Under the pieces are notes generated by a model, which saw only the letters and a program-made list of their open reading frames with translations, searched no databases and was not told where the DNA came from. Of a stretch of 64,000 nucleotides of DNA, positions 1 through 64,000 are shown one piece after another. Origin of the DNA: an uncultured Clostridia bacterium (GTDB lineage Bacteria; Bacillota; Clostridia; TANB77; CAG-508); the NCBI GenBank assembly GCA_947627185.1, contig CANQVF010000006.1, positions 26,533-90,532 of the forward strand, given 5' to 3'. A program made the translations under genes and the position numbers. How positions within the stretch are numbered: the stretch's first letter is position 1; each line of letters begins with the position of its first letter.

Positions 1-2
1 AC

Positions 3-2282
3 ACATGGTTTAATAAAAATTACACAAATAATAAAAATGATTTAATTGCTTATTTTTCAGCTGAATATGGTTTAGATGAGATAGTTCCAATTTATTCTGG
101 AGGACTAGGTATTTTGTCTGGTGATCATCTAAAATCAGCAAGTGATTTAGGATTACCATTTGTTGCAATAGGATTATTATATAAAAATGGTTATTTTCAT
201 CAAAGAATAAATTCACGTGGTGAACAATGTTCAGAATATTATAATATAGATTTATATAATCTACCTATTTTACCGGTTAAAGATAATATGGATGATGATA
301 TAATAATAGATATTCCATTAGATGGAAAAACTTTATATCTAAAATTATGGCAAATTAATGTTGGAAGAATAAAATTATACTTATTAGATTCAGATATTGA
401 ACAAAATGATGAAGATTTTAGAAATATAACTCTTCGCTTATATGGTGGAGATAAAGAAATGAGAATACGTCAAGAAATTGTTTTAGGTATGGCAGGAGTT
501 AAAGCTCTAAAAACATTAGAATATTCTCCAACAGTATATCATATGAATGAAGGACATTCTTCTTTCTTAATATTAGAACTTATTAAAAATATTATGGAAG
601 AAAAACAAGTATCTTTTGAAATAGCAAGAGAAATAGCTACAGTTCAAACTGTATTTACTACTCATACACCAGTTCCAGCTGGAAATGATATTTTTGATAT
701 AAGTTTAGTAGAAAGATATTTTAATGGCTTTTGGGATAAATTAGGAATAACAAAGGAAGAATTTTTAAAATTAGGTATGCCTGGAGAAGATTTAGAACCA
801 GGATTTAATATGGGAATTCTTGCTTTAAAAGTAGCAGGCAAGAAAAATGGTGTAAGTAAATTACATGGCGAAGTATCTAGAGAATTATTTAGCGATGTTT
901 GGCCAAATATTGCAGAAGATGAATCACCAATTACTTATATTACAAATGGTATTCATACATGTACATGGCTTGCTCCAAACATTAAAGAATTATATAACGA
1001 ATATTTACCACCATATTGGCAAGATAATATTCAATTTAATTCTACTTGGGAAAAAATAGATAATATACCTAATGAAAAATTATGGGCAGCACATATTGAA
1101 AGAAAAGAAAAATTAATTAAGTTAATTAAAGAAAATGTTACAGAAAGATATGTAAAAAGTGGTATAGGATATGATCAAATAGCAGAAATTGTAAATCAAC
1201 TAAATCCTAAGGCTCTTACAATTGGTTTTGCTAGAAGATTTGCTACTTACAAAAGAGCAACATTAATTTTTAAAGATATTGCTAGATTAACTCAAATATT
1301 AAATGATGAAAAAAGACCAGTTCAATTAGTATTCGCAGGAAAAGCACATCCAGCTGATAAAGAAGGACAAGATTTAATAAAATATATACATGAAATTTCT
1401 TTAATGCCACAATTTAAAGGAAAGATCTTTATTTTAGAAAACTATAACATAGGTATTTCTAGATATTTAGTAAGTGGAGTAGATGTTTGGCTTAATAATC
1501 CTAGAAGACCTATGGAAGCATCAGGTACTTCAGGAGAAAAAGCTTCTGTAAATGGAGTTGTAAATTTTAGTGTTTTAGATGGTTGGTGGTGTGAAGGTTA
1601 TACAGGCACAAACGGATGGACTATTGGAACAAATGCTAGATATGATTCTTATGAAGAACAAGATAAAGCAGATAGTAATAGTTTATATCATACTTTAGAA
1701 AATAGAATTATACCAACTTATTATAATCAAGATAAAGATGGTATTCCAAAAGATTGGATTTCATATATGAAAAATTCTATAAAAACTACTGGTGGAAAAT
1801 ACAGTACAGCTAGAATGGTTTCAGAATATGTAGATGAATTGTATATACCTTTATGCAATTTAAGAAAAGCATATTTTGAAGACCTATCAAATGTAATTGA
1901 ATTTGCAAAATGGAAGAAAAATGTAAAACAAAATTGGGATAAAATAGAACTTGTTCAAGACAGAAATGTTGATAATGCTAAATTAGTAGCAGGAACACAA
2001 ATAACTGTAAATTGTAAAGTTTATTTACCTAATATAGATGAGTCTAATGCAGATGTTCAAGTATATTTTGGACAATTTTTAGAAAATGGAACTGTTAGAA
2101 ATGTTTATACTGAAACAATGAACAAAATTGAAGAAAATAAAGAAGAAAATACTTGCACATATGAAGCAGTATTAGAATTAAAAACAGGTGGAAATTATGG
2201 TTATACTTTTAGAGTTATGCCAAAACACCCAATGTTAGTAGATTCAGAAAATTTAAATCTAGTTAAATGGATAACAAAATAA
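3..2282 (+). CDS. glgP: Alpha-glucan (glycogen) phosphorylase, 5'-truncated by window edge
   Basis: Phosphorolysis of alpha-1,4-glucans to glucose-1-phosphate in the cytoplasm, as part of glycogen or maltodextrin turnover. The frame is open to base 3 and reads AYFSAEYGLDE then SGGLGILSGDH, a typical phosphorylase N-terminal region, so the TTG at 114 used by the ORF track is internal and the true start lies left of the window. The PLP-binding segment EASGTSGEKASVNG (near base 1515-1560) is intact, followed by the FSVLDGWWCEG stretch of the bacterial maltodextrin-phosphorylase subfamily. About 760 codons are visible against roughly 820-860 for the family. A strong terminator follows, so it ends its operon. 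Confidence 0.92.
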   Translation, partial: TWFNKNYTNNKNDLIAYFSAEYGLDEIVPIYSGGLGILSGDHLKSASDLGLPFVAIGLLYKNGYFHQRINSRGEQCSEYYNIDLYNLPILPVKDNMDDDIIIDIPLDGKTLYLKLWQINVGRIKLYLLDSDIEQNDEDFRNITLRLYGGDKEMRIRQEIVLGMAGVKALKTLEYSPTVYHMNEGHSSFLILELIKNIMEEKQVSFEIAREIATVQTVFTTHTPVPAGNDIFDISLVERYFNGFWDKLGITKEEFLKLGMPGEDLEPGFNMGILALKVAGKKNGVSKLHGEVSRELFSDVWPNIAEDESPITYITNGIHTCTWLAPNIKELYNEYLPPYWQDNIQFNSTWEKIDNIPNEKLWAAHIERKEKLIKLIKENVTERYVKSGIGYDQIAEIVNQLNPKALTIGFARRFATYKRATLIFKDIARLTQILNDEKRPVQLVFAGKAHPADKEGQDLIKYIHEISLMPQFKGKIFILENYNIGISRYLVSGVDVWLNNPRRPMEASGTSGEKASVNGVVNFSVLDGWWCEGYTGTNGWTIGTNARYDSYEEQDKADSNSLYHTLENRIIPTYYNQDKDGIPKDWISYMKNSIKTTGGKYSTARMVSEYVDELYIPLCNLRKAYFEDLSNVIEFAKWKKNVKQNWDKIELVQDRNVDNAKLVAGTQITVNCKVYLPNIDESNADVQVYFGQFLENGTVRNVYTETMNKIEENKEENTCTYEAVLELKTGGNYGYTFRVMPKHPMLVDSENLNLVKWITK

Positions 2283-2286
2283 AGTT

Positions 2287-2325
2287 AAAAATAGAGTATA
2301 TTTTCTAATATACTCTATTTTTTTT
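2287..2325 (+). terminator. Rho-independent terminator after glgP
   Basis: Nearly perfect 16-bp stem built around atagagtata / tatactctat with the 4-nt loop TTCT, followed directly by a run of T. It separates glgP from the small-protein cluster. Confidence 0.9.
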
Positions 2326-2355
2326 ATAAAATTTAAAAAAAATATAAAAAAATAC

Positions 2356-2384
2356 TTTACAAATAAAAAATATCGTGCTATAAT
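2356..2384 (+). promoter_or_regulatory. Sigma-A promoter of the structured leader / TasA-like cluster
   Basis: TTTACA, 17-bp spacer, TATAAT, preceded by TGC (extended -10). The predicted start of transcription (about 2391) falls on the first base of the long leader stem described next. Confidence 0.85.
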
Positions 2385-2390
2385 CTCACC

Positions 2391-2690
2391 CAAGTTAAAT
2401 ATTTTTAACTACATTTATATCTAAATAAATACTATTCTAGTATTTATGTTTTCCAGATTATTAAAATTAAATATATTAAAATTAAAATTTTTGTTATGCC
2501 CCAAATCAATCATTTTTAATAGATTTATTTCTATTAACTTATTTCTATGCTTTGAACTTACTTAAATTTTTAAGTAAAATCCAAATTCAGAGATAGTATT
2601 ATTTAATTTAAATTCAGAAAATAATTGTTTATTTTTGCCCCTAAATAATTATAAATAAGATTTGTAGTTTAAAAATATTTAACTTTAATT
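2391..2690 (+). promoter_or_regulatory. Candidate structured leader RNA (about 295 nt) closed by a 22-bp terminal stem
   Basis: Gene-free stretch between the glgP terminator and the SD at 2698. Bases 2392-2413 (aagttaaatattttt...) are complementary to 2663-2685 over 22 bp with one bulged T. Inside are further hairpins: a 10-bp stem 2425-2434/2438-2447 (loop TTC), a 6-bp stem 2518-2523/2530-2535, and a 9-bp stem 2558-2566/2569-2577. Two TGCCCC motifs (near 2497 and 2636) stand out in otherwise AT-only sequence, as do two copies of aaattcaga. The terminal stem starts at the predicted +1 and ends about 14 nt before the SD. I do not recognise a known riboswitch or ncRNA class. AT-rich DNA makes short hairpins common, but the 22-bp closure is unlikely by chance. 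Confidence 0.6.
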
Positions 2691-2710
2691 TAAAAAAAGG
2701 AGGTTAAAAA

Positions 2711-3268
2711 ATAAAAAGAATTATTGGAATTTTATTTTGTATAACTGTAATTATTATATCTTTTTCCACAGGTTATATATTTGAAAAATCATATAAATCA
2801 AATAAAAAATTAATAACTAATGTTGCTAAATGGTCTTTTAATTCTAATAATACAGAACAAATAATTAATTTATCTCAAGAAAAAATATTGCCAGGGTCAA
2901 AAGGAAATTTTAAAATAGAAATAGATGCAACTGGCTCTGAAAGTGAAATAAATTATCAAATAATTGTATTAGAAGAAAAAAATATTCCAAAAAATTTTGA
3001 ATTTTATGCAGAAATTTATAATGAAAAAAATGAAATGATTGAAAAAACAGATAAATATGAAAATCTTTCTAATTTAGCTAAAGAAAAACTTTTTGGAAAT
3101 ATAAGCTTAGAGAAAAATAATCAAAAAAGAAATATAATTATTTATTGGAATTGGAAAGATGAGCAAAATGATATTTTTTTGGAAATGAAAGATGGAACCA
3201 TTTCCTTAAATGAAAATTCATCTTTAGAAAGTGGTTTTTGTATTGAAATTATAGGTAAACAAATTTAA
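2711..3268 (+). CDS. TasA/camelysin-like small secreted protein, apparent AUA start
   Basis: The ORF track starts at a TTG (2888), but the frame is open back to 2708, just after an in-frame TAA. It begins ATA AAA AGA seven bases after an excellent SD (aaaggagg). From ATA the protein is ~185 aa: KR followed by a hydrophobic helix IIGILFCITVIIIS (signal/anchor), then NVAKWSFN, and later LPGSKGNFKIEIDATGSE, a pattern I associate with TasA/camelysin-family spore-coat/biofilm fibre proteins. No other in-frame ATG/GTG/TTG would keep the signal peptide. Either AUA really initiates or an ATG was mutated. Assignment is by motif resemblance only. First of four small envelope genes. Confidence 0.62.
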   Translation: MKRIIGILFCITVIIISFSTGYIFEKSYKSNKKLITNVAKWSFNSNNTEQIINLSQEKILPGSKGNFKIEIDATGSESEINYQIIVLEEKNIPKNFEFYAEIYNEKNEMIEKTDKYENLSNLAKEKLFGNISLEKNNQKRNIIIYWNWKDEQNDIFLEMKDGTISLNENSSLESGFCIEIIGKQI

Positions 3269-3365
3269 TTCTAATAATAATACAAATGATAATTAATTAC
3301 CTTTTTATAAAAATAAATTTTAAATTATAAATTCATAATTAAAATCTTATAAACTTTATGTATTA

Positions 3366-3442
3366 AAGGTGGCATGTAGCCACATGCCACTTAAAATTTT
3401 CTATTAAGAGTATAAAGATGTATTTTTAATAGAGAATTTTAA
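3366..3442 (+). promoter_or_regulatory. Tandem hairpins upstream of the second TasA-like gene
   Basis: A 9-bp GC-containing hairpin, gtggcatgt / acatgccac with loop AGCC (3369-3390), is followed immediately by a second stem of 16-17 bp, taaaattttctattaa (3392-3407) with ttaatagagaatttta (3426-3441), containing one G-U pair. Neither is followed by a T-run, so they are not classical terminators. They lie 30-100 nt before the start codon at 3475 and may be a processing, stabilising or regulatory element. Confidence 0.6.
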
Positions 3443-3474
3443 GAAATTATATAAAGTATTTATATGGAGAGAAA

Positions 3475-3960
3475 ATGAAAAACATAAAGAAAAAAGTTTT
3501 AATTTTATTGGTTATATTTACTTTAACAATACTACCAATAAATTCTATAGCAAAATATTATGAGGAAATTAAAAATATTAAATTATATTTTTATTTAGCT
3601 AAACCTATTTTAAAAATTGAAAAATCCCAAAATACAATTATAAAAGAAATATCAAGAAAGAGTGAAATAGAAAATTTTTATTTTACAATAAAAAATTATG
3701 AATTAATAAATAATGAGAAAGTAATTTCTGAAGTTCCATTTTTTATTGATTTAGAACTTAATAATTCAAATAAAAATTTTCCAATAGAATATAAAATTTA
3801 TGATTGTGATACTGGAAATGAAATAAAAAATAAAATTTTTGTTGATAAGAATATTGAATTCGAAAAAAGATTAAAAATTATTGCTGTTTGGAATAAAAAT
3901 CCCCCAAATAGTGAGTATAATGAAACTAATATAATTTTTAATGTAGAGCAAGCAATATAA
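3475..3960 (+). CDS. Small secreted protein, possibly TasA-like
   Basis: 161 aa with a clear Sec-type signal: KKKVLILLVIFTLTILPIN then SIAKYY. The mature part is a lysine- and asparagine-rich, beta-prone domain with no recognised catalytic motif. The layout (signal peptide, ~140-residue beta domain) and the place beside a TasA-like gene suggest a surface or matrix protein, but sequence resemblance is weak. SD is ggagag, 5-6 nt before ATG. Preceded by the tandem hairpins. Function unknown. Confidence 0.6.
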   Translation: MKNIKKKVLILLVIFTLTILPINSIAKYYEEIKNIKLYFYLAKPILKIEKSQNTIIKEISRKSEIENFYFTIKNYELINNEKVISEVPFFIDLELNNSNKNFPIEYKIYDCDTGNEIKNKIFVDKNIEFEKRLKIIAVWNKNPPNSEYNETNIIFNVEQAI

Positions 3961-4006
3961 AATTTTATAAGAATAAATTGAATTAAAATTTAGAAAAGAG
4001 AAAAAT

Positions 4007-4222
4007 ATGAAAAGTATATATTATCAATTATCTTTTAGAATATTAATTGTAATTATTTTTTTAATAATGATTATTATAACTACCTTTAATATAGGAAAAA
4101 AATTTTATTATATTAAAAATACATTACAAAATAGCGAAAAAATTTATTACAAAACAGAAATTGCAAAATGGAATTTTAATGTAAAAATTTCAGTAGAAGA
4201 AGAGGTATTTAATTATGAGTAA
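4007..4222 (+). CDS. Short membrane protein with AKWNFN motif (stub of TasA-like protein?)
   Basis: 71 aa. One transmembrane helix (ILIVIIFLIMIIITTFNI), then a linker ending EIAKWNFNVKIS, the same motif as NVAKWSFN in the 2711 protein. The protein stops about 15 residues after the motif where its relative continues for another ~140. It is therefore either a naturally tiny membrane protein or the N-terminal remnant of a truncated TasA-like gene. Weak SD (agaaaagag). Its stop codon overlaps the ATG of the next gene (translational coupling). Confidence 0.5.
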   Translation: MKSIYYQLSFRILIVIIFLIMIIITTFNIGKKFYYIKNTLQNSEKIYYKTEIAKWNFNVKISVEEEVFNYE

Positions 4223-4424
4223 AAGAATTTATATAATAATATTTATTGTTATATATTTATTTATAATATTGCAAACAGAGGTTTATGGTATTTATAAAAT
4301 GTCATACAAAATATTAGCATATAAGATAAAAATTAAACAAGAAGAAATACAAGAAGTACAATTAGAAGAAATACAAGAAAATGAAGAAAATACTGATGGT
4401 TTTATAGTAGAAATTCATAAATAG
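4215..4424 (+). CDS. Small membrane protein with acidic Gln/Glu-rich tail
   Basis: 69 aa. N-terminal hydrophobic helix (IYIIIFIVIYLFIILQ), a short Tyr/Lys region, then a charged tail with the repeat EEIQEVQLEEIQE. ATG lies within the end of the preceding gene (8-nt overlap), which argues that it is really translated by coupling. No family recognised. The four genes 2711-4424 look like one transcription unit of envelope-associated small proteins. Confidence 0.45.
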   Translation: MSKRIYIIIFIVIYLFIILQTEVYGIYKMSYKILAYKIKIKQEEIQEVQLEEIQENEENTDGFIVEIHK

Positions 4425-4455
4425 CAAATATTACACATATTTAAATTATTTTGGC

Positions 4456-4484
4456 TTGTGAAAAAAATTTATAAATGGTATAAT
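4456..4484 (+). promoter_or_regulatory. Sigma-A promoter of the ATPase-cmk-plsC operon
   Basis: TTGTGA, 17-bp spacer, TATAAT with TGG before the -10 (extended -10). It sits in the 140-bp gap before the ATPase gene. Confidence 0.75.
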
Positions 4485-4514
4485 ATATAATATTTTAAAA
4501 TAATTATCATTTAA

Positions 4515-4567
4515 GAAAGGAGTGTATGATTATTTAATTTTTTTAAATATCATACAGAAAATAAATG
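4515..4567 (+). promoter_or_regulatory. Shine-Dalgarno separated from start codon by a hairpin (ATPase gene)
   Basis: SD aaaggag (4516-4522) lies 42 nt before the ATG at 4565. Between them gtatgat (4524-4530) pairs with atcatac (4549-4555). Folding this hairpin brings the SD to about 10 nt from the ATG. A mini-ORF ATG ATT ATT TAA (4526-4537) sits inside the stem/loop but is too close to the SD for good initiation. Confidence 0.5.
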
Positions 4568-5425
4568 TTATTTTCACAGCACAAAATGAAAACATATGCA
4601 TTTGTTGGACCTTCTGGTACTGGTAAAAGTTATAGAGCGCAGATGGTAGCAAATGAAAGAGGAATAAATTATATTATTGATGATGGATTATTAATATCTG
4701 GTAATGAAATATTAGCTGGAATTTCTGCTAAGAAAGCACCTACAAAGATAGAAACTGTTAGAAATGCATTATTCCAAAGTGAAGAACGAAAAAAAGAAAT
4801 TCAAGATGTAATAAAAAAAAGAAAACCAGATAGCATTTTAATATTAGGAACTTCTGATGAAATGGTAAAAAAAATTGTGGAAAATTTAGGATTTGAACCA
4901 ATTACAGAGACAATATATATAACAGATGTTGCAACAGAAGAAGAAATGGCAATGGCAAGGGATATAAGGGTACATCAAGGAAAACATGTTATACCTGTTC
5001 CTACTTTTGCATTAAAAAAAGATTTTTCTGGATATTTATTAGATCCACTTCAAATTTTTAAATCAAAAGGAAAAGGAAAGGCACCATATATTTCTGAAAA
5101 ATCTATTATAAGACCAACTTTTAGTTATATGGGAAATTTTAAAATTTCAGATACAGTTTTTAAACAAATTATTGATTGTGTAGTAGAAAAAAGTGAAAGT
5201 GTTCATAAAATTCATAGGGCTATTATAAAAAAACACGAAGAATTAAATGATGGTATATATATTTATATAGAAGTAATTATTAATTATGGTTACAATGTTA
5301 ATGAAACAATGCAAATTTTAAAACAAAAAATTATTAAGGAAATAGAAAAAATGACTTCTATGAATGTACTTGGTATGGAAATTGTAGTTAAAGGTGTAAA
5401 TTTAAATGAAAATATAAATAAATAA
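4565..5425 (+). CDS. P-loop ATPase with C-terminal Asp23/YloU-like domain
   Basis: 286 aa. Walker A GPSGTGKS at residues 15-22, and a middle part containing DSILILGTSDEM that resembles a nucleotide-binding fold. The last ~100 residues (from about FKISDTVFKQIIDCVV to MEIVVKGVNL) match the pattern of the Asp23/Gls24/YloU family. This is a fusion of an ATP-binding domain with an envelope-stress-type Asp23 module, probably cytoplasmic or membrane-associated. An alternative start is M8. Neither ATG has a close SD (see the SD-hairpin entry). It precedes cmk and plsC in one operon, suggesting a housekeeping or lipid-related role. Exact function unknown. Confidence 0.7.
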   Translation: MLFSQHKMKTYAFVGPSGTGKSYRAQMVANERGINYIIDDGLLISGNEILAGISAKKAPTKIETVRNALFQSEERKKEIQDVIKKRKPDSILILGTSDEMVKKIVENLGFEPITETIYITDVATEEEMAMARDIRVHQGKHVIPVPTFALKKDFSGYLLDPLQIFKSKGKGKAPYISEKSIIRPTFSYMGNFKISDTVFKQIIDCVVEKSESVHKIHRAIIKKHEELNDGIYIYIEVIINYGYNVNETMQILKQKIIKEIEKMTSMNVLGMEIVVKGVNLNENINK

Positions 5426-5460
5426 ATAAAGCACTAAAAAATATTAAAAGGAGTATATTT

Positions 5461-6144
5461 ATGGCTTTTGTTGTTGCAATAGATGGACCAGCTGGTAGTG
5501 GAAAAGGAACTATTACTAAAATAGTTGGAGAAAAAATGAATTTAGTAAATATAGATACAGGCGCAATGTATAGATGTGTTACTTTAGAATGTTTGAATAA
5601 AAATGTTAAAGAAAGTGATATAGATAAAATTTTAGAAATTTTAGAAAATATAAATATTGAATTAAAAAAAGAAAAAGGTGAAAATTTAGTATTTTTAAAT
5701 GGAAAAGATGTTACTGAAGAAATTAGAACAACAAAAGTAAACGAAAATGTTGCAAAATTTGCTGCTGTTAAAGTAATAAGAGATAAAATAACTCCAATGC
5801 AAAGAAAAATGGGAGAGATACAAGATGTAATTATGGAAGGAAGAGACATTGGAACAGTAGTTTTTCCAGATGCTGATGTAAAAATATTTTTGGATTGTTC
5901 TTTGGAGGAAAGAGCAAATAGACGTTATAAACAAAATATACAAAAAGGAATAAATTCAAGTTATGAAGAAGTTTTAGAAAGTATAAAACAAAGACATAAA
6001 TTAGAAACAGAAAGAGATGTTGCTCCTTTCGTAAAAGCGGAAGATGCTATATATGTAGATAGTACAAATTTAACTATTGAAGAAGTTACTGAAAAAATTA
6101 TAGAAATTATTTCTAAAAAGAAATTAGAAAAAAATAATGAATAA
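5461..6144 (+). CDS. cmk: Cytidylate kinase
   Basis: Phosphorylates CMP/dCMP with ATP in pyrimidine nucleotide recycling. 227 aa, the usual length. P-loop GPAGSGKG at residues 9-16, the NMP-binding region IDTGAMYR around 31-38, and the GRDIGTVVFPDADVK stretch with a following LEERANRR lid region typical of CMP kinases. SD aaaggag spaced 8 nt. It is followed after 23 nt by plsC, a common Firmicutes pairing. Confidence 0.95.
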   Translation: MAFVVAIDGPAGSGKGTITKIVGEKMNLVNIDTGAMYRCVTLECLNKNVKESDIDKILEILENINIELKKEKGENLVFLNGKDVTEEIRTTKVNENVAKFAAVKVIRDKITPMQRKMGEIQDVIMEGRDIGTVVFPDADVKIFLDCSLEERANRRYKQNIQKGINSSYEEVLESIKQRHKLETERDVAPFVKAEDAIYVDSTNLTIEEVTEKIIEIISKKKLEKNNE

Positions 6145-6167
6145 AACTTAAAAGTTAAGAGGTATAT

Positions 6168-6794
6168 ATGAAAGAGTTTTTTAAAGGAATTGGTAGAGTA
6201 ATTATTAGAACTGCTATATTTGCATATTGCAAAATTGTATATAGAATAAAAATTATTGGAAAAGAAAATATACCAAAAGAAGGGGCACTTTTATTTTGTG
6301 GAAATCATAGAAATTACTTAGACCCGCCTTTAATAGTAGTTACTGCTGGAAGACATATGAGATTTCTTGCAAAAGAAGAATTAAGAAAAAATCCATTATT
6401 TGCTTTTTTAGGAGTTGTTTTTGATGGAATATATGTTAAAAGAGATGAGAAAGATATTACAGCTTTAAAAGAATCATTAAAAACATTAAAATCAGGTGGA
6501 TGTATAGGATTGTTTCCGGAAGGTACTAGAAATGGTTTAGAAAAAAATGATGGAAAAATAAAAAATGGTGCTGCATATATGGCTTTAAAATCTAATGCAA
6601 AAGTTGTACCAATAGGAATAGTAGGAGAAGCAAAACCATTTACAAAAAATGCAATTATATATGGAAAACCAATAGATTTATCAGAATATGCATCAAATAA
6701 AAAAATAGAAAAAGAAACTGAGGAAAAGGTAAGTGAAATTATAAAAGAAGAAATAATAAAATTATCAAGTACAGAGATTAAGAAATTAACATAA
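6168..6794 (+). CDS. plsC: 1-acyl-sn-glycerol-3-phosphate acyltransferase (PlsC family)
   Basis: Second acylation step of phosphatidic acid synthesis at the inner face of the membrane. 208 aa. Catalytic H-X4-D motif NHRNYLD (His47, Asp52) and the acceptor-binding FPEGTR at 116-121, spaced as in the family. An N-terminal amphipathic/hydrophobic segment fits membrane attachment. Immediately downstream of cmk, so co-transcribed. No terminator is seen after it before the typA promoter. Confidence 0.88.
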   Translation: MKEFFKGIGRVIIRTAIFAYCKIVYRIKIIGKENIPKEGALLFCGNHRNYLDPPLIVVTAGRHMRFLAKEELRKNPLFAFLGVVFDGIYVKRDEKDITALKESLKTLKSGGCIGLFPEGTRNGLEKNDGKIKNGAAYMALKSNAKVVPIGIVGEAKPFTKNAIIYGKPIDLSEYASNKKIEKETEEKVSEIIKEEIIKLSSTEIKKLT

Positions 6795-6800
6795 TTTCCG

Positions 6801-6829
6801 TTGACAAATAAAAATAGCTAGTATATAAT
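6801..6829 (+). promoter_or_regulatory. Consensus sigma-A promoter of typA
   Basis: Perfect TTGACA and TATAAT with a 17-bp spacer. It should be one of the strongest promoters in the window. Confidence 0.92.
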
Positions 6830-6833
6830 AGTA

Positions 6834-6870
6834 TAGTTAAATTTGAAGAAAATCAAGTTTAACTATTTTT
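6834..6870 (+). promoter_or_regulatory. Hairpin plus T-run at the 5' end of the typA transcript
   Basis: A 13-bp stem (tagttaaatttga / tcaagtttaacta, one G-U pair, loop AGAAAA) begins at the predicted +1 and is followed by TTTTT. It could be an attenuator/early terminator or a 5'-stabilising stem for the ~135-nt typA leader. Confidence 0.55.
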
Positions 6871-6969
6871 ATTGTGTTAATAGATTTTGTAATAAAATAA
6901 AAATTTTAAAACTAAATTTTAAAACAAATTAATTATAATAATGTATAAAGAATAAAAGGGGTAGTAAAA

Positions 6970-8790
6970 ATGAATAACCAAAAGATTAGAAATGTAGCAA
7001 TAATTGCACACGTTGACCATGGAAAAACAACTTTAGTTGATGCAATGCTTAAACAAAGTGGTATATTTAGAAGCAATGAACAAGTTGAAGAAAGAGTTAT
7101 GGATTCTAATGACTTAGAAAAAGAAAGAGGAATTACAATTCTTTCTAAAAATACTGCTGTACATTATGGAGATATAAAAATAAACATTGTAGATACACCA
7201 GGACATGCAGATTTTGGTGGAGAAGTTGAACGTGTTTTAAAAATGGTAGATGGTGTTGTTTTATTAGTTGATGCTTTTGAAGGGGCTATGCCTCAAACTA
7301 GAGAAGTTTTAAAAAAATCATTAGCATTAAACTTAAAACCAATTGTTGTTATAAATAAAATAGATAGACCAGGTGCACAACCTTACAAAGTTGTTGATCA
7401 AGTTTTAGAATTATTTATAGAACTTGGAGCAAATGATGAACAATTAGAATTTCCAGTTGTATATGCATCTGCAAAACAAGGTATTGCAACATTAGATCTA
7501 GATAAACCTGGAACTGATTTAAAATGTTTATTTGAAACAATAATAAATTCTATAGATGCACCAAGTTGTGAAATGGAAGGACCAATGCAAATGTTAGTTT
7601 CTAATATAGATTATGATGACTATATTGGAAGAATTTCAATAGGTAGAGTTGAAAGAGGAGAAATTAATTTAAACATGCCTGTTGCAATTTGCAAAAATGA
7701 TAAAACATTAAATGCTAGAGTAACAAAATTGTATTTATATGATGGTTTAAAAAGAATAGAAGTTGAACATGCAGAAGCAGGAGATATTGTTGCATTATCT
7801 GGTGTTGCTGATATTAATATTGGTGATACAATATGTGATTATGAACATCCTGAAAAAATTCCGTTTGTAGATATAGATGAGCCAACAGTATCTATGACAT
7901 TTAGTGTTAATAATGGACCTTTTGCAGGAAGAGAAGGAAAATTTATTACTTCAAGACATATTAGAGACAGATTATTTAAAGAATTAGATAGAAATGTTAG
8001 TTTAAGAGTAAAAGAAACAGATTCACCAGATTCTTTTGAAGTTTCAGGAAGAGGAGAATTACATTTATCTGTGCTTATAGAAACTATGAGAAGAGAAGGA
8101 TTTGAACTTTTAGTTTCAAGACCAAAAGTTATTTTAAAAGAAATTAATGGTGTAAAATGCGAACCAATAGAAAGATTAGTTGTAAATGTTCCAGATGATT
8201 GTGTTGGAAATGTTATAGAAAAATTAGGAAAAAGAAAAGCTGAAATGATTAATATGGAACCAGCAGAAGATGGACATACTAAATTAGAATTTAAAATTCC
8301 AGCTAGAGGAATTATAGGTTATAGAACAGAATTCTTAACAGACACAAAAGGTGAAGGAACAATGAATCATATTTTTGATTGTTATGAAGAATTTAAAGGA
8401 GAAATTCAAGCAAGAACAAGAGGAACAATAGTTGCTTTTGAAAATGGAAAATCTATTACTTATGGTTTATATAATGCTCAAGATAAAGGAGATTTATTTA
8501 TAGGACCAGGTGTTGAAGTTTATGAAGGTATGATAGTTGGATTAAATTCTAGAGGAGAAGATTTGGCCATAAATGTATGTAAAGAAAAACACTTAACAAA
8601 CACAAGAGCTTCTGGTTCTGATGAAGCATTACGTTTGGTTCCACCAATTCAAATGTCTTTAGAAAAAGCTATTGAATTTATACAAGATGATGAACTTGTT
8701 GAAGTAACACCTAAAAGCATTAGATTAAGGAAAAAAATACTTAATAATAAAGATAGAGAAAGATCTGCAAGAGCTAATATGAATAAATAA
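6970..8790 (+). CDS. typA: Ribosome-associated GTPase TypA/BipA
   Basis: Translational GTPase acting in ribosome assembly and stress adaptation. 606 aa, the family's normal length. G1 AHVDHGKT (13-20), effector RGIT (53-56), G3 DTPGH (75-79), G4 NKID (129-132), followed by the EF-G-like beta-barrel and the TypA-specific C-terminal domain with [14 protein letters not shown] aaaggggt. Monocistronic by position: own consensus promoter, and a strong hairpin terminator shared with the minus-strand gene that follows. Confidence 0.97.
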
Positions 8791-8791
8791 T

Positions 8792-8839
8792 AAAAACCCC
8801 GCTTTGTAACGCGCACGAACGATACTAAGCGGGTTTTTT
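8792..8839. terminator. Bidirectional terminator between typA and the minus-strand ORF
   Basis: Stem ccccgctt / aagcggg extended by gta/tac around a T-T mismatch, flanked by an A-run on the left and a T-run on the right, so it can terminate typA (+) and the convergent small gene (-). Its GC content matches the foreign cassette rather than the host. Confidence 0.85.
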
Positions 8840-8845
8840 CAAAGG

Positions 8846-9160
8846 TTAGTTTTTCTTTGAAGATTGTGGGGAATAGTATAATAATTCATGCTCCCCTACA
8901 AGATTAGGTGCCTTTCTGTACGCAATGAATGGCTTGTTTACATCAATGTGTGATATGGAAAGATACTCACCACTTTGAATCATGTCATACAGATAGACAT
9001 TCTTTTCAAAAAAGGAAAAATCTGTTTTCGGACTTTCTAAGCTTTTAATACTGAAAATCAAATTCATGTGCTCTGCCGAAGATGCTAGAAGCATCCGGTC
9101 AATCAAATCAACGCCAAAGTCCTCTAGAATGTCAAATGCTTTTTGTTTTTTGTAGTTCAT
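8846..9160 (-). CDS. Hypothetical protein of foreign composition
   Basis: 104 aa, the only convincing minus-strand gene. No family recognised. No signal peptide or membrane helix. Fairly charged, with a basic C-terminus SSKKN, so probably a small cytoplasmic protein. The DNA is visibly richer in G+C (about 40% in a stretch counted by eye) and uses codons rare in the neighbours (gcc, ctc, cgg, ccg). On the minus strand a strong SD (ggagg) precedes ATG by 7 nt and a promoter lies 45 bp further up, so it is a complete autonomous unit. Likely a horizontally acquired accessory gene. Function unknown. Confidence 0.7.
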   Translation of the reverse strand: MNYKKQKAFDILEDFGVDLIDRMLLASSAEHMNLIFSIKSLESPKTDFSFFEKNVYLYDMIQSGEYLSISHIDVNKPFIAYRKAPNLVGEHELLYYSPQSSKKN

Positions 9161-9204
9161 TTCCTTTCCTCCAATCCTTTTGATAAAAAAACCGTGCTAA
9201 ATTC

Positions 9205-9233
9205 ATTATACCATATATTAAGGCAAATAACAA
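9205..9233 (-). promoter_or_regulatory. Promoter of the minus-strand cassette
   Basis: Read on the minus strand: TTGTTA, 17-bp spacer, TATAAT, with TGG before the -10. It is correctly placed for the 104-aa ORF. Confidence 0.78.
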
Positions 9234-9342
9234 ATTAATAGTTGTTGAAAGCTTATTTAAGAAAAATATAATTAAATATTAAAATAAAATTAAAAATAAA
9301 GATTACTATAAATTTAAAAATATAAAATTAATGGAGAAAAAA

Positions 9343-9945
9343 ATGATTAATTTAGAAGAATTTAAAATAATGAAGAAAAAAGCTTTAGAAAATCATATTC
9401 CAATTATAATGGATGATACTTTAGAAAAAATAAAGGAAATTTTGAAGGAAAAAAATCCTCAAAGAATTTTAGAAATTGGAACAGCAGTTGGATATTCAGC
9501 AACATGTTTTGCAATGTATACATCAGAGAACTGTATAATAGATACAATAGAACTAGATGAACAAAGGGCAAAAGAAGCAATTCAAAATGTAAAAAAAATT
9601 GGTGTAGATAAAAAAATAAATATTATGATTGGCAATGCTGTAGATATACTTCCAACACTAAAAAATGAATATGATTTAGTATTTATTGATGCAGCAAAAA
9701 GCAAATATTCTATTTTTCTAGAAGAAGGACTAAGACTTATTAAAAATGGAGGAATTATTTTAGCTGATAATATTTTGTACAAAGGTTATGTTATGAGTGA
9801 TTATAATAAACACAAACAAAGAACAGCTGTAAGACATTTAAGAGAATATATAAAAGAAGTTACAGAAAATCCTAATTTAGAAACAGAAATTTTAGAAATA
9901 GGAGATGGATTAGCAGTAACAAAAGTAAAGAATAAAGTTCTTTGA
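9343..9945 (+). CDS. SAM-dependent O-methyltransferase (TrmR/YrrM-like)
   Basis: 200 aa. SAM-binding motif I LEIGTAVGYSA (43-53), an acidic IELDE motif, the VFIDAAKSKY motif and ADNILYKG, matching the small family-3 O-methyltransferases. Low-GC Gram-positives have TrmR (YrrM) of this type, which methylates 5-hydroxyuridine in the tRNA wobble position, so that is the most likely role. The ORF track starts at 9331, but the SD ggag lies inside that extension (9333-9336), 6 nt before the ATG at 9343, which is therefore chosen. It ends with TGA directly at the glmU promoter. Confidence 0.78.
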   Translation: MINLEEFKIMKKKALENHIPIIMDDTLEKIKEILKEKNPQRILEIGTAVGYSATCFAMYTSENCIIDTIELDEQRAKEAIQNVKKIGVDKKINIMIGNAVDILPTLKNEYDLVFIDAAKSKYSIFLEEGLRLIKNGGIILADNILYKGYVMSDYNKHKQRTAVRHLREYIKEVTENPNLETEILEIGDGLAVTKVKNKVL

Positions 9946-9974
9946 TTGACTAATTTTATAGATTGTAATAAAAT
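9946..9974 (+). promoter_or_regulatory. Sigma-A promoter of glmU
   Basis: TTGACT, 17-bp spacer, TAAAAT. The -35 begins immediately after the stop codon of the methyltransferase gene. Confidence 0.75.
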
Positions 9975-9988
9975 GTTTTAAACATTTT
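9970..9988. promoter_or_regulatory. 19-bp perfect palindrome over the -10/+1 of the glmU promoter
   Basis: aaaatgttt-t-aaacatttt: nine-base half-sites about a central T, overlapping the -10 and reaching past the predicted start. With a one-base centre it cannot form a hairpin, so it reads better as a dimeric repressor operator. No cognate regulator is identifiable here. Confidence 0.4.
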
Positions 9989-10044
9989 GTATAAATTTAA
10001 AATAAAATAAATATATAAACTTTTAAAGAATAAGAGGTGTTTTT

Positions 10045-11316
10045 ATGATTATTGATAATGAAGAAATATTTGTTACTACAATAATAATGGCTGCTGGAAA
10101 AGGAACAAGAATGAAATCTAATAAATCAAAATTAGTCCATAAAATTTATGATAAAGAACTTGTAAAAAGAGTTGCAGAAGTAGCTGAAAAAGTAGGTTCA
10201 GATGAAATAATTACAGTTGTTGGACACTTGAGAGAACAAGTAGAAGCTGTTCTTGGTAATTCTGTAAAATATGCTTATCAAGAGGAACTTCTAGGTACTG
10301 GTCATGCTGTTATGCAAGCAACTAAATTTTTAGAAGGAAAGAAAGGAAAAGCAATCATACTTTATGGTGATGTTCCGATTTTAAGACCAGAAACTTTAAA
10401 AAATTTATTGTCAAAAAGTATAAAAAACAAAGAATATGCTACTCTTTTAACAGCAATTTATGAAAATCCTACTGGATATGGAAGAATTATTCGTGATGAA
10501 GGTGGAAATATTAAGGCAATTGTTGAAGAAAAAGATGCAAATATGTTTGAAAAAGAAATAAAAGAAATAAATTCTGGAATTTATTGTTTTGATATAGAAG
10601 AACTATTATATGCTTTAAAAAAATTAACACCTAATAATGTTCAAGGTGAATATTACTTAACTGATGTTATAAAAATAATGAATGATAAAGGTTTAAAAAC
10701 AGGTGCTGTTATTGTAGAAGATAATACAGAAATATTGGGTGTAAATGATAGAACACAATTGGAGCTTTTAACAAGAGTTTTAAGAATGAGAATTAATGCT
10801 TATCATATGTCAAATGGTGTTACTATTGAAGATTCTAATTCAACTTATATTCATGATGATGTAAAAATAGGAGTAGATACTGTTATACATCCAAATACAA
10901 CAATAAAAGGTGGTGTTGTAATAGGAAATAATTGTGAAATAGGACCAAATGCATATATTAGAGAAAATTGTATGATTGGTAACAATGTAAAAGTTGGAAA
11001 CTTTGTAGAAATTAAGAAAACAAAAGTTGGAGACAGAACAAAACTACCACATTTTATTTATTTTGGTGATACAGAAATTGGAGAAGATTGTAATGTCGGA
11101 TGTGGTACAATAACTTGTAATTATGATGGAAAAGAAAAACATCAAACTAAAATAGGAAATAGAGTTTTTATTGGTTCAAATGTAAATTTAGTTGCACCAG
11201 TCATTTTAGGTGATGATGTTTTGATAGCTGCTGGTTCTACAATTACTGAAGATGTTCCATCAGGAAAAATGGGAATTGCAAGGGAAAGACAAATAAATAA
11301 AGATAGAAAAAAATAA
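10045..11316 (+). CDS. glmU: Bifunctional UDP-GlcNAc pyrophosphorylase / GlcN-1-P acetyltransferase
   Basis: Makes UDP-GlcNAc for peptidoglycan and surface polysaccharide. 423 aa, somewhat shorter than the usual ~455. N-terminal nucleotidyltransferase with MAAGKGTRM (15-23) and GDVPIL. From about residue 250 come the hexapeptide repeats of a left-handed beta-helix (GVVIGNNCEIGPNAYI) with the acetyltransferase motif THFIYFGD-like PHFIYFGDTEIGE and NYDGKEKH. SD gaggtg 5-6 nt before ATG. UDP-GlcNAc is the likely substrate of the PglF-type dehydratase downstream, linking this gene to the polysaccharide locus. Confidence 0.9.
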   Translation: MIIDNEEIFVTTIIMAAGKGTRMKSNKSKLVHKIYDKELVKRVAEVAEKVGSDEIITVVGHLREQVEAVLGNSVKYAYQEELLGTGHAVMQATKFLEGKKGKAIILYGDVPILRPETLKNLLSKSIKNKEYATLLTAIYENPTGYGRIIRDEGGNIKAIVEEKDANMFEKEIKEINSGIYCFDIEELLYALKKLTPNNVQGEYYLTDVIKIMNDKGLKTGAVIVEDNTEILGVNDRTQLELLTRVLRMRINAYHMSNGVTIEDSNSTYIHDDVKIGVDTVIHPNTTIKGGVVIGNNCEIGPNAYIRENCMIGNNVKVGNFVEIKKTKVGDRTKLPHFIYFGDTEIGEDCNVGCGTITCNYDGKEKHQTKIGNRVFIGSNVNLVAPVILGDDVLIAAGSTITEDVPSGKMGIARERQINKDRKK

Positions 11317-11320
11317 ATAT

Positions 11321-11382
11321 AAGGAGAAAAATAAGTAATAGCTATTTATATTATAGTTATTACTTATAATAATGTAAAAATG
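11321..11382 (+). promoter_or_regulatory. SD separated from start codon by a 14-bp hairpin (membrane-protein gene)
   Basis: SD aaggag (11321-11326) is 53 nt from the ATG at 11380. Between them ataagtaatagcta (11331-11344) pairs perfectly (one G-U) with tagttattacttat (11354-11367). With the stem folded the effective distance is about 16 nt. The only other ATG in between (11372) is followed at once by TAA. Confidence 0.55.
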
Positions 11383-12564
11383 AATAATAAAAAAACATAC
11401 GAAAAAATTATTGAAAATAGATTTACAATATCAGGAATATTAATTGTTGTCTTAGGAATTGTAGGATTTTTTATTAATAATATAAATATTAAAGATTGGT
11501 TTTTAACTACTGATAAATTATTTTGTTTTTGGTGGAATATTAAATTTTTTGCATTATTTTTATTAAGTTATGATTTATTTTTTATTATTTCTAACCAAAA
11601 TAAAAAATTATCACTAATAGGTACAATATTAATTGTTTTTTCTAGTGTTGTTCAATGGAATATGAATAATATAGATTCTTTAATAATAGCAGAATTATTA
11701 ACTGTGCTTGTTCAAAAATTTTTTGAAAAAGATAAAAAAATTTTAATTTCAATTTTGTTTATTATTTTTTCAATTATATATACATTTACATTTAGACCTT
11801 ATGCAATAGCTTTTGGATATTTATTTTTAGCTTTAATTGTATGGATAATATTAAAAAATGTTTATCTTATTAAAAATAATAAAAAAGAAATTTTATTAGG
11901 AATTTTTACTTTTTTGTTAAGTGCAGTTGCAATGATAATTTGCTATTGTTTTTTTAATAACAATAATATTGAATATTTAGAAATGAAGCAAAAAGGAATA
12001 TCAATTTTATATTCTTACTTATATAGCATATTATTACCTTTTTATAATTTAGAAGGAAAAGAATTAATTAGTAGTTTTATGTGTGTTTTTCCAATTCCAA
12101 TGATTATTTCACTATATTATTTATATAAAAAAGAAAATCATTCAGAATTTTTATTACCATTAACAATGGTAATTGTTTTAGAAACAGCATTTTGTATATC
12201 TGGATTTCCAGAAATAATTTCTAAAGTAACTTTATTTTCAGAAACAAATGCTTTAAGAACAATGGCATCTGTTTCACTTGGAAATTTGTTTTTAATATTT
12301 TATTTTTTAGGAAATATTGATGAAGAACTATTTAAAATAAAATATTCAATGAGAATTACCATATTAGTTACTTGCACATTGATATTTATTAATTTTCCAA
12401 TAGCTTTTGCAAGTAAAAAATATATGTATTTATTTGTATGTGAACTTACAACACTTACATTTTTATTTTTAAATTATTCTGATAAAAAATATCAAAAAGT
12501 TTTTCTGTTTTTTTTAGTATTATTTACATTAATATCAGGAATACCTGTTAATTTTATAGTCTAA
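11380..12564 (+). CDS. Polytopic membrane protein, short paralogue of the 740-aa protein at 47.5 kb
   Basis: 394 aa, about ten hydrophobic helices. The stretch FWWNIKFFALFLLSYD...SSVVQWN aligns by eye with FYWNIRLVAMLLSSYE...SSAVQWW of the 47516 protein, followed by FGYLFLALI versus FGYVFLALI. It lacks that protein's ~200-residue N-terminal part (with the EWATSTIY loop) and its ~170-residue extracellular C-terminal part. Probably a membrane protein of surface-polysaccharide synthesis (GT-C or modification type), or a degenerate duplicate. It follows glmU by 64 nt with the unusual SD-hairpin leader. Confidence 0.6.
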   Translation: MNNKKTYEKIIENRFTISGILIVVLGIVGFFINNINIKDWFLTTDKLFCFWWNIKFFALFLLSYDLFFIISNQNKKLSLIGTILIVFSSVVQWNMNNIDSLIIAELLTVLVQKFFEKDKKILISILFIIFSIIYTFTFRPYAIAFGYLFLALIVWIILKNVYLIKNNKKEILLGIFTFLLSAVAMIICYCFFNNNNIEYLEMKQKGISILYSYLYSILLPFYNLEGKELISSFMCVFPIPMIISLYYLYKKENHSEFLLPLTMVIVLETAFCISGFPEIISKVTLFSETNALRTMASVSLGNLFLIFYFLGNIDEELFKIKYSMRITILVTCTLIFINFPIAFASKKYMYLFVCELTTLTFLFLNYSDKKYQKVFLFFLVLFTLISGIPVNFIV

Positions 12565-12610
12565 AAAATGTGAAAATTTTGTGATGAATGTGGAAAATAT
12601 GTAAAAACCT

Positions 12611-12638
12611 TTGACAAGTGTTTTTGCTATGATATAAT
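12611..12638 (+). promoter_or_regulatory. Promoter of the dTDP-rhamnose operon
   Basis: TTGACA, 16-bp spacer ending TGA, TATAAT (extended -10). It lies 65 bp before the rfbD start. Confidence 0.88.
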
Positions 12639-12660
12639 GTGTGCATTGAAATAATAAAAA

Positions 12661-12705
12661 GAAAGGATGTTAGATATAAGTTCTAACAAAATAAAAGATA
12701 ATATG
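12661..12705 (+). promoter_or_regulatory. SD and start of rfbD separated by a hairpin
   Basis: SD gaaagga (12661-12667) is 35 nt from the ATG at 12703. gttaga (12669-12674) pairs with tctaac (12682-12687), loop TATAAGT. The track start at 12667 overlaps the SD itself and is unlikely. Family N-termini match [11 protein letters not shown] at 12703. Confidence 0.5.
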
Positions 12706-13563
12706 AAAAAAGTGTTTTTAATTGGAGCAGATGGAATGCTTGGAGGAGAATTAAAAGAAAGATTAGAAAAAAATTATGAAGTAGTAGGAACAACAATAGA
12801 AACTTTAGACATTTGTGATAAATCAGCAGTTCTTGCTAAAGCAAAAGAAATAAAGCCATATTTTATAATTAATTGTGCTGCATTTACAAATGTTGATGCT
12901 TGCGAAGTAAAAGAAGATTTAGCATTAGCTGTTAATGGAACAGCATTAGAAAATATTGCTGAAGCTGCAAAACAAGAAAATGCTACATTAATACATATTA
13001 GTACAGATTATGTTTTTGCAGGAAATAAACCAATAAATGAAATATACACAGAAGATATGGAGCCAAATCCAGTTAGTGCTTATGGTAGAACAAAATTAGT
13101 TGGTGAACAAAATGCTAAAAAAGCAGGAAAATATTATATTTTAAGAACAGCTTGGCTTTATGGATTAGGTGGAAAAAATTTTGTAAAAACAATGCTTAAA
13201 TTATCTGAAAATCATGATGAAATATCTGTTGTAGATGACCAACACGGAAGCCCAACTTCAACAACAACACTTTGTGAAATTATAGAAAAAATCATGGAAA
13301 AAGAACCAGAGTATGGTATATATCATTCAACAAATGAAGGCTTTACAACATGGTGTAAATTTACAAAGAAAATATTTGAATATGCTAACATTAAAACAAA
13401 TGTTAAAGCAATAACTTCAGAAGAATATAAAGAAATGTATCCTGCATCTAGTGATAGACCAAAGAATAGTCAGCTATCAAAAGATAAATTAAAAAGTGTT
13501 GGAATAATTCCAGCAAATTGGGAGGATGCTTTAAAAGAATATTTAAAGGAGGAATTAAAATAA
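12703..13563 (+). CDS. rfbD: dTDP-4-dehydrorhamnose reductase
   Basis: Last step of dTDP-L-rhamnose synthesis (NAD(P)H-dependent reduction). 286 aa, family-typical. Rossmann motif GADGMLG (8-14), STDYVFAG, catalytic Tyr127-X3-Lys131 in YGRTK, and the [11 protein letters not shown] substrate region. The start is set at the ATG giving the conserved [12 protein letters not shown]-terminus. The stop TAA overlaps the ATG of rfbA (TAATG), so the two are translationally coupled. First gene of the rhamnose operon. Confidence 0.93.
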
Positions 13564-14480
13564 TGAAAGGTATTATTTTAGCAGGAGGTAGTGCTACAAG
13601 ATTATATCCTATAACACTAGCTGTATCAAAGCAAATGTTACCAGTATATGATAAACCAATGATTTACTATCCTTTGTCAACTTTAATGATGGCAGGAATT
13701 AGAGAAGTATTAATCATTTCTACACCAGTTCATTTACCAGCATTTAAAAGTCTATTAGGTGATGGTTCTAGATTTGGAATGAAATTAGAATATAAAGTTC
13801 AAGAAAAACCTGTTGGACTAGCTGATGCTTTTATACTTGGAGAAGAATTTATAGGAAAAGATAATGTTGCTTTAATATTAGGTGACAATATGATATATGG
13901 TTCTAGAGTTGAAAGAGTTTTAAAAGCTGCTAGTCGTTTAAAAGAAGGTGGAATTATTTTTGGATATCAAGTTGCAGATCCAACATCTTATGGAGTTGTA
14001 GAAATTGATAAATCTGGTACAGCCTTATCCATAGAAGAAAAACCAGAAAATCCAAAATCAAATTTTGCAGTTCCAGGAATTTATTTTTATGATAATGAAG
14101 TTGTAAAAATTGCAAAATCTATAAAACCTTCAGATAGAGGAGAATTAGAAATAACAGATGTAAATAAAAAATATATGGAGCAAGGCAAATTGCATGTTAT
14201 ACCATTAGGTAATGGCTATGCTTGGTTTGATACAGGTTCTGCTGATAGATTATCAGATGCTTCAGATTATGTAAAAGCAATAGAATTAAGACAAGGAACA
14301 CAAATAGCATGTTTAGAAGAAATTGCATATAGAAATGAATGGATTTCTAAAGAAAGTTTATTAGTTGAAGCGGAAAAATACAAAAAAACAGAATATGGAA
14401 AATATTTAAAAAGAATAGCACAGCAAGATTATAGAGAATATAAAGAAATATATGAAAGTAATTTGTTTGATGCAAATTAA
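13563..14480 (+). CDS. rfbA: Glucose-1-phosphate thymidylyltransferase
   Basis: First step of dTDP-rhamnose synthesis: dTTP + Glc-1-P to dTDP-glucose. 305 aa from the coupled ATG at 13563. The ORF-track start at 13518 only adds an out-of-family leader read from the end of rfbD. Nucleotide-binding GGSATRLYP (8-16), [17 protein letters not shown], and [20 protein letters not shown] are all typical. SD ggaggaat lies in the rfbD end. A terminator follows. Confidence 0.95.
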
Positions 14481-14496
14481 AATTGAAAATACATAT

Positions 14497-14535
14497 AATA
14501 TTGAGCTGTAAATTTTTTACAGCTTAATATTTTTT
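14497..14535 (+). terminator. Terminator after rfbA
   Basis: 16-bp stem aatattgagctgtaaa / tttacagcttaatatt (one G-U, 3-nt loop) running into a T-run. It splits rfbDA from rfbC. Confidence 0.88.
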
Positions 14536-14549
14536 AATAACATATATAC

Positions 14550-14578
14550 TTGAAAAATAATATATTTTTTGATATAAA
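14550..14578 (+). promoter_or_regulatory. Promoter of rfbC
   Basis: TTGAAA, 17-bp spacer, TATAAA(AT), directly after the rfbA terminator and 36 bp before rfbC. Confidence 0.72.
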
Positions 14579-14614
14579 ATAGTAGATAAATTTTAAAAAG
14601 TAAAGGAGAAAAAA

Positions 14615-15199
14615 ATGGGCAAATTTACTAGAATTGATACTTCAATAGATGGAGTTTATGTAGTAGAACCAACAGTATTTGGAGATAACAGAGGTTATTT
14701 CATGGAAACATATAGTAAAACAGATTTTGAAGAAATTGGAATAACAAATGATTTTGTGCAAGATAATCAATCAAAATCAAAAAAAGGAGTTTTAAGAGGA
14801 TTGCATTTTCAAAAAGAAAATACACAAGCTAAACTTGTTAGATGCATAAAAGGCGAAGTATTTGATGTTGCAGTTGACTTAAGACCAGGAAGTAAAACTT
14901 ATGGAAAATGGGAAGGTGTAATCTTATCTGAAGAAAATAAAAAGATGTTTATGATTCCTAGAGGATTTGCTCATGGATTTTTAGTTCTTTCAGAAGAAGC
15001 AGAATTTAGTTATAAATGTGATGATGTATATAATCATTCAGCAGAAGGCGGATTGAAATGGAATGATCCAGAAATAGGTATTGTTTGGCCAGAAGTTCCA
15101 GGAATGAAACCAGATGAATATTTAACATCAGAAAAAGATGGTAAATGGCCAACACTTAATGAATTAAGAAATACAGATTTATTTTCTAATTTAAAATAA
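14615..15199 (+). CDS. rfbC: dTDP-4-dehydrorhamnose 3,5-epimerase
   Basis: Epimerises dTDP-4-keto-6-deoxyglucose at C3 and C5. 194 aa cupin. Contains the catalytic-His segment LRGLHFQ, the DVAVDLRPGS strand, IPRGFAHGF, and Y-K/D residues in SYKCDDVY followed by GLKWNDPEIGI. SD aaaggag 7 nt upstream. The gene starts the second rhamnose transcript together with the HD gene and rfbB. Confidence 0.94.
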   Translation: MGKFTRIDTSIDGVYVVEPTVFGDNRGYFMETYSKTDFEEIGITNDFVQDNQSKSKKGVLRGLHFQKENTQAKLVRCIKGEVFDVAVDLRPGSKTYGKWEGVILSEENKKMFMIPRGFAHGFLVLSEEAEFSYKCDDVYNHSAEGGLKWNDPEIGIVWPEVPGMKPDEYLTSEKDGKWPTLNELRNTDLFSNLK

Positions 15200-15236
15200 A
15201 TTTATGTATATGCGTTTTTGATGGATGGAAATTAAA

Positions 15237-16016
15237 ATGATAGATATAGTAAAAGCCAAAAAATATTTTAAAGAATATGTTTCAAAATATGATGTACTAG
15301 ATTCAAGAATTAAACTAAAAATTATTCATATAAATCATGTTTCAGAAAATTCAAAACAAATTGCTAAATTTTTAGATTTATCTAAAGAAGAACAAGATTT
15401 AGCAGAATTAATAGGATTACTTCATGATATAGGAAGATTTGAACAATTAAGAATATATGGTACTTTTTCAGATAAAGTTAGTATAAATCATGCTGAAAAA
15501 GGGGTAGAAATATTATTTAAAGATAATATAATTAGAAACTTTATTGAAGATACAACTTATGATGATATAATATATAAAGCTGTTAAAAATCATAATTTAC
15601 TTAAAATTGAAGAAAATCTTTTATCTAAAGAAGAATTATTACATAGCAAAATAATTAGAGATGCAGATAAATTAGATATTTTTAGAGTGTTTTTAGAGAG
15701 TAAATTAGAAGATTGTGTACACATAGAAACAGAAGATGTATCAAAAGAAATTTTAAGTGAAGAATATTTTGAAGATTTTTCAAAACAAAAATTATTATTG
15801 TATGCTAATATAAAAACTAATATGGATTTTATGGTTGCTTGTTTATCTTATATATATGATTTTAATTTTGTTGATACTTTAAAAATTGTTAAAGAAAAAG
15901 ATTATATAAATAAAATTATTAAAAAAATAGATGCTAAAGACCCATATACAAAAGAAAAATTAGATGAAATTGGTGTTATGGCTATGAACTTTATAAATAA
16001 AAGAATAAATAATTAA
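15237..16016 (+). CDS. HD-domain metal-dependent phosphohydrolase
   Basis: 259 aa. Metal-binding HD-superfamily layout: an upstream His (IHINHV), the pair GLLHDIGRFEQ, His in KNHNLL, and the distal Asp in IRDADKLDIFR. Likely a soluble nucleotide/phosphate-ester hydrolase; the substrate is not predictable. It sits inside the rhamnose operon between rfbC and rfbB, with 18 nt to rfbB. Such HD proteins are not part of the rhamnose pathway. The start at 15237 is preferred over 15225 because the upstream ATG would bury the weak SD (tggaa). Confidence 0.75.
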   Translation: MIDIVKAKKYFKEYVSKYDVLDSRIKLKIIHINHVSENSKQIAKFLDLSKEEQDLAELIGLLHDIGRFEQLRIYGTFSDKVSINHAEKGVEILFKDNIIRNFIEDTTYDDIIYKAVKNHNLLKIEENLLSKEELLHSKIIRDADKLDIFRVFLESKLEDCVHIETEDVSKEILSEEYFEDFSKQKLLLYANIKTNMDFMVACLSYIYDFNFVDTLKIVKEKDYINKIIKKIDAKDPYTKEKLDEIGVMAMNFINKRINN

Positions 16017-16034
16017 TTTTTTAGGAGGAAAAAA

Positions 16035-17006
16035 ATGAAAAATATATTAGTTACAGGTGCAGCAGGTTTTATAGGTGCTAATTTTGCAGAATTAATGGTA
16101 AAAAAATATGAAGGTAAATATAACATTATAGTATATGATAAATTAACTTATGCAGGAAACTTACATAATTTAGATGGAATAAAAGATAAAATTACTTTTG
16201 TAAAAGGAGATATATGTGATTTTGATTTTGTAATGGAAACATACAAAAAATATAATATTGATAGCATAGTTCATTTTGCAGCAGAATCACATGTAGATAA
16301 TAGCATTAAAAATCCTTTTATATTTACACATACAAATGTAATTGGAACACACACACTTTTAGAAGCTGCAAAACAATTTTGGGGTGAAGGAAGTGAGAAT
16401 AAATTTGTACATGTTTCAACAGATGAAGTTTATGGAACACTTGGAGAAACAGGATATTTTACAGAAACTTCTCCTATTAAACCAAATAGTCCATATTCAG
16501 CATCAAAAGCATCATCAGATTTAGTTGCTTTAGCTTATAGTGAAACATATAAAATGAATGTAAGTGTAACAAATTGTTCAAATAATTATGGACCATATCA
16601 ACATCATGAAAAATTAATACCACACATGATTTCTATGGCATTAAAAGATCAAAAATTACCAGTATATGGACAAGGATTAAATATTAGAGATTGGCTTTAT
16701 GTAGAAGATCATTGTGAAGCTATTGATATAATTTTACATAAAGGTAAAAAAGGTGAAAGATATAATATTGGTGGACACAATGAAAAAAGGAATATAGAAA
16801 TAGTAAAACTAATTTTGGAAAGACTTGGAAAACCAGAATCACTAATTTCTTACGTTGAAGATAGAAAAGGACATGATTATAGATATGCAATTGATCCTAC
16901 TAAATTAAAAAATGAGTTTGGTTGGGAACCAAAAACAATGTTTAAGGATGGAATTGTTAAAACTATAGATTGGTATTTAGCACATCCTGAATATTTAATG
17001 AAATAA
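16035..17006 (+). CDS. rfbB: dTDP-glucose 4,6-dehydratase
   Basis: Converts dTDP-glucose to dTDP-4-keto-6-deoxyglucose, the second rhamnose step. 323 aa extended SDR: GAAGFIG (8-14), HFAAESHVD, STDEVYG with catalytic Asp130/Glu131, and Tyr154-X3-Lys158 in YSASK, plus NCSNNYGPYQ and IRDWLYVEDH, all characteristic of RmlB. SD aggagg. Completes the RmlA-D set in this locus. Confidence 0.96.
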   Translation: MKNILVTGAAGFIGANFAELMVKKYEGKYNIIVYDKLTYAGNLHNLDGIKDKITFVKGDICDFDFVMETYKKYNIDSIVHFAAESHVDNSIKNPFIFTHTNVIGTHTLLEAAKQFWGEGSENKFVHVSTDEVYGTLGETGYFTETSPIKPNSPYSASKASSDLVALAYSETYKMNVSVTNCSNNYGPYQHHEKLIPHMISMALKDQKLPVYGQGLNIRDWLYVEDHCEAIDIILHKGKKGERYNIGGHNEKRNIEIVKLILERLGKPESLISYVEDRKGHDYRYAIDPTKLKNEFGWEPKTMFKDGIVKTIDWYLAHPEYLMK

Positions 17007-17021
17007 AAAATGGTGAAAAAT

Positions 17022-18776
17022 ATGCAAGTTTTAAAAATTATATTATTATTAATTTCTTTTGCAGGGTATTACTTATTTTTTAAGAAAAAAACAGAAATTA
17101 AAGAAGAATTTATACCAATACTTGTATTTTCTACAATAGGTGTTATAGAATTTTTAGCTGGAATATTAAATTTCATGAAATTAGCAACTATATTTATATG
17201 TGGTATTGGTATATTATTTTTTATAAAAGAATTTTATATAATAATAAAAAACAAAGAAAAAATAAAATGTAATTTTAAAGTCTTAATTTTTATAATTCTA
17301 GCACTAGCATTCTTATTTATTTTAAAAGATAAATATTTAATTCATTATGATAATTTTTCACATTGGGGAATGATAGTTAAAGAAATTTTATTAGAAAATA
17401 GATTACCAAATTTTAAATCTACTCAAATAATTTTCACAGCATATCCACCAGGAACTGCTTGTTTTATTTATTACATCTGTAAATTTATTGGCAGTTCTGA
17501 AGGAATGATGTTATTCGCACAAAGCTTGCTAATCTTGGCAGGACTTTATACATTTTTAGTATTTTGTGATAAAAATAAAATTATAAATTACGTTTATGTA
17601 ATTATAATGAGCATATATTTATTAATTGGAAACATATTTATAGATCAATTATTAGTAGATACTATAATACCAATTATGGCTTTATCTTCTTTATGTATAA
17701 TAATAACATATAAAACAGATAACAAAAAAGCATTGGTATATAATATACCAATACTATCATTACTAATGATAGTAAAGAACTCTAGTGTGTTTTTTATAAT
17801 AATTGATTTAGTTGTTTGGTTTATATATTTTATAAAAAATGCTGGTATAAAAAATATATATAAACAAAAATATATATTATTAATTTTATTGCCATTTATA
17901 TTAATGTTTTTATGGTCTTGTCATACAAAATTAGTTTTTGATGAGCCTCAGAATTCAAAACATGCGATGTCAATTTCAAATTATGCAAATACTTTTAAAT
18001 CAAAAGATAATTCGGATTTTAATTTTATTTTTGAAAAAATGATTGAAAAAATGACATCATTAGAAAATAAAGAAAATGAAATTATTTTAATATCTGCTTT
18101 AAGTTTTGTAATAATGTTTGCTCTTGCTTTTAAGAATAAAGAGAAAAGAAATAATATTATTTGGTATTTTGTTTTATTTTTAATTACATATATTTTATAT
18201 CAAGTTAGTTTGTATTGTATGTATTTGTTTTCTATGCCAATTAATGAAGCAAGAACTTTATCTGGATATTCAAGATATTACAGTACTTTATCATTATTTT
18301 TATATGGTATATCAGTAATTACAATATTAAATTTTGAAAAAATAGAATATAAACAAAACAACAAAATTAAAAATATATTTATAAAAATGATATTTTTAAT
18401 TTTTATTGTATTTCCAGTTATTTTATATAGAGATAATTTAAATTTATTCTTTTGCTCTAAACAAAGTGATTCTAAAAATTATTTAAGATATGAAATAGTA
18501 AATATAAAAGAAAAAAATAATATAGAAGAGAAAAAGAGTTATTTAATATATATTTCTAACGATAAAAATGTTGATGCTGATTATTTAACTCATATGTGTG
18601 AATATGAATTTAGAACTATAAATGTAAAAATTATTAATAATTTTGATGAATTAAGAGATATGAATGAAATATTTGATTATGATTACTTTATATTATTAAG
18701 AAAAGATGAAAAAACATTAGAATTTATAAATATAATTAAAGGAGATATAAATCAAGATGTTATTAGATTTAGATAA
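17022..18776 (+). CDS. Large polytopic membrane protein (GT-C or polymerase-like)
   Basis: 584 aa, about 10-12 transmembrane helices and a ~90-residue hydrophilic C-terminus. After the third or fourth helix it carries HYDNFSHWGMIV, an acidic/His loop like the first-loop Asp motif of GT-C glycosyltransferases, then AYPPGTACFIYYI. It may be a polyprenyl-phosphate-sugar-dependent glycosyltransferase or a Wzy-type polymerase. Start 17022 is chosen over 17010 because ggtg 6 nt upstream acts as SD. The 3' end overlaps the next gene by 20 nt (coupled). Confidence 0.62.
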   Translation: MQVLKIILLLISFAGYYLFFKKKTEIKEEFIPILVFSTIGVIEFLAGILNFMKLATIFICGIGILFFIKEFYIIIKNKEKIKCNFKVLIFIILALAFLFILKDKYLIHYDNFSHWGMIVKEILLENRLPNFKSTQIIFTAYPPGTACFIYYICKFIGSSEGMMLFAQSLLILAGLYTFLVFCDKNKIINYVYVIIMSIYLLIGNIFIDQLLVDTIIPIMALSSLCIIITYKTDNKKALVYNIPILSLLMIVKNSSVFFIIIDLVVWFIYFIKNAGIKNIYKQKYILLILLPFILMFLWSCHTKLVFDEPQNSKHAMSISNYANTFKSKDNSDFNFIFEKMIEKMTSLENKENEIILISALSFVIMFALAFKNKEKRNNIIWYFVLFLITYILYQVSLYCMYLFSMPINEARTLSGYSRYYSTLSLFLYGISVITILNFEKIEYKQNNKIKNIFIKMIFLIFIVFPVILYRDNLNLFFCSKQSDSKNYLRYEIVNIKEKNNIEEKKSYLIYISNDKNVDADYLTHMCEYEFRTINVKIINNFDELRDMNEIFDYDYFILLRKDEKTLEFINIIKGDINQDVIRFR

Positions 18777-19845
18777 AAATGATAAAGTTTTTATACTAAT
18801 ACCATCACTTAATCCAACTAATGATTTAATTAAATATATAGATGAACTAATTGAAAATAATTTTAAAAACATAATTGTTGTAAATGATGGAAGTAAAAAA
18901 GAATGTGATGAAATCTTTAAAGCAATAGAAAATAAAAAAGAATGTATTTTATTAAAACATGAAACTAATTTAGGAAAAGGAAAAGCTTTAAAAAGTGGAT
19001 TAGAATATTTTAAAAATTTAAATAATTTTAATGATTTTTTTGGAATAATTACAGTAGATTCGGATGGACAACATTTAGTTTATGATGTTAAAAAAGTAGC
19101 TGAAAAAATGAAAGAAAATTCTAATTCTTTAATATTAGGAACAAGAAATTTTTTAGAAAGTAATGTTCCACCTAAAAGTAGTTTTGGAAATAAGGTAACC
19201 TCAAGTGTTTTTAAAATATTATATGGAACTAAAATATCAGATACTCAAACAGGTTTAAGAGGAATACCAAATTCTTTAATAGAAGAATTTATGCATATTT
19301 CAGGAAATAGATTTGAATATGAAACAAATATGTTAATAGAATGCATATTAAATAAAATAGAAATAATAGAAGTTCCAATTACTACTGTTTATATAGATAA
19401 TAATTCTGGTACAAGCTTTAGACCAATACATGATTCAATATCAATTTATTGGAAGATTTTAAATTCATTTATAAAATATTCCGCTGTATCTATAATATCA
19501 TGTATTATTGATATTTTACTATTTCAAATATTTTTAATGAGTTTAAAATTTGAATTATCAAGTACAACAATCATTACTATTTCTACTGTGCTTGCAAGAA
19601 TTATATCTTCACTAATTAATTATATATTAAATAAAAAAGTATCATTCAAAAGTAAGAAAAATGTAAAAAATACTATTATAAAGTATTATGTATTATGTTT
19701 AATTAATATGATTGTTTCAGCAAGTTTAGTTTCATTGATATACTATTTTACAGGAATAAAAGAAGTTATAATAAAAATTATAGTAGACACAATTATTTTC
19801 TTTACAAATTACAGAGTTCAAAGAGTATTCATATTTAACAAATAA
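18757..19845 (+). CDS. GT2 glycosyltransferase fused to a GtrA-like membrane domain
   Basis: 362 aa. Residues ~1-230 are a GT-A fold GT2 enzyme of dolichyl-phosphate-sugar synthase type: IPSLNPTNDL, VVNDGSK, GKGKALKSGL, VDSDGQH (DXD) and DTQTGLRGIP. Residues ~240-362 are four helices of GtrA type (SAVSIISCIIDILLF ... NYRVQRVFIF). It probably makes polyprenyl-phosphate-sugar and helps flip it for outward-facing GT-C enzymes. Start overlaps the upstream gene; SD ggag 12 nt away. Strong terminator follows. Confidence 0.85.
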   Translation: MLLDLDKNDKVFILIPSLNPTNDLIKYIDELIENNFKNIIVVNDGSKKECDEIFKAIENKKECILLKHETNLGKGKALKSGLEYFKNLNNFNDFFGIITVDSDGQHLVYDVKKVAEKMKENSNSLILGTRNFLESNVPPKSSFGNKVTSSVFKILYGTKISDTQTGLRGIPNSLIEEFMHISGNRFEYETNMLIECILNKIEIIEVPITTVYIDNNSGTSFRPIHDSISIYWKILNSFIKYSAVSIISCIIDILLFQIFLMSLKFELSSTTIITISTVLARIISSLINYILNKKVSFKSKKNVKNTIIKYYVLCLINMIVSASLVSLIYYFTGIKEVIIKIIVDTIIFFTNYRVQRVFIFNK

Positions 19846-19850
19846 AATAA

Positions 19851-19890
19851 AAAAAACTCCATTTGTTAAAATACAAATGGAGCTTTTTTT
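19851..19890 (+). terminator. Terminator ending the rfbC-to-GT2/GtrA unit
   Basis: 10-bp perfect stem ctccatttgt / acaaatggag with 6-nt loop, then CTTTTTTT. Confidence 0.92.
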
Positions 19891-19961
19891 ATAAAGATTA
19901 TTGTAATTTAAAAATATTAAATAAAAAAATATTTTTTTTACTTAAAAATTAGTATATTAAC

Positions 19962-19990
19962 TTGAAGAAAATTAAAGAAAATGATAAAAT
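19962..19990 (+). promoter_or_regulatory. Promoter of the PglF-type dehydratase gene
   Basis: TTGAAG, 17-bp spacer ending TGA, TAAAAT. It lies 37 bp before the TTG start at 20027. Confidence 0.7.
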
Positions 19991-20026
19991 ATGAAAGATT
20001 TAATAGGTGAAAAAGAGGTATAAAAA

Positions 20027-21901
20027 TTGGACAAAATAAAAAAACTTAGTAAATATAGAAATATAATTTTAATTTTTTTAGATATATTATGCATAGCCTT
20101 TGCTTATTATTCAGGAATTGTTTTGTTAAATAATGGTTCACTTAGATTAGATGCATATTATACTAGAAGATTTTTTAATACTTTATTAATCTCATCAATT
20201 GTATATCAGATTGTATTTTGGATTACAAGAAGATATAAAAATATTATAAGATATGAAGATGGAAAAGACTATTTAATATATTTTATCTTATGTATAATAT
20301 CAGCTTTTATTGTTTCAATTGTGAGAAAAGTTTTTCATATATTTATGGTAGAAACCACAAGATTAATTATTTTAGCAGGAATTTTTATTGCTATTCTTAT
20401 GATTTCTTATAGAATTATTTTAAGATATATTTTAGTAAATGATATTTTTAAAACAAAAGAGACAAATGTTGAAACTCAAAGAAATTTACTTATTATAGGA
20501 GCTGGAAATGCTGCTCATGAAATTATAAAAACAATTCATTCAAATATGAAAGAAATTTATAATATTATTGGTATAATTGATGATAATCCAAAAAGATTAA
20601 ATTATAGTGTCTCAGGAGTAAAAATTATTGGAAACAGGAATGACATAATTAAAATTTGTGAAGAAAATAAAGTGGATCTAATTTTCTTTTCTATTGCTAA
20701 TATAGATAATGAAAATAAAAAACAAATATTAAATATATGTCAGAAAACAAGAGCAAAAGTTAGAATTTTGCCTGGAATGCAAGAAATAATTAGAAATAAA
20801 AAATTATTTGAAAATTTAAGAGATGTTGAAATAGAAGATATTTTAGGAAGAGATCCGATAAAATTAGATAATAACAATATAGAATCCTTAATAAAAGATA
20901 AAACTATATTAATAACAGGAGCAGGAGGTTCAATTGGTTCTGAACTTTGTAGACAAATTATAAAATATAAACCAGAAAAACTGGTAATGCTAGATATTTA
21001 TGAAAATGGTTTGTATGATATAGAAATTGAATTAAAAACAAAATATCCAAAATCAAAAATTGAAGCAATAATTGCTAGTGTTAGAGATAAAAAAAGATTA
21101 GAAGAAATTTTTGAAAAATATAATCCTTATTTAGTATTTCATGCAGCAGCACATAAACATGTTCCTTTAATGGAAAATAGTCCATTAGAAGCAATAAAAA
21201 ATAATATTTTTGGAACATATAATGTTGTAAATACATCAGATAAATTTAATGTTAAAAGATTTATTTTAATTTCAACAGATAAAGCTGTAAATCCAACAAA
21301 TATAATGGGTGCAACAAAAAGAATGTGTGAAATGATTGTACAAGCTAAAAATAAAGTAAGTAACACAGAATTTGTAGCTGTTCGTTTTGGAAATGTTTTA
21401 GGAAGTAATGGCTCTGTTGTTCCATTATTTAAAAAACAAATTATGGATGGTGGGCCAGTTACTGTTACACATAAAGAAATAACTAGATTTTTTATGACTA
21501 TTCCAGAAGCAGTAGAATTAATTCTTCAAGCAATTACATATGCGAATGGTGGAGAAATATTTGTTTTAGATATGGGAGAACCAGTTAAAATTTATGATTT
21601 AGCAACAAGTTTAATAAGGCTTTCTGGATATGTTCCAAATGAAGATATAGAAATTAAAATAACAGGCTTAAGACCTGGAGAAAAGTTATATGAAGAGCTT
21701 TTAATGGGTGAAGAGGGCCTTCAAAAAACAGCTCATGATAAAATATTTGTTGCAGAGCCAATGGATATAACAATGGATGATATAAAAGAAAAGTTAGAAA
21801 AATTAAATAATTTGTTAAATAAAGAAAATGCAGATTTAAAAGACACTAAATCTGTTATGAAAGAAATTATACCAACATATCATGAAGAAAATAATAAATA
21901 A
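20027..21901 (+). CDS. Membrane NDP-sugar 4,6-dehydratase (PglF/WbpM/CapD-like)
   Basis: Most likely converts UDP-GlcNAc to the 4-keto-6-deoxy sugar that starts bacillosamine/QuiNAc/FucNAc synthesis. 624 aa, TTG start with SD gaggt 7 nt upstream. Four N-terminal helices, then a first nucleotide-binding fold (IIGAGNAAHEII) and the catalytic SDR domain TGAGGSIGSELCR with FHAAAHKHVPLME, STDKAVNPTNIMGATKR and RFGNVLGSNGSV. The Tyr of the usual YXXXK is replaced by Met (MGATK), as in this subfamily. Partners: the aminotransferase and PglC-like transferase downstream. Confidence 0.88.
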   Translation: MDKIKKLSKYRNIILIFLDILCIAFAYYSGIVLLNNGSLRLDAYYTRRFFNTLLISSIVYQIVFWITRRYKNIIRYEDGKDYLIYFILCIISAFIVSIVRKVFHIFMVETTRLIILAGIFIAILMISYRIILRYILVNDIFKTKETNVETQRNLLIIGAGNAAHEIIKTIHSNMKEIYNIIGIIDDNPKRLNYSVSGVKIIGNRNDIIKICEENKVDLIFFSIANIDNENKKQILNICQKTRAKVRILPGMQEIIRNKKLFENLRDVEIEDILGRDPIKLDNNNIESLIKDKTILITGAGGSIGSELCRQIIKYKPEKLVMLDIYENGLYDIEIELKTKYPKSKIEAIIASVRDKKRLEEIFEKYNPYLVFHAAAHKHVPLMENSPLEAIKNNIFGTYNVVNTSDKFNVKRFILISTDKAVNPTNIMGATKRMCEMIVQAKNKVSNTEFVAVRFGNVLGSNGSVVPLFKKQIMDGGPVTVTHKEITRFFMTIPEAVELILQAITYANGGEIFVLDMGEPVKIYDLATSLIRLSGYVPNEDIEIKITGLRPGEKLYEELLMGEEGLQKTAHDKIFVAEPMDITMDDIKEKLEKLNNLLNKENADLKDTKSVMKEIIPTYHEENNK

Positions 21902-21970
21902 TTTTAATAAATTTATTTAAATGCACAGATTATTTTGCTATTAGTGAAATAAGAAAGGAAGTATATAAAA

Positions 21971-23095
21971 ATGAAAAAAATATATTTGGCATCACCTCAT
22001 ATGTCAGATGAAAAATATGAAGAAAAATTTGTAAAAGAAGCTTTTGATACAAACTGGTTATCAACAGTAGGAGAAAATTTAAATAAATTTGAAGAAAGTG
22101 TTAGAAATTATTTGGGAATAAAAGCATCTGTTGGACTTTCTAGTGGAACTTCAGCAATGCATTTAGGATTAAAAGCATTGGGAGTATCAAAAAATGATAT
22201 AGTTTTCGTTTCAGACCTTACATTTTCTGCAAGTGTAAATCCAATTATATATGAGAATGCAACACCTGTTTTTATTGATTCAGATTATGAAACTTGGAAT
22301 ATGGATCCAAAAGCTTTAGAAAAAGCATTTGAAAAATATCCTAACCCTAAAGCTGTAATTGTAGTTCACTTATATGGTAGAGTATCTAATATGGATGAAA
22401 TTTGCAAAATCTGCAGAGAACATAATGTACCAATTTTAGAAGATTCAGCAGAAGGATTAGGCTCAAAATATAAAGAAAAATTTTTAGGAACTTTTGGAAA
22501 ATGCTCTGCACTTTCTTTTAATGGAAATAAAATAATTACTACAACTGGTGGAGGAATGCTAGTATCTGATGATGAAGATTTGGTAAGTAAAGTAAAATTT
22601 TGGTCAACTCAAAGTAAAGATCCAGCAAGATATTATCAACATTCAGAAATAGGATATAATTATAGAATGAGCAATGTTTTAGCTGGAATTGGTAGAGGAC
22701 AAATGATGGTTTTAGAAAATAGAGTTGCTAAAAAAAGAGAAATTTTTGATACTTATAAAAAAGCTTTTAAAGATATAGAAGATATTGAAATAACTGATGA
22801 AAAAGAATATGAAAGATCAAATCGTTGGCTTTCAACAATAACATTAAAGAAAAATTCAAAAGTAAAACCTTTAGATATAATAGAAAGTTTGGAAAAAGAA
22901 AATATTGAAGCAAGGATGGTTTGGAAACCAATGCACATGCAACCAATATTTGAAAAATATGATTTTATTACTTTGCAAGATGAAGTAAGTGTTGGAGAAG
23001 ATTTATTTACAAGAGGAGTATGTTTACCATCAGATACAAAAATGACTAATGAAGATTTAGAAAGAGTTATAAATATTGTGAGAAAATTATTTTAA
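21971..23095 (+). CDS. DegT/DnrJ/EryC1/StrS PLP aminotransferase (PglE-like)
   Basis: Transamination of the 4-keto sugar nucleotide to a 4-amino sugar. 374 aa, standard. PLP-binding landmarks: SSGTSAMHLGL, LEDSAEGLGSKY, and the Schiff-base lysine in SFNGNKIITTTGGGML, plus NYRMSNVLAGIG. Directly downstream of the PglF-type gene (69 nt), as in bacillosamine-type pathways. No PglD-type N-acetyltransferase gene is seen nearby. SD aaaggaag. Confidence 0.9.
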   Translation: MKKIYLASPHMSDEKYEEKFVKEAFDTNWLSTVGENLNKFEESVRNYLGIKASVGLSSGTSAMHLGLKALGVSKNDIVFVSDLTFSASVNPIIYENATPVFIDSDYETWNMDPKALEKAFEKYPNPKAVIVVHLYGRVSNMDEICKICREHNVPILEDSAEGLGSKYKEKFLGTFGKCSALSFNGNKIITTTGGGMLVSDDEDLVSKVKFWSTQSKDPARYYQHSEIGYNYRMSNVLAGIGRGQMMVLENRVAKKREIFDTYKKAFKDIEDIEITDEKEYERSNRWLSTITLKKNSKVKPLDIIESLEKENIEARMVWKPMHMQPIFEKYDFITLQDEVSVGEDLFTRGVCLPSDTKMTNEDLERVINIVRKLF

Positions 23096-23117
23096 ATTAT
23101 AGATTATAGACTATGGA

Positions 23118-23304
23118 TTATAAATAATTATATTTATTGTTCATTCCAATTTCTCGTTCAAACAATTATCACATAATTGCTAAATAATTTTTTTGGCACC
23201 CTTCCATCAAAAGATGAACTCTTTCCAAAAAAATTATTAATCAATTTCAGCTCAATTGTTTTCAATTCGAAATTTTCATTTACAATAAATATAATTATTT
23301 ATAA
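23118..23304. repeat. 187-bp nested inverted-repeat element (MITE-like or large RNA hairpin)
   Basis: Fills the 245-bp gap between the aminotransferase and the PglC-like gene. Ends are a perfect 23-bp inverted repeat (23118-23140 and 23282-23304; ttataaataattatattt...). Inside is a second perfect 14-bp inverted repeat, aataatttttttgg (23183-23196) / ccaaaaaaattatt (23225-23238). The intervening arms are partly complementary (aatttc/gaaatt, aacaatt/aattgtt), and the tip can form catc-aaaa-gatg. No ORF. As DNA it resembles a miniature inverted-repeat element; as RNA it would fold into one long imperfect hairpin within the operon transcript. Confidence 0.7.
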
Positions 23305-23340
23305 GTTTTTATCAATAAAATTATGTTAAATGGAGAAAAA

Positions 23341-23956
23341 ATGTATAAAAAATTTTTTAAAAGATTTTTAGACATAATTATTAGTTTAATAAGTTTAATT
23401 ATTTTATCACCAATAATGTTAATTGTAGCAATATTAGTAAGAATAAAACTTGGAAGCCCAATAATTTTTAAACAAGAAAGACCTGGTAAAAATGAAAAAA
23501 TATTTAAGCTTTATAAATTTAGAAGTATGTCAGATAAAAAAGATAAAAATGGAAAATTACTTCCAGATAGTGAACGATTAACGAAATTTGGAAAAATATT
23601 AAGAAGTACAAGTCTAGATGAACTTCCAGAACTTGTTAATATTTTAAAAGGAGATATGAGCTTAATTGGACCAAGACCACTTGCTGTTTCATATTTACCT
23701 TACTATAATGAAAAAGAAAAGCATAGACATGATGTAAGACCAGGTTTAACTGGACTTGCTCAAATAAATGGAAGAAATGCTTTAAATTGGGAAAAAAGAT
23801 TTGAATATGATTTAGAATACGTAAATAATATTACTTTTATTAATGATTTAAAAATATTATTTAAAACATTTTTTAAAGTTTTAAAAAGAGAAAATGTTGT
23901 AACTAGAGGAACAGGAAAAACAATAGATTTTGATGAATATAGGAGAAATAATTTGA

Positions 23957-23976
<20 letters not shown>
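23341..23976 (+). CDS. Initiating phosphoglycosyl transferase (PglC-like)
   Basis: Transfers sugar-1-phosphate from UDP-sugar to undecaprenyl phosphate, starting repeat-unit assembly at the membrane. 211 aa, a monotopic small PGT: one reentrant/hydrophobic helix (IIISLISLIILSPIMLIVAIL), then GSPIIFKQERPG, LYKFRSM, the RSTSLDELPELVNI catalytic Asp-Glu dyad region, MSLIGPRPL and HDVRPGLTGLAQINGRN. The start is moved to 23341, where the ggag SD lies 6 nt upstream; the track start 23323 contains that SD. Overlaps the next gene by 20 nt. Confidence 0.92.
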
Positions 23977-25008
<1,032 letters not shown>

Positions 25009-25012
<4 letters not shown>

Positions 25013-26274
25013 AAAAAAGAGTATTAGTATTAAATTGTGGTTCTTTGGCAGGAACAGATGTAAATACTGCTTTGAAATTTAATGATGAATTTGAGGTATG
25101 GGGTGCTTCAATATATAAAAATCATGGAATTTATGTATATAAAAATTATATTGAAGATATACCTAATATAAAAGATAAGAATTTTATTAAAATTTTAAAT
25201 GAAAAAATACAAGAATATGATATAAAGTTTATTTTTTCAACACATGAAGATATGGTGTTATTTTTACAAGAACATAAAAAAGAAATAAATGCAGTAATTG
25301 TATCTTCAAATTATGATACAGCTTTACTTTGTAGATATAAATCAAAAACTTATGAAAAAATGAAAGAATACAATTTTATTCCAAAAACATATAAAAAAGA
25401 AGAAGTAAAAGAATTTCCAGTTTTTGTAAAAAAAGATACAGACCAAGGTGGAAGACATGCACACAAAGTAGAAAATCAAAAAGAGTTAGATTTATATGCA
25501 GAAGATGAAGATATGATAATTTGTGAATATCTTCCAGGAGAAGAGGTAACAGTTGATTGCTTTACAAATAAAAATAGAGAACTTCTATTTTGTAACCCAA
25601 GAGCAGCAGATAGAATGCTTGCTGGAATAGATGTTCATGCTAGAAGAATAGAGTTATCAAAAGAAATTAAATACATTGCTGATTCTTTAAATAAAGAAAT
25701 AGAATTTAGGGGCTTTTGGTTTTTTCAAATAAAAAAAGATGTAGATGGAAAATATAAATTACTAGAAATAAGCACAAGACTTCCAGGAGCTTTTAGTTTA
25801 AGTAGATGTTTAGATGTTAATTTACCGCTTATGGCATTAAAAGATTTTGATGGACAAGATGTAAAATTAACTTTTAATGATATAAATATTGAAGCAGATA
25901 AACAATTTTTTGGAAAATATTCTTTAGGATTAGAATATGATACAGTTTATATTGATTTTGAAACTTGTTTTGAATCAAAAGAAAAAGTAGATACTTTTCT
26001 AATGATGTTTTTATATCAATGCGTAAATAAAAATATAAAAATAAATTTATTATTGCAAAGTGATAATTTAAAAGTTTTAGATAAAAACAAAATTTCAAGG
26101 AATTTATTTGATGAAATAATTGAAATTGAAAGAAAAGATATTAAAAATATTTTAGAGAAAAAAAGTATTTTAATATCTAATGATGAAGATTTAAAAAATG
26201 AAATAAGAGAAAAAAATAAATATAATTGTTTTAGTACATCAATAATTGAAAGCTTAATTGATTGGAGAGCATAA
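25009..26274 (+). CDS. ATP-grasp enzyme with extra C-terminal domain
   Basis: 421 aa. Residues 1-~290 form a PylC/carbamoyl-phosphate-synthase-like ATP-grasp: an N-terminal Rossmann part (RVLVLNCGSLAGTDV), FPVFVKKDTDQGGRHA, ICEYLPGEEVTVDCF, and the metal-binding FWFFQIKKD...LLEISTRLPGA. A ~130-residue C-terminal domain (YDTVYIDFETCFESK onward) resembles a degenerate HAD-like fold, judged only by eye. ATP-grasp ligases form amide or ester bonds, so it may couple an amino acid or small acid to a sugar or precursor. ATG overlaps the previous stop (ATGA). Next gene starts 2 nt after. Confidence 0.78.
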
Positions 26275-26276
26275 AA

Positions 26277-27317
26277 ATGGAAATTGGAAGTGAGTTTTGG
26301 AAATATGAAGATAATTTAATTTCAAATAATACAGATTTTTGGAATCTTGGAGAAGATACAAAATTTGTGTTATCTGGAAGAACAGCAATATATTTTGTTT
26401 TACAAAATATATTGTTAAATCATGATATAAAAAAAGCTTATCTTCCAACTTATTGTTGCAATTCTATGATTAAGCCTTTTATAGATTTGGGAATAGAAAT
26501 AGAATATTATGATGTTTATTATAATAATGGATTAAAATATAATATAAATTTAGATGAAGATTTTGATATATTTTTTGCTATGAATTATTTTGGATATTCA
26601 TCTACAAATATGGAAAAATATATTAAAACTTTTAAAGAAAAAGGTAAAATTATAATCGAAGATATAACACATAGCTTTTTTAGCTCAAAAAAATTTAGTA
26701 TATATTCAGATTATTTAGTAGGAAGTTTAAGAAAATGGTTTCCAGTTACAAGTGGAGGAATAGCTGTAAATAGAAAAACAAAATTTGAATTAAAATTAAA
26801 TGATAATACAAATGAAAAAATAATTTCTTTAAGAAAAAAGGCAATGGAGAATAAATCTAAATTTATAAATAATAATGAAAATTTAAAAGAAACCTTTTTA
26901 AATCAATATTCAAAAAGCGGTAAACTATTGGAAAATGATTATAAAAATTATAGTATAGATAATGATTCTTTAAAAATAATTATGGGAATAAATTTAGAAA
27001 AAATAATTTCAAGAAGAAAAGAAAATTCAAATATTATATATGAAAAATTGAAAAATATATCTAGCATTGAATTTTTAGAAAAATATAATGAAAATGATTG
27101 TTTATTATTTGTTCCAATAATTTTAGAACACAACTTAAGAAATGAATTAAGAAAATATTTAATAGAAAATGAAGTTTATTTACCTGTACACTGGCCATTA
27201 GAAGAAAAATTAAATAATGTTTTTGAAAAAGAATTATCTTTAGTTTGTGACCAAAGATATACAAAAGAACAAATTTCAAAATATGTTGATATGATAATTA
27301 ATTTTTTTGAAAAATAA
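26277..27317 (+). CDS. Second DegT-like PLP-dependent enzyme, divergent
   Basis: 346 aa. DegT-family hallmarks in weakened form: LSGRTAIYFVLQN (instead of SGTxAL), LPTYCCNSMI, IIEDITHSFF, and the lysine site GSLRKWFPVTSGGIAV. It lacks part of the usual C-terminal domain length (family ~370-400). The start is at 26277; the TTG at 26262 belongs to the end of the preceding gene, which supplies the SD (ggagag). It lies between the ATP-grasp and FemAB-like genes. Probably an aminotransferase on a sugar or small precursor of the same branch. Confidence 0.78.
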   Translation: MEIGSEFWKYEDNLISNNTDFWNLGEDTKFVLSGRTAIYFVLQNILLNHDIKKAYLPTYCCNSMIKPFIDLGIEIEYYDVYYNNGLKYNINLDEDFDIFFAMNYFGYSSTNMEKYIKTFKEKGKIIIEDITHSFFSSKKFSIYSDYLVGSLRKWFPVTSGGIAVNRKTKFELKLNDNTNEKIISLRKKAMENKSKFINNNENLKETFLNQYSKSGKLLENDYKNYSIDNDSLKIIMGINLEKIISRRKENSNIIYEKLKNISSIEFLEKYNENDCLLFVPIILEHNLRNELRKYLIENEVYLPVHWPLEEKLNNVFEKELSLVCDQRYTKEQISKYVDMIINFFEK

Positions 27318-27377
27318 ATTATTTTAAAGCTATTTTGAAATAGTAAAGTATACTAAAATTATTTAATGGAGAGAAAA

Positions 27378-28361
27378 GTGAAAGATATATATTTTGATAA
27401 GAATTATGGAAAGTTATATGAAAAAGCTGATAATGGAAAAGCACAAATTTTTGAATTTGAAAATGAATATGGAAAAATTTCTAATCAGTTTTTAATAAGA
27501 GAAATTCCAGAAAAAATAGATAGAAAAACATATTATGATTTAATTACACCTTATGGATATGGTGGACCGATTATTGAAAATTTAACTGGAAATAAAGAGA
27601 AATTAATAAGTGAATTTGAAAATGAATTTTCTAAATATGCAAAAGAAAATAATATTGTTAGTGAATTTGTAAGATTTCATCCAATAATAAAAAATTATGA
27701 AGATTTTGGAAAAATGTATAATAGCATATATATGAGAAAAACTTTGGGAACTAATATTGAAAAATATGATGATCCTGTACAAGCTGAATTTTCTAAAAGT
27801 TCTAGAAAAACAATAAGACAAATTTTAAAGCAAGGAGTTACTTATAGAATAATTGAAAATCCAGAAAATTTAGATGAATTTAAAAGAATATATTATTTAA
27901 ATATGGAAAGAAAAAGTGCAGAAGAATATTATTTTTTTGATGATAATTATTTTAACTTAATATTAAAAAATTTTAAAAATAATATAATTTTGGCTCAATC
28001 TATTTATGAAAATAAAGTTATAGCATCAGGATTATATTTTATATGTAATGGAATAATTCATGTGCATTTATCAGGAACAGATACAAAATATTTATATTTA
28101 TCTCCAGCTTATATACTAAAATATGGAACGGTATTATGGGCTAAAGAACATAATTATAAACTAATTCATTATGGTGGTGGTTTATCAAATTCGGAAGAAG
28201 ATTCATTATATATATTTAAAAGAAAATTTGCTCAAAACACAGATTTTGATTTTTATATTGGTAAAAAGATTTGGAATGAAGAAATTTATAATAAATTATG
28301 TGATATGAAAAATATAGATAAAAACGAAAGTTTTTTCCCTGCGTATAGAAAAAATAATTAA
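27378..28361 (+). CDS. FemAB/GNAT-6-like acyl (aminoacyl) transferase
   Basis: 327 aa from the GTG at 27378; the track ATG at 27366 contains the SD ggag. Two GNAT-type halves with SKSSRKTIRQILKQGV in the linker and GLYFICNGIIHVHLSGT, LIHYGGGLS, IFKRKFA in the second, typical of FemAB/BioF2-like peptidoglycan-bridge or acyl transferases. Together with the ATP-grasp and DegT-like genes it suggests amino-acyl or acyl decoration of an amino sugar. Cytoplasmic. The substrate cannot be read from sequence. Confidence 0.8.
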   Translation: MKDIYFDKNYGKLYEKADNGKAQIFEFENEYGKISNQFLIREIPEKIDRKTYYDLITPYGYGGPIIENLTGNKEKLISEFENEFSKYAKENNIVSEFVRFHPIIKNYEDFGKMYNSIYMRKTLGTNIEKYDDPVQAEFSKSSRKTIRQILKQGVTYRIIENPENLDEFKRIYYLNMERKSAEEYYFFDDNYFNLILKNFKNNIILAQSIYENKVIASGLYFICNGIIHVHLSGTDTKYLYLSPAYILKYGTVLWAKEHNYKLIHYGGGLSNSEEDSLYIFKRKFAQNTDFDFYIGKKIWNEEIYNKLCDMKNIDKNESFFPAYRKNN

Positions 28362-28408
28362 TCTTAAGATTATATTAAATCCTAAAATAAAAATGGAGAT
28401 GAAGTATA

Positions 28409-29605
28409 ATGAAAAAAAAGATTTTAATAATTGCAAATTTTACAAGACTTCCCTGGGAACATGGAAATAGTAGATTTCCATACATAATAAATTTAATTAA
28501 TAAAGAAAAATTTGATGTTGAACTTATAACTTCGAAATTTTCTCATGGTGAAAAAGTACATAGGACAGGTGAAATTAAAGAAAATTTAGACTATAAAATT
28601 ACATTAATAGATGAGCCTGGTTATAGAAAAAATGTGTCACTTAAAAGATTTTATAGTCACAGTAGGTTTGCTAAAAATGTAAAAAAATATTTAGAAACAA
28701 TAGAAAAACCAGATATAATTTATTCTGCAGTACCATCATTAGATGTAGCATATATTGCTGGAAAATTTGCAAAAGAAAACAATATAAGATTTATAATAGA
28801 CATACAAGATTTATGGCCAGAAGCTTTTAAAATGTTATTTAATGTACCAATAATAAGCAATATTATTTTTTATCCAATGACAAAAAAAGCAAACAAAATA
28901 TATGAAATGGCAGATGACATAGTTGCAGTTTCAAACACTTATGCTGATAGAGCAGGTTTAGTAAATAAAACATATAAAAATAAAATAAGTGTTTTTTTAG
29001 GAACAGACTTAGAAAATTTTGATAAATTTAAAGAGGAAAATAAAAATGATAAATTTGATGATGTACTAAGAATAGCTTATGTTGGAACTCTAGGGCATAG
29101 TTATGATTTAAAATGTGTAATAGATAGTATAAAGATTTTACAAGAAAGAAATATAAAAAATATATTATTAGTTGTAATGGGTAAAGGACCTTTAAGAGCT
29201 GAATTTGAATCTTATACTAAAGAAAAAAATGTTAATGCTGAATTTGTAGGTTATTTAAATTATGAAGAAATGGTTGGTAAACTTTGCTCTTGTGATATAG
29301 CAGTAAACCCAATAACAAAGGGAGCTGCTCAAAGTATTATCAACAAAGTTGCAGATTATGCAGCAGCAGGGCTTCCAGTTATAAGTACTCAAGAGTCAAA
29401 AGAATACAGAAAATTAGTTGATGATTATCAAATTGGTTTTAATGTAGAAAATGGAAATATTGAAGAGATGGCAAATAAAATTGAAATTCTTCAAAATGAT
29501 AGGGAATTAAGAGAAAGATTAGGATTAAATAATAGAAAGTTAGCAGAAGAAAAGTTTGATAGAAAAGAAACTTATTTAGAAATTAAAAATTTAATAGAAA
29601 ATTAG
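28409..29605 (+). CDS. GT4 glycosyltransferase (WbuB/PglA-like)
   Basis: 398 aa GT-B enzyme. N-terminal acceptor domain begins KILIIANFTRLPWEHGNSRF. The C-terminal donor domain has LRIAYVGTLGHSYDL, VVMGKGPLR, and the AAQSIINKVADYAAAGLPVI loop followed by QIGFNVENGN. The WbuB-like subfamily adds FucNAc-type sugars to a lipid-linked intermediate, which fits the PglF/E/C genes upstream. SD ggagatg. It is the only GT4 in the locus; all other transferases here are GT2. Confidence 0.87.
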   Translation: MKKKILIIANFTRLPWEHGNSRFPYIINLINKEKFDVELITSKFSHGEKVHRTGEIKENLDYKITLIDEPGYRKNVSLKRFYSHSRFAKNVKKYLETIEKPDIIYSAVPSLDVAYIAGKFAKENNIRFIIDIQDLWPEAFKMLFNVPIISNIIFYPMTKKANKIYEMADDIVAVSNTYADRAGLVNKTYKNKISVFLGTDLENFDKFKEENKNDKFDDVLRIAYVGTLGHSYDLKCVIDSIKILQERNIKNILLVVMGKGPLRAEFESYTKEKNVNAEFVGYLNYEEMVGKLCSCDIAVNPITKGAAQSIINKVADYAAAGLPVISTQESKEYRKLVDDYQIGFNVENGNIEEMANKIEILQNDRELRERLGLNNRKLAEEKFDRKETYLEIKNLIEN

Positions 29606-29657
29606 AGAATTTAGTAAAAATATATGAAAATTTAATTACTAATTAAAAGGAATGAAT

Positions 29658-30872
29658 ATGGATTTTATAAAAAAATACAAAAGTTTTTTATCTGATATGA
29701 TTTTAAATATGATAGGGTTTGGAATATATATTGTTTCACAACAAATTTTATTACTTCCAATACTTGCAAAAATGGTAAATGATGATATATATTCTAGTAT
29801 AGTTTTATACATATCAATTTTAAATGTTGTGTGCAATGTAACAGGTGGAGAACTTGGAAATGTTAGATTAGTTAGAGATAGTGAATATAAGGAAAAAAAT
29901 TTAATTGGTGATTTTACTAGAATATTATTAATGCTTTCAACAGTAATAACAATATTTGTTTTTCCAGTTTTAATTTTATTAAAATATAGTGTGTTTGGAA
30001 GCATTATTTTTACAATAACTATTTTATTGGCAAATATAAGACTTTATGCTACTTGTTTTTATAGATTAGAGAAAAAGTTTAGTAAAGTAATTTGGCAAAA
30101 TGTTTATTATTTAATTGGAATTATTATCAGTTTAATTTTATTTAAATTATTTGAAAACATTTATTTATTGTTATTTATTCCTGAATTAATTTCAAGTATA
30201 TATGCATTAAAAAATTCTGATATTTTGAAAATGAAATTAAAAAAGACAATTGAAATGATAAATACAATAAAAAAATTCTTTCAACTTGGATTTGTATCTT
30301 TGCTTACAAACTTAATGAATTACTTTGATAAATTTTTAATATATCCAATGTTTGGAGCAACTTTAGTTGCAATATATTATGCAGTAAATTCAATGTCTAA
30401 AATTGCGAGTTTAATAACAAATCCAATGTCTAGTGTTATTTTATCTTGGGTTTCAAATACAAATGAAAAAGATAAGAAAAATAAAATTTTAAAAATGACT
30501 TTAATTTCAAATATACCAGTATTATTAATTGTAACATTACTTACAATACCATTAACATATATAGCACTTAAAATATTATATAGTCAGTATATGGAAAGTG
30601 CTTTAAGTTTAATTATTCCAATAGCAATTACAACAGCTTTTGGAACGGCTTCAACACTCGTTAAATCTGTATTATTAAAATATAGTAATACTAATAAATT
30701 AGTATTTACTTACATATTATATTTTACAATTTTTATAATATTAGGATATATTTTAAGTAAACGAAATGGATTAGTTGGATTTACTATGGCGAATTTAATT
30801 TCTAAAATTATTTTATGGTTTTCTTTTATAGTTTTATTGATAAAATCTAAAAAAGAATTATCTAGTAATTAA
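29658..30872 (+). CDS. Wzx-like oligosaccharide flippase (MOP superfamily), copy 1
   Basis: 404 aa, about 12 helices. Typical flippase region FDKFLIYPMFGATLVAIYYA and a proline/serine segment NPMSSVILSWVS. It would move undecaprenyl-PP-linked repeat units across the membrane. The start is set at 29658: aaagga SD is one base from the track ATG (29652) and 6-8 nt from this one. It follows GT4, closing the assembly part of the first half-locus. A second flippase lies at 50.6 kb. Confidence 0.85.
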   Translation: MDFIKKYKSFLSDMILNMIGFGIYIVSQQILLLPILAKMVNDDIYSSIVLYISILNVVCNVTGGELGNVRLVRDSEYKEKNLIGDFTRILLMLSTVITIFVFPVLILLKYSVFGSIIFTITILLANIRLYATCFYRLEKKFSKVIWQNVYYLIGIIISLILFKLFENIYLLLFIPELISSIYALKNSDILKMKLKKTIEMINTIKKFFQLGFVSLLTNLMNYFDKFLIYPMFGATLVAIYYAVNSMSKIASLITNPMSSVILSWVSNTNEKDKKNKILKMTLISNIPVLLIVTLLTIPLTYIALKILYSQYMESALSLIIPIAITTAFGTASTLVKSVLLKYSNTNKLVFTYILYFTIFIILGYILSKRNGLVGFTMANLISKIILWFSFIVLLIKSKKELSSN

Positions 30873-30922
30873 TAAATTATATAATAGTTATTAAAATAAA
30901 TTTAAATATTAGGAGATAAAAT

Positions 30923-31978
30923 ATGATTATTTTAAAAGGATTAATAGCGATAATTGTTTTTTTAATAGTGCCATTTTTATTAGGATTGTTAATAACAAGA
31001 TTTACCAAAAATGAAAAAAATAATATTATACTTGCTTATTTAATAGGCTATTTAATAGAATTTGCAATATGTGAAATAATTTCTATTCTATTAATTTTTA
31101 TGCAAAAAGAATATAATGTGTTATTAATAACTTATGTTTTTATTATAGGAATTTTGAGTTTAATATCTTTTGTAATAAATTTTAAAAGTTTTAAAGAAAT
31201 AATTCTAGATAATATAAAAAAAATAAAAGAACTTCCTAAGTTATTATCAATAATCTGTATAGGATTAATATTAGTTCAAATGTTTATTTATGCATTTTAT
31301 ACTCACATAGATGATGATGATGCATTTTATGTAGGAACTTCTGTTACTACAGTTCAAACAAATACTTTATATAAATATTCACCAACAACAGGAATAACTT
31401 CTGGAGAAAATATTTTATTAAGATATAGATTAAGTCCATTTCCATTATATATGGCAGTGCTTTCTTCAATATTAAATATACATCCAACAATTGTAGCACA
31501 TACAATTTTTCCAGTTATAATTTTACCAATTATTTATAGTGTATATTATTTGTTATCAAAAGAAATTTTTAAAGAGGATAAAGAATCATCAATTTTATTT
31601 GTAATATTGATTAATCTTTTAAATATATTTGGTGGATATTCAATAAGAACTAATTTTGCATTTTTACTTTTCCGTATATGGCAAGGAAAAGCATTACTTG
31701 CAAATTTGTTAATACCATCAATTTGGTTATTTGTTTTAAAAGCACATAAAAATAATTATAAATTATTAGATTGTTTTATATTATTAATATTAGTTTTTGC
31801 AGCAAATTTAACAACAACCATGGCAATAGGTTTTGCACCAATTTCTTTGATGGGACTTGCTTTTGCATTAGAATTAATAGATTTTAATTTTAAAAAGTTC
31901 ATTAAAAATATTTTAAAATGCTTAGTATGTTGTATGCCTAGTATAATTTATGGTCTAATATATCTTTTGTTTAATTAA
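30923..31978 (+). CDS. DUF6077-like membrane protein, N-terminal part (split gene)
   Basis: 351 aa, ~9 helices. The first extracytoplasmic loop has HIDDDDAFYVGTS and YRLSPFPLYMAVLS, an acidic motif placed as in GT-C glycosyltransferases; the pattern resembles the DUF6077 family as I recall it. It stops at TAA in 31976-31978. The next ORF starts 25 nt later in the same frame and continues as more helices plus a C-terminal domain, so together they look like one ~610-residue protein divided by two in-frame stops (TAA, TGA). Confidence 0.65.
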   Translation: MIILKGLIAIIVFLIVPFLLGLLITRFTKNEKNNIILAYLIGYLIEFAICEIISILLIFMQKEYNVLLITYVFIIGILSLISFVINFKSFKEIILDNIKKIKELPKLLSIICIGLILVQMFIYAFYTHIDDDDAFYVGTSVTTVQTNTLYKYSPTTGITSGENILLRYRLSPFPLYMAVLSSILNIHPTIVAHTIFPVIILPIIYSVYYLLSKEIFKEDKESSILFVILINLLNIFGGYSIRTNFAFLLFRIWQGKALLANLLIPSIWLFVLKAHKNNYKLLDCFILLILVFAANLTTTMAIGFAPISLMGLAFALELIDFNFKKFIKNILKCLVCCMPSIIYGLIYLLFN

Positions 31979-32002
31979 TTTAAAATGTGAGGAGAAAATG
32001 AA

Positions 32003-32761
32003 ATGTTTCAAAATAGCATAGAAATAATAAAAAATACATTTTTGGAATATAAAGGGCAAGGAATGTATATAGCCTTATTCTTAATTGGAATGTTATACAT
32101 ATTTTTAAAAGAAAAAGATAAGAAAATAAAAATATTTTTTGTTTTATATCCAATATTAATGATGTTTGTAACATTAAATCCAATATTTAATAAAGTAATA
32201 GGAAGCATTTTTAAACAAAGTACATATTGGAGAGTTTTTTGGATGATTCCATTAGGAATAGTAATATCATATTTCTTTGTATTATTTATAAAAGAAGAGG
32301 GAAAAGAAAAAATAAAAAAATTAATAATTTTTTTTAGTATAGTAGTAATAATCATGATGAGTGGAAAACTTATTTATAATAGTGAAAATTTTTCAAAAAC
32401 TGGAAACTTGTATAAATTGCCAGATGAAAATATTTTAGTTGCACAATTAATAGGAATAGATGAAGAAAATTACAAAAAAGCTATTGTACCAGAAACTTTA
32501 GTTGCATATATTAGACAAATAGATAGCAGTATTGATTTATTATATAAAAGAGATCCACAGGGAAGATATAATGAAATACCTGCTTGGAGAGCATTAACTT
32601 CTGGAAATGTAAAAGAACTTACAAAAATTGCATTAGAAGAAAAATGTAATTATATAGTTTTTAATAAGGCAATAACATTAACTGAAAAAATGGAAAATTA
32701 TAATTTTGAAAAAATAAATGAAACTCAAAATTATATAATTTATAAATATATTGAAAAATAA
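32003..32761 (+). CDS. DUF6077-like membrane protein, C-terminal part (split gene)
   Basis: 252 aa: about four helices (YIALFLIGMLYIFL ... IFFSIVVIIMMSG) and a ~140-residue soluble C-terminal domain ending NYIVFNKAIT...NYIIYKYIEK, like the outer domain that ends other large membrane proteins in this locus. It has its own excellent SD (gaggag, 8 nt from ATG), so it can be translated separately. It is in the same frame as 30923-31978, separated only by stops. Confidence 0.65.
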   Translation: MFQNSIEIIKNTFLEYKGQGMYIALFLIGMLYIFLKEKDKKIKIFFVLYPILMMFVTLNPIFNKVIGSIFKQSTYWRVFWMIPLGIVISYFFVLFIKEEGKEKIKKLIIFFSIVVIIMMSGKLIYNSENFSKTGNLYKLPDENILVAQLIGIDEENYKKAIVPETLVAYIRQIDSSIDLLYKRDPQGRYNEIPAWRALTSGNVKELTKIALEEKCNYIVFNKAITLTEKMENYNFEKINETQNYIIYKYIEK

Positions 32762-32796
32762 AAAATAATGAATATATTATAAAAAGGGAGAAAAGT

Positions 32797-33792
32797 ATGA
32801 AAATATTAGTAACAGGTGGATTAGGCTTTATAGGTTCACATACAGTAGTTGAACTTTTAAAAGAAAACAATGAAGTAATTATAGTTGATAATCTTTATAA
32901 TAGTAAAATAGAAGTATTGGAAAAGTTAGAAAAAATTACTGGTAAAAAAATAAAATTTTATAAATATGATTTGGTAAATAAAGAAGAAATAGAAAAAATT
33001 TTTAAAGAAAATGAAATAGATAGTGTAATACATTTTGCAGGATATAAAGCAGTTGGTGAATCAGTAAAAAAACCATTAATGTATTATTCAAATAATTTAA
33101 TTAGTACAATTAACCTTCTAGAAACAATGAATAAATATAATGTAAAGAAAATTGTTTTTAGTTCATCTGCTACTGTATATGGTAATCCAGGTGTTGTAAA
33201 ATATACAGAAGAATTGGGAAGAAAAGATGCAAGCAGTCCTTATGGAACAACAAAATGTATGATAGAAAAAATATTGGAAGATTTATATGCTTCAGATAAT
33301 TCATGGAATATTACAATTCTTAGATATTTTAATCCAGTAGGAGCACATGAGTCTGGATTAATTGGAGAAGAACCAAATGGAATTCCTAATAATTTAATGC
33401 CATATGTTATGAAAGTTGCATCAGGAAAGTTAGAAACTTTAAGTATATTTGGAAATGATTATCCTACACCAGATGGTACAGGCATAAGAGATTATATACA
33501 TGTAGTAGATTTAGCTAAAGGTCATGTAAAGGCTTTAGAAAAAATAAAAGAAGGATTAAATTATTATAATTTAGGTTCTGGAAAAGGAATAAGTGTTTTA
33601 GAACTTGTAAACACATTTGAAAAAATAAATAATGTAAAAGTAAATTATAAAATAGTTGGTAGAAGAGAAGGAGACTTAGCAGAATATTATGCAGATGCAA
33701 CTAAAGCTTTGAATGAGTTAAACTGGAAAACCGAAAAAACCTTAGAAGATATTTGCAAGGATTCGTGGAATTATGAAAAAAATAATAAATAA
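32797..33792 (+). CDS. galE: UDP-glucose 4-epimerase
   Basis: Interconverts UDP-Glc/UDP-Gal (or GlcNAc/GalNAc). 331 aa extended SDR: GGLGFIG (7-13), HFAGYKAVGES, SSSATVYG with Ser124, Tyr149-X3-Lys153 in YGTTK, LRYFNPVGAH and GTGIRDYIHVVD. SD aaaggga 8 nt upstream. Last gene of the first half-locus, followed by a strong terminator. Provides galactose-type donors for the glycosyltransferases. Confidence 0.92.
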   Translation: MKILVTGGLGFIGSHTVVELLKENNEVIIVDNLYNSKIEVLEKLEKITGKKIKFYKYDLVNKEEIEKIFKENEIDSVIHFAGYKAVGESVKKPLMYYSNNLISTINLLETMNKYNVKKIVFSSSATVYGNPGVVKYTEELGRKDASSPYGTTKCMIEKILEDLYASDNSWNITILRYFNPVGAHESGLIGEEPNGIPNNLMPYVMKVASGKLETLSIFGNDYPTPDGTGIRDYIHVVDLAKGHVKALEKIKEGLNYYNLGSGKGISVLELVNTFEKINNVKVNYKIVGRREGDLAEYYADATKALNELNWKTEKTLEDICKDSWNYEKNNK

Positions 33793-33861
33793 TATTGTTT
33801 AATTATTGGTGAAATTAAAAAACAATAAATATTATAAAATTAAATAAAAATGGATAATAAG

Positions 33862-33895
33862 AAAGCTTAAATATTTTTAATATTTAAGCTTTTTT
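33862..33895 (+). terminator. Terminator after galE
   Basis: 14-bp stem aaagcttaaatatt / aatatttaagcttt, loop TTT, followed by a T-run. It separates the flippase half-locus from the ABC-exporter half-locus. Confidence 0.92.
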
Positions 33896-33932
33896 GAGCA
33901 CATAAAATTCACAATTAATTTTCTTTAAATTG

Positions 33933-33961
33933 TTGAAAAGAATGTACTTAAATGATATAAT
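33933..33961 (+). promoter_or_regulatory. Promoter of the wzm-wzt operon
   Basis: TTGAAA, 17-bp spacer ending TGA, TATAAT (extended -10), 38 bp before wzm. Confidence 0.85.
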
Positions 33962-33999
33962 ACTTCAGTAAAATTATTAGGTAAAAAAGGGAATAAAAT

Positions 34000-34791
34000 A
34001 TGGAATTTTTTAAAATACTTTTTAAAAACAGAAAATTAGCAATAAAACTTGGAAAAAATGACTTTAGAAACAGATTTGCAAATACAAGTTTAGGAACTGT
34101 ATGGGGGTTTGCACAACCTTTTGTATTTATGATTACTTATGTAATTGTGTTTCAATATATTTTAAAATCTGGAAGTAGTGGTGAATATCCTTATGTTGTT
34201 TGGTTTTTACCGGGAATGTCAATGTGGATGTTTTGTAGTGATGCAATTCTTACATCAAGTAATTCAATTAGAAATTATAGCTATTTAGTAAAAAAAGTGG
34301 TTTTTCCGGTTGATATTATTCCTGTAATATCATTAACATCTGCTAGTTTTATTGGTGTATTTTTAATTACTATAGCAGTTGTAGTTGCATCTTTATTTGG
34401 ATATATACCAAATTTTTTAAATGTTATATATATTCTATTTTGTGCAATTTGTTTTATAATAGCTTTAACTAGATTTACATCTGCTTTAACTACTGTTGTT
34501 CCAGATTTTTCACAATTATTAAATATATTAATTCAGTTATGCATGTGGTTTACACCAATTGTATGGAACCTAGATTTTATTGTTGATTCAAAATTAATTA
34601 ATTTATTTAAATGTATGCCATTTACTTATTTAGTAGAGGGATTTAGACAAGCTTTTATGGAAAATTCAACAATCATTACAGAAGGAAATTATATGTTTAC
34701 ATGTGTTTTCTGGCTTATAACAATTTTAGTTTTCTTATGGGGAAACAAAGTATTTAATAAAACAAAAAAAGATTTTGCAGATGTATTATAG
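34000..34791 (+). CDS. wzm: ABC-2 polysaccharide exporter permease (Wzm/TagG-like)
   Basis: Membrane half of an ABC exporter of complete lipid-linked polysaccharide. 263 aa, six helices. N-terminal DFRNRFANTSLGTVWGFAQPF is the conserved amphipathic/coupling segment of the family, and LNILIQLCMWFTPIVW with MPFTYLVEGFRQAF near the end is typical. SD agggaat. Its ATPase partner (wzt) follows after one glycosyltransferase gene. Confidence 0.9.
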   Translation: MEFFKILFKNRKLAIKLGKNDFRNRFANTSLGTVWGFAQPFVFMITYVIVFQYILKSGSSGEYPYVVWFLPGMSMWMFCSDAILTSSNSIRNYSYLVKKVVFPVDIIPVISLTSASFIGVFLITIAVVVASLFGYIPNFLNVIYILFCAICFIIALTRFTSALTTVVPDFSQLLNILIQLCMWFTPIVWNLDFIVDSKLINLFKCMPFTYLVEGFRQAFMENSTIITEGNYMFTCVFWLITILVFLWGNKVFNKTKKDFADVL

Positions 34792-34828
34792 TTTTCAAAA
34801 AAGATGTTATAACAAGAGAGGAAGTTAA

Positions 34829-35803
34829 ATGGAAAGTAAAACCATAGATATTTTACTTGCTACATATAATGGAGAAAAATATTTAAAACCACAATTAGAT
34901 AGTATTTTAGCTCAAACATATTCAAATTTTAGACTAATAATATCTGATGATTTATCATCAGATAATACTAGAAAAATTTTAGAAGAGTATAGTAAAAAAG
35001 ATAATAGAATTGTTTTATATTTTCAAGAAAAAAATCTTGGTGTAATAAAAAATTTTGAATTTTTATTAAAAAAAGTAGAAGCAGAGTATTATATGTTTTC
35101 AGACCAAGATGATATTTGGAAAGAAAGTAAAATAGAAAAATCAATTAAAAAAATAGAAGAAACTAAAAGCGATTTAGTATATTCTGATTTAGAAGTTGTT
35201 GATGAAGATTTAAGGGTAATTTATAAATCTTATTGGAAACTAAAAGGAATTTACAAAAAAATAAAAAAATATAATAATTTTGAAAGCTTATATTTAAATA
35301 ATTTTGTAACAGGTTGTACTATTCTTTCAAAAAAGGAATTAATTGATATTTTTTTACCACTTCCAAATACAAGTAAATATGTACTTCATGATTATTGGAT
35401 TCCATTAATTATTAGTCAAAAAGGAAAAATAAGTTATATTGAAGAACCGTTAATTAAGTATAGACAGCATAAAAATAATAAAATTGGTTCTAAAAAAAGA
35501 TCAGATGAATTAAATAATTTAGTTGAAATAAGAAATTTATTTATAGATGTAAAAAAGCAACATTTTAAAGTTTTTATAGAAAATGAAAATAAATTTATTG
35601 ATGAAAATATTAAAAAATTAAATAAAGAAGCTTTAAAATATTATGAAATGCTAGAAACTAAAAACATTATTAACTTTAAAAATTGGGCATTATTTTTTAA
35701 GCTTTACAAATATGAAGAATTTAATTATAAAATGCAAAATTTTTTAATTTTAAATATTCCAATTTTAGCAAAGTTATTATTTAAATTAAAAAAGATATTT
35801 TAA
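34829..35803 (+). CDS. GT2 glycosyltransferase (rhamnosyltransferase-type)
   Basis: 324 aa. GT-A fold: ILLATYNGEKYLKPQLDSIL, ISDDLSSDNT, DQDDIWKESKI (DXD), and HDYWIPLII as probable catalytic/acceptor segment. The DQDDIW subfamily commonly contains rhamnosyltransferases, which fits the dTDP-rhamnose genes. It lies between the permease and ATPase genes of the exporter, so it likely acts on the exported polymer. Close homologue at 49741. Confidence 0.85.
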   Translation: MESKTIDILLATYNGEKYLKPQLDSILAQTYSNFRLIISDDLSSDNTRKILEEYSKKDNRIVLYFQEKNLGVIKNFEFLLKKVEAEYYMFSDQDDIWKESKIEKSIKKIEETKSDLVYSDLEVVDEDLRVIYKSYWKLKGIYKKIKKYNNFESLYLNNFVTGCTILSKKELIDIFLPLPNTSKYVLHDYWIPLIISQKGKISYIEEPLIKYRQHKNNKIGSKKRSDELNNLVEIRNLFIDVKKQHFKVFIENENKFIDENIKKLNKEALKYYEMLETKNIINFKNWALFFKLYKYEEFNYKMQNFLILNIPILAKLLFKLKKIF

Positions 35804-35825
35804 AATAGAAAATTAAGAGGGAAAA

Positions 35826-37121
35826 ATGAGTGATACAGTAATTAAAATTTCTAATTTAGTAAAAGAATATAAAATGTATTCAAGAAAAAAAGATAGATTG
35901 CTTGAGGCAATACTTCCTTTTTATGTAAAACATTCGACCTTTAAAGCTTTAGATGATTTTAATCTAGAAATAAAAAAGGGTGAGGTTTTAGGAATTCTTG
36001 GAAAAAACGGAGCTGGAAAATCAACTTTATTAAAAATGATTACAGGTGTTGTTTCTCCTACTTCTGGAAAAATAGAAGTAAATGGGAAGATAAGTTCATT
36101 ATTAGAGCTAGGTACAGCTTTTAATCCTGATTTAACAGGTTATGAAAATATTTATCAACATGGACAAGTTATGGGGTTATCAGACCAGGAAATTAGAGCC
36201 AAAGAAAAGGAAATAATAGATTTTGCAGATATAGGAGAACATTTATCACAACCTGTTAAAACTTATTCATCAGGTATGTTTGCAAGATTGGCTTTTGCTT
36301 GTGCAATTAATGTTGAACCAGATATTTTAATTGTTGATGAAGTTTTATCTGTTGGAGATATGGCATTTCAATTAAAATGTTTTAAAAAATTTGAACAATT
36401 TAAAAATGATGGAAAAACAATAATATTTGTTACACACAATATAAATGATATTATGAAAAATTGTAATAGAGTTATTATTTTGGAAAGTGGTAAGAAAACA
36501 TTTGATGGTACAGTAAAAGATGGTGTTAACAGATATAAAAAAATAATAGTTGGATTAGACCCAGATAAAAAAGAATTAGAGGATAATAAAGAAATAACTT
36601 TAGAAAAAAGTAAAAGCAGTAGTAGTGATAATTCTAAAAATTGGAAAGAAAAATTCAATCAAAATCCTAATATGATTGAATATGGAAACAAAGATGCTGA
36701 AGTTATTGATTATGGTATGTTTGATAAAGATGGTAATGCTGTAAATATGTTTGATAATGGAGATTATATAACTTTTAAATCTAAAGTAAAATTCAATAAA
36801 GAAGTTAAAGAACCAATTTTTACAGTAACTTTAAAAGATTTTAGTGGTAAAGATGTTACAGGAACTAATTCAAATATAGAAAAAATAGCAACAGGAACTT
36901 ATAAAAAAGGAGATATAGTAGTTATTGAATTTACTCAAAAGGTACCTGTTGCACCAGGAAAATACACTCTTTCTTTTAGTTGTACAAGATATAATGCAAG
37001 AGGAAACTTAGAAGCTTTAAACAGAAAATATGATGCTTTATTAATAGAAGTAATTACAACTAAAAATACTGTTGGATTAATTAGATTAGATTCTAATATT
37101 ACTATAAATAAAATAAATTAA
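35826..37121 (+). CDS. wzt: ABC polysaccharide exporter ATPase with C-terminal glycan-binding domain (Wzt-like)
   Basis: 431 aa. Nucleotide-binding domain ~1-245: Walker A GKNGAGKS (59-66), signature YSSGM (147-151), Walker B LIVDE (168-172), H-loop FVTHNI. A Ser/Lys-rich linker (SKSSSSDNSKN) leads to a ~150-residue beta-sandwich (from about DAEVIDYGMFDKDG) of the Wzt C-terminal type. In characterised Wzt proteins this domain recognises the finished, capped polymer, giving export specificity. Works with the permease at 34000. Confidence 0.92.
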   Translation: MSDTVIKISNLVKEYKMYSRKKDRLLEAILPFYVKHSTFKALDDFNLEIKKGEVLGILGKNGAGKSTLLKMITGVVSPTSGKIEVNGKISSLLELGTAFNPDLTGYENIYQHGQVMGLSDQEIRAKEKEIIDFADIGEHLSQPVKTYSSGMFARLAFACAINVEPDILIVDEVLSVGDMAFQLKCFKKFEQFKNDGKTIIFVTHNINDIMKNCNRVIILESGKKTFDGTVKDGVNRYKKIIVGLDPDKKELEDNKEITLEKSKSSSSDNSKNWKEKFNQNPNMIEYGNKDAEVIDYGMFDKDGNAVNMFDNGDYITFKSKVKFNKEVKEPIFTVTLKDFSGKDVTGTNSNIEKIATGTYKKGDIVVIEFTQKVPVAPGKYTLSFSCTRYNARGNLEALNRKYDALLIEVITTKNTVGLIRLDSNITINKIN

Positions 37122-37130
37122 GGTTTATAG

Positions 37131-37191
37131 ATTACCTCCAAAAATCTAAATATATAAAGGGGTTATGTATATACATATACGAAGTTAAATG
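37131..37191 (+). promoter_or_regulatory. Possible SD-masking and SD-hairpin-start leader of the 1230-aa gene
   Basis: SD aaagggg (37156-37162) is 26 nt from the ATG at 37189. Between them gtata (37167-37171) pairs with tatac (37176-37180), shortening the distance to about 12 nt. Upstream, acctc (37134-37138), an anti-SD-like string, can pair with ggggt (37159-37163) and mask the SD. The two folds could alternate. Confidence 0.4.
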
Positions 37192-40100
37192 GAAAATTTA
37201 TTATCACAATTTAAAAAGAATATAATTTCTTGGTATCCAATTGAAGAAAAACAAAAAGTTTTAGAAATTGAAAATTCTGAAGAAGTAGTTAAAGAATTAA
37301 AGAAAAAAACTTCAGAAGTAGTATCAATAGATTTAAAACATATTTCTAACGCACCAAAAAATGAATTTGATTATGTGGTATTAATTGGTATTTTGGAAAA
37401 ATTAAGTACAGAAAACGAAATACTAAAAGTATTAAATTGTGCAAGTAAAAGCTTAAAACAAAATGGTAAAATACTTTTAGCTATGAAAAATAAATTTGGA
37501 ATGAAATATTGGTCTGGTGAAAAATTTAATTCTAAGGTAGAATCTTATGATACAATTGAAAATTCTAATGAAAATGTTTTAAGTATTACTAAAATAAAAA
37601 AGATATTAAATAATTTAAATTTAAAATATAAATTTTATTATCCATTACCAGATTATGAATTAACAAATGTTATATATACAGATGAATTTATGCCAAGTAA
37701 TGATAGTATAGATTCAAGAGTAATAACTTATTGTGAAAGTGGAAAAATACTTAATTTTTCTGAAAGAAAAGCTTATAAGCAATTAATAGAAAATGATGAT
37801 AAATTATTTCCTTTTTTCTCAAATTCTTTTTTTATAGAAATAGCAAATAGCTATGAGAATATTAAGTATGTAAGTTATAGTATTACTAGAAAAGAAGATT
37901 ATAGAATAAAAACCATAATTGAAAAAAATTATGCTTTTAAATATGCAGATAATGATAATTCTTTAAAACATATAAAAAATATAGCAAGAAATATAGAAGT
38001 GTTAGAAAATTCTAATATAAAATGCTTGGATAAATATGAAAACAATAAGATAATTAGCAATTATTTAGAAGATGCTAAGTCTTATGATAAAATTTTAATT
38101 GATATATATAATAAAGATGGATTAAATTCAGTTATTGAAAAAATTAAAGAATTTCAACATCTAATACTAGATAAATTAGAAAAAAATGGCGATAGTAAAA
38201 ATTCTATTTTTGAAAAATATGAAATTACTATAGATGAAGAAATGAAAAAAAATCTACACTTTATTAAAGATGGTGTAATCGATTTAATTTTTCAAAATTG
38301 TTTAGTAAAGAATGAAAATTTATTTTGTTATGACCAGGAATGGTATGAAGAAAATGTTCCAGTAGAATTTATATTATATAGAGCAATATTTTATTTTACT
38401 GAATTAAAAAAATGTGAAAATATTGATGAAATTTATAAAAAATTAGATTTATATAATTATGCTAATGTTTTTGAGCAATTAGAAAATAAAATACAAGAAA
38501 ATATATTAGATAAAAAAATATGGAATTTACATGCAAATTCTGTTAAAGATATAGGTAAAATTGATTTAATATTAAAAAATTATGAAGATAGAATAAGTGC
38601 AACTAATAATCATATTGAAAATTTAGAGAGCAGTATCGAAAACCTAGAAAGTAATATAGAACAATATGAAAAAAGTATAAAAGATTATAAAGATATTGTT
38701 GTTGACTTAAACAAAATGGTTAAAGATAAAGATGTGGCCATAGTTGACCTAAATAAGATAATGCATGATAAAAATATTACTATAGATGACTTAAATAAAT
38801 TACTTCAAGATAAAGATGTGGAGCTTGTTAATTATGCAAATCAATTAAGAACAATATCTAATTCTTTATCTTGGAAAATTACAAAACCATTAAGAATATT
38901 TTCTTGGATGTTTAATCCTTTTAATGGTGCAAGTTTTATAGATAGAATAATGCCACCAGGTGGAAAAAGAAGAATAGAATACGATAGAAAACAAACAGAA
39001 AAGAAATATGCAAAAAAAGTTGAAAATTATTTTAAATTGTCAGATGAAGAAACAGCTGAATTTTGGAAAGGGATTGATCATAGAAAATATTTAAAATATG
39101 AAAAGAATTTAGAAAGAAAAGAAAAAGATGAACTTTCCGACTATGAAAAATGGATAGAAGAAAATACTCCAAATGATCAAGAAATTGAACAACAAGAAAA
39201 AACAAGATTTAGAAAAAGACCTAAAATAAGTATTATTATTCCTTTATATAATACAGATACAGAATATTTTAGAGAATTACTATATACTGTTCATTCACAA
39301 ACTTATAAAAAGTGGGAACTATGTTTAGCAGATGGTAGTGAGAAACCTTTAGATGATATTATATCAATGACAAAAAATGATAAAAGGATAAAATATAAAT
39401 TTTTAGGTGAAAATAAGGGAATTTCTGAAAATACTAATCAAGCAATTGCAATGGCAACAGGAGATTACATATCTTTACTAGATCATGATGATATATTAGA
39501 TATAAGTGCTTTATATGAAGTAGTAAAAGTTATAAATGAGAATAAAGATGTGGATTTTATTTACTCAGATGAAGATAAATTTCAAGTTATGGATGAACCA
39601 TATTATGAACCACATTTTAAACCAGATTACGCACCAGATACATTAAGAGCTAACAATTATATATGCCATTATAGTGTTTTTAAGAAAAAATTGATGGATA
39701 AAATAGGAAAATTTGATTCTAATTATAATGGAGCACAAGATTTTGACATTATTTTAAAAGCAACTGAAAATGCTAAAAAAATAGTTCATATTCCAAAAGT
39801 ATTATATCATTGGAGAGTTCATAAAGGTTCAACTTCTATGGAAACAGAAGCAAAGCCTTATGCAATAGATGCAGGAAAAAGAGCAGTAGAAGATCATTTA
39901 AAGAGAATTGGATTAAAAGGAAAAGTATCTAATGGAGTTAATCCAGGTACTTATCAAATAGAATATGATATTATAGGAAATCCTAAAGTTTCAATATTAA
40001 TACCAAATAGAAATGGTATTGATCTATTAAAAACATGTATAGAATCAGTTATTTCAAAAACTACTTATTCTAACTATGAAATTGTAATAATAGAAAACAA

Positions 40101-40881
40101 TAGTAATGAAGAGAAAATTTTTAATTATTATAAAAAACTAGTTAAAAATCCAAAAATTAAAGTATTGAATTATAATAAAAATACAATTTTAACAAATGAA
40201 GGCGAAAGAAATCTGGAAAATGATGATGATATGGAAAACAGAGAAGGTTTTAATTATTCTAGATTAATAAATTTTGGAGTAAGAAATACAGACACAGATT
40301 TTATAGTTCAATTAAATAATGATACAGAATTAATAACACCAAATTGGCTTGAAAAAATGGTTGGATTTTGTCAAAGAAAAGATGTTGGTGCTGTTGGGGT
40401 AAAATTATATTATCCAGATGAAACGATACAACATGCAGGAATTATGGTAGGATGTCTTCAGGTAGCAGCACATATCTTTAGGGGATTACCTAAGAAAAAT
40501 CTTGGATATTTTGGAAGAGAAAATTTAATACAAAATATGAATGCAGTTACAGCAGCTTGCATAATGACAAAAAAATCTATATTTGAAGAAGTTGGTTATA
40601 TGAATGAAAAATTTGCTGTAGCATTTAATGATATAGATTTTTGTTTAAGAATTAGAAAAAAAGGATATTTAATTATTTATAATCCTTTTGTAGAATTTAC
40701 ACATTATGAATCTAAATCTAGAGGAAATGATAATGATCCAGATAAAATTGAAAGATTTAAAGGAGAAATTAATTTATTTTTAGAAACTTGGAAAGAAAAA
40801 CTACAGTCAGGTGATGAATATTATAATAAGAATTTTAGTTTAGATTCAGATCAATATGAGATAAAAGTAAACAATAAATAA
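37189..40881 (+). CDS. Giant multidomain protein: methyltransferase-like + kinase-like + coiled coil + two GT2 domains
   Basis: 1230 aa, soluble. N-terminal ~1-160 resembles a class-I SAM methyltransferase without a clear GxGxG (FDYVVLIGILEKL, LKQNGKILLAMKNKFG). Residues ~230-450 look like a degenerate sugar/aminoglycoside kinase-type region (FKYADNDNSLKHI, FCYDQEWYEENVPVEF). A coiled coil at ~470-560 contains three 14-residue repeats (VDLNKMVKDKDVAI and two variants, 505-546). GT2 domain 1 starts ~677 (KISIIIPLYNT; DHDD at ~765) and GT2 domain 2 ~933 (KVSILIPNRNG; LNNDTELI). Probably a multi-step chain-assembly enzyme for the ABC-exported polymer, the coiled coil setting domain distance or oligomerisation. 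Confidence 0.8.
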   Translation: MENLLSQFKKNIISWYPIEEKQKVLEIENSEEVVKELKKKTSEVVSIDLKHISNAPKNEFDYVVLIGILEKLSTENEILKVLNCASKSLKQNGKILLAMKNKFGMKYWSGEKFNSKVESYDTIENSNENVLSITKIKKILNNLNLKYKFYYPLPDYELTNVIYTDEFMPSNDSIDSRVITYCESGKILNFSERKAYKQLIENDDKLFPFFSNSFFIEIANSYENIKYVSYSITRKEDYRIKTIIEKNYAFKYADNDNSLKHIKNIARNIEVLENSNIKCLDKYENNKIISNYLEDAKSYDKILIDIYNKDGLNSVIEKIKEFQHLILDKLEKNGDSKNSIFEKYEITIDEEMKKNLHFIKDGVIDLIFQNCLVKNENLFCYDQEWYEENVPVEFILYRAIFYFTELKKCENIDEIYKKLDLYNYANVFEQLENKIQENILDKKIWNLHANSVKDIGKIDLILKNYEDRISATNNHIENLESSIENLESNIEQYEKSIKDYKDIVVDLNKMVKDKDVAIVDLNKIMHDKNITIDDLNKLLQDKDVELVNYANQLRTISNSLSWKITKPLRIFSWMFNPFNGASFIDRIMPPGGKRRIEYDRKQTEKKYAKKVENYFKLSDEETAEFWKGIDHRKYLKYEKNLERKEKDELSDYEKWIEENTPNDQEIEQQEKTRFRKRPKISIIIPLYNTDTEYFRELLYTVHSQTYKKWELCLADGSEKPLDDIISMTKNDKRIKYKFLGENKGISENTNQAIAMATGDYISLLDHDDILDISALYEVVKVINENKDVDFIYSDEDKFQVMDEPYYEPHFKPDYAPDTLRANNYICHYSVFKKKLMDKIGKFDSNYNGAQDFDIILKATENAKKIVHIPKVLYHWRVHKGSTSMETEAKPYAIDAGKRAVEDHLKRIGLKGKVSNGVNPGTYQIEYDIIGNPKVSILIPNRNGIDLLKTCIESVISKTTYSNYEIVIIENNSNEEKIFNYYKKLVKNPKIKVLNYNKNTILTNEGERNLENDDDMENREGFNYSRLINFGVRNTDTDFIVQLNNDTELITPNWLEKMVGFCQRKDVGAVGVKLYYPDETIQHAGIMVGCLQVAAHIFRGLPKKNLGYFGRENLIQNMNAVTAACIMTKKSIFEEVGYMNEKFAVAFNDIDFCLRIRKKGYLIIYNPFVEFTHYESKSRGNDNDPDKIERFKGEINLFLETWKEKLQSGDEYYNKNFSLDSDQYEIKVNNK

Positions 40882-40930
40882 AAAATCAATTTTTAGTTAT
40901 AAAAAAAGCATAATTTTGAGAGGAAAAAGA

Positions 40931-42874
40931 ATGAACATTATAAAACATAGAATTAATCAAATTAAATTTTATATTGGAAAATATGGTTTTATAAAAACAG
41001 TAAAAAAATGTATTAAGATTGTACTTAGAAAAATTATTAAATTTTTAAAAGGTGAAAAGGACTTACAATATGGTGATTATGGTGGTTGGATAAAATATAA
41101 TGAGCCTAAAGATGTTGATATAAAAAAGCAAATGGAAAAAGTTTTTTCTATTTCACCTAAAATAAGTATTGTAGTCCCAATGTATAATACAAAAGAAAAA
41201 TTTTTTAAGGGTTTGGTTAATTCAGTAATTGCTCAATCTTACTCAAATTGGGAACTTTGCTTAGCTGATGGAAGTCCAAAACAGAATGAAAATTTTAAAA
41301 AATATTATGAAAAGGATGAAAGAATAAAGTATAAGTTCCTTGGTGAAAATAAAGGAATTTCTGGAAATACAAATGAAGCAATAAAAATGGCAACTGGTGA
41401 TTTTATAGCACTTTTAGATCATGATGATTTATTATCAGAATATGCATTATATGAAGTGGTATATGCTATAAATAAATTTCCAAATTCAGAATTTTTATAT
41501 TCTGATGAAGATAAAATTGATGAAAATGATAATAGATATGATGCATATTTTAAGCCTGATTTTGCACCAGATACTTTAAGATGTCAAAATTATATTTGTC
41601 ATTTTAGTATTTTTAAAAAAGAATTAATGGAAAAATTAAATGGTTTTAAAGAAAATTATGATGGTGCACAAGATTATGATATTTTTTTAAGAATGTCAGA
41701 AATAACAAAACCAGAAAACATAACACATATTCCAAAAATTTTATATCATTGGAGAGTACATAATGAATCTACTGCTAAATTAAATAGTCATGCAAAAAAT
41801 TATGCTTTTGAAGCAGGAAAAAGAGCAATTGAGGACCATTTAAAAAGAATTGGACTAGAAGGAACTGTATCAAGTGGTTGTATAGAAGGAATATATAGAA
41901 TAGATTATAAAGTAAAAGATAATCCAAAAGTATCAATAGTTATTCCAAATAAGGATGGAAATAATATTTTAAAAACTTGTATAGATTCAATACTAAAAAA
42001 ATCTACTTATAAAAATTATGAAATTATAATTGTAGAAAACAATAGTGAAACAGAAGAAATTTTTAATTATTATAAAGAATTATTAAAAACAAATAAAATA
42101 AGAATTGCAAATTATAATACTGGAAAATTAATTGAAAATGAAGAAGAATCTAGTTTATCATATACTAAGAAAAATGAAATAAAAAATTTAAAACATGAAT
42201 TTAATTATTCAGCAATTATAAATTTTGGTGTTAAATTTGCAAATGGAGATTATGTAGTTCAATTAAATAATGATACAGAATTAATAACTTCAAATTGGCT
42301 TGAATTAATGCTTGGATTTTGTCAAAGAGATGATGTTGGAGCAGTTGGAGTAAAATTATATTATCCAGATGAAACAATACAACATGCAGGAATAATTGTT
42401 GGAATTGGAGGAATTGCTGGAAATAGATTTAAAAGTATTCCTAAAAGCGGACATGGATATTTTGCAAAAGAATCAATGATAGAAAACTTAAGTGCAGTAA
42501 CAGCTGCTTGTATTATGACACCAAGAAAAATTTATGATGAAGTTGGATTTATGGATGAAAAATTAGCTGTCGCATTTAATGATGTTGATTTTTGCTTAAA
42601 AATAAGAGAAAAAGGTTATTTAGTTGTATATAATCCTTTTGTTGAATTTTGGCATTATGAGTCAAAATCTAGAGGACAAGAAAACACACCATCTAAAATT
42701 AGAAGATTTCAAGGAGAAATGAGTAGATTCGAACAAAGGTGGCCTGAAATTTTAGATAGTGGAGACCCATACTATAATGTTAATTTAAGTTTAGACACAG
42801 AAGTATATCATATGAAAAATATAAAAGTTAATTATTATGGTGAAGAAGAAATAATAAAGAAAAAAAGAAAGTAA
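40931..42874 (+). CDS. Tandem GT2-GT2 glycosyltransferase, second of three paralogues
   Basis: 647 aa. A basic amphipathic N-terminus (GFIKTVKKCIKIVLRKIIKF) suggests peripheral membrane binding. First GT2 domain from ~76 (KISIVVPMYNT, LLDHDDLLS, YSDEDKID); second from ~333 (KVSIVIPNKDG, VVENNS, QLNNDTELI, NDVDFCLKIREKGY). Aligns along its whole length with the C-terminal ~560 residues of the 1230-aa protein and with the next gene. Start is moved to 40931, which places SD gagagg 6-7 nt upstream. Confidence 0.87.
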   Translation: MNIIKHRINQIKFYIGKYGFIKTVKKCIKIVLRKIIKFLKGEKDLQYGDYGGWIKYNEPKDVDIKKQMEKVFSISPKISIVVPMYNTKEKFFKGLVNSVIAQSYSNWELCLADGSPKQNENFKKYYEKDERIKYKFLGENKGISGNTNEAIKMATGDFIALLDHDDLLSEYALYEVVYAINKFPNSEFLYSDEDKIDENDNRYDAYFKPDFAPDTLRCQNYICHFSIFKKELMEKLNGFKENYDGAQDYDIFLRMSEITKPENITHIPKILYHWRVHNESTAKLNSHAKNYAFEAGKRAIEDHLKRIGLEGTVSSGCIEGIYRIDYKVKDNPKVSIVIPNKDGNNILKTCIDSILKKSTYKNYEIIIVENNSETEEIFNYYKELLKTNKIRIANYNTGKLIENEEESSLSYTKKNEIKNLKHEFNYSAIINFGVKFANGDYVVQLNNDTELITSNWLELMLGFCQRDDVGAVGVKLYYPDETIQHAGIIVGIGGIAGNRFKSIPKSGHGYFAKESMIENLSAVTAACIMTPRKIYDEVGFMDEKLAVAFNDVDFCLKIREKGYLVVYNPFVEFWHYESKSRGQENTPSKIRRFQGEMSRFEQRWPEILDSGDPYYNVNLSLDTEVYHMKNIKVNYYGEEEIIKKKRK

Positions 42875-42959
42875 ATTTAGGAATTATTACAAAATTATAT
42901 TTTAAATATGCTAATTTTTAGAATAAATTATCTAATTTTTTAAGGAAAGTTAAAATAAT

Positions 42960-44828
42960 ATGAAAAGAAATTTTGAGAAGGTTAAATATTATTTTAGACG
43001 ATATGGAATAATAGAAACTTTAAAAAAAATATTAAAAAGAATATTTCATATTACTGAAAATCGTATGTCTAATCAAGAACAATATAAGGCTTGGATGAAA
43101 AATAATTTACCAACAGAAAAAGATTATGAATTTCAAATAAATAGAAAATTTGATTCAAATCCTAAAATAAGCCTTGTAGTTCCAATGTACAATACAAATG
43201 AAGCTTTTTTTCAAGAATTACTAAATTCTGTTAAAAACCAAACTTATTCAAATTGGGAATTATGTTTAGCAGATGGAAGTGATATAGAAAATATTAATTT
43301 TAAAAATCTTTTTGAAAATGAATCTAGAATAAAATATAAATTTTTAAACAAAAATGAAGGAATTGCTGATAATACAAATGAAGCAATAAAAATGGCAACA
43401 GGTGATTTTATTGGCTTTTTAGACCATGATGATTTACTTTCTAGAGATGCATTATATGAAATAGTAAAAGTTATAAATGAAAATATGGGTGTAGATTTTA
43501 TTTATACAGATGAAGATAAAATAGATGAAAAAGGAAATTTTTTTGAACCATATTTTAAACCAGATTATTCTCCAGAAACTTTAGAATGTAATAACTATAT
43601 TACTCATTTTGTTGTTGTTAATTGTAATTTAATGAAAAAAGTTGGTTATATAAATTCTAAATTTAATGGAGCTCAAGATTTTGATTTTGTTCTTCGAGCA
43701 ACTCAAAAAGCAAATAAAGTTATACATATTTCAAAAATATTATATCATTGGAGAAGTGCAGAAAATTCTACAGCGAATATTGCTTCAGCCAAACCTTATG
43801 CCTATGAAACAGGAGTAGATGTTATAAAAGAAAATTTAAAACAACTTAAGAAAGATGCAATAGTAGAATATGGACAAGATGTTCCAGGAATATATAAAGT
43901 AAAATATAAGGTAATAGGAAAGCCAAAGGTATCTATCCTTATACCTAATAAAGATAATATAAAATTATTAAAAAATTGTATTACATCAATTTTAAAAATG
44001 ACAAGTTATAATAATTATGAAATAATTATTATAGAAAATAACAGTGAAAAAAATGAAACTTTTAAATTTTATAATGAGCTATTAAAAATAAATAAAGTAA
44101 AAATTTTAAATTATAATAAAAATACTATTTTAGATAATAATGGTGAAAAAGAAGTAAAATTTAAAAATAATTTAGAAAATGCAAAAGAATTTAATTATTC
44201 AAAATTAATAAATTTTGGTGTTAAAAATTGTAATGGAGAATATATTCTTCAACTTAATAATGATACAAAATTATTATCAAAAGATTGGCTTGAATTTTTT
44301 ATAGGATATGCACAGCAAAAAGAAATCGGAGCAATTAGTGGTAGACTTTATTATAATGACAAAACAATTCAGCATGCTGGGATTATAGTTGGTATTTCTG
44401 GAATTGCAGGAAATGCACTTGTGAATTTGCCTTATGGAAAACATGCTTATTTTGGAAGAGAATCAGCTATTAGAAATGTTTCAGCTGTTACTGGTGCATG
44501 TTTGTTTTGCAGAAAAGAACTTTATGAAGAAGTAGAATATATGGATGAAAACAATTTCAAAGTAGCTTTTAATGATGTTGATTTTTGTTTGAAGTTATTG
44601 AAAAAAGGATATAGAAATTTATATATTCCGTATGTTGAATTATTTCACTATGAATCTAAATCTAGAGGATATGAGTATTCTAAAGCAAAAGAAGAAAGAT
44701 TTAAATTAGAATGTGAAAATTTTAAAGAAAAATGGAAAGATTTTTTAGAAAAAGGTGATCCTTATTATAATAAAAATTTTACAAGAAAAACTTGTAATTA
44801 TGATATAGAAACTGAAAAAGTAATTTAA
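42960..44828 (+). CDS. Tandem GT2-GT2 glycosyltransferase, third paralogue
   Basis: 622 aa, the same architecture as the preceding gene: basic N-terminal helix (YGIIETLKKILKRIF), GT2 domain 1 from ~69 (KISLVVPMYNT, FLDHDDLLS, YTDEDKIDEKG), GT2 domain 2 from ~323 (KVSILIPNKDN, QLNNDTKLL, NDVDFCLKLLKKGY). TELI of its relatives has become TKLL after the LNND motif, a possible specificity difference. Two GT2 domains in one chain typically add two different linkages per cycle. SD aaggaaag. Confidence 0.87.
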   Translation: MKRNFEKVKYYFRRYGIIETLKKILKRIFHITENRMSNQEQYKAWMKNNLPTEKDYEFQINRKFDSNPKISLVVPMYNTNEAFFQELLNSVKNQTYSNWELCLADGSDIENINFKNLFENESRIKYKFLNKNEGIADNTNEAIKMATGDFIGFLDHDDLLSRDALYEIVKVINENMGVDFIYTDEDKIDEKGNFFEPYFKPDYSPETLECNNYITHFVVVNCNLMKKVGYINSKFNGAQDFDFVLRATQKANKVIHISKILYHWRSAENSTANIASAKPYAYETGVDVIKENLKQLKKDAIVEYGQDVPGIYKVKYKVIGKPKVSILIPNKDNIKLLKNCITSILKMTSYNNYEIIIIENNSEKNETFKFYNELLKINKVKILNYNKNTILDNNGEKEVKFKNNLENAKEFNYSKLINFGVKNCNGEYILQLNNDTKLLSKDWLEFFIGYAQQKEIGAISGRLYYNDKTIQHAGIIVGISGIAGNALVNLPYGKHAYFGRESAIRNVSAVTGACLFCRKELYEEVEYMDENNFKVAFNDVDFCLKLLKKGYRNLYIPYVELFHYESKSRGYEYSKAKEERFKLECENFKEKWKDFLEKGDPYYNKNFTRKTCNYDIETEKVI

Positions 44829-44851
44829 AATATAATATGAAAGGTATAAAA

Positions 44852-45364
44852 ATGGAAGAGAATAAAGGTATTACATTAAAAATATTTGAAGCAATAGAAA
44901 ATTTCGGATTATGGATTTTAGAAAAAATTTATTTAAAAAAATTAGCTGATTTTTACAGAAATCATATAGAAGGTATGAGATATTTAATTTGTGGAGCATT
45001 ATCAACAGTAGTAAATATTTTAGCTTATGTTTTGGGAAGTTATGTAATTTTTAGAGGTATATCAGATGAAACTTTAAAAGTTAACATAAGTGAAATATTT
45101 GCATTTATATTAGCTTTAATTTTTGCTTATTGGGTTAATAAAACAATTGTATTTAATAGTAAATGTGAAAATATAAAGGCACTTATAAAAGAAATGATTT
45201 CATTTACATCTTGTAGAATTTTTACTGAAATTATAAGTATTGGTCTTATGAATTTAGCTGTAATTATAAATATGAATGATGTTATAATGAAAATAATTGC
45301 AAATATTGTGGTAATTATTTTGAATTTTATTTTAAGTAAATTAATTATTTTTAAGAAAAAATAA
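44852..45364 (+). CDS. GtrA-family small membrane protein
   Basis: 170 aa, four helices of GtrA type: IEGMRYLICGALSTVVNILAY, AFILALIFAYWVNKTIVF, then FTSCRIFTEIISIGLM and ANIVVIILNFILSKLIIF. GtrA proteins are thought to flip polyprenyl-phosphate-linked sugars, and the next gene encodes the matching synthase-type GT2. Start is moved from 44837 to 44852, because aaagg at 44840-44844 serves as SD. Confidence 0.87.
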   Translation: MEENKGITLKIFEAIENFGLWILEKIYLKKLADFYRNHIEGMRYLICGALSTVVNILAYVLGSYVIFRGISDETLKVNISEIFAFILALIFAYWVNKTIVFNSKCENIKALIKEMISFTSCRIFTEIISIGLMNLAVIINMNDVIMKIIANIVVIILNFILSKLIIFKKK

Positions 45365-45413
45365 TTAGTAATTTTATAAAGATATATTTATATTTAAAAG
45401 TTAAGCAAAATAT

Positions 45414-45441
45414 TTGAAAAAGTGTAAATATATGTTATAAT
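45414..45441 (+). promoter_or_regulatory. Promoter of the GT2 (DPM-like) gene
   Basis: TTGAAA, 16-bp spacer ending TGT, TATAAT (extended -10), 40 bp before the ATG at 45482. It starts a new transcript within the locus. Confidence 0.78.
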
Positions 45442-45481
45442 ATACACGTAAAAAATTAGGTTTTGAAAGGAAATAAATAAT

Positions 45482-46420
45482 ATGGACAAAGTTGCAATTT
45501 TAATACCTTGTTATAATGAAGCAAAAACAATAAAAAAAGTTGTAGAAGATTTTAAGAGAGAATTACCAGAAGCTACAATTTATGTTTATGATAATAATTC
45601 AAAAGATGGAACAGATAAAATAGCAAGAGAAGCAGGAGCAGTTGTCAGATATGAAACAAGACAAGGAAAAGGAAATGTTATAAGAACTATGTTTAGAGAA
45701 ATAGATGCAGAAGCTTATATCATGGTAGATGGTGATGATACATATCCAGCTGAAAGTGCAAAAGAAATGGTAAAAGCTGTTTTAGAAGAAAATGTAGATA
45801 TGGTAGTTGGAGATAGACTTTCATCTACGTATTTTAAAGAAAATAAAAGACCATTTCATAATGTTGGAAATGTAACTGTTAGAGCTTTAATAAATAGAAT
45901 TTATAAAAGTGATATAAGAGATGTTATGACAGGTTTAAGAGCTTTTAGTTATAAATTTGTAAAAACTTTTCCAGTTATGTCAAAAGGATTTGAACTAGAA
46001 ACAGAAATGACAATTCATTGTTTAGATAAAAATATGAAAACTAAAAATATAATTATTGAATATAGAGATAGACCAGCAGATAGTCCTTCAAAATTAAATA
46101 CAATTCCAGATGGAATAAAAGTTATAAAAACAATATTTGGATTTTATAAGAATTATAAACCAATGGAATTCTTCACATTACTTGCATGTTTATTATCAAT
46201 AATAGGACTAGCATTTTTTGTACCAGTATTTATAGATTTCTTACATAGAGGAGTTGTAAAAATACCAACACTTGTAGTTTCTGTTTTGTTTTTCTTATGT
46301 GCGGTACAATCTTTCTTCTCAGGAATGACTTTAGATAATATTATTAAAAATTCAAAGCAAACTTTTGAAATGAGACTAATAGATTGTGAAAGGGAATTAA
46401 AAGACAGAAAGGGAAAATAA
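45482..46420 (+). CDS. Polyprenyl-phosphate-sugar synthase-type GT2 (GtrB/DPM-like)
   Basis: 312 aa. GT2 domain: IPCYNEAKTIKKVV, YVYDNNSKDGT, RQGKGNVIRTMF, MVDGDDTYP (DXD), DVMTGLRAFSYKFVK. Two C-terminal helices (FFTLLACLLSIIGLAFFVPVF and LVVSVLFFLCAVQSFF). Makes undecaprenyl-phosphate-hexose used by GT-C enzymes outside the membrane. Pairs with the GtrA protein just upstream. The next gene starts 1 nt after its stop. Confidence 0.88.
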   Translation: MDKVAILIPCYNEAKTIKKVVEDFKRELPEATIYVYDNNSKDGTDKIAREAGAVVRYETRQGKGNVIRTMFREIDAEAYIMVDGDDTYPAESAKEMVKAVLEENVDMVVGDRLSSTYFKENKRPFHNVGNVTVRALINRIYKSDIRDVMTGLRAFSYKFVKTFPVMSKGFELETEMTIHCLDKNMKTKNIIIEYRDRPADSPSKLNTIPDGIKVIKTIFGFYKNYKPMEFFTLLACLLSIIGLAFFVPVFIDFLHRGVVKIPTLVVSVLFFLCAVQSFFSGMTLDNIIKNSKQTFEMRLIDCERELKDRKGK

Positions 46421-46421
46421 A

Positions 46422-47462
46422 ATGAAAAATGTGAAAGTTTCAATAGTTGTTCCTATATATAATCTAGAAGAGTATATACCAAGATGTTTAGATGCCTTAG
46501 TTAATCAAACATTAGAAGATATAGAAATAATTTGTGTAAATGATGGTTCAAAAGATTCTGCTCCACAAATTATTGAAGATTATAAAAAAAGGTATCCTAA
46601 CAAAATAAAAACTTTTCATAAAGAAAATGGAGGAGAATGGTCTGCTAGAACTTATGGATTAAAAAAAGCTACTGGTGAATATGTTGGATTTATAGATAGT
46701 GATGATATACCAGAAGTTACTTGGGCCGAAAAATTATATAAAGCTGCAAAAGAAAATGATGCAGACATTGCTTTTTGTGGATATGATAGAGTTGATTTAG
46801 ATACAGGAAAAACTGTATCTACAGAAATGACTCAATATGGTGTTATGAATAAAGAAGTCGACTGGAAAGATGATTTTATTGTTTATGCAAATCCTTCTTT
46901 ATGGAATAAATTATATAGATTAGAAAAAGTAAAACACTTAGAATTTTTACCTTTTAGAGGATGTAATGATACATTATTTTTGATTCATTCATATATGGAT
47001 GGTATAAAAAAACTAACATTTATACCAGATGTATTATACCATTATTATTTACGCTCAAGTTCTCAAATACATAATATGAATGAAAAAGACATTGAAAACT
47101 TAAAAAAATATTTAATAGTAACAAAAGAACATGCTATTCAAATAGGAAAGTACGATGAATATAAAGAAACATTAGCTTCAATGGCATTTTTGCATTTAGC
47201 TGTATCTTGGGCTTTTATGTTATCTTATGATAAATCAGTTAAAATTAATAAAGCTTTAAAAGAAATAACTAACTACTTAAATGAAAATTTTCCAGAATGG
47301 AGAAATTCAAAACATTATGGCATGTTTCATTGCTTTTCAAAGGGATTTAAATTTGTTGGTGTATGGGGAGTTCACTTTCTTTATAAAATTCATTTACCAA
47401 TAATTTATATAAAAGTTAATAGATTTTTATTAGATGTTTTAAAAAAAGAAGTTAAATGGTAA
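46422..47462 (+). CDS. GT2 glycosyltransferase
   Basis: 346 aa. Classical GT2: VSIVVPIYNLEEYIPRCLDAL, CVNDGSKDSAP, GFIDSDDIPE (DXD), with the HKENGGEWSART segment typical of EpsH/WcaA-like enzymes. The C-terminal ~110 residues are helical, with a hydrophobic end (FLYKIHLPIIYIKV), probably membrane-associated. No SD of its own is needed, given the 1-nt gap to the upstream stop. Confidence 0.87.
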   Translation: MKNVKVSIVVPIYNLEEYIPRCLDALVNQTLEDIEIICVNDGSKDSAPQIIEDYKKRYPNKIKTFHKENGGEWSARTYGLKKATGEYVGFIDSDDIPEVTWAEKLYKAAKENDADIAFCGYDRVDLDTGKTVSTEMTQYGVMNKEVDWKDDFIVYANPSLWNKLYRLEKVKHLEFLPFRGCNDTLFLIHSYMDGIKKLTFIPDVLYHYYLRSSSQIHNMNEKDIENLKKYLIVTKEHAIQIGKYDEYKETLASMAFLHLAVSWAFMLSYDKSVKINKALKEITNYLNENFPEWRNSKHYGMFHCFSKGFKFVGVWGVHFLYKIHLPIIYIKVNRFLLDVLKKEVKW

Positions 47463-47515
47463 ATGCATAATATAAAATTAAAAAAATATAAAAGATTTTA
47501 AAAGGAAATTAAAAA

Positions 47516-49738
47516 ATGAAAGAAAAACTTACTAAGTTTTTTAAAACTTTAGAATATAAAGTAAAAGAATTATATAAAAAAATATTAGAAAAATTTATAT
47601 ATTTTATAAAAAAAGAAAATTATACAAAAACAAAATTATTGTTAGTAGCTATTATTTCAGGATTAATGGCTATTATTTGTGAATATACAATATTTAGAAA
47701 AACACATCCTGCTTTTATTTCTAAAAATAGAATTATGCTTGTTTCTATTATATTTATGTTCATAGGAATACATTTCGTTTTTAAACTTTCAAAAATGTAT
47801 GAATTTATACATAAACATAGGTACAAAATTGCTTGTGCCTTTTTACTATTTGTAATGATATTTAAATATTCAGGTTCATCAATAATAAATTTTCATGAAT
47901 TTACAGCAATACAACCACATTCTGATGATTCAAGATATCATACATTACTTGGAAAAGCAAGAACAATTAGAACAGATGAATGGGCTACATCTACTATTTA
48001 TATTTTATCTCAAAGCAAAACAGAAGAACCATTTGAATATTTTGCTAATGTTTTAAGAGGAACTGAAACAGATATGTTTACAGTTGCAAATTCTCCAGTA
48101 AAAGATATTCTAATGCTTGGCAGACCATTTCAAATTGGTTTTATGCTATTTGGAAATGATGTGGGATTAAGTTTTTATTGGAATATAAGACTAGTTGCAA
48201 TGCTACTTAGCTCTTATGAATTATGTTTAATTCTTACAAAGAGAAATAAAAAAGTATCTTTATGTGGTATGCTTGTAATAACATTTTCATCTGCCGTACA
48301 ATGGTGGTATTGCATGGATACTCTTTTATGGGGACAAATTGCTATAGTTCTTATAGATAAGTTTATGAATACAGATAAAAAAATAAATAAATATTTATGT
48401 GCTATAGGAGTTTTAATTTCAGGGTTATCCTATATATTTGTGTTTTACCCAGCATGGCAGTTGCCTTTTGGATATGTATTTTTAGCATTAATTATATTCT
48501 TATTATTTAAAAATATTAAATATGGAAAATATAGATTTAATAAACATGATATTTTAGTTATATTAATAACTGTAGTTTGTTTAGGATTATTACTTTTGAG
48601 ATGGTATAGTCTATCAGGTGATACTTTAATTGCAGAAATGAGTACAGATTATCCAGGTGAAAGAAATGAAGTAGGCGGTGGAGCACTTAATTTATATTCA
48701 TATTTTTATAATATATTTTTTAGCTTTGAAGATTTTCCAAGCCCTTGTGAATATTCATCAATGCTATCTTTATATCCAATTCCTTTAATATTAGGATTAA
48801 TATATGTAATTAGAAATAAAAAAGATTTACATTTTTGGATACCAATGTTAATTGTTGGAATGTTTTTAACTGTTTGGTGTGTATGGGGATTTCCACCATT
48901 ACTTGCTAAAATTACTAAAATGTCTATGTCAACAGCAGGAAGAACATCTATACCACTTGGAACAGTTTGTATATATTTATTAATATATTTAATTGGAAAT
49001 TTTGAAAAAGAAGATAAATTATTAAATAAAAAATTAACATATGTTTTATCTATTGTAGCAACTATTTATATTATTTATAGAGCAATAAAAACATTAGGAT
49101 TTGTTCCAGATTTCAGTTTTTATTTAGATAGATATAAATTACTATTAGGTGGAGAAATATTCTTAGCTTTAATATTTGGAATATTAAATATTAATAATGA
49201 AAAAATAAGAAATTACACTTTATATGGTTTAATCGGAGTATCATTAATGAGTGGGCTAGCTGTAAATCCAGTTATTAGAACAACAGATATTTTATATACA
49301 AAACCTATTGCAAAAAAAATGCAAGAAATAAAAAAAGAAGATCCAGAAGCAATTTGGGTTGTTAATGAAAAAAATGGTGGTTGGTATATTAACGATTATG
49401 CTTTAGCAAATGGAGTAAGAGTTTTAAATTCAACACAACTTTATCCTAATATAGAATTATTTAAAAATTTGTTAGGAAATAAAGCTGAAGAATATAAACA
49501 AATATACAACAGATATGCACATATAAATCTTGAAATTTCCGATAAAACTACAAATGTTGAATTATTATATGCAGATCATATTTCAATTCAATTAAATTAT
49601 AATGATTTATCAAAAATTAATGTAAAATATATTCTTTCAAAAGAAGAATTTAGTCAAGATAGTTTTTTTGATAATTTTGAAAAAATATATAATGAAGATG
49701 GTATGTGTATATATAAAGTAATGGAAGGTATTGAATAA
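47516..49738 (+). CDS. Large polytopic membrane protein, probable GT-C-type transferase
   Basis: 740 aa, ~12-13 helices, then a ~170-residue extracytoplasmic C-terminal domain. Loop after the third helix: HSDDSRYHTLLGKARTIRTD then EWATSTIYILSQ, with acidic/Arg residues placed like GT-C catalytic loops. Homologous in its middle to the 394-aa protein at 11380. The family is common in surface-polysaccharide loci of Firmicutes. The exact reaction is unknown; it probably transfers a polyprenyl-phosphate sugar made by the GtrA/GtrB pair upstream. The next gene starts 2 nt after the stop. Confidence 0.7.
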   Translation: MKEKLTKFFKTLEYKVKELYKKILEKFIYFIKKENYTKTKLLLVAIISGLMAIICEYTIFRKTHPAFISKNRIMLVSIIFMFIGIHFVFKLSKMYEFIHKHRYKIACAFLLFVMIFKYSGSSIINFHEFTAIQPHSDDSRYHTLLGKARTIRTDEWATSTIYILSQSKTEEPFEYFANVLRGTETDMFTVANSPVKDILMLGRPFQIGFMLFGNDVGLSFYWNIRLVAMLLSSYELCLILTKRNKKVSLCGMLVITFSSAVQWWYCMDTLLWGQIAIVLIDKFMNTDKKINKYLCAIGVLISGLSYIFVFYPAWQLPFGYVFLALIIFLLFKNIKYGKYRFNKHDILVILITVVCLGLLLLRWYSLSGDTLIAEMSTDYPGERNEVGGGALNLYSYFYNIFFSFEDFPSPCEYSSMLSLYPIPLILGLIYVIRNKKDLHFWIPMLIVGMFLTVWCVWGFPPLLAKITKMSMSTAGRTSIPLGTVCIYLLIYLIGNFEKEDKLLNKKLTYVLSIVATIYIIYRAIKTLGFVPDFSFYLDRYKLLLGGEIFLALIFGILNINNEKIRNYTLYGLIGVSLMSGLAVNPVIRTTDILYTKPIAKKMQEIKKEDPEAIWVVNEKNGGWYINDYALANGVRVLNSTQLYPNIELFKNLLGNKAEEYKQIYNRYAHINLEISDKTTNVELLYADHISIQLNYNDLSKINVKYILSKEEFSQDSFFDNFEKIYNEDGMCIYKVMEGIE

Positions 49739-49740
49739 TA

Positions 49741-50649
49741 ATGAATGATAAAAAAGTAGCAGTTATAATGTCAACATATAATGGTGAAAAATTTGTTAGT
49801 GAGCAATTAGATTCTATTTTAAATCAAACATATTCAAACATTGAAATAGTTGTAAGAGATGATGGTTCTAAAGATAATACTGTGAATATAATAAAAGAAT
49901 ATCAAAAAAAATATAATAATATTAAACTTTATGAAGGAGAAAATATAGGTTTTATAAAAAGTTTTTTTGAACTTCTAAAACTTACAGAATCTGATTATTA
50001 TGCTTATGCAGACCAAGATGATGTTTGGCTTGAAAACAAAATAGAACTTGCTGTGAATTTACTTAATAATTTAGATGAATCTAAGCCTAATATGGCATTT
50101 GGAAATTCAGATTATTATGATGAAAATATGAAATTTATATCAAAAGGACCAAAAAACAAAAAGTTTTCATTTTTAACTGCTTTATTTTCTTGTGTTACAC
50201 AAGGAATGACAATGACAGTAAACAAAAAAACTAGAGATATGATTATTGAAAATATGCCAAAAAGTTGCTTTTTTCATGATTGGTGGACTTATCTTTTGTG
50301 TGTAAGTATGGGAAATGTAGCTTATAGCAATGAAACTGTTGTAAAATATAGAAGAAGAAAAGAAAATGCTACTTCAGAAGGACAAGGATATTTAAGACTT
50401 CTAATTTGGAGAATAAAAAATCTTTTATTTAAAGATGGAATGCAAGATATTAAGCAACAGATGATAAATTTTAAAGATTATTATTATTATGAATTATCAG
50501 ATGAAAATAAAAAAATAATAGATTTATTTTCAAATGAAGATTATAGTTTTCTTAATGCATTAAAAAAAGTTTTTTATAAGGGTAGAATTAGAACAAATAT
50601 AATAGATGATATGATGATTAGAATAATATTTTTAATAGGAGTTTTATAA
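49741..50649 (+). CDS. GT2 glycosyltransferase (rhamnosyltransferase-type)
   Basis: 302 aa. AVIMSTYNGEKFVSEQLDSIL, VRDDGSKDNT, DQDDVWLENKIE, then FHDWWTYLL, the same subfamily as the 34829 protein (HDYWIPLI). Uses dTDP-rhamnose in many relatives. Its stop overlaps the start of the flippase gene (TAATG), so the two are coupled. Confidence 0.86.
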   Translation: MNDKKVAVIMSTYNGEKFVSEQLDSILNQTYSNIEIVVRDDGSKDNTVNIIKEYQKKYNNIKLYEGENIGFIKSFFELLKLTESDYYAYADQDDVWLENKIELAVNLLNNLDESKPNMAFGNSDYYDENMKFISKGPKNKKFSFLTALFSCVTQGMTMTVNKKTRDMIIENMPKSCFFHDWWTYLLCVSMGNVAYSNETVVKYRRRKENATSEGQGYLRLLIWRIKNLLFKDGMQDIKQQMINFKDYYYYELSDENKKIIDLFSNEDYSFLNALKKVFYKGRIRTNIIDDMMIRIIFLIGVL

Positions 50650-51914
50650 TGAATTCAGAAAAAAAGGCTTTCTTGAAAAATTTTATTTGGAATAGTTTAG
50701 GTACAGGAATAAACTCTTTTAATTCACTATTTTTTTTAATAATTGTAACAAGAGTAAATGATATACAAACAGCTGGAATATTTTCAATAGCTTATGCAAC
50801 TGCAACAATTCTTTATACATTAGCTATGTATTCTGGTAGACTTTGCCAAGTAACAGACATAGAAAATAAAATAAAAGATAAAGATTATATAGCAAATAGA
50901 GCACTTACTTGTTTTATAATGATAATAGGTGCTACTATATTTTTAACTTTAAAAAAATATTCTACTTTTAAAACTACAATATTTGCGTTACTTGCGATTT
51001 TTAAAGGACTAGAAGCTTTTTCAGATATACTTTATGGAATAATGCAAAAAAATGATATTTTATATAAGTCAGGGCAATCTTTAAGTTTAAAAGGTTTTAT
51101 AGGAATAGCATTATTTTTAATTGTAGATTTAATAACTCGTGACTTAAGACTTGCTTGTTTAGCAGTAATAATTGTAAATGTAGCAATATTGGTTATATAT
51201 GATTATTTCTTAATAACAAGAAAACTTATAGATAGAGAAAGTAAGTTAAATTATAAAAATGTTTTATCGATATTAAAAAGTGAATTTTTTGTATTTGTAA
51301 ATTCTTTTGCTGGTATATATATTTTGAATGCACCTAAATATGCAATTGATAATTTTTTAACAGAAGATATACAAGCAATATATGGTTATATAATGATGCC
51401 AGCTACTGTAATGACATTATTTACACAATTTATTGTAATGCCATTTTTAGGAAAAATGAAAGATTTATATGAGAAAAAAGATTTAAAGCAAATAGAAGAT
51501 GTAACTTTTAAGATAAAATTGGTAGTTATTGCATTTGGTGCTTTTGCAGTTTTAGCAGCTTTTTTATTAGGACCAGAATTTTTAGGATTAATTTATGGAT
51601 TAGATTTAAAAGCATACAGAATGAATTTATGTGTAATAATTGGTTCATATATATTCTATGCAATTTCTTATATAAATTTAGTAACTTTAACAACCATAAG
51701 ACATACATTTGTACAATTTGTAATATATGTGATTTCAATGATTATAGCATTTATAGGCTCAAATGTTTTAGTTAGAGTTTTAAATTTAGGAATAAATGGT
51801 GCAACTTTTTCATGCACAACAACACTCGCAATTCAATTTATAATGTATACAATTGTTACAAAAATAATTATTCATAAAGAGAAAAACAATTTAAATATAG
51901 ATGAAAAAGTATAA
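50649..51914 (+). CDS. Wzx-like flippase (MOP superfamily), copy 2
   Basis: 421 aa, ~12 helices, MOP-type fold: FLKNFIWNSLGTGINSFNSLFFLIIVTRV at the N-terminus and FVFVNSFAGIYILNAPKYAIDNFL in the middle. Clearly different in sequence from the 29658 flippase, so a second substrate is likely. Translationally coupled to the preceding rhamnosyltransferase-type gene. Confidence 0.86.
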   Translation: MNSEKKAFLKNFIWNSLGTGINSFNSLFFLIIVTRVNDIQTAGIFSIAYATATILYTLAMYSGRLCQVTDIENKIKDKDYIANRALTCFIMIIGATIFLTLKKYSTFKTTIFALLAIFKGLEAFSDILYGIMQKNDILYKSGQSLSLKGFIGIALFLIVDLITRDLRLACLAVIIVNVAILVIYDYFLITRKLIDRESKLNYKNVLSILKSEFFVFVNSFAGIYILNAPKYAIDNFLTEDIQAIYGYIMMPATVMTLFTQFIVMPFLGKMKDLYEKKDLKQIEDVTFKIKLVVIAFGAFAVLAAFLLGPEFLGLIYGLDLKAYRMNLCVIIGSYIFYAISYINLVTLTTIRHTFVQFVIYVISMIIAFIGSNVLVRVLNLGINGATFSCTTTLAIQFIMYTIVTKIIIHKEKNNLNIDEKV

Positions 51915-51976
51915 GATTTCATTAAATAAAACAAAAGATATATTAAGAAGTTAAAATTAAATAAAAGGAGAAAAAA

Positions 51977-54157
51977 ATGGGGATTATATATATCTTAACA
52001 TTAATTTTGCTTGGAATAAGCTTTATGATGTATAAAAAATCAAGTGAGAAATTGAATTTTATAAAATGGTTTATTATTTATGCTGTTTCTTTGTTTGGAT
52101 ATAACATATTTATAGGTATGATTTTAGGATTGCTTAATATTACTTCTTATATATGGCTTTTGTCAATTATAAATATATTAGTTACAGTTTTTTTAGGATT
52201 TAAAGCAGTAAAAAATAAAGATTTTCAAAAATATTATATTAGAAAAATAGATGTTGTAGCAGTTCTATGCATTTTTATAATTTTTGCTGTAATGTTTGTA
52301 AAAGATTTATATATTTTTAATGGTGATATATCTCATATGGCAATGGATTCTGCTGTACACTATAGAGCTGCAAAACATTATTCAGATAATTTAAAAATAT
52401 TTATAAATGTAGAAGATAAAACTTTCTTTAATTTTAATGTGATGCAAACAGGTGCTTATATAAATGATGGTATTTTTATGAATGTAATAAATAGTATTAC
52501 AGGAATAAGTCATGAATATTTATATCAAGCATTTGAAACTTTAGTTTTGTTTTTTAGTGGACTTGCTTTTTATGCATCATTTTGTGAAAAAATTGAAACT
52601 AAAAGAGGTTTAATAGCAAGTTTAGTATTATTTGCTCTTTATATATATGGTTATCCATATAATTCTTGGATTTATGGATTTTCATATTTATCAGTGGGAA
52701 TAATGATTATTGCTATTATGATTCCAATTGTAGAATCTTTATATTCTGATGAAAAAATTACTAAAAAGATAACTATTCCTTTAATATTTTTAGCAGGTAC
52801 AGGATTAATCTTTTCATATTGTTTATTTGTGCCAGCTGTTTTTTCAGCAATATGCATTTATTGCTTTGTAAAAGATTTAAGTTTAAAAGAAAAAACATAT
52901 TTAAAATTTTTCAAGAAAACAACTTTAATAATAACTGGTTTACTTTTATTAGTAACAATTGCTGGAATAGGATATTTAGTAATTCCAACATTTTTTATAA
53001 AAGGTCAAACAAATTTAGTTGATGCTATAAAACTTGGTGGAGGAATATACCCTGGAACATTTGAAAATTTAATTCCGTATACACCATTCTTTGTTTTATT
53101 TTTAATTGAGATTGTAAAAAGAATAAAAAATAAAAAAATAAAATATTTGGATGTTTTTGGAGTTTTTATAATTTTATATTTATTGTTATTAATTTTAGGA
53201 GTAAAACTTAATTTAGCATCAGAATATTATATGTATAAAGTATATTTTATAATGTGGATGGTTACATTTGCTATAACTATAGATGTAATAAATTCAAATA
53301 TTAATAAAAAAATATTTAGAATTGATGTAATAGTTATATTTATAATATATGCTCTTTTGATTGCTAATTCAGTTGCAATAATAACTAATATTAATTTAGC
53401 AGAACCTGGTAAATATTCTTTAGCAGATTTATATAGTATGTTTTTAGATAGAATTTTTACTATATTTAATATATTAATCTTTTTATTGTTAGCAATTTTT
53501 ACGGTATTACCTCAACTAATAAATAAAATTAATTTCAGCAAAATAACAGATAAAATATCTAATAAATTTAAGTCAGACAAAATAAAAGCTTTTATTCAAA
53601 AAATTTCAAATTTTGAAATTAAGAGAATATGCATATCTGGTTATGTTTTCGTAATTTTATGGGGAGTTTTTGTTTGTGGATGGGTTTGGTTAAAATCAGG
53701 ACATCTAATAAGTGAAGAAACAAAACATAATTTACCAAATTTTGTTGGAATTTATTATAAAGAGAATTGTGAAAACAGGAAGTTAATAGATTTAACACAA
53801 AATCTTAATTCAAATCAAATTAAATTATTGAAATATGCAAGAGAAAATTTAAAAGATATGACAGTAGAAAATACAGAGCTTATGACAAAAGGATATTATC
53901 CTAGAATTTGGTCAGTAGCAATGCTAGAATTTTCAAGTGATAAAATAGAATATGGACAAGTTACTCAAGATACAAAAATTTATACTTTAAAAGATGCTTT
54001 AGATGATAGTGAAAAAATATATATTGTAAAATTGGTTTCTAGAGATGCAAACGATATGAAACAATATGAAGAAGATTTAAAAGATGCAAAACAAAATGAA
54101 AAAGTAGATATAGTTTATGAAAATGAAAATGGATATGTAGCTAAAATTAATAGATAA
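51977..54157 (+). CDS. Large polytopic membrane protein with DSAVHY motif, first of a tandem pair
   Basis: 726 aa, ~13-14 helices and a ~130-residue outer C-terminal domain. After the fourth helix comes MDSAVHYRAAKHYSDNL and then MQTGAYINDGIFMNV, an acidic/His motif in the position of the GT-C catalytic loop. Paralogous along its length to the next gene (DSSMHYSATTHFADN, MQTGAYINTGIFMN; YPYNSWIYGFSYLS versus YPYTSLLYGFSYLS). Candidate outward-facing glycosyl or modification transferase. SD aaaggag. Confidence 0.68.
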   Translation: MGIIYILTLILLGISFMMYKKSSEKLNFIKWFIIYAVSLFGYNIFIGMILGLLNITSYIWLLSIINILVTVFLGFKAVKNKDFQKYYIRKIDVVAVLCIFIIFAVMFVKDLYIFNGDISHMAMDSAVHYRAAKHYSDNLKIFINVEDKTFFNFNVMQTGAYINDGIFMNVINSITGISHEYLYQAFETLVLFFSGLAFYASFCEKIETKRGLIASLVLFALYIYGYPYNSWIYGFSYLSVGIMIIAIMIPIVESLYSDEKITKKITIPLIFLAGTGLIFSYCLFVPAVFSAICIYCFVKDLSLKEKTYLKFFKKTTLIITGLLLLVTIAGIGYLVIPTFFIKGQTNLVDAIKLGGGIYPGTFENLIPYTPFFVLFLIEIVKRIKNKKIKYLDVFGVFIILYLLLLILGVKLNLASEYYMYKVYFIMWMVTFAITIDVINSNINKKIFRIDVIVIFIIYALLIANSVAIITNINLAEPGKYSLADLYSMFLDRIFTIFNILIFLLLAIFTVLPQLINKINFSKITDKISNKFKSDKIKAFIQKISNFEIKRICISGYVFVILWGVFVCGWVWLKSGHLISEETKHNLPNFVGIYYKENCENRKLIDLTQNLNSNQIKLLKYARENLKDMTVENTELMTKGYYPRIWSVAMLEFSSDKIEYGQVTQDTKIYTLKDALDDSEKIYIVKLVSRDANDMKQYEEDLKDAKQNEKVDIVYENENGYVAKINR

Positions 54158-54214
54158 ATTTTAAAATATTTTATAGATTTTAAAAATCTAAATTAAGTTT
54201 AAGGAAGAATTAAA

Positions 54215-56053
54215 ATGGGAATTTTTTATATCTTAACTGTAATTGCAATGCTTGTTACTTTTGTAGTCGTTAAAAAAAGTGATAAAATTTTAAATTTGGT
54301 AAATTGGATTATATTATCTTTAATTTCTTATTTAGGATTTAATATTTTTATATGTATGCTATTTGGAGCTATGAACATTACAACAAATTTATTATTTTTA
54401 TCAATAATAAATTTGATTGTGTCATTAGGATTTGGATTCAAAATATTTAAAGATAAGAAAATTCAACAATTTGAAATAAGAAAAAAAGATCTTATAGCTA
54501 TAATAGTATCTGTTTTTATTGTTTGCTATATGGCGGTTAATCAATATAAACCTCTTGCTAAAACTATGGCAAATGCATCAGTAGATTCAAGTATGCATTA
54601 TAGTGCAACAACACATTTTGCAGATAATATGAAAATTTTATCAAAAATAGATAATCAAACAGGATATAATTTTAAAACTATGCAAACAGGAGCATACATA
54701 AATACTGGTATTTTTATGAATGTTGTAAGGAGCATTTTTCCAGCTTTTAAAGATTATGTAACATTCAAAATTTTTGAAATGGGAATTTTATTACTTAACA
54801 TATTAGCATTTTACATGTTAATATCAGATAAATTAAAAACAAAAGGAAATGTTGTTTTTGGTTTATTATTTTTAATTTTGTATGGATTTGCATATCCATA
54901 TACTAGTTTATTATATGGATTTTCATATTTAAGTATATCAATTACTTTCGCAACAGGATTGTTTTATTTGGCAAAAATATATGATGAAAATAATGTGAGT
55001 TTTCCTATAATATTAAGTTTAATTATACTTATGGGTATAGGAATAATCTTTTCATATTGCTTATTTGTTCCAGCACTATTTTCATTTATTTGTATATATG
55101 TATTTTTAAAAGATTTAAAAAAAGAAGAAAAAACATATTTAAAATTTTTCAAGAAGTCAACACTTTTAATTACGGGATTACTTTTAATAGTAACATTTCT
55201 AGCAATATGTTATTTAGTAATTCCAACTTTTACAGATAGTGATCAAAACAAATTAACTGATGCAATTGGTTTTGTTGGAGGTAGTTATAAATCTTTATAT
55301 CAAGATTTCTTATTTTATATACCTTTTGTAATACTATTTATTTATAAAACTATAAAAGAAAAGAATGTAAATTATCAAATAGTTTCATTAGCTCTTTTAA
55401 TTTTTCAAACATTTATAACATTTTTAGGGTTAATAAATGGAATAGTATCAAGTTATTATTATTATAAAATTTATTATATAATTTGGACTTTATTAGTAGA
55501 TATTGCAGTTGAAGTTTTATGTGATATAAAAGAAAATAAAGAACTAGGTGTAGTTTTAAAAACAGCAGTAGTTACGTGGGTTTGTTTAATTTGTTTTGCT
55601 ATAAGTGGATGTGAAGAAAAATTATATACTAAAAATCCTACAATAATGGAAATACCAACAGAGGCAAGACTTTCAAAATTAGCAGGAATTTATTATGATA
55701 CAAATATTTATGGTATAAAAAATATTAATGTATCTTGTTTAGTAAATGAATACAGGCTTGAAATTGCAGAGCAAATGGGAAAACAAAGTGATATGACTTT
55801 AAAAAATATGTTAGTAGGAGGAATGAATACTAACTGTAAAGCTTGGATGTATGTAATTTCTGGAATTACATCAGGTGGAGAAACAATAAATGATTTACAA
55901 ATAGCTGTTGTTGAAACTAATATTGAAGATTGGATGAAAAAAGAAGATAAAAAATATTTTGTTTTATATGATGAAGCAAATACTTATGAAAATACTGATG
56001 AATATGAAGTTGTATTTAGTAATAGAGCAGGTGTTATTTTAAAGAAAAAATAA
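54215..56053 (+). CDS. Large polytopic membrane protein, second of the tandem pair
   Basis: 612 aa, shorter than its upstream paralogue: the helices near the end and the spacer before the outer domain are reduced. It keeps the DSSMHYSATTHFADN and MQTGAYINTGIFMNV motifs. C-terminal outer domain ~110 residues. A cysteine (SGCEEKLY) follows the last helix. Tandem duplication followed by divergence is the simplest explanation. Reaction unknown. Confidence 0.68.
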   Translation: MGIFYILTVIAMLVTFVVVKKSDKILNLVNWIILSLISYLGFNIFICMLFGAMNITTNLLFLSIINLIVSLGFGFKIFKDKKIQQFEIRKKDLIAIIVSVFIVCYMAVNQYKPLAKTMANASVDSSMHYSATTHFADNMKILSKIDNQTGYNFKTMQTGAYINTGIFMNVVRSIFPAFKDYVTFKIFEMGILLLNILAFYMLISDKLKTKGNVVFGLLFLILYGFAYPYTSLLYGFSYLSISITFATGLFYLAKIYDENNVSFPIILSLIILMGIGIIFSYCLFVPALFSFICIYVFLKDLKKEEKTYLKFFKKSTLLITGLLLIVTFLAICYLVIPTFTDSDQNKLTDAIGFVGGSYKSLYQDFLFYIPFVILFIYKTIKEKNVNYQIVSLALLIFQTFITFLGLINGIVSSYYYYKIYYIIWTLLVDIAVEVLCDIKENKELGVVLKTAVVTWVCLICFAISGCEEKLYTKNPTIMEIPTEARLSKLAGIYYDTNIYGIKNINVSCLVNEYRLEIAEQMGKQSDMTLKNMLVGGMNTNCKAWMYVISGITSGGETINDLQIAVVETNIEDWMKKEDKKYFVLYDEANTYENTDEYEVVFSNRAGVILKKK

Positions 56054-56103
56054 TTATATAATATATTTGTATTAAAATTTACTATTAGAAAATGGGAGAA
56101 AAG

Positions 56104-56991
56104 ATGAAAGTTGCAGAAATTATAGTAAACTATAATGATGTAGAAGATACAGAAAAATACGTAAAAAGTATTTCTAATTTTTCTATTATAGATAGAATAG
56201 TAGTCGTAGATAATTTATCTACGACTGAAAATGCTTATTCTAGATTGAAACAATTAGAAAATAGTAAAATAAAGGTAATTAAATCAGAAAAGAATGGCGG
56301 TTATAATTATGGAAATAATTTCGGAATAAAATATTTAAAAAGTTTAAACGAAAACTATGATTATTATATTATTTCAAATCCTGATATAGACATATCTCAA
56401 GATGCAATAAAACATTGTTTAGATGAAATAGAAAAAGATGAAAAAATTGCAATTATTGCACCAAGAATGTTTAATAAAGAAAATAAACCAATTAGAAGAA
56501 GTAGTTGGAAAATAAGAACATTTTTGCTAGATGTTGTGCATTCTACTAGATTTTTAGAAATTCTTTTTTATAAAATACTTAGAAATGGAGAATATTCAAT
56601 CAAAGATTATGAAAAAAAATTATTAGAAGTAGAAGTTATATCTGGTGCATTTTTTATTATAAAAAGTGAAGTTTTAGAGAAAATTGATTTTTTTGATGAA
56701 AATGTGTTTTTATTTTATGAAGAAGATGTATTAGCCAAAAAAATTTTAAAAGAAAATTATAAAACTGTTTGTTTAACTAATGAAAAGTTTGTTCATTATG
56801 AGAGTCAAACTATTGGAAAAACTTTTAGTTATTATAAAAAAATGTTACAAATGTATAAAAGTAAAATGTATTATCATGAAAACTACAATAATATAAATGT
56901 ATTTCAAAAGATAATTTTTATGTTTCTTTTTTTACTAAGAAATATAGAACTTATAGTTGAAATTCCAATGAGAAAAATTTTAAAAAAATAA
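56104..56991 (+). CDS. GT2 glycosyltransferase (WbbL-like rhamnosyltransferase type)
   Basis: 295 aa. EIIVNYNDVEDTEKYVKSI, VVVDNLSTTEN, EKNGGYNYGNNFGIKYL, ISNPDIDIS (metal-binding region), VISGAFFIIKSEVLEKI and FYEEDVLAKKI, matching WbbL/RfbF-type rhamnosyltransferases. The start is moved from 56092 to 56104: the SD ggag lies within the track's first codons. Last gene of the polysaccharide locus; a terminator follows. Confidence 0.87.
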   Translation: MKVAEIIVNYNDVEDTEKYVKSISNFSIIDRIVVVDNLSTTENAYSRLKQLENSKIKVIKSEKNGGYNYGNNFGIKYLKSLNENYDYYIISNPDIDISQDAIKHCLDEIEKDEKIAIIAPRMFNKENKPIRRSSWKIRTFLLDVVHSTRFLEILFYKILRNGEYSIKDYEKKLLEVEVISGAFFIIKSEVLEKIDFFDENVFLFYEEDVLAKKILKENYKTVCLTNEKFVHYESQTIGKTFSYYKKMLQMYKSKMYYHENYNNINVFQKIIFMFLFLLRNIELIVEIPMRKILKK

Positions 56992-56997
56992 AAAATG

Positions 56998-57055
56998 AAG
57001 AGTAATTTATAATAAAAAGTGTGCAAAATTTTAATTATTGAATTACTCTTTTTTT
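56998..57055 (+). terminator. Long-loop terminator at the end of the polysaccharide locus
   Basis: 10-bp stem aagagtaatt / aattactctt with a 33-nt loop, followed by a T-run. The loop is unusually large for an intrinsic terminator but sequence and position fit. Confidence 0.72.
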
Positions 57056-57102
57056 ATGTATTTTAAAAGAATTACATTTATGTTAAAACTTTATAAAAAA
57101 TA

Positions 57103-57131
57103 TTGTAAAAATATACTATATGTGATATAAC
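57103..57131 (+). promoter_or_regulatory. Promoter of rlmN-prpC-prkC
   Basis: TTGTAA, 17-bp spacer ending TGA, TATAAC, about 30 bp before rlmN. Confidence 0.7.
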
Positions 57132-57161
57132 AATCGCATATAAGTATACTTGGGGGAACTA

Positions 57162-58196
57162 TTGAAAAAAAATATAAAAAATTATAATTTAGATAATTTA
57201 AAAGAAGAGCTAATTAAATTAAATGAAAAGCCATTTAGAGCAGAACAAATTTTTAAATGGTTATATGTAGAAAAAGTAACTTCTTTTTCAGATATGACAA
57301 ATTTATCTTTAGAACTTAGAAAAAAATTAGAAGAAAATTATTCTTTAGGATTATTTAAAATAGAAAAAAAATTAGAATCTATTGATGGTACAAAAAAATA
57401 CTTATTTGATGTGCAAGATACAGAAAAAAATTTAATTGAAAGTGTTTTAATGAGTTATCATCATGGATTTACAGCTTGTGTATCAAGTCAAATTGGTTGC
57501 AAGATGGGATGTAAATTTTGTGCTTCAACAGGAATACCTTTTTCTAGAAATTTAGAAGCTGGAGAAATTATTCAGCAAATACTAGAAATTGAAGAAGAAG
57601 AAAATCTTAAAATTTCTAATATTGTATTTATGGGAATTGGTGAACCTCTAGATAATTACGAAAATGTGATGAATGCAATTAGCATCATAAATAATCCAAA
57701 AGGATTAAATATAGGTGCAAGACATATTAGTATTTCAACTAGTGGTTTAGTTCCAAAAATATATGATTTAGCAGATAAACAAATTCAATGCACATTATCT
57801 GTTTCTTTACATAGTAGTAATAATAAAACAAGAAGTGAAATGATGCCTGTAAATAATTTATATCCAATAGAAGAATTAATAAAAGCATGCAAATACTATA
57901 TAGAAAAAACTAATAAAAGAATATCATTTGAATATGCTTTAGCTAAAGATAATAATGACAATATAGAAGATGCAAAACAATTAGTTAAATTATTGCATGG
58001 AATGCTTGCACATGTAAATTTAATTCCAATAAATAAAATAGAAGATGGAAAATATACCAAAAGTACAAATGAAAATATAATTAAATTTAGAGATTACCTT
58101 AATGATCATGGAATAGTGGCTACAATTAGAAGAGAACTCGGTTCTGATATATCAGCTGCCTGTGGTCAATTGAGAAAACAGAACTTGAAAGATTAA
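57162..58196 (+). CDS. rlmN: 23S rRNA (A2503-C2)/tRNA (A37-C2) methyltransferase, radical SAM
   Basis: Methylates C2 of A2503 in 23S rRNA and A37 in some tRNAs. 344 aa. Radical-SAM cluster CKMGCKFC (CX3CX2C), preceded by TACVSSQIG; GIGEPLDNYENV; and the C-terminal methyl-carrying Cys in AACGQL. TTG start at 57162, with SD ggggga 5 nt upstream, is preferred over the TTG at 57150 that would include the SD. Co-directional with prpC and prkC, a standard Firmicutes order. Confidence 0.95.
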   Translation: MKKNIKNYNLDNLKEELIKLNEKPFRAEQIFKWLYVEKVTSFSDMTNLSLELRKKLEENYSLGLFKIEKKLESIDGTKKYLFDVQDTEKNLIESVLMSYHHGFTACVSSQIGCKMGCKFCASTGIPFSRNLEAGEIIQQILEIEEEENLKISNIVFMGIGEPLDNYENVMNAISIINNPKGLNIGARHISISTSGLVPKIYDLADKQIQCTLSVSLHSSNNKTRSEMMPVNNLYPIEELIKACKYYIEKTNKRISFEYALAKDNNDNIEDAKQLVKLLHGMLAHVNLIPINKIEDGKYTKSTNENIIKFRDYLNDHGIVATIRRELGSDISAACGQLRKQNLKD

Positions 58197-58209
58197 AGAG
58201 GTGAGGTAA

Positions 58210-58974
58210 GTGAGAATTTTAGCAAAGTCTGATATTGGAAAAGCTAGAGATATGAATCAAGATAGTTATTACATATCAGATTTGGAAAAAGATGAATTAA
58301 AATTATATATTTTGGCAGATGGTATGGGCGGATATAAAGGTGGAGAAATAGCTAGCTCTTTAGCAGTTGCTAATGCTAGAAATTATATAATTAATCATTT
58401 CAAAAAGACTAAAAAAGATAGAGAAAGTATTTTAAAATTATTAAGATATGCTATAGAATATGCTAACATGATGGTATATGAAAAATCACAGGAAGATGAA
58501 GAATTAAAAGATATGGGTACTACTTTAGATATCTGTTTAATATATAATAATAAAGTATTTATAGGTCATGTTGGTGATAGTAGAGTTTATAGAATTCGTA
58601 AAAATATAATTAGAAAACTTACAACAGATCACAGTTATGTAGAAAAATTAGTAAAAGAAGGAACAATATCTAAAGAAGAAGCTTTTAATCATCCAAAAAA
58701 GAATATGTTAATGAAGGCATTAGGATGTAATTCACTTGTTGAGCCAGATGTTATATGTAAAGGATTCTTAAAAGATGATATATTACTTATGTGTTCAGAT
58801 GGATTAACAAATATGTTAAAAGAAAATGAGATATACAATTTGTTATTAAATAATCCAGATCATCCAGAAGAAGCTTTAATAAATAATGCAAATGAGTTAG
58901 GTGGATACGATAATATAACGGCAATTATTATAGACAATATAGAGATTAGTGAAGAAGAAACTAAGGAGAGATAA
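58210..58974 (+). CDS. prpC: PP2C-type serine/threonine phosphatase
   Basis: Reverses phosphorylation by the neighbouring kinase. 254 aa. Metal-binding motifs: SDIGKARDMNQDSY, DGMGGYKGGE (37-46), GHVGDSRVYR, LLMCSDGLTN and GGYDNITAI with the terminal Asp. GTG start with strong SD gaggtgag, 13 nt after rlmN. Three nt separate it from prkC. Confidence 0.94.
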   Translation: MRILAKSDIGKARDMNQDSYYISDLEKDELKLYILADGMGGYKGGEIASSLAVANARNYIINHFKKTKKDRESILKLLRYAIEYANMMVYEKSQEDEELKDMGTTLDICLIYNNKVFIGHVGDSRVYRIRKNIIRKLTTDHSYVEKLVKEGTISKEEAFNHPKKNMLMKALGCNSLVEPDVICKGFLKDDILLMCSDGLTNMLKENEIYNLLLNNPDHPEEALINNANELGGYDNITAIIIDNIEISEEETKER

Positions 58975-58977
58975 GTT

Positions 58978-61020
58978 ATGAATCTTATTGGTAAAATGTT
59001 GAATAACAGATATGAAGTCCTAGAAAAAATTGGAAATGGTGGTATGGCTACCGTATATAAAGCTAAATGTCATGTATTAAATCGATATGTTGCAATAAAA
59101 ATTTTAAAAGATGAGTTTACAACAGATAGCGAATTTATAAAAAAATTTAATAGTGAAGCACAATCTGCTGCAAGACTTGCTCATCCTAATATAGTACAAA
59201 TATATGATGTTTGTAATGAAGATAATTTATATTATATAGTAATGGAACTTATTCAAGGAAAAACTCTAAAAGAAATAATAACAGAAGATGGTATTCTTTC
59301 TTGGAAATGGTCTGTAAATATTGCAATACAAATTGCTTCGGCTTTAGAAACAGCACACAAAAATAATATAATACATAGAGATATAAAGCCACACAATATA
59401 ATAATAACAGAAGATGGTATTGCAAAAGTAACAGATTTTGGAATAGCAAAAGCAGTTTCAAATTCTACTATAACAGCTTTTGGAACAACAATAGGATCTG
59501 TTCATTACTTTTCTCCAGAACATGCAAGAGGTGGATATACAGATGCTAAATCAGATTTATATTCATTAGGTATTGTTATGTATGAAATGCTTACAGGAAA
59601 AGTACCTTTTGATGCAGACACACCTGTATCTGTTGCATTAAAACAAGTTCAAGAGGAACCAGTAGACCCAATGAATTATAATCCAAACATACCAATTAGT
59701 GTAAATAGAATTATTTTAAAAGCTATGCAAAAAGATCCAAATCTTAGATATCAAAATGCAACAGAAATGCTTAAAGATTTATCTTTAGCTCTAAAAAAAC
59801 CAGATGAAGATTTTGTTATATTAGCAACTAGAAATGATGATTCTCCTACACAAAAAGTTCCTACAATATATGAATTAGAAATGGAAAAAAATAATGACAG
59901 AAAAGCACCAAGAGTTGAAAATAATAATAACAATAAGAAAGAAGGCAAAATAAAAGCTTTTTATACTAAACATAAATGGGCTAAACCTGTTACAATTATT
60001 TTAGTTTCTATTCTTATTTTTATAATAGCTATGTATGCTACAATAGCTGTATTAAATGGAACAAGACCTAATCAAGTAGAAATACCAAATGTTTCTGGTG
60101 CAGAAAATGCAGAAAGAATGAAAAAAGATGCAGCAATTAAAGTTTTAAATGATTTAGGCTTTAAAGATATTACTGTAGAAGAAGAATATAATGATGAAAT
60201 AGAAGAAGGATATGTAATTTCACAATCACCAGAATATCAATCTAATTATAGATTTAATTTAACTCAAAAAATTAAATTAGTAGTAAGTAAAGGACAAAAG
60301 ATTGTTACTTTACCTAATAAAATGATTGGTAAAAACATTAGTGATGTAAAAAAAGAATTAGATGAATTAGAATTAAAGTATGAAATAAAAGAAGAAACTA
60401 GTGAAAAAGTAGAAAAAGATATTGTTATAGATGTAGATCCTGAAGAAGGAGAAGAAATTACAGCAGCAACAACAATTAATCTTGTTGTTAGTTCAGGTAG
60501 TGCATATAAAGATGTAATAGTTCCAAGTGTTTTAAATGAAACACAAGAAAACGCAGTTAGTAAATTAACAGCTTTAAACTTAGTTGTAAATGTTAGTTAT
60601 GAAGAAAATGCATCAAAATCAGATGGTATTGTTACATCTCAAAGTGTAAATCCAGGAAAAACATTAAAAGAAGGAGATAAAATTGAAGTTGTTGTAAATA
60701 AACAACCTACAAGGTCAACATTAACTGTAAATGTAAATTTGCAATCTTTAATGGGATATACGGAACCTGCTCCAACAGTTCAAAATACAGCAGATGGTAA
60801 TACTGTTACAACAACTCCAGAAATACCAAAAGCAGCTGTAAAAATTGAAGTAGGTGAAGATACAATATTAAGTGATAGTTATTCAATGACAAAAACTGAT
60901 ATATCTGCTTCACATACTACTTCAGGTGTAAAAGAATTAAAAGTAAAAGTAGATGGGGTAACTAAATATACTCAAACAATAGACTTTAATAAAGGTAGTC
61001 AAACAGTAAATGTAAAATAA
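58978..61020 (+). CDS. prkC: Membrane Ser/Thr kinase with PASTA repeats (PrkC/PknB)
   Basis: 680 aa. Kinase domain 1-~275: glycine loop GNGGMATVY, Lys41 in VAIK, HRD at 133-135 (HRDIKPHNI), DFG at 153-155. One transmembrane helix at ~335-360 (PVTIILVSILIFIIAMYA). Three PASTA repeats outside (starting VEIPNVSGAENAE, VTLPNKMIGKNIS, VIVPSVLNETQEN) and an additional ~95-residue C-terminal beta domain. Senses peptidoglycan/lipid II and regulates growth and envelope synthesis. Partner phosphatase upstream. Confidence 0.95.
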   Translation: MNLIGKMLNNRYEVLEKIGNGGMATVYKAKCHVLNRYVAIKILKDEFTTDSEFIKKFNSEAQSAARLAHPNIVQIYDVCNEDNLYYIVMELIQGKTLKEIITEDGILSWKWSVNIAIQIASALETAHKNNIIHRDIKPHNIIITEDGIAKVTDFGIAKAVSNSTITAFGTTIGSVHYFSPEHARGGYTDAKSDLYSLGIVMYEMLTGKVPFDADTPVSVALKQVQEEPVDPMNYNPNIPISVNRIILKAMQKDPNLRYQNATEMLKDLSLALKKPDEDFVILATRNDDSPTQKVPTIYELEMEKNNDRKAPRVENNNNNKKEGKIKAFYTKHKWAKPVTIILVSILIFIIAMYATIAVLNGTRPNQVEIPNVSGAENAERMKKDAAIKVLNDLGFKDITVEEEYNDEIEEGYVISQSPEYQSNYRFNLTQKIKLVVSKGQKIVTLPNKMIGKNISDVKKELDELELKYEIKEETSEKVEKDIVIDVDPEEGEEITAATTINLVVSSGSAYKDVIVPSVLNETQENAVSKLTALNLVVNVSYEENASKSDGIVTSQSVNPGKTLKEGDKIEVVVNKQPTRSTLTVNVNLQSLMGYTEPAPTVQNTADGNTVTTTPEIPKAAVKIEVGEDTILSDSYSMTKTDISASHTTSGVKELKVKVDGVTKYTQTIDFNKGSQTVNVK

Positions 61021-61030
61021 AATATTTTAT

Positions 61031-61102
61031 AGAGACATACAGTAAAAATATACTAAAATGATTATAAAATTTTAGATTTAATTTTCTATATGTCTCTTTT
61101 TT
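61031..61102 (+). terminator. Long-loop terminator after prkC
   Basis: 9-bp stem agagacata / tatgtctct enclosing ~49 nt, followed by TTTTTT. Like the terminator at 57.0 kb it has an unusually large loop. It ends just before the rpe SD. Confidence 0.65.
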
Positions 61103-61115
61103 AAAAGGAGAAATT

Positions 61116-61778
61116 ATGACTGAAATATCAGCATCATTATTAACATTAGATAAAGAAAATGCTATTAAAACAATGTATAATTTAGAGGCAGGAAAAATAA
61201 ATTATTTCCATATAGATGTAATGGATGGAAAATTTGTAGAAAAAAACACAACAGAAATAATGAAGGATTATGCATTAACAGCTTCACATATTTCTAATTT
61301 AGGTTTAGATGTTCACCTTATGGTAGAAAATGTAGAAGAATTTGTTGATGAATATTCAATGTTAGAACCAAAAATAATAACTTTTCATATAGAAGCTATG
61401 AATAATAATGAAGAAAGAATAAAAAATGTAATTTATGAAATTAAAAATATTGGTTCAAGAGTAGGAATTGCAATTAATCCAGATACAGATATTGAGAAAG
61501 TAAAAAAATATTTACCATATATTCATATGATACTAATTATGACTGTTGTACCTGGAAAAGGTGGACAAACTTTAATAGCAGAAACTTTAGAAAAAGTGAA
61601 AAAAGTAAAAGAATATATAGATGAAAATAATATAGATATAGATATTGAAGTAGATGGTGGAATTAATGATGAAACATCAAATAAAGCAATTGAATGTGGT
61701 GCAAATATTTTAGTTTCTGGAAAATATTTAATTTCTTCTGAAAACATAGGAGAAGCAGTGAGAAAACTAAAAGAATAA
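61116..61778 (+). CDS. rpe: Ribulose-phosphate 3-epimerase
   Basis: Interconverts ribulose-5-P and xylulose-5-P in the pentose phosphate pathway. 220 aa TIM barrel. SASLLTLD, metal-binding HIDVMDG (32-38), LDVHLMVEN, VVPGKGGQ and EVDGGINDET, all typical, though MTVVPGKGGQ replaces the more common MTVNPGFGGQ. SD aaaggag. The gene follows prkC directly; rsgA (ribosome GTPase), often found between them, is absent here. Confidence 0.92.
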   Translation: MTEISASLLTLDKENAIKTMYNLEAGKINYFHIDVMDGKFVEKNTTEIMKDYALTASHISNLGLDVHLMVENVEEFVDEYSMLEPKIITFHIEAMNNNEERIKNVIYEIKNIGSRVGIAINPDTDIEKVKKYLPYIHMILIMTVVPGKGGQTLIAETLEKVKKVKEYIDENNIDIDIEVDGGINDETSNKAIECGANILVSGKYLISSENIGEAVRKLKE

Positions 61779-61811
61779 TATAAATAATAATTATAAAAAA
61801 AGGAGGAGAAA

Positions 61812-63152
61812 ATGAAAAAATTAACAAAAATTACATTAATTTTATGTGCTATTATTTTATTTATAACAAATGTTGTTTTAGCAACCGAAGATTCTGATTT
61901 GTTTCCTAATCAAAATGTTGTACTAGATGGAACACAAGATATGGTAAACAGTGAGCAAAATGAAGAAAATGGTATAATGCCAATTTCAGAAGAAATACCA
62001 GAAGAATGGCTTAGATCAACAAGTCTAGAAGGAAATTTTGTTCCAAATGATGGAGATATGTTTTTAGCAGAAGAAAGCATAGAAATTAATCAAAGAGTAT
62101 ATGGCGATTTATATTTATTTGGAAAAAATGTTGAAATTAATTCTGAAGACATTGATGGAAATATTTTTGTTATAGGTGAAAAAATAAAAATTTCTGGACA
62201 AATTTCTTCATACATAATTGCTTTGGGTGATAGCATTGAAATTTCAGGTACAGCTTCTGGTATATATGCAATATCAAATAGTTTTACTTTAACAGAAGGC
62301 TCACAAGTAATTAGAGATTTAAAAATTATTTCAGATGAGATTAATATTGATGGTATAGTAAATCGTAATGTTTCAGTGATTTCAGAAAATATTAATATGG
62401 GAATTAATTCAGCAATATATGGAAAACTTTTGTATGATGGAAACTTAAAAGGAAATAAAAATGCTATATTTGGTGAAACAGTTAAATATGAGATAGAAAA
62501 TGATGAAGAAAAAGATATACAAAAAAGAGATGAGAATAAAGAACTATTTTCAAATATTAAAGATATATTATTAAAATGTATAACAGCATTAATATTTATT
62601 GCGATAATATCACTTATAACTAAAAATGAAAAACCACAATTAGAAGAAATGAAGATAGAGGATTACATTAAAGACATATTTATAGGTTTAGGAATTTTGG
62701 TTGCAATACCTATTCTAGCAGTGATATTATTCTTTACAATTATAGGAATACCTTTTGCAATAATAGGAATTATGATATATGCAATTTTTGTATATTTGGC
62801 TAAACCATTTTTATGTTATGAAATTGCAAGAGTCTTATTAAAAGATTCAAATTCAAAAGCAAAAACAATATGGGGAGCAGTACTAGTATTCTTTATTATA
62901 GAAATATTAGGTTGTATTAATATAATTGGTGGCTTAATAAATGTATGTGCAAAATTACTTGGAATTGCTATTGAATTAAAATTCTTGTCTAATAAAAAAG
63001 ATTCAAAAGATAAAAAAGAAAATATTGAAAAAGTAGAAGATAAAAAAGAGGAAGTTATAGAAGTAAAACAAGAGAATAAAGAAGAAATCAAAAAAGAATT
63101 ATCTAACGAAGAAAAAGAAACTGAAGAAGAAAATAAAAAAGAAGAAAATTAA
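61812..63152 (+). CDS. Bactofilin-like (polymer-forming cytoskeletal) membrane protein
   Basis: 446 aa. Sec signal (KITLILCAIILFITNVVLA), ~60-residue acidic linker, then repeated beta-helix rungs (NQRVYGDLYLFGKNVEI, GNIFVIGEKIKISGQ, YIIALGDSIEISG), bactofilin/DUF342-like. Three or four helices at ~255-380 and a ~60-residue highly charged Lys/Glu tail. The beta-helix would face outside and the charged tail the cytoplasm. Possible envelope scaffold. SD aaggagg, 33 nt after rpe. Confidence 0.78.
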   Translation: MKKLTKITLILCAIILFITNVVLATEDSDLFPNQNVVLDGTQDMVNSEQNEENGIMPISEEIPEEWLRSTSLEGNFVPNDGDMFLAEESIEINQRVYGDLYLFGKNVEINSEDIDGNIFVIGEKIKISGQISSYIIALGDSIEISGTASGIYAISNSFTLTEGSQVIRDLKIISDEINIDGIVNRNVSVISENINMGINSAIYGKLLYDGNLKGNKNAIFGETVKYEIENDEEKDIQKRDENKELFSNIKDILLKCITALIFIAIISLITKNEKPQLEEMKIEDYIKDIFIGLGILVAIPILAVILFFTIIGIPFAIIGIMIYAIFVYLAKPFLCYEIARVLLKDSNSKAKTIWGAVLVFFIIEILGCINIIGGLINVCAKLLGIAIELKFLSNKKDSKDKKENIEKVEDKKEEVIEVKQENKEEIKKELSNEEKETEEENKKEEN

Positions 63153-63160
63153 AAAAAGTA

Positions 63161-63194
63161 TTGTAAATTATTAATAATATTTAATAATTTACAA
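63161..63194. repeat. 13-bp hairpin directly upstream of the nth SD
   Basis: ttgtaaattatta / taataatttacaa with an 8-nt loop. No T-run follows on the + strand. The SD (aaaggt) begins at the foot of the stem, so it may stabilise or regulate the nth message. Confidence 0.5.
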
Positions 63195-63204
63195 AAGGTA
63201 AGAT

Positions 63205-63837
63205 ATGAAAAGTAAAAAAGATGCAATAGAAATAATAAAAATTTTGAAACAATATTATCCAGATGCAACATGTAGTTTAGATTTTAAAAATCCTTTTGAA
63301 ATGCTTATATCTGTTATGCTTTCTGCACAATGCACAGATGAGAGAGTAAATAAAACTACACCAGAGCTTTTTAAAAAATATCCTACTCCAAAAGAAATGG
63401 CAAAAGCAGATATAAAAGATATAGAAAAAATAATTCATCCATGTGGTTTTTATAAAAATAAATCTAAAAATATAAAAGCATGTAGTCAAAAATTAATTGA
63501 AAAATTTAATGGTGTTGTTCCAGAGAATATGGAAGAATTGCAAAGTTTGCCTGGAGTTGGTAGAAAAAGTGCTAATGTTATTATGTTAGAGGCTTTTCAT
63601 AATCCACAAGGGATTGCAGTAGATACTCATGCAAAAAGAATATCTAATAAAATTGGATTTTCTAATAATCAAGAACCAGAAAAAATTGAGCAAGATTTAT
63701 TAAAACAAATTCCAAAAGAATATTACTATGATGTAAATCATTTACTAGTATGGCATGGGAGAAATATTTGTAATGCAAGAAATCCTAAATGTACTGAGTG
63801 TCCAGTAAATAAATATTGCAATTATTTTAAAAAATAA
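63205..63837 (+). CDS. nth: Endonuclease III (DNA glycosylase/AP lyase)
   Basis: Removes oxidised pyrimidines in base-excision repair. 210 aa, standard. Helix-hairpin-helix LQSLPGVGRKSANV with catalytic Lys121, catalytic Asp140 in VDTHAKR, and the 4Fe-4S loop Cys189-X6-Cys196-X2-Cys199-X5-Cys205 complete. SD aaaggtaag. A strong terminator follows. Confidence 0.95.
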   Translation: MKSKKDAIEIIKILKQYYPDATCSLDFKNPFEMLISVMLSAQCTDERVNKTTPELFKKYPTPKEMAKADIKDIEKIIHPCGFYKNKSKNIKACSQKLIEKFNGVVPENMEELQSLPGVGRKSANVIMLEAFHNPQGIAVDTHAKRISNKIGFSNNQEPEKIEQDLLKQIPKEYYYDVNHLLVWHGRNICNARNPKCTECPVNKYCNYFKK

Positions 63838-63840
63838 ATA

Positions 63841-63877
63841 AAAAACCTCAAATATTTAATAATATTTGAGGTTTTTT
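63841..63877 (+). terminator. Terminator after nth
   Basis: 11-15-bp stem aacctcaaatatt / aatatttgaggtt, loop TAAT, followed by seven T. Confidence 0.93.
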
Positions 63878-63920
63878 TATCTATATTTTTAAATATATAT
63901 CTTACTAATATATATTCAAA

Positions 63921-64000
63921 AAAATATATTTTCTTAATCTATATTTAACAATATATATTTTCTTAATCTATATTTAACAATATATATTTTCTTAATCTAT
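63921..64000. repeat. 29-bp tandem repeat array continuing past the window
   Basis: Unit aatatatattttcttaatc... of 29 bp: copies at 63921-63949 (one mismatch), 63950-63978, and 63979-64000 (incomplete at the edge). A degenerate related unit precedes it (63880-63920). Repeats are head-to-tail without spacers, so this is not a CRISPR array. Confidence 0.85.

Follow-up and report, generated by a model that had tools for sequence, protein, structure and literature searches.

Organization of the locus

The window analysed here, a 64,000-nt stretch of DNA from an uncultured Clostridia bacterium, carries a promoter, a leader of about 295 nt and, behind it, a gene for a TasA-like exported protein; the parts of this unit lie on the + strand. 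The promoter (2356-2384) can be read directly from the sequence and consists of TTTACA (2356-2361), a 17-nt spacer and an extended -10 element, TGCTATAAT, with TG at 2376-2377 and TATAAT at 2379-2384. In total, 29 promoter-like sites occur in the region 2200-4600, a count that is not above chance expectation. Among them the site at 2356-2384 scores highest (11 of 12 matches), and the extended -10 promoter proposed in the original prediction is present, no other site of the region resembling a sigma-70 promoter as closely. The leader itself is delimited by two complementary segments, AAGTTAAATATTTTTAACTAC (2392-2412) and GTAGTTTAAAAATATTTAACTT (2664-2685), which form the closing stem P1. Both arms are defined by fold and covariation, the 5' arm additionally by its distance from the -10 box; its first base(s) represent the predicted +1. 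The 22-bp terminal stem with one bulged base that had been claimed at this place also appears in the minimum free energy (MFE) fold. The Shine-Dalgarno sequence (SD) AAGGAGG (2697-2703) follows, its GGAGG (2699-2703) lying 13 nt after P1 compared with the roughly 14 nt originally estimated.

The gene at 2711-3268 encodes 185 amino acids and is read from a non-canonical AUA start. No Pfam or NCBIfam family, TasA and camelysin included, matches its product. Foldseek searches with an AlphaFold2 model (pLDDT 78) returned TasA structures among the top PDB matches, aligned over nearly the full length (5of2, E = 1.6e-4; 5of1, E = 4.3e-4), with TM-scores of only 0.38-0.44 that CUB domains reach equally. 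Hence, designation of the predicted fold as TasA-like has moderate support. Start codons of the 41 readable tasA genes, chosen by their spacing to the SD, are ATG in 22 cases, TTG in eight, GTG in two and AUA or AUU in nine, the latter group being spread over at least three clades and including the ATA of the window (2711-2713). In Staphylococcus aureus, AUA and AUU starts need extended SDs and yield about a tenth of the AUG output (PMC13009471). The combination of a strong SD and a weak start would fit a gene with tuned initiation.

In most relatives, the second gene of the operon encodes a SipW-like signal peptidase, as judged by its motifs, whereas the window has another small exported protein at this place and no SipW-like peptidase was seen in its operon. 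Genes 2 to 4 (3475-4424) all code for small exported proteins, none of which matches a known family. Downstream of the TasA-like gene, the intergenic region (3269-3474) contains two strong hairpins in succession (z = -7.5), and the tasA-sipW intergenic region of relatives comprises three segments, the central one being able to pair with the segment on either side (GCAGAGAG/CTCTCTGCTAAG/CTTAGTAGAAAGCT), an attenuator-like arrangement. Between the leader and the tasA-like gene no terminator was found, the sole terminator-like site in 2200-4600 being located after tasA (3367-3392). An intrinsic-terminator attenuator or transcriptional riboswitch ahead of tasA was therefore rejected, as the required hairpin with U-tract is missing.

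Conservation of the leader fold

The 300-nt leader folds with -53.4 kcal/mol, compared with -33.0 ± 4.0 kcal/mol for 200 dinucleotide shuffles, none of which equalled it (z = -5.1). Among relatives, leader length ranges from 155 to 329 nt and the sequence between the helices is free to vary, while P1 is maintained by compensatory exchange. In P1, 91.9% of 608 alignment cells are paired and 10 of the 16 pairs display two-sided changes. The covariation looked for in this stem is strong: there are 62 two-sided cells versus 20.9 in column shuffles, and every shift of the register reduces their number sharply. The shuffle controls ignore phylogeny; the slid-register control partly covers kinship, and the changes are spread over several distinct clades. 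When a P1 arm is matched with the partner arm of another species, the paired fraction outside the anchored positions drops to 0.84, compared with 0.99 for the true partners, a difference beyond 2000 out of 2000 shuffles. Examples of compensatory exchange are the replacement of AAAUAUUUUU/AAAAAUAUUU by AAAUGCCUUA/UAGGCAUUU in species G009 and by AAAUGAUUUU/AAAAUCAUUU in G032. With duplex energies of -13 to -27 kcal/mol in all 45 species and a first base that follows the -10 box after 6-7 nt in 44 of them, a stable stem beginning at the predicted +1 is found across the genus. Since this distance is fixed, the coincidence of +1 and first stem base, which the original prediction had pointed out for the window, is conserved and not due to chance. 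At the other end, P1 is separated from GGAGG by 10-24 nt in the 45 species. That promoter, P1 and SD keep this register speaks for a role of the 5' end as such.

Two explanations that do without a functional RNA can be measured against these data. With a G+C content of only about 20%, the leader belongs to the kind of AT-rich intergenic DNA in which short repeats arise easily, and its folding could in principle be accidental. This is refuted by the z-score, by the covariation in P1, P2 and the C-rich hairpins described below and by the promoter register, which together leave chance folding a practically negligible probability. Alternatively, the two P1 arms might act at the DNA level as quasi-palindromic operators (GTTAAA-N4-TTTAAC) of one regulator, their mutual complementarity being a by-product; both arms are in fact near-palindromes in the clade of the window. 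Single arms, however, fold weakly and inconsistently: in G003, G023, G035, G030 and others the self-fold of an arm amounts to -0.9 to 0 kcal/mol, while arm-to-arm pairing still reaches -17 to -27 kcal/mol. Moreover, G-U wobbles are used on the + strand only, which fixes the transcribed strand. The operator reading is thereby largely refuted and must be regarded as very improbable.

A search of Rfam 15 with the window and 16 relatives gave no family match, either at the gathering score or at relaxed E-values of up to 1-10, in line with the original statement that no known RNA class is recognizable. Likewise, no published description of such a leader was found in the open-access literature. DNA matches elsewhere in the same genome are rare, short and AT-rich. 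Together with the P1 covariation, the lack of an Rfam match supports the proposed new structured leader RNA, and on comparative sequence grounds it is hardly in doubt that a structured conserved RNA is present. The leader would thus represent a previously unlisted orphan family of folded RNA at the start of a tasA-like mRNA, near certain as far as its structure is concerned.

Internal elements

The internal hairpins predicted for the leader were all recovered, the main one (2426-2446) being P2. This element (2420-2456), recognized by covariation, comprises a stem (2426-2433/2439-2446) with the loop AUUCU, in which six of eight pairs show two-sided changes (25 two-sided cells versus 9.6 in shuffles), and flanks UCUAAA and UUUUCCA which are conserved beyond base pairing. 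P4 (2550-2591), identified by RNAalifold in 13 long-form relatives, consists of an outer UUUGAA/UUCAGA pairing around UUACUUAA/UUAAGUAA and a 3' internal loop, AAUCCAAA; with its 3' AUCCAAA loop it occurs only in the long-form clade to which the window belongs.

Both TGCCCC motifs noticed in the window are also in place (2497-2502 and 2636-2641), and in the RNA they belong to C-rich loops. The first region (2486-2512, with UGCCCC at 2497-2502) presents its C-run in a hairpin loop in the 31 species having at least two C-runs and is defined by covarying flanks (0 of 5000 shuffles), its hairpin being weak in the window (-0.4 kcal/mol). The second C-rich hairpin, P5 (2620-2652, with UGCCCC 2636-2641 in the loop), was derived from RNAalifold and flank covariation; a hairpin around the last C-run is found in 44 of 45 species, again with covarying flanks (0 of 5000 shuffles). 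Swapping the flanks of C-run hairpins between species destroys the hairpins, an effect equalled in 0 of 5000 shuffles. Ensemble folding predicts the C-runs to be 88% unpaired. In an RNA with hardly any G outside the SD, such C-rich loops argue for pairing with a G-rich partner. From low-GC bacteria, C-rich (UCCC) loops are known to bind SDs (PMC4132741), and the icaR mRNA contains a UCCCCUG motif that base-pairs with its own SD (PMC3868564). In the duplex-energy test, co-evolution of C-loop and SD compared with cross-species shuffles (9 of 2000, without phylogenetic correction) is at most suggestive and confounded by clade, C-run length tracks the G-runs of the SD loosely, and in the window the fit is weak because CCCC against GGAGG gives an A·C mismatch. 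The SD itself, which an SD-sequestering thermometer or translational switch would keep paired in the ground state, has a mean unpaired probability of 0.51 with wide spread between species, as calculated from nested folds.

These elements could also be read as a ligand-sensing riboswitch or protein-responsive switch, in which P1 closes an aptamer-like domain and a pseudoknot between a C-loop and the SD outside P1 gates translation. The closed-domain layout with P1 adjoining the SD, the loose relation between C-runs and SD G-runs, and the P2 flanks conserved beyond pairing would all agree with such a device. On the other hand, neither an alternative helix nor a terminator switch is visible, an interior of 155 to 329 nt is unusual for a small-molecule pocket, and the gene product is an extracellular structural protein instead of a metabolic enzyme or transporter, so that a switch of this type appears quite unlikely.

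Distribution, and retention of the leader after loss of tasA

Of 35 same-genus genomes searched at the DNA and protein level, about 30 contain the leader along with the next gene. R1, a covariance model of promoter and 5' domain, matches 46 of 53 genus genomes, once each except for two that carry an additional short copy; the full P1-closed leader is present in 45 of these 46, as a single copy, G070 having the short form only. In 145 other genomes sampled from the order, R1 gave no match under strict filters, and DNA-pattern matches in other phyla (best model E = 0.009) were taken as chance rather than homologues. Public records with the leader are metagenome-assembled genomes labelled uncultured Clostridia, Clostridium or Eubacteriales, with isolate names pointing to rabbit, roe deer and sheep gut. 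Judged from this sampling, the leader appears confined to one genus of uncultured gut Clostridia and present in most of its species.

The short copies (L096 in G065, L099 in G071 and L105 in G070) share promoter and P2 with the full leader, lack P1 and the C-rich loops, and precede a paralogous small exported-protein gene or operon. Presence of P2 and the same promoter alone before such an operon suggests a shared trans factor, for which P2 might provide the docking site common to both operons. In a sister genus (g12), short leaders upstream of tasA-like genes (L177, L178 and L183) contain a UCUAWA...UUUCCAAAA pattern resembling P2; their score against the model is marginal (only 20.7 bits, E = 0.18), and kinship is not claimed.

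Within the genus, the leader travels with the tasA-like operon while the upstream gene varies between species, and the TasA-like gene is the next gene in 43 of 45 species. Control of the small-protein cluster by the leader, as originally supposed, would be consistent with this, since only two of the full-length leaders do not head a tasA-like operon. The exceptions, G023 and G061, lack both tasA and sipW; no TasA match was obtained in either, and the DNA from leader to next gene is contiguous without a matching open reading frame (ORF). Nevertheless, promoter, P1, P2, both C-rich hairpins and SD are retained, and compared with the genus both arms of P1 carry changes. Between the two species, the structured blocks, chosen post hoc, differ by 5.5% and the spacers by 25%, and much of the former difference stems from gap placement in one P1 arm that is intact in both. 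The leader is then followed by a terminator-like hairpin without an intervening gene, and a separate conserved promoter precedes the next gene. In the corresponding loci (L111 of G023 and L112 of G061, from about position 1030), a further conserved block, TTTATTTTTATCAAAGCCTAAATTACCTTAAGTTA, is located after the leader. Survival without its gene is the one really odd feature of this leader. Its retention in two species after tasA loss points to a regulatory job of its own, probably, and on the sequence evidence would speak against pure cis control of tasA and for a role beyond it.

The opposite case is provided by the seven genus genomes without an R1 match. Six of them are also devoid of any TasA match, and the seventh, G019, which is close to the species of the window (87% by its neighbouring protein), has only distant paralogues, leader and main tasA both being gone. 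In G010 (L063/L114) and G073 (L109), a frame-broken tasA stands behind an intact leader, which may be an assembly error.

These patterns bear on the question of whether the leader acts in trans, as a dual-function RNA like staphylococcal RNAIII or listerial LhrC: a stable P1-closed domain whose C-loops bind the SDs of other mRNAs, while the transcript also encodes TasA. Hairpin loops with C-runs, present in 44 of 45 species, are a hallmark of SD-binding small RNAs of low-GC bacteria (PMC4132741), and the elements retained in G023 and G061, together with their terminator-like hairpin and the separate promoter of the next gene, also count in favour of this reading. Elsewhere, however, the leader lies 10-24 nt before a strong SD and a gene without a terminator in between, and G019 lost leader and main tasA together. 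A trans-acting role is considered rather unlikely, and its genus-wide version, an RNAIII-like domain that in most species forms part of the 5' end of the tasA mRNA and became stand-alone after tasA/sipW loss, is unlikely, too.

Proposed function and comparison with known systems

The best explanation, to which we assign a probability of roughly 0.4, is an orphan structured 5' leader of the tasA-like operon in which the clamp would protect the 5' end and the C-rich loops would tune translation. That the leader acts mainly in cis on this operon is likely. In the proposed mechanism, the first base of P1 is also the first one transcribed, and the 5' end would consequently be locked in a helix of about 20 bp with bases just upstream of the SD; P1 would close the whole leader as one domain and leave the SD outside. 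A helix starting from +1 is a known block to 5'-dependent decay in Firmicutes. The clamp may accordingly shield the transcript from 5'-triphosphate removal and RNase J, giving a long-lived mRNA for an abundant extracellular protein, a stabilizing role that by analogy has close to an even chance of being correct. More tentatively, and likewise by analogy, the C-rich loops could serve as anti-SD elements, directed either at the tasA SD in cis or at another G-rich RNA in trans, and thereby tune initiation.

Several known systems share part of this design. According to work cited in a review (PMC3997798), 5' stem-loops stabilize leaders such as that of aprE. The aprE-type leaders of Bacillus, like ompA and papA in Escherichia coli, resemble the present one in having a stem at the very 5' end, a strong SD downstream and a highly expressed extracellular product. 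Theirs is a local 5' hairpin, though, whereas here a long-range stem closes a domain of 155-329 nt with conserved hairpins, and stability is predicted. RNAIII, RsaE and LhrC are likewise structured, mostly AU RNAs whose hairpin loops expose C-runs, and RNAIII is both mRNA and regulator; their structure and sequence differ, and the present leader has no terminator of its own in most species. In S. aureus icaR, C-rich motif and G-rich SD also lie on one transcript in a biofilm context, but the motif is situated in the 3'-UTR with perfect SD complementarity, compared with leader loops of partial complementarity here. The tapA-sipW-tasA operon of Bacillus shares the TasA-like exported protein and, in most relatives, the SipW-like peptidase gene; no report of such a leader was found for it, and the resemblance to TasA shows in the fold alone. 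The leader would connect RNA-level control with the TasA-like extracellular fibres of uncultured gut Clostridia, fibres on whose regulation seemingly nothing was known before, and the two species with gene lost and RNA kept constitute a natural test of whether leaders become, or are, independent regulators.

Finally, raiA/ModT and OLE RNAs are, like the present leader, large structured RNAs that are conserved in Clostridia and show no obvious switch; the leader differs in having no Rfam similarity, in being AT-rich and restricted to one genus, and in directly preceding an SD. An OLE RNA (L207, 206-818; 271 bits) was encountered in the leader-less relative G004, where it occupies the syntenic place ahead of the AAA/Asp23 gene and is followed by an ORF which we take to be its OapA partner.
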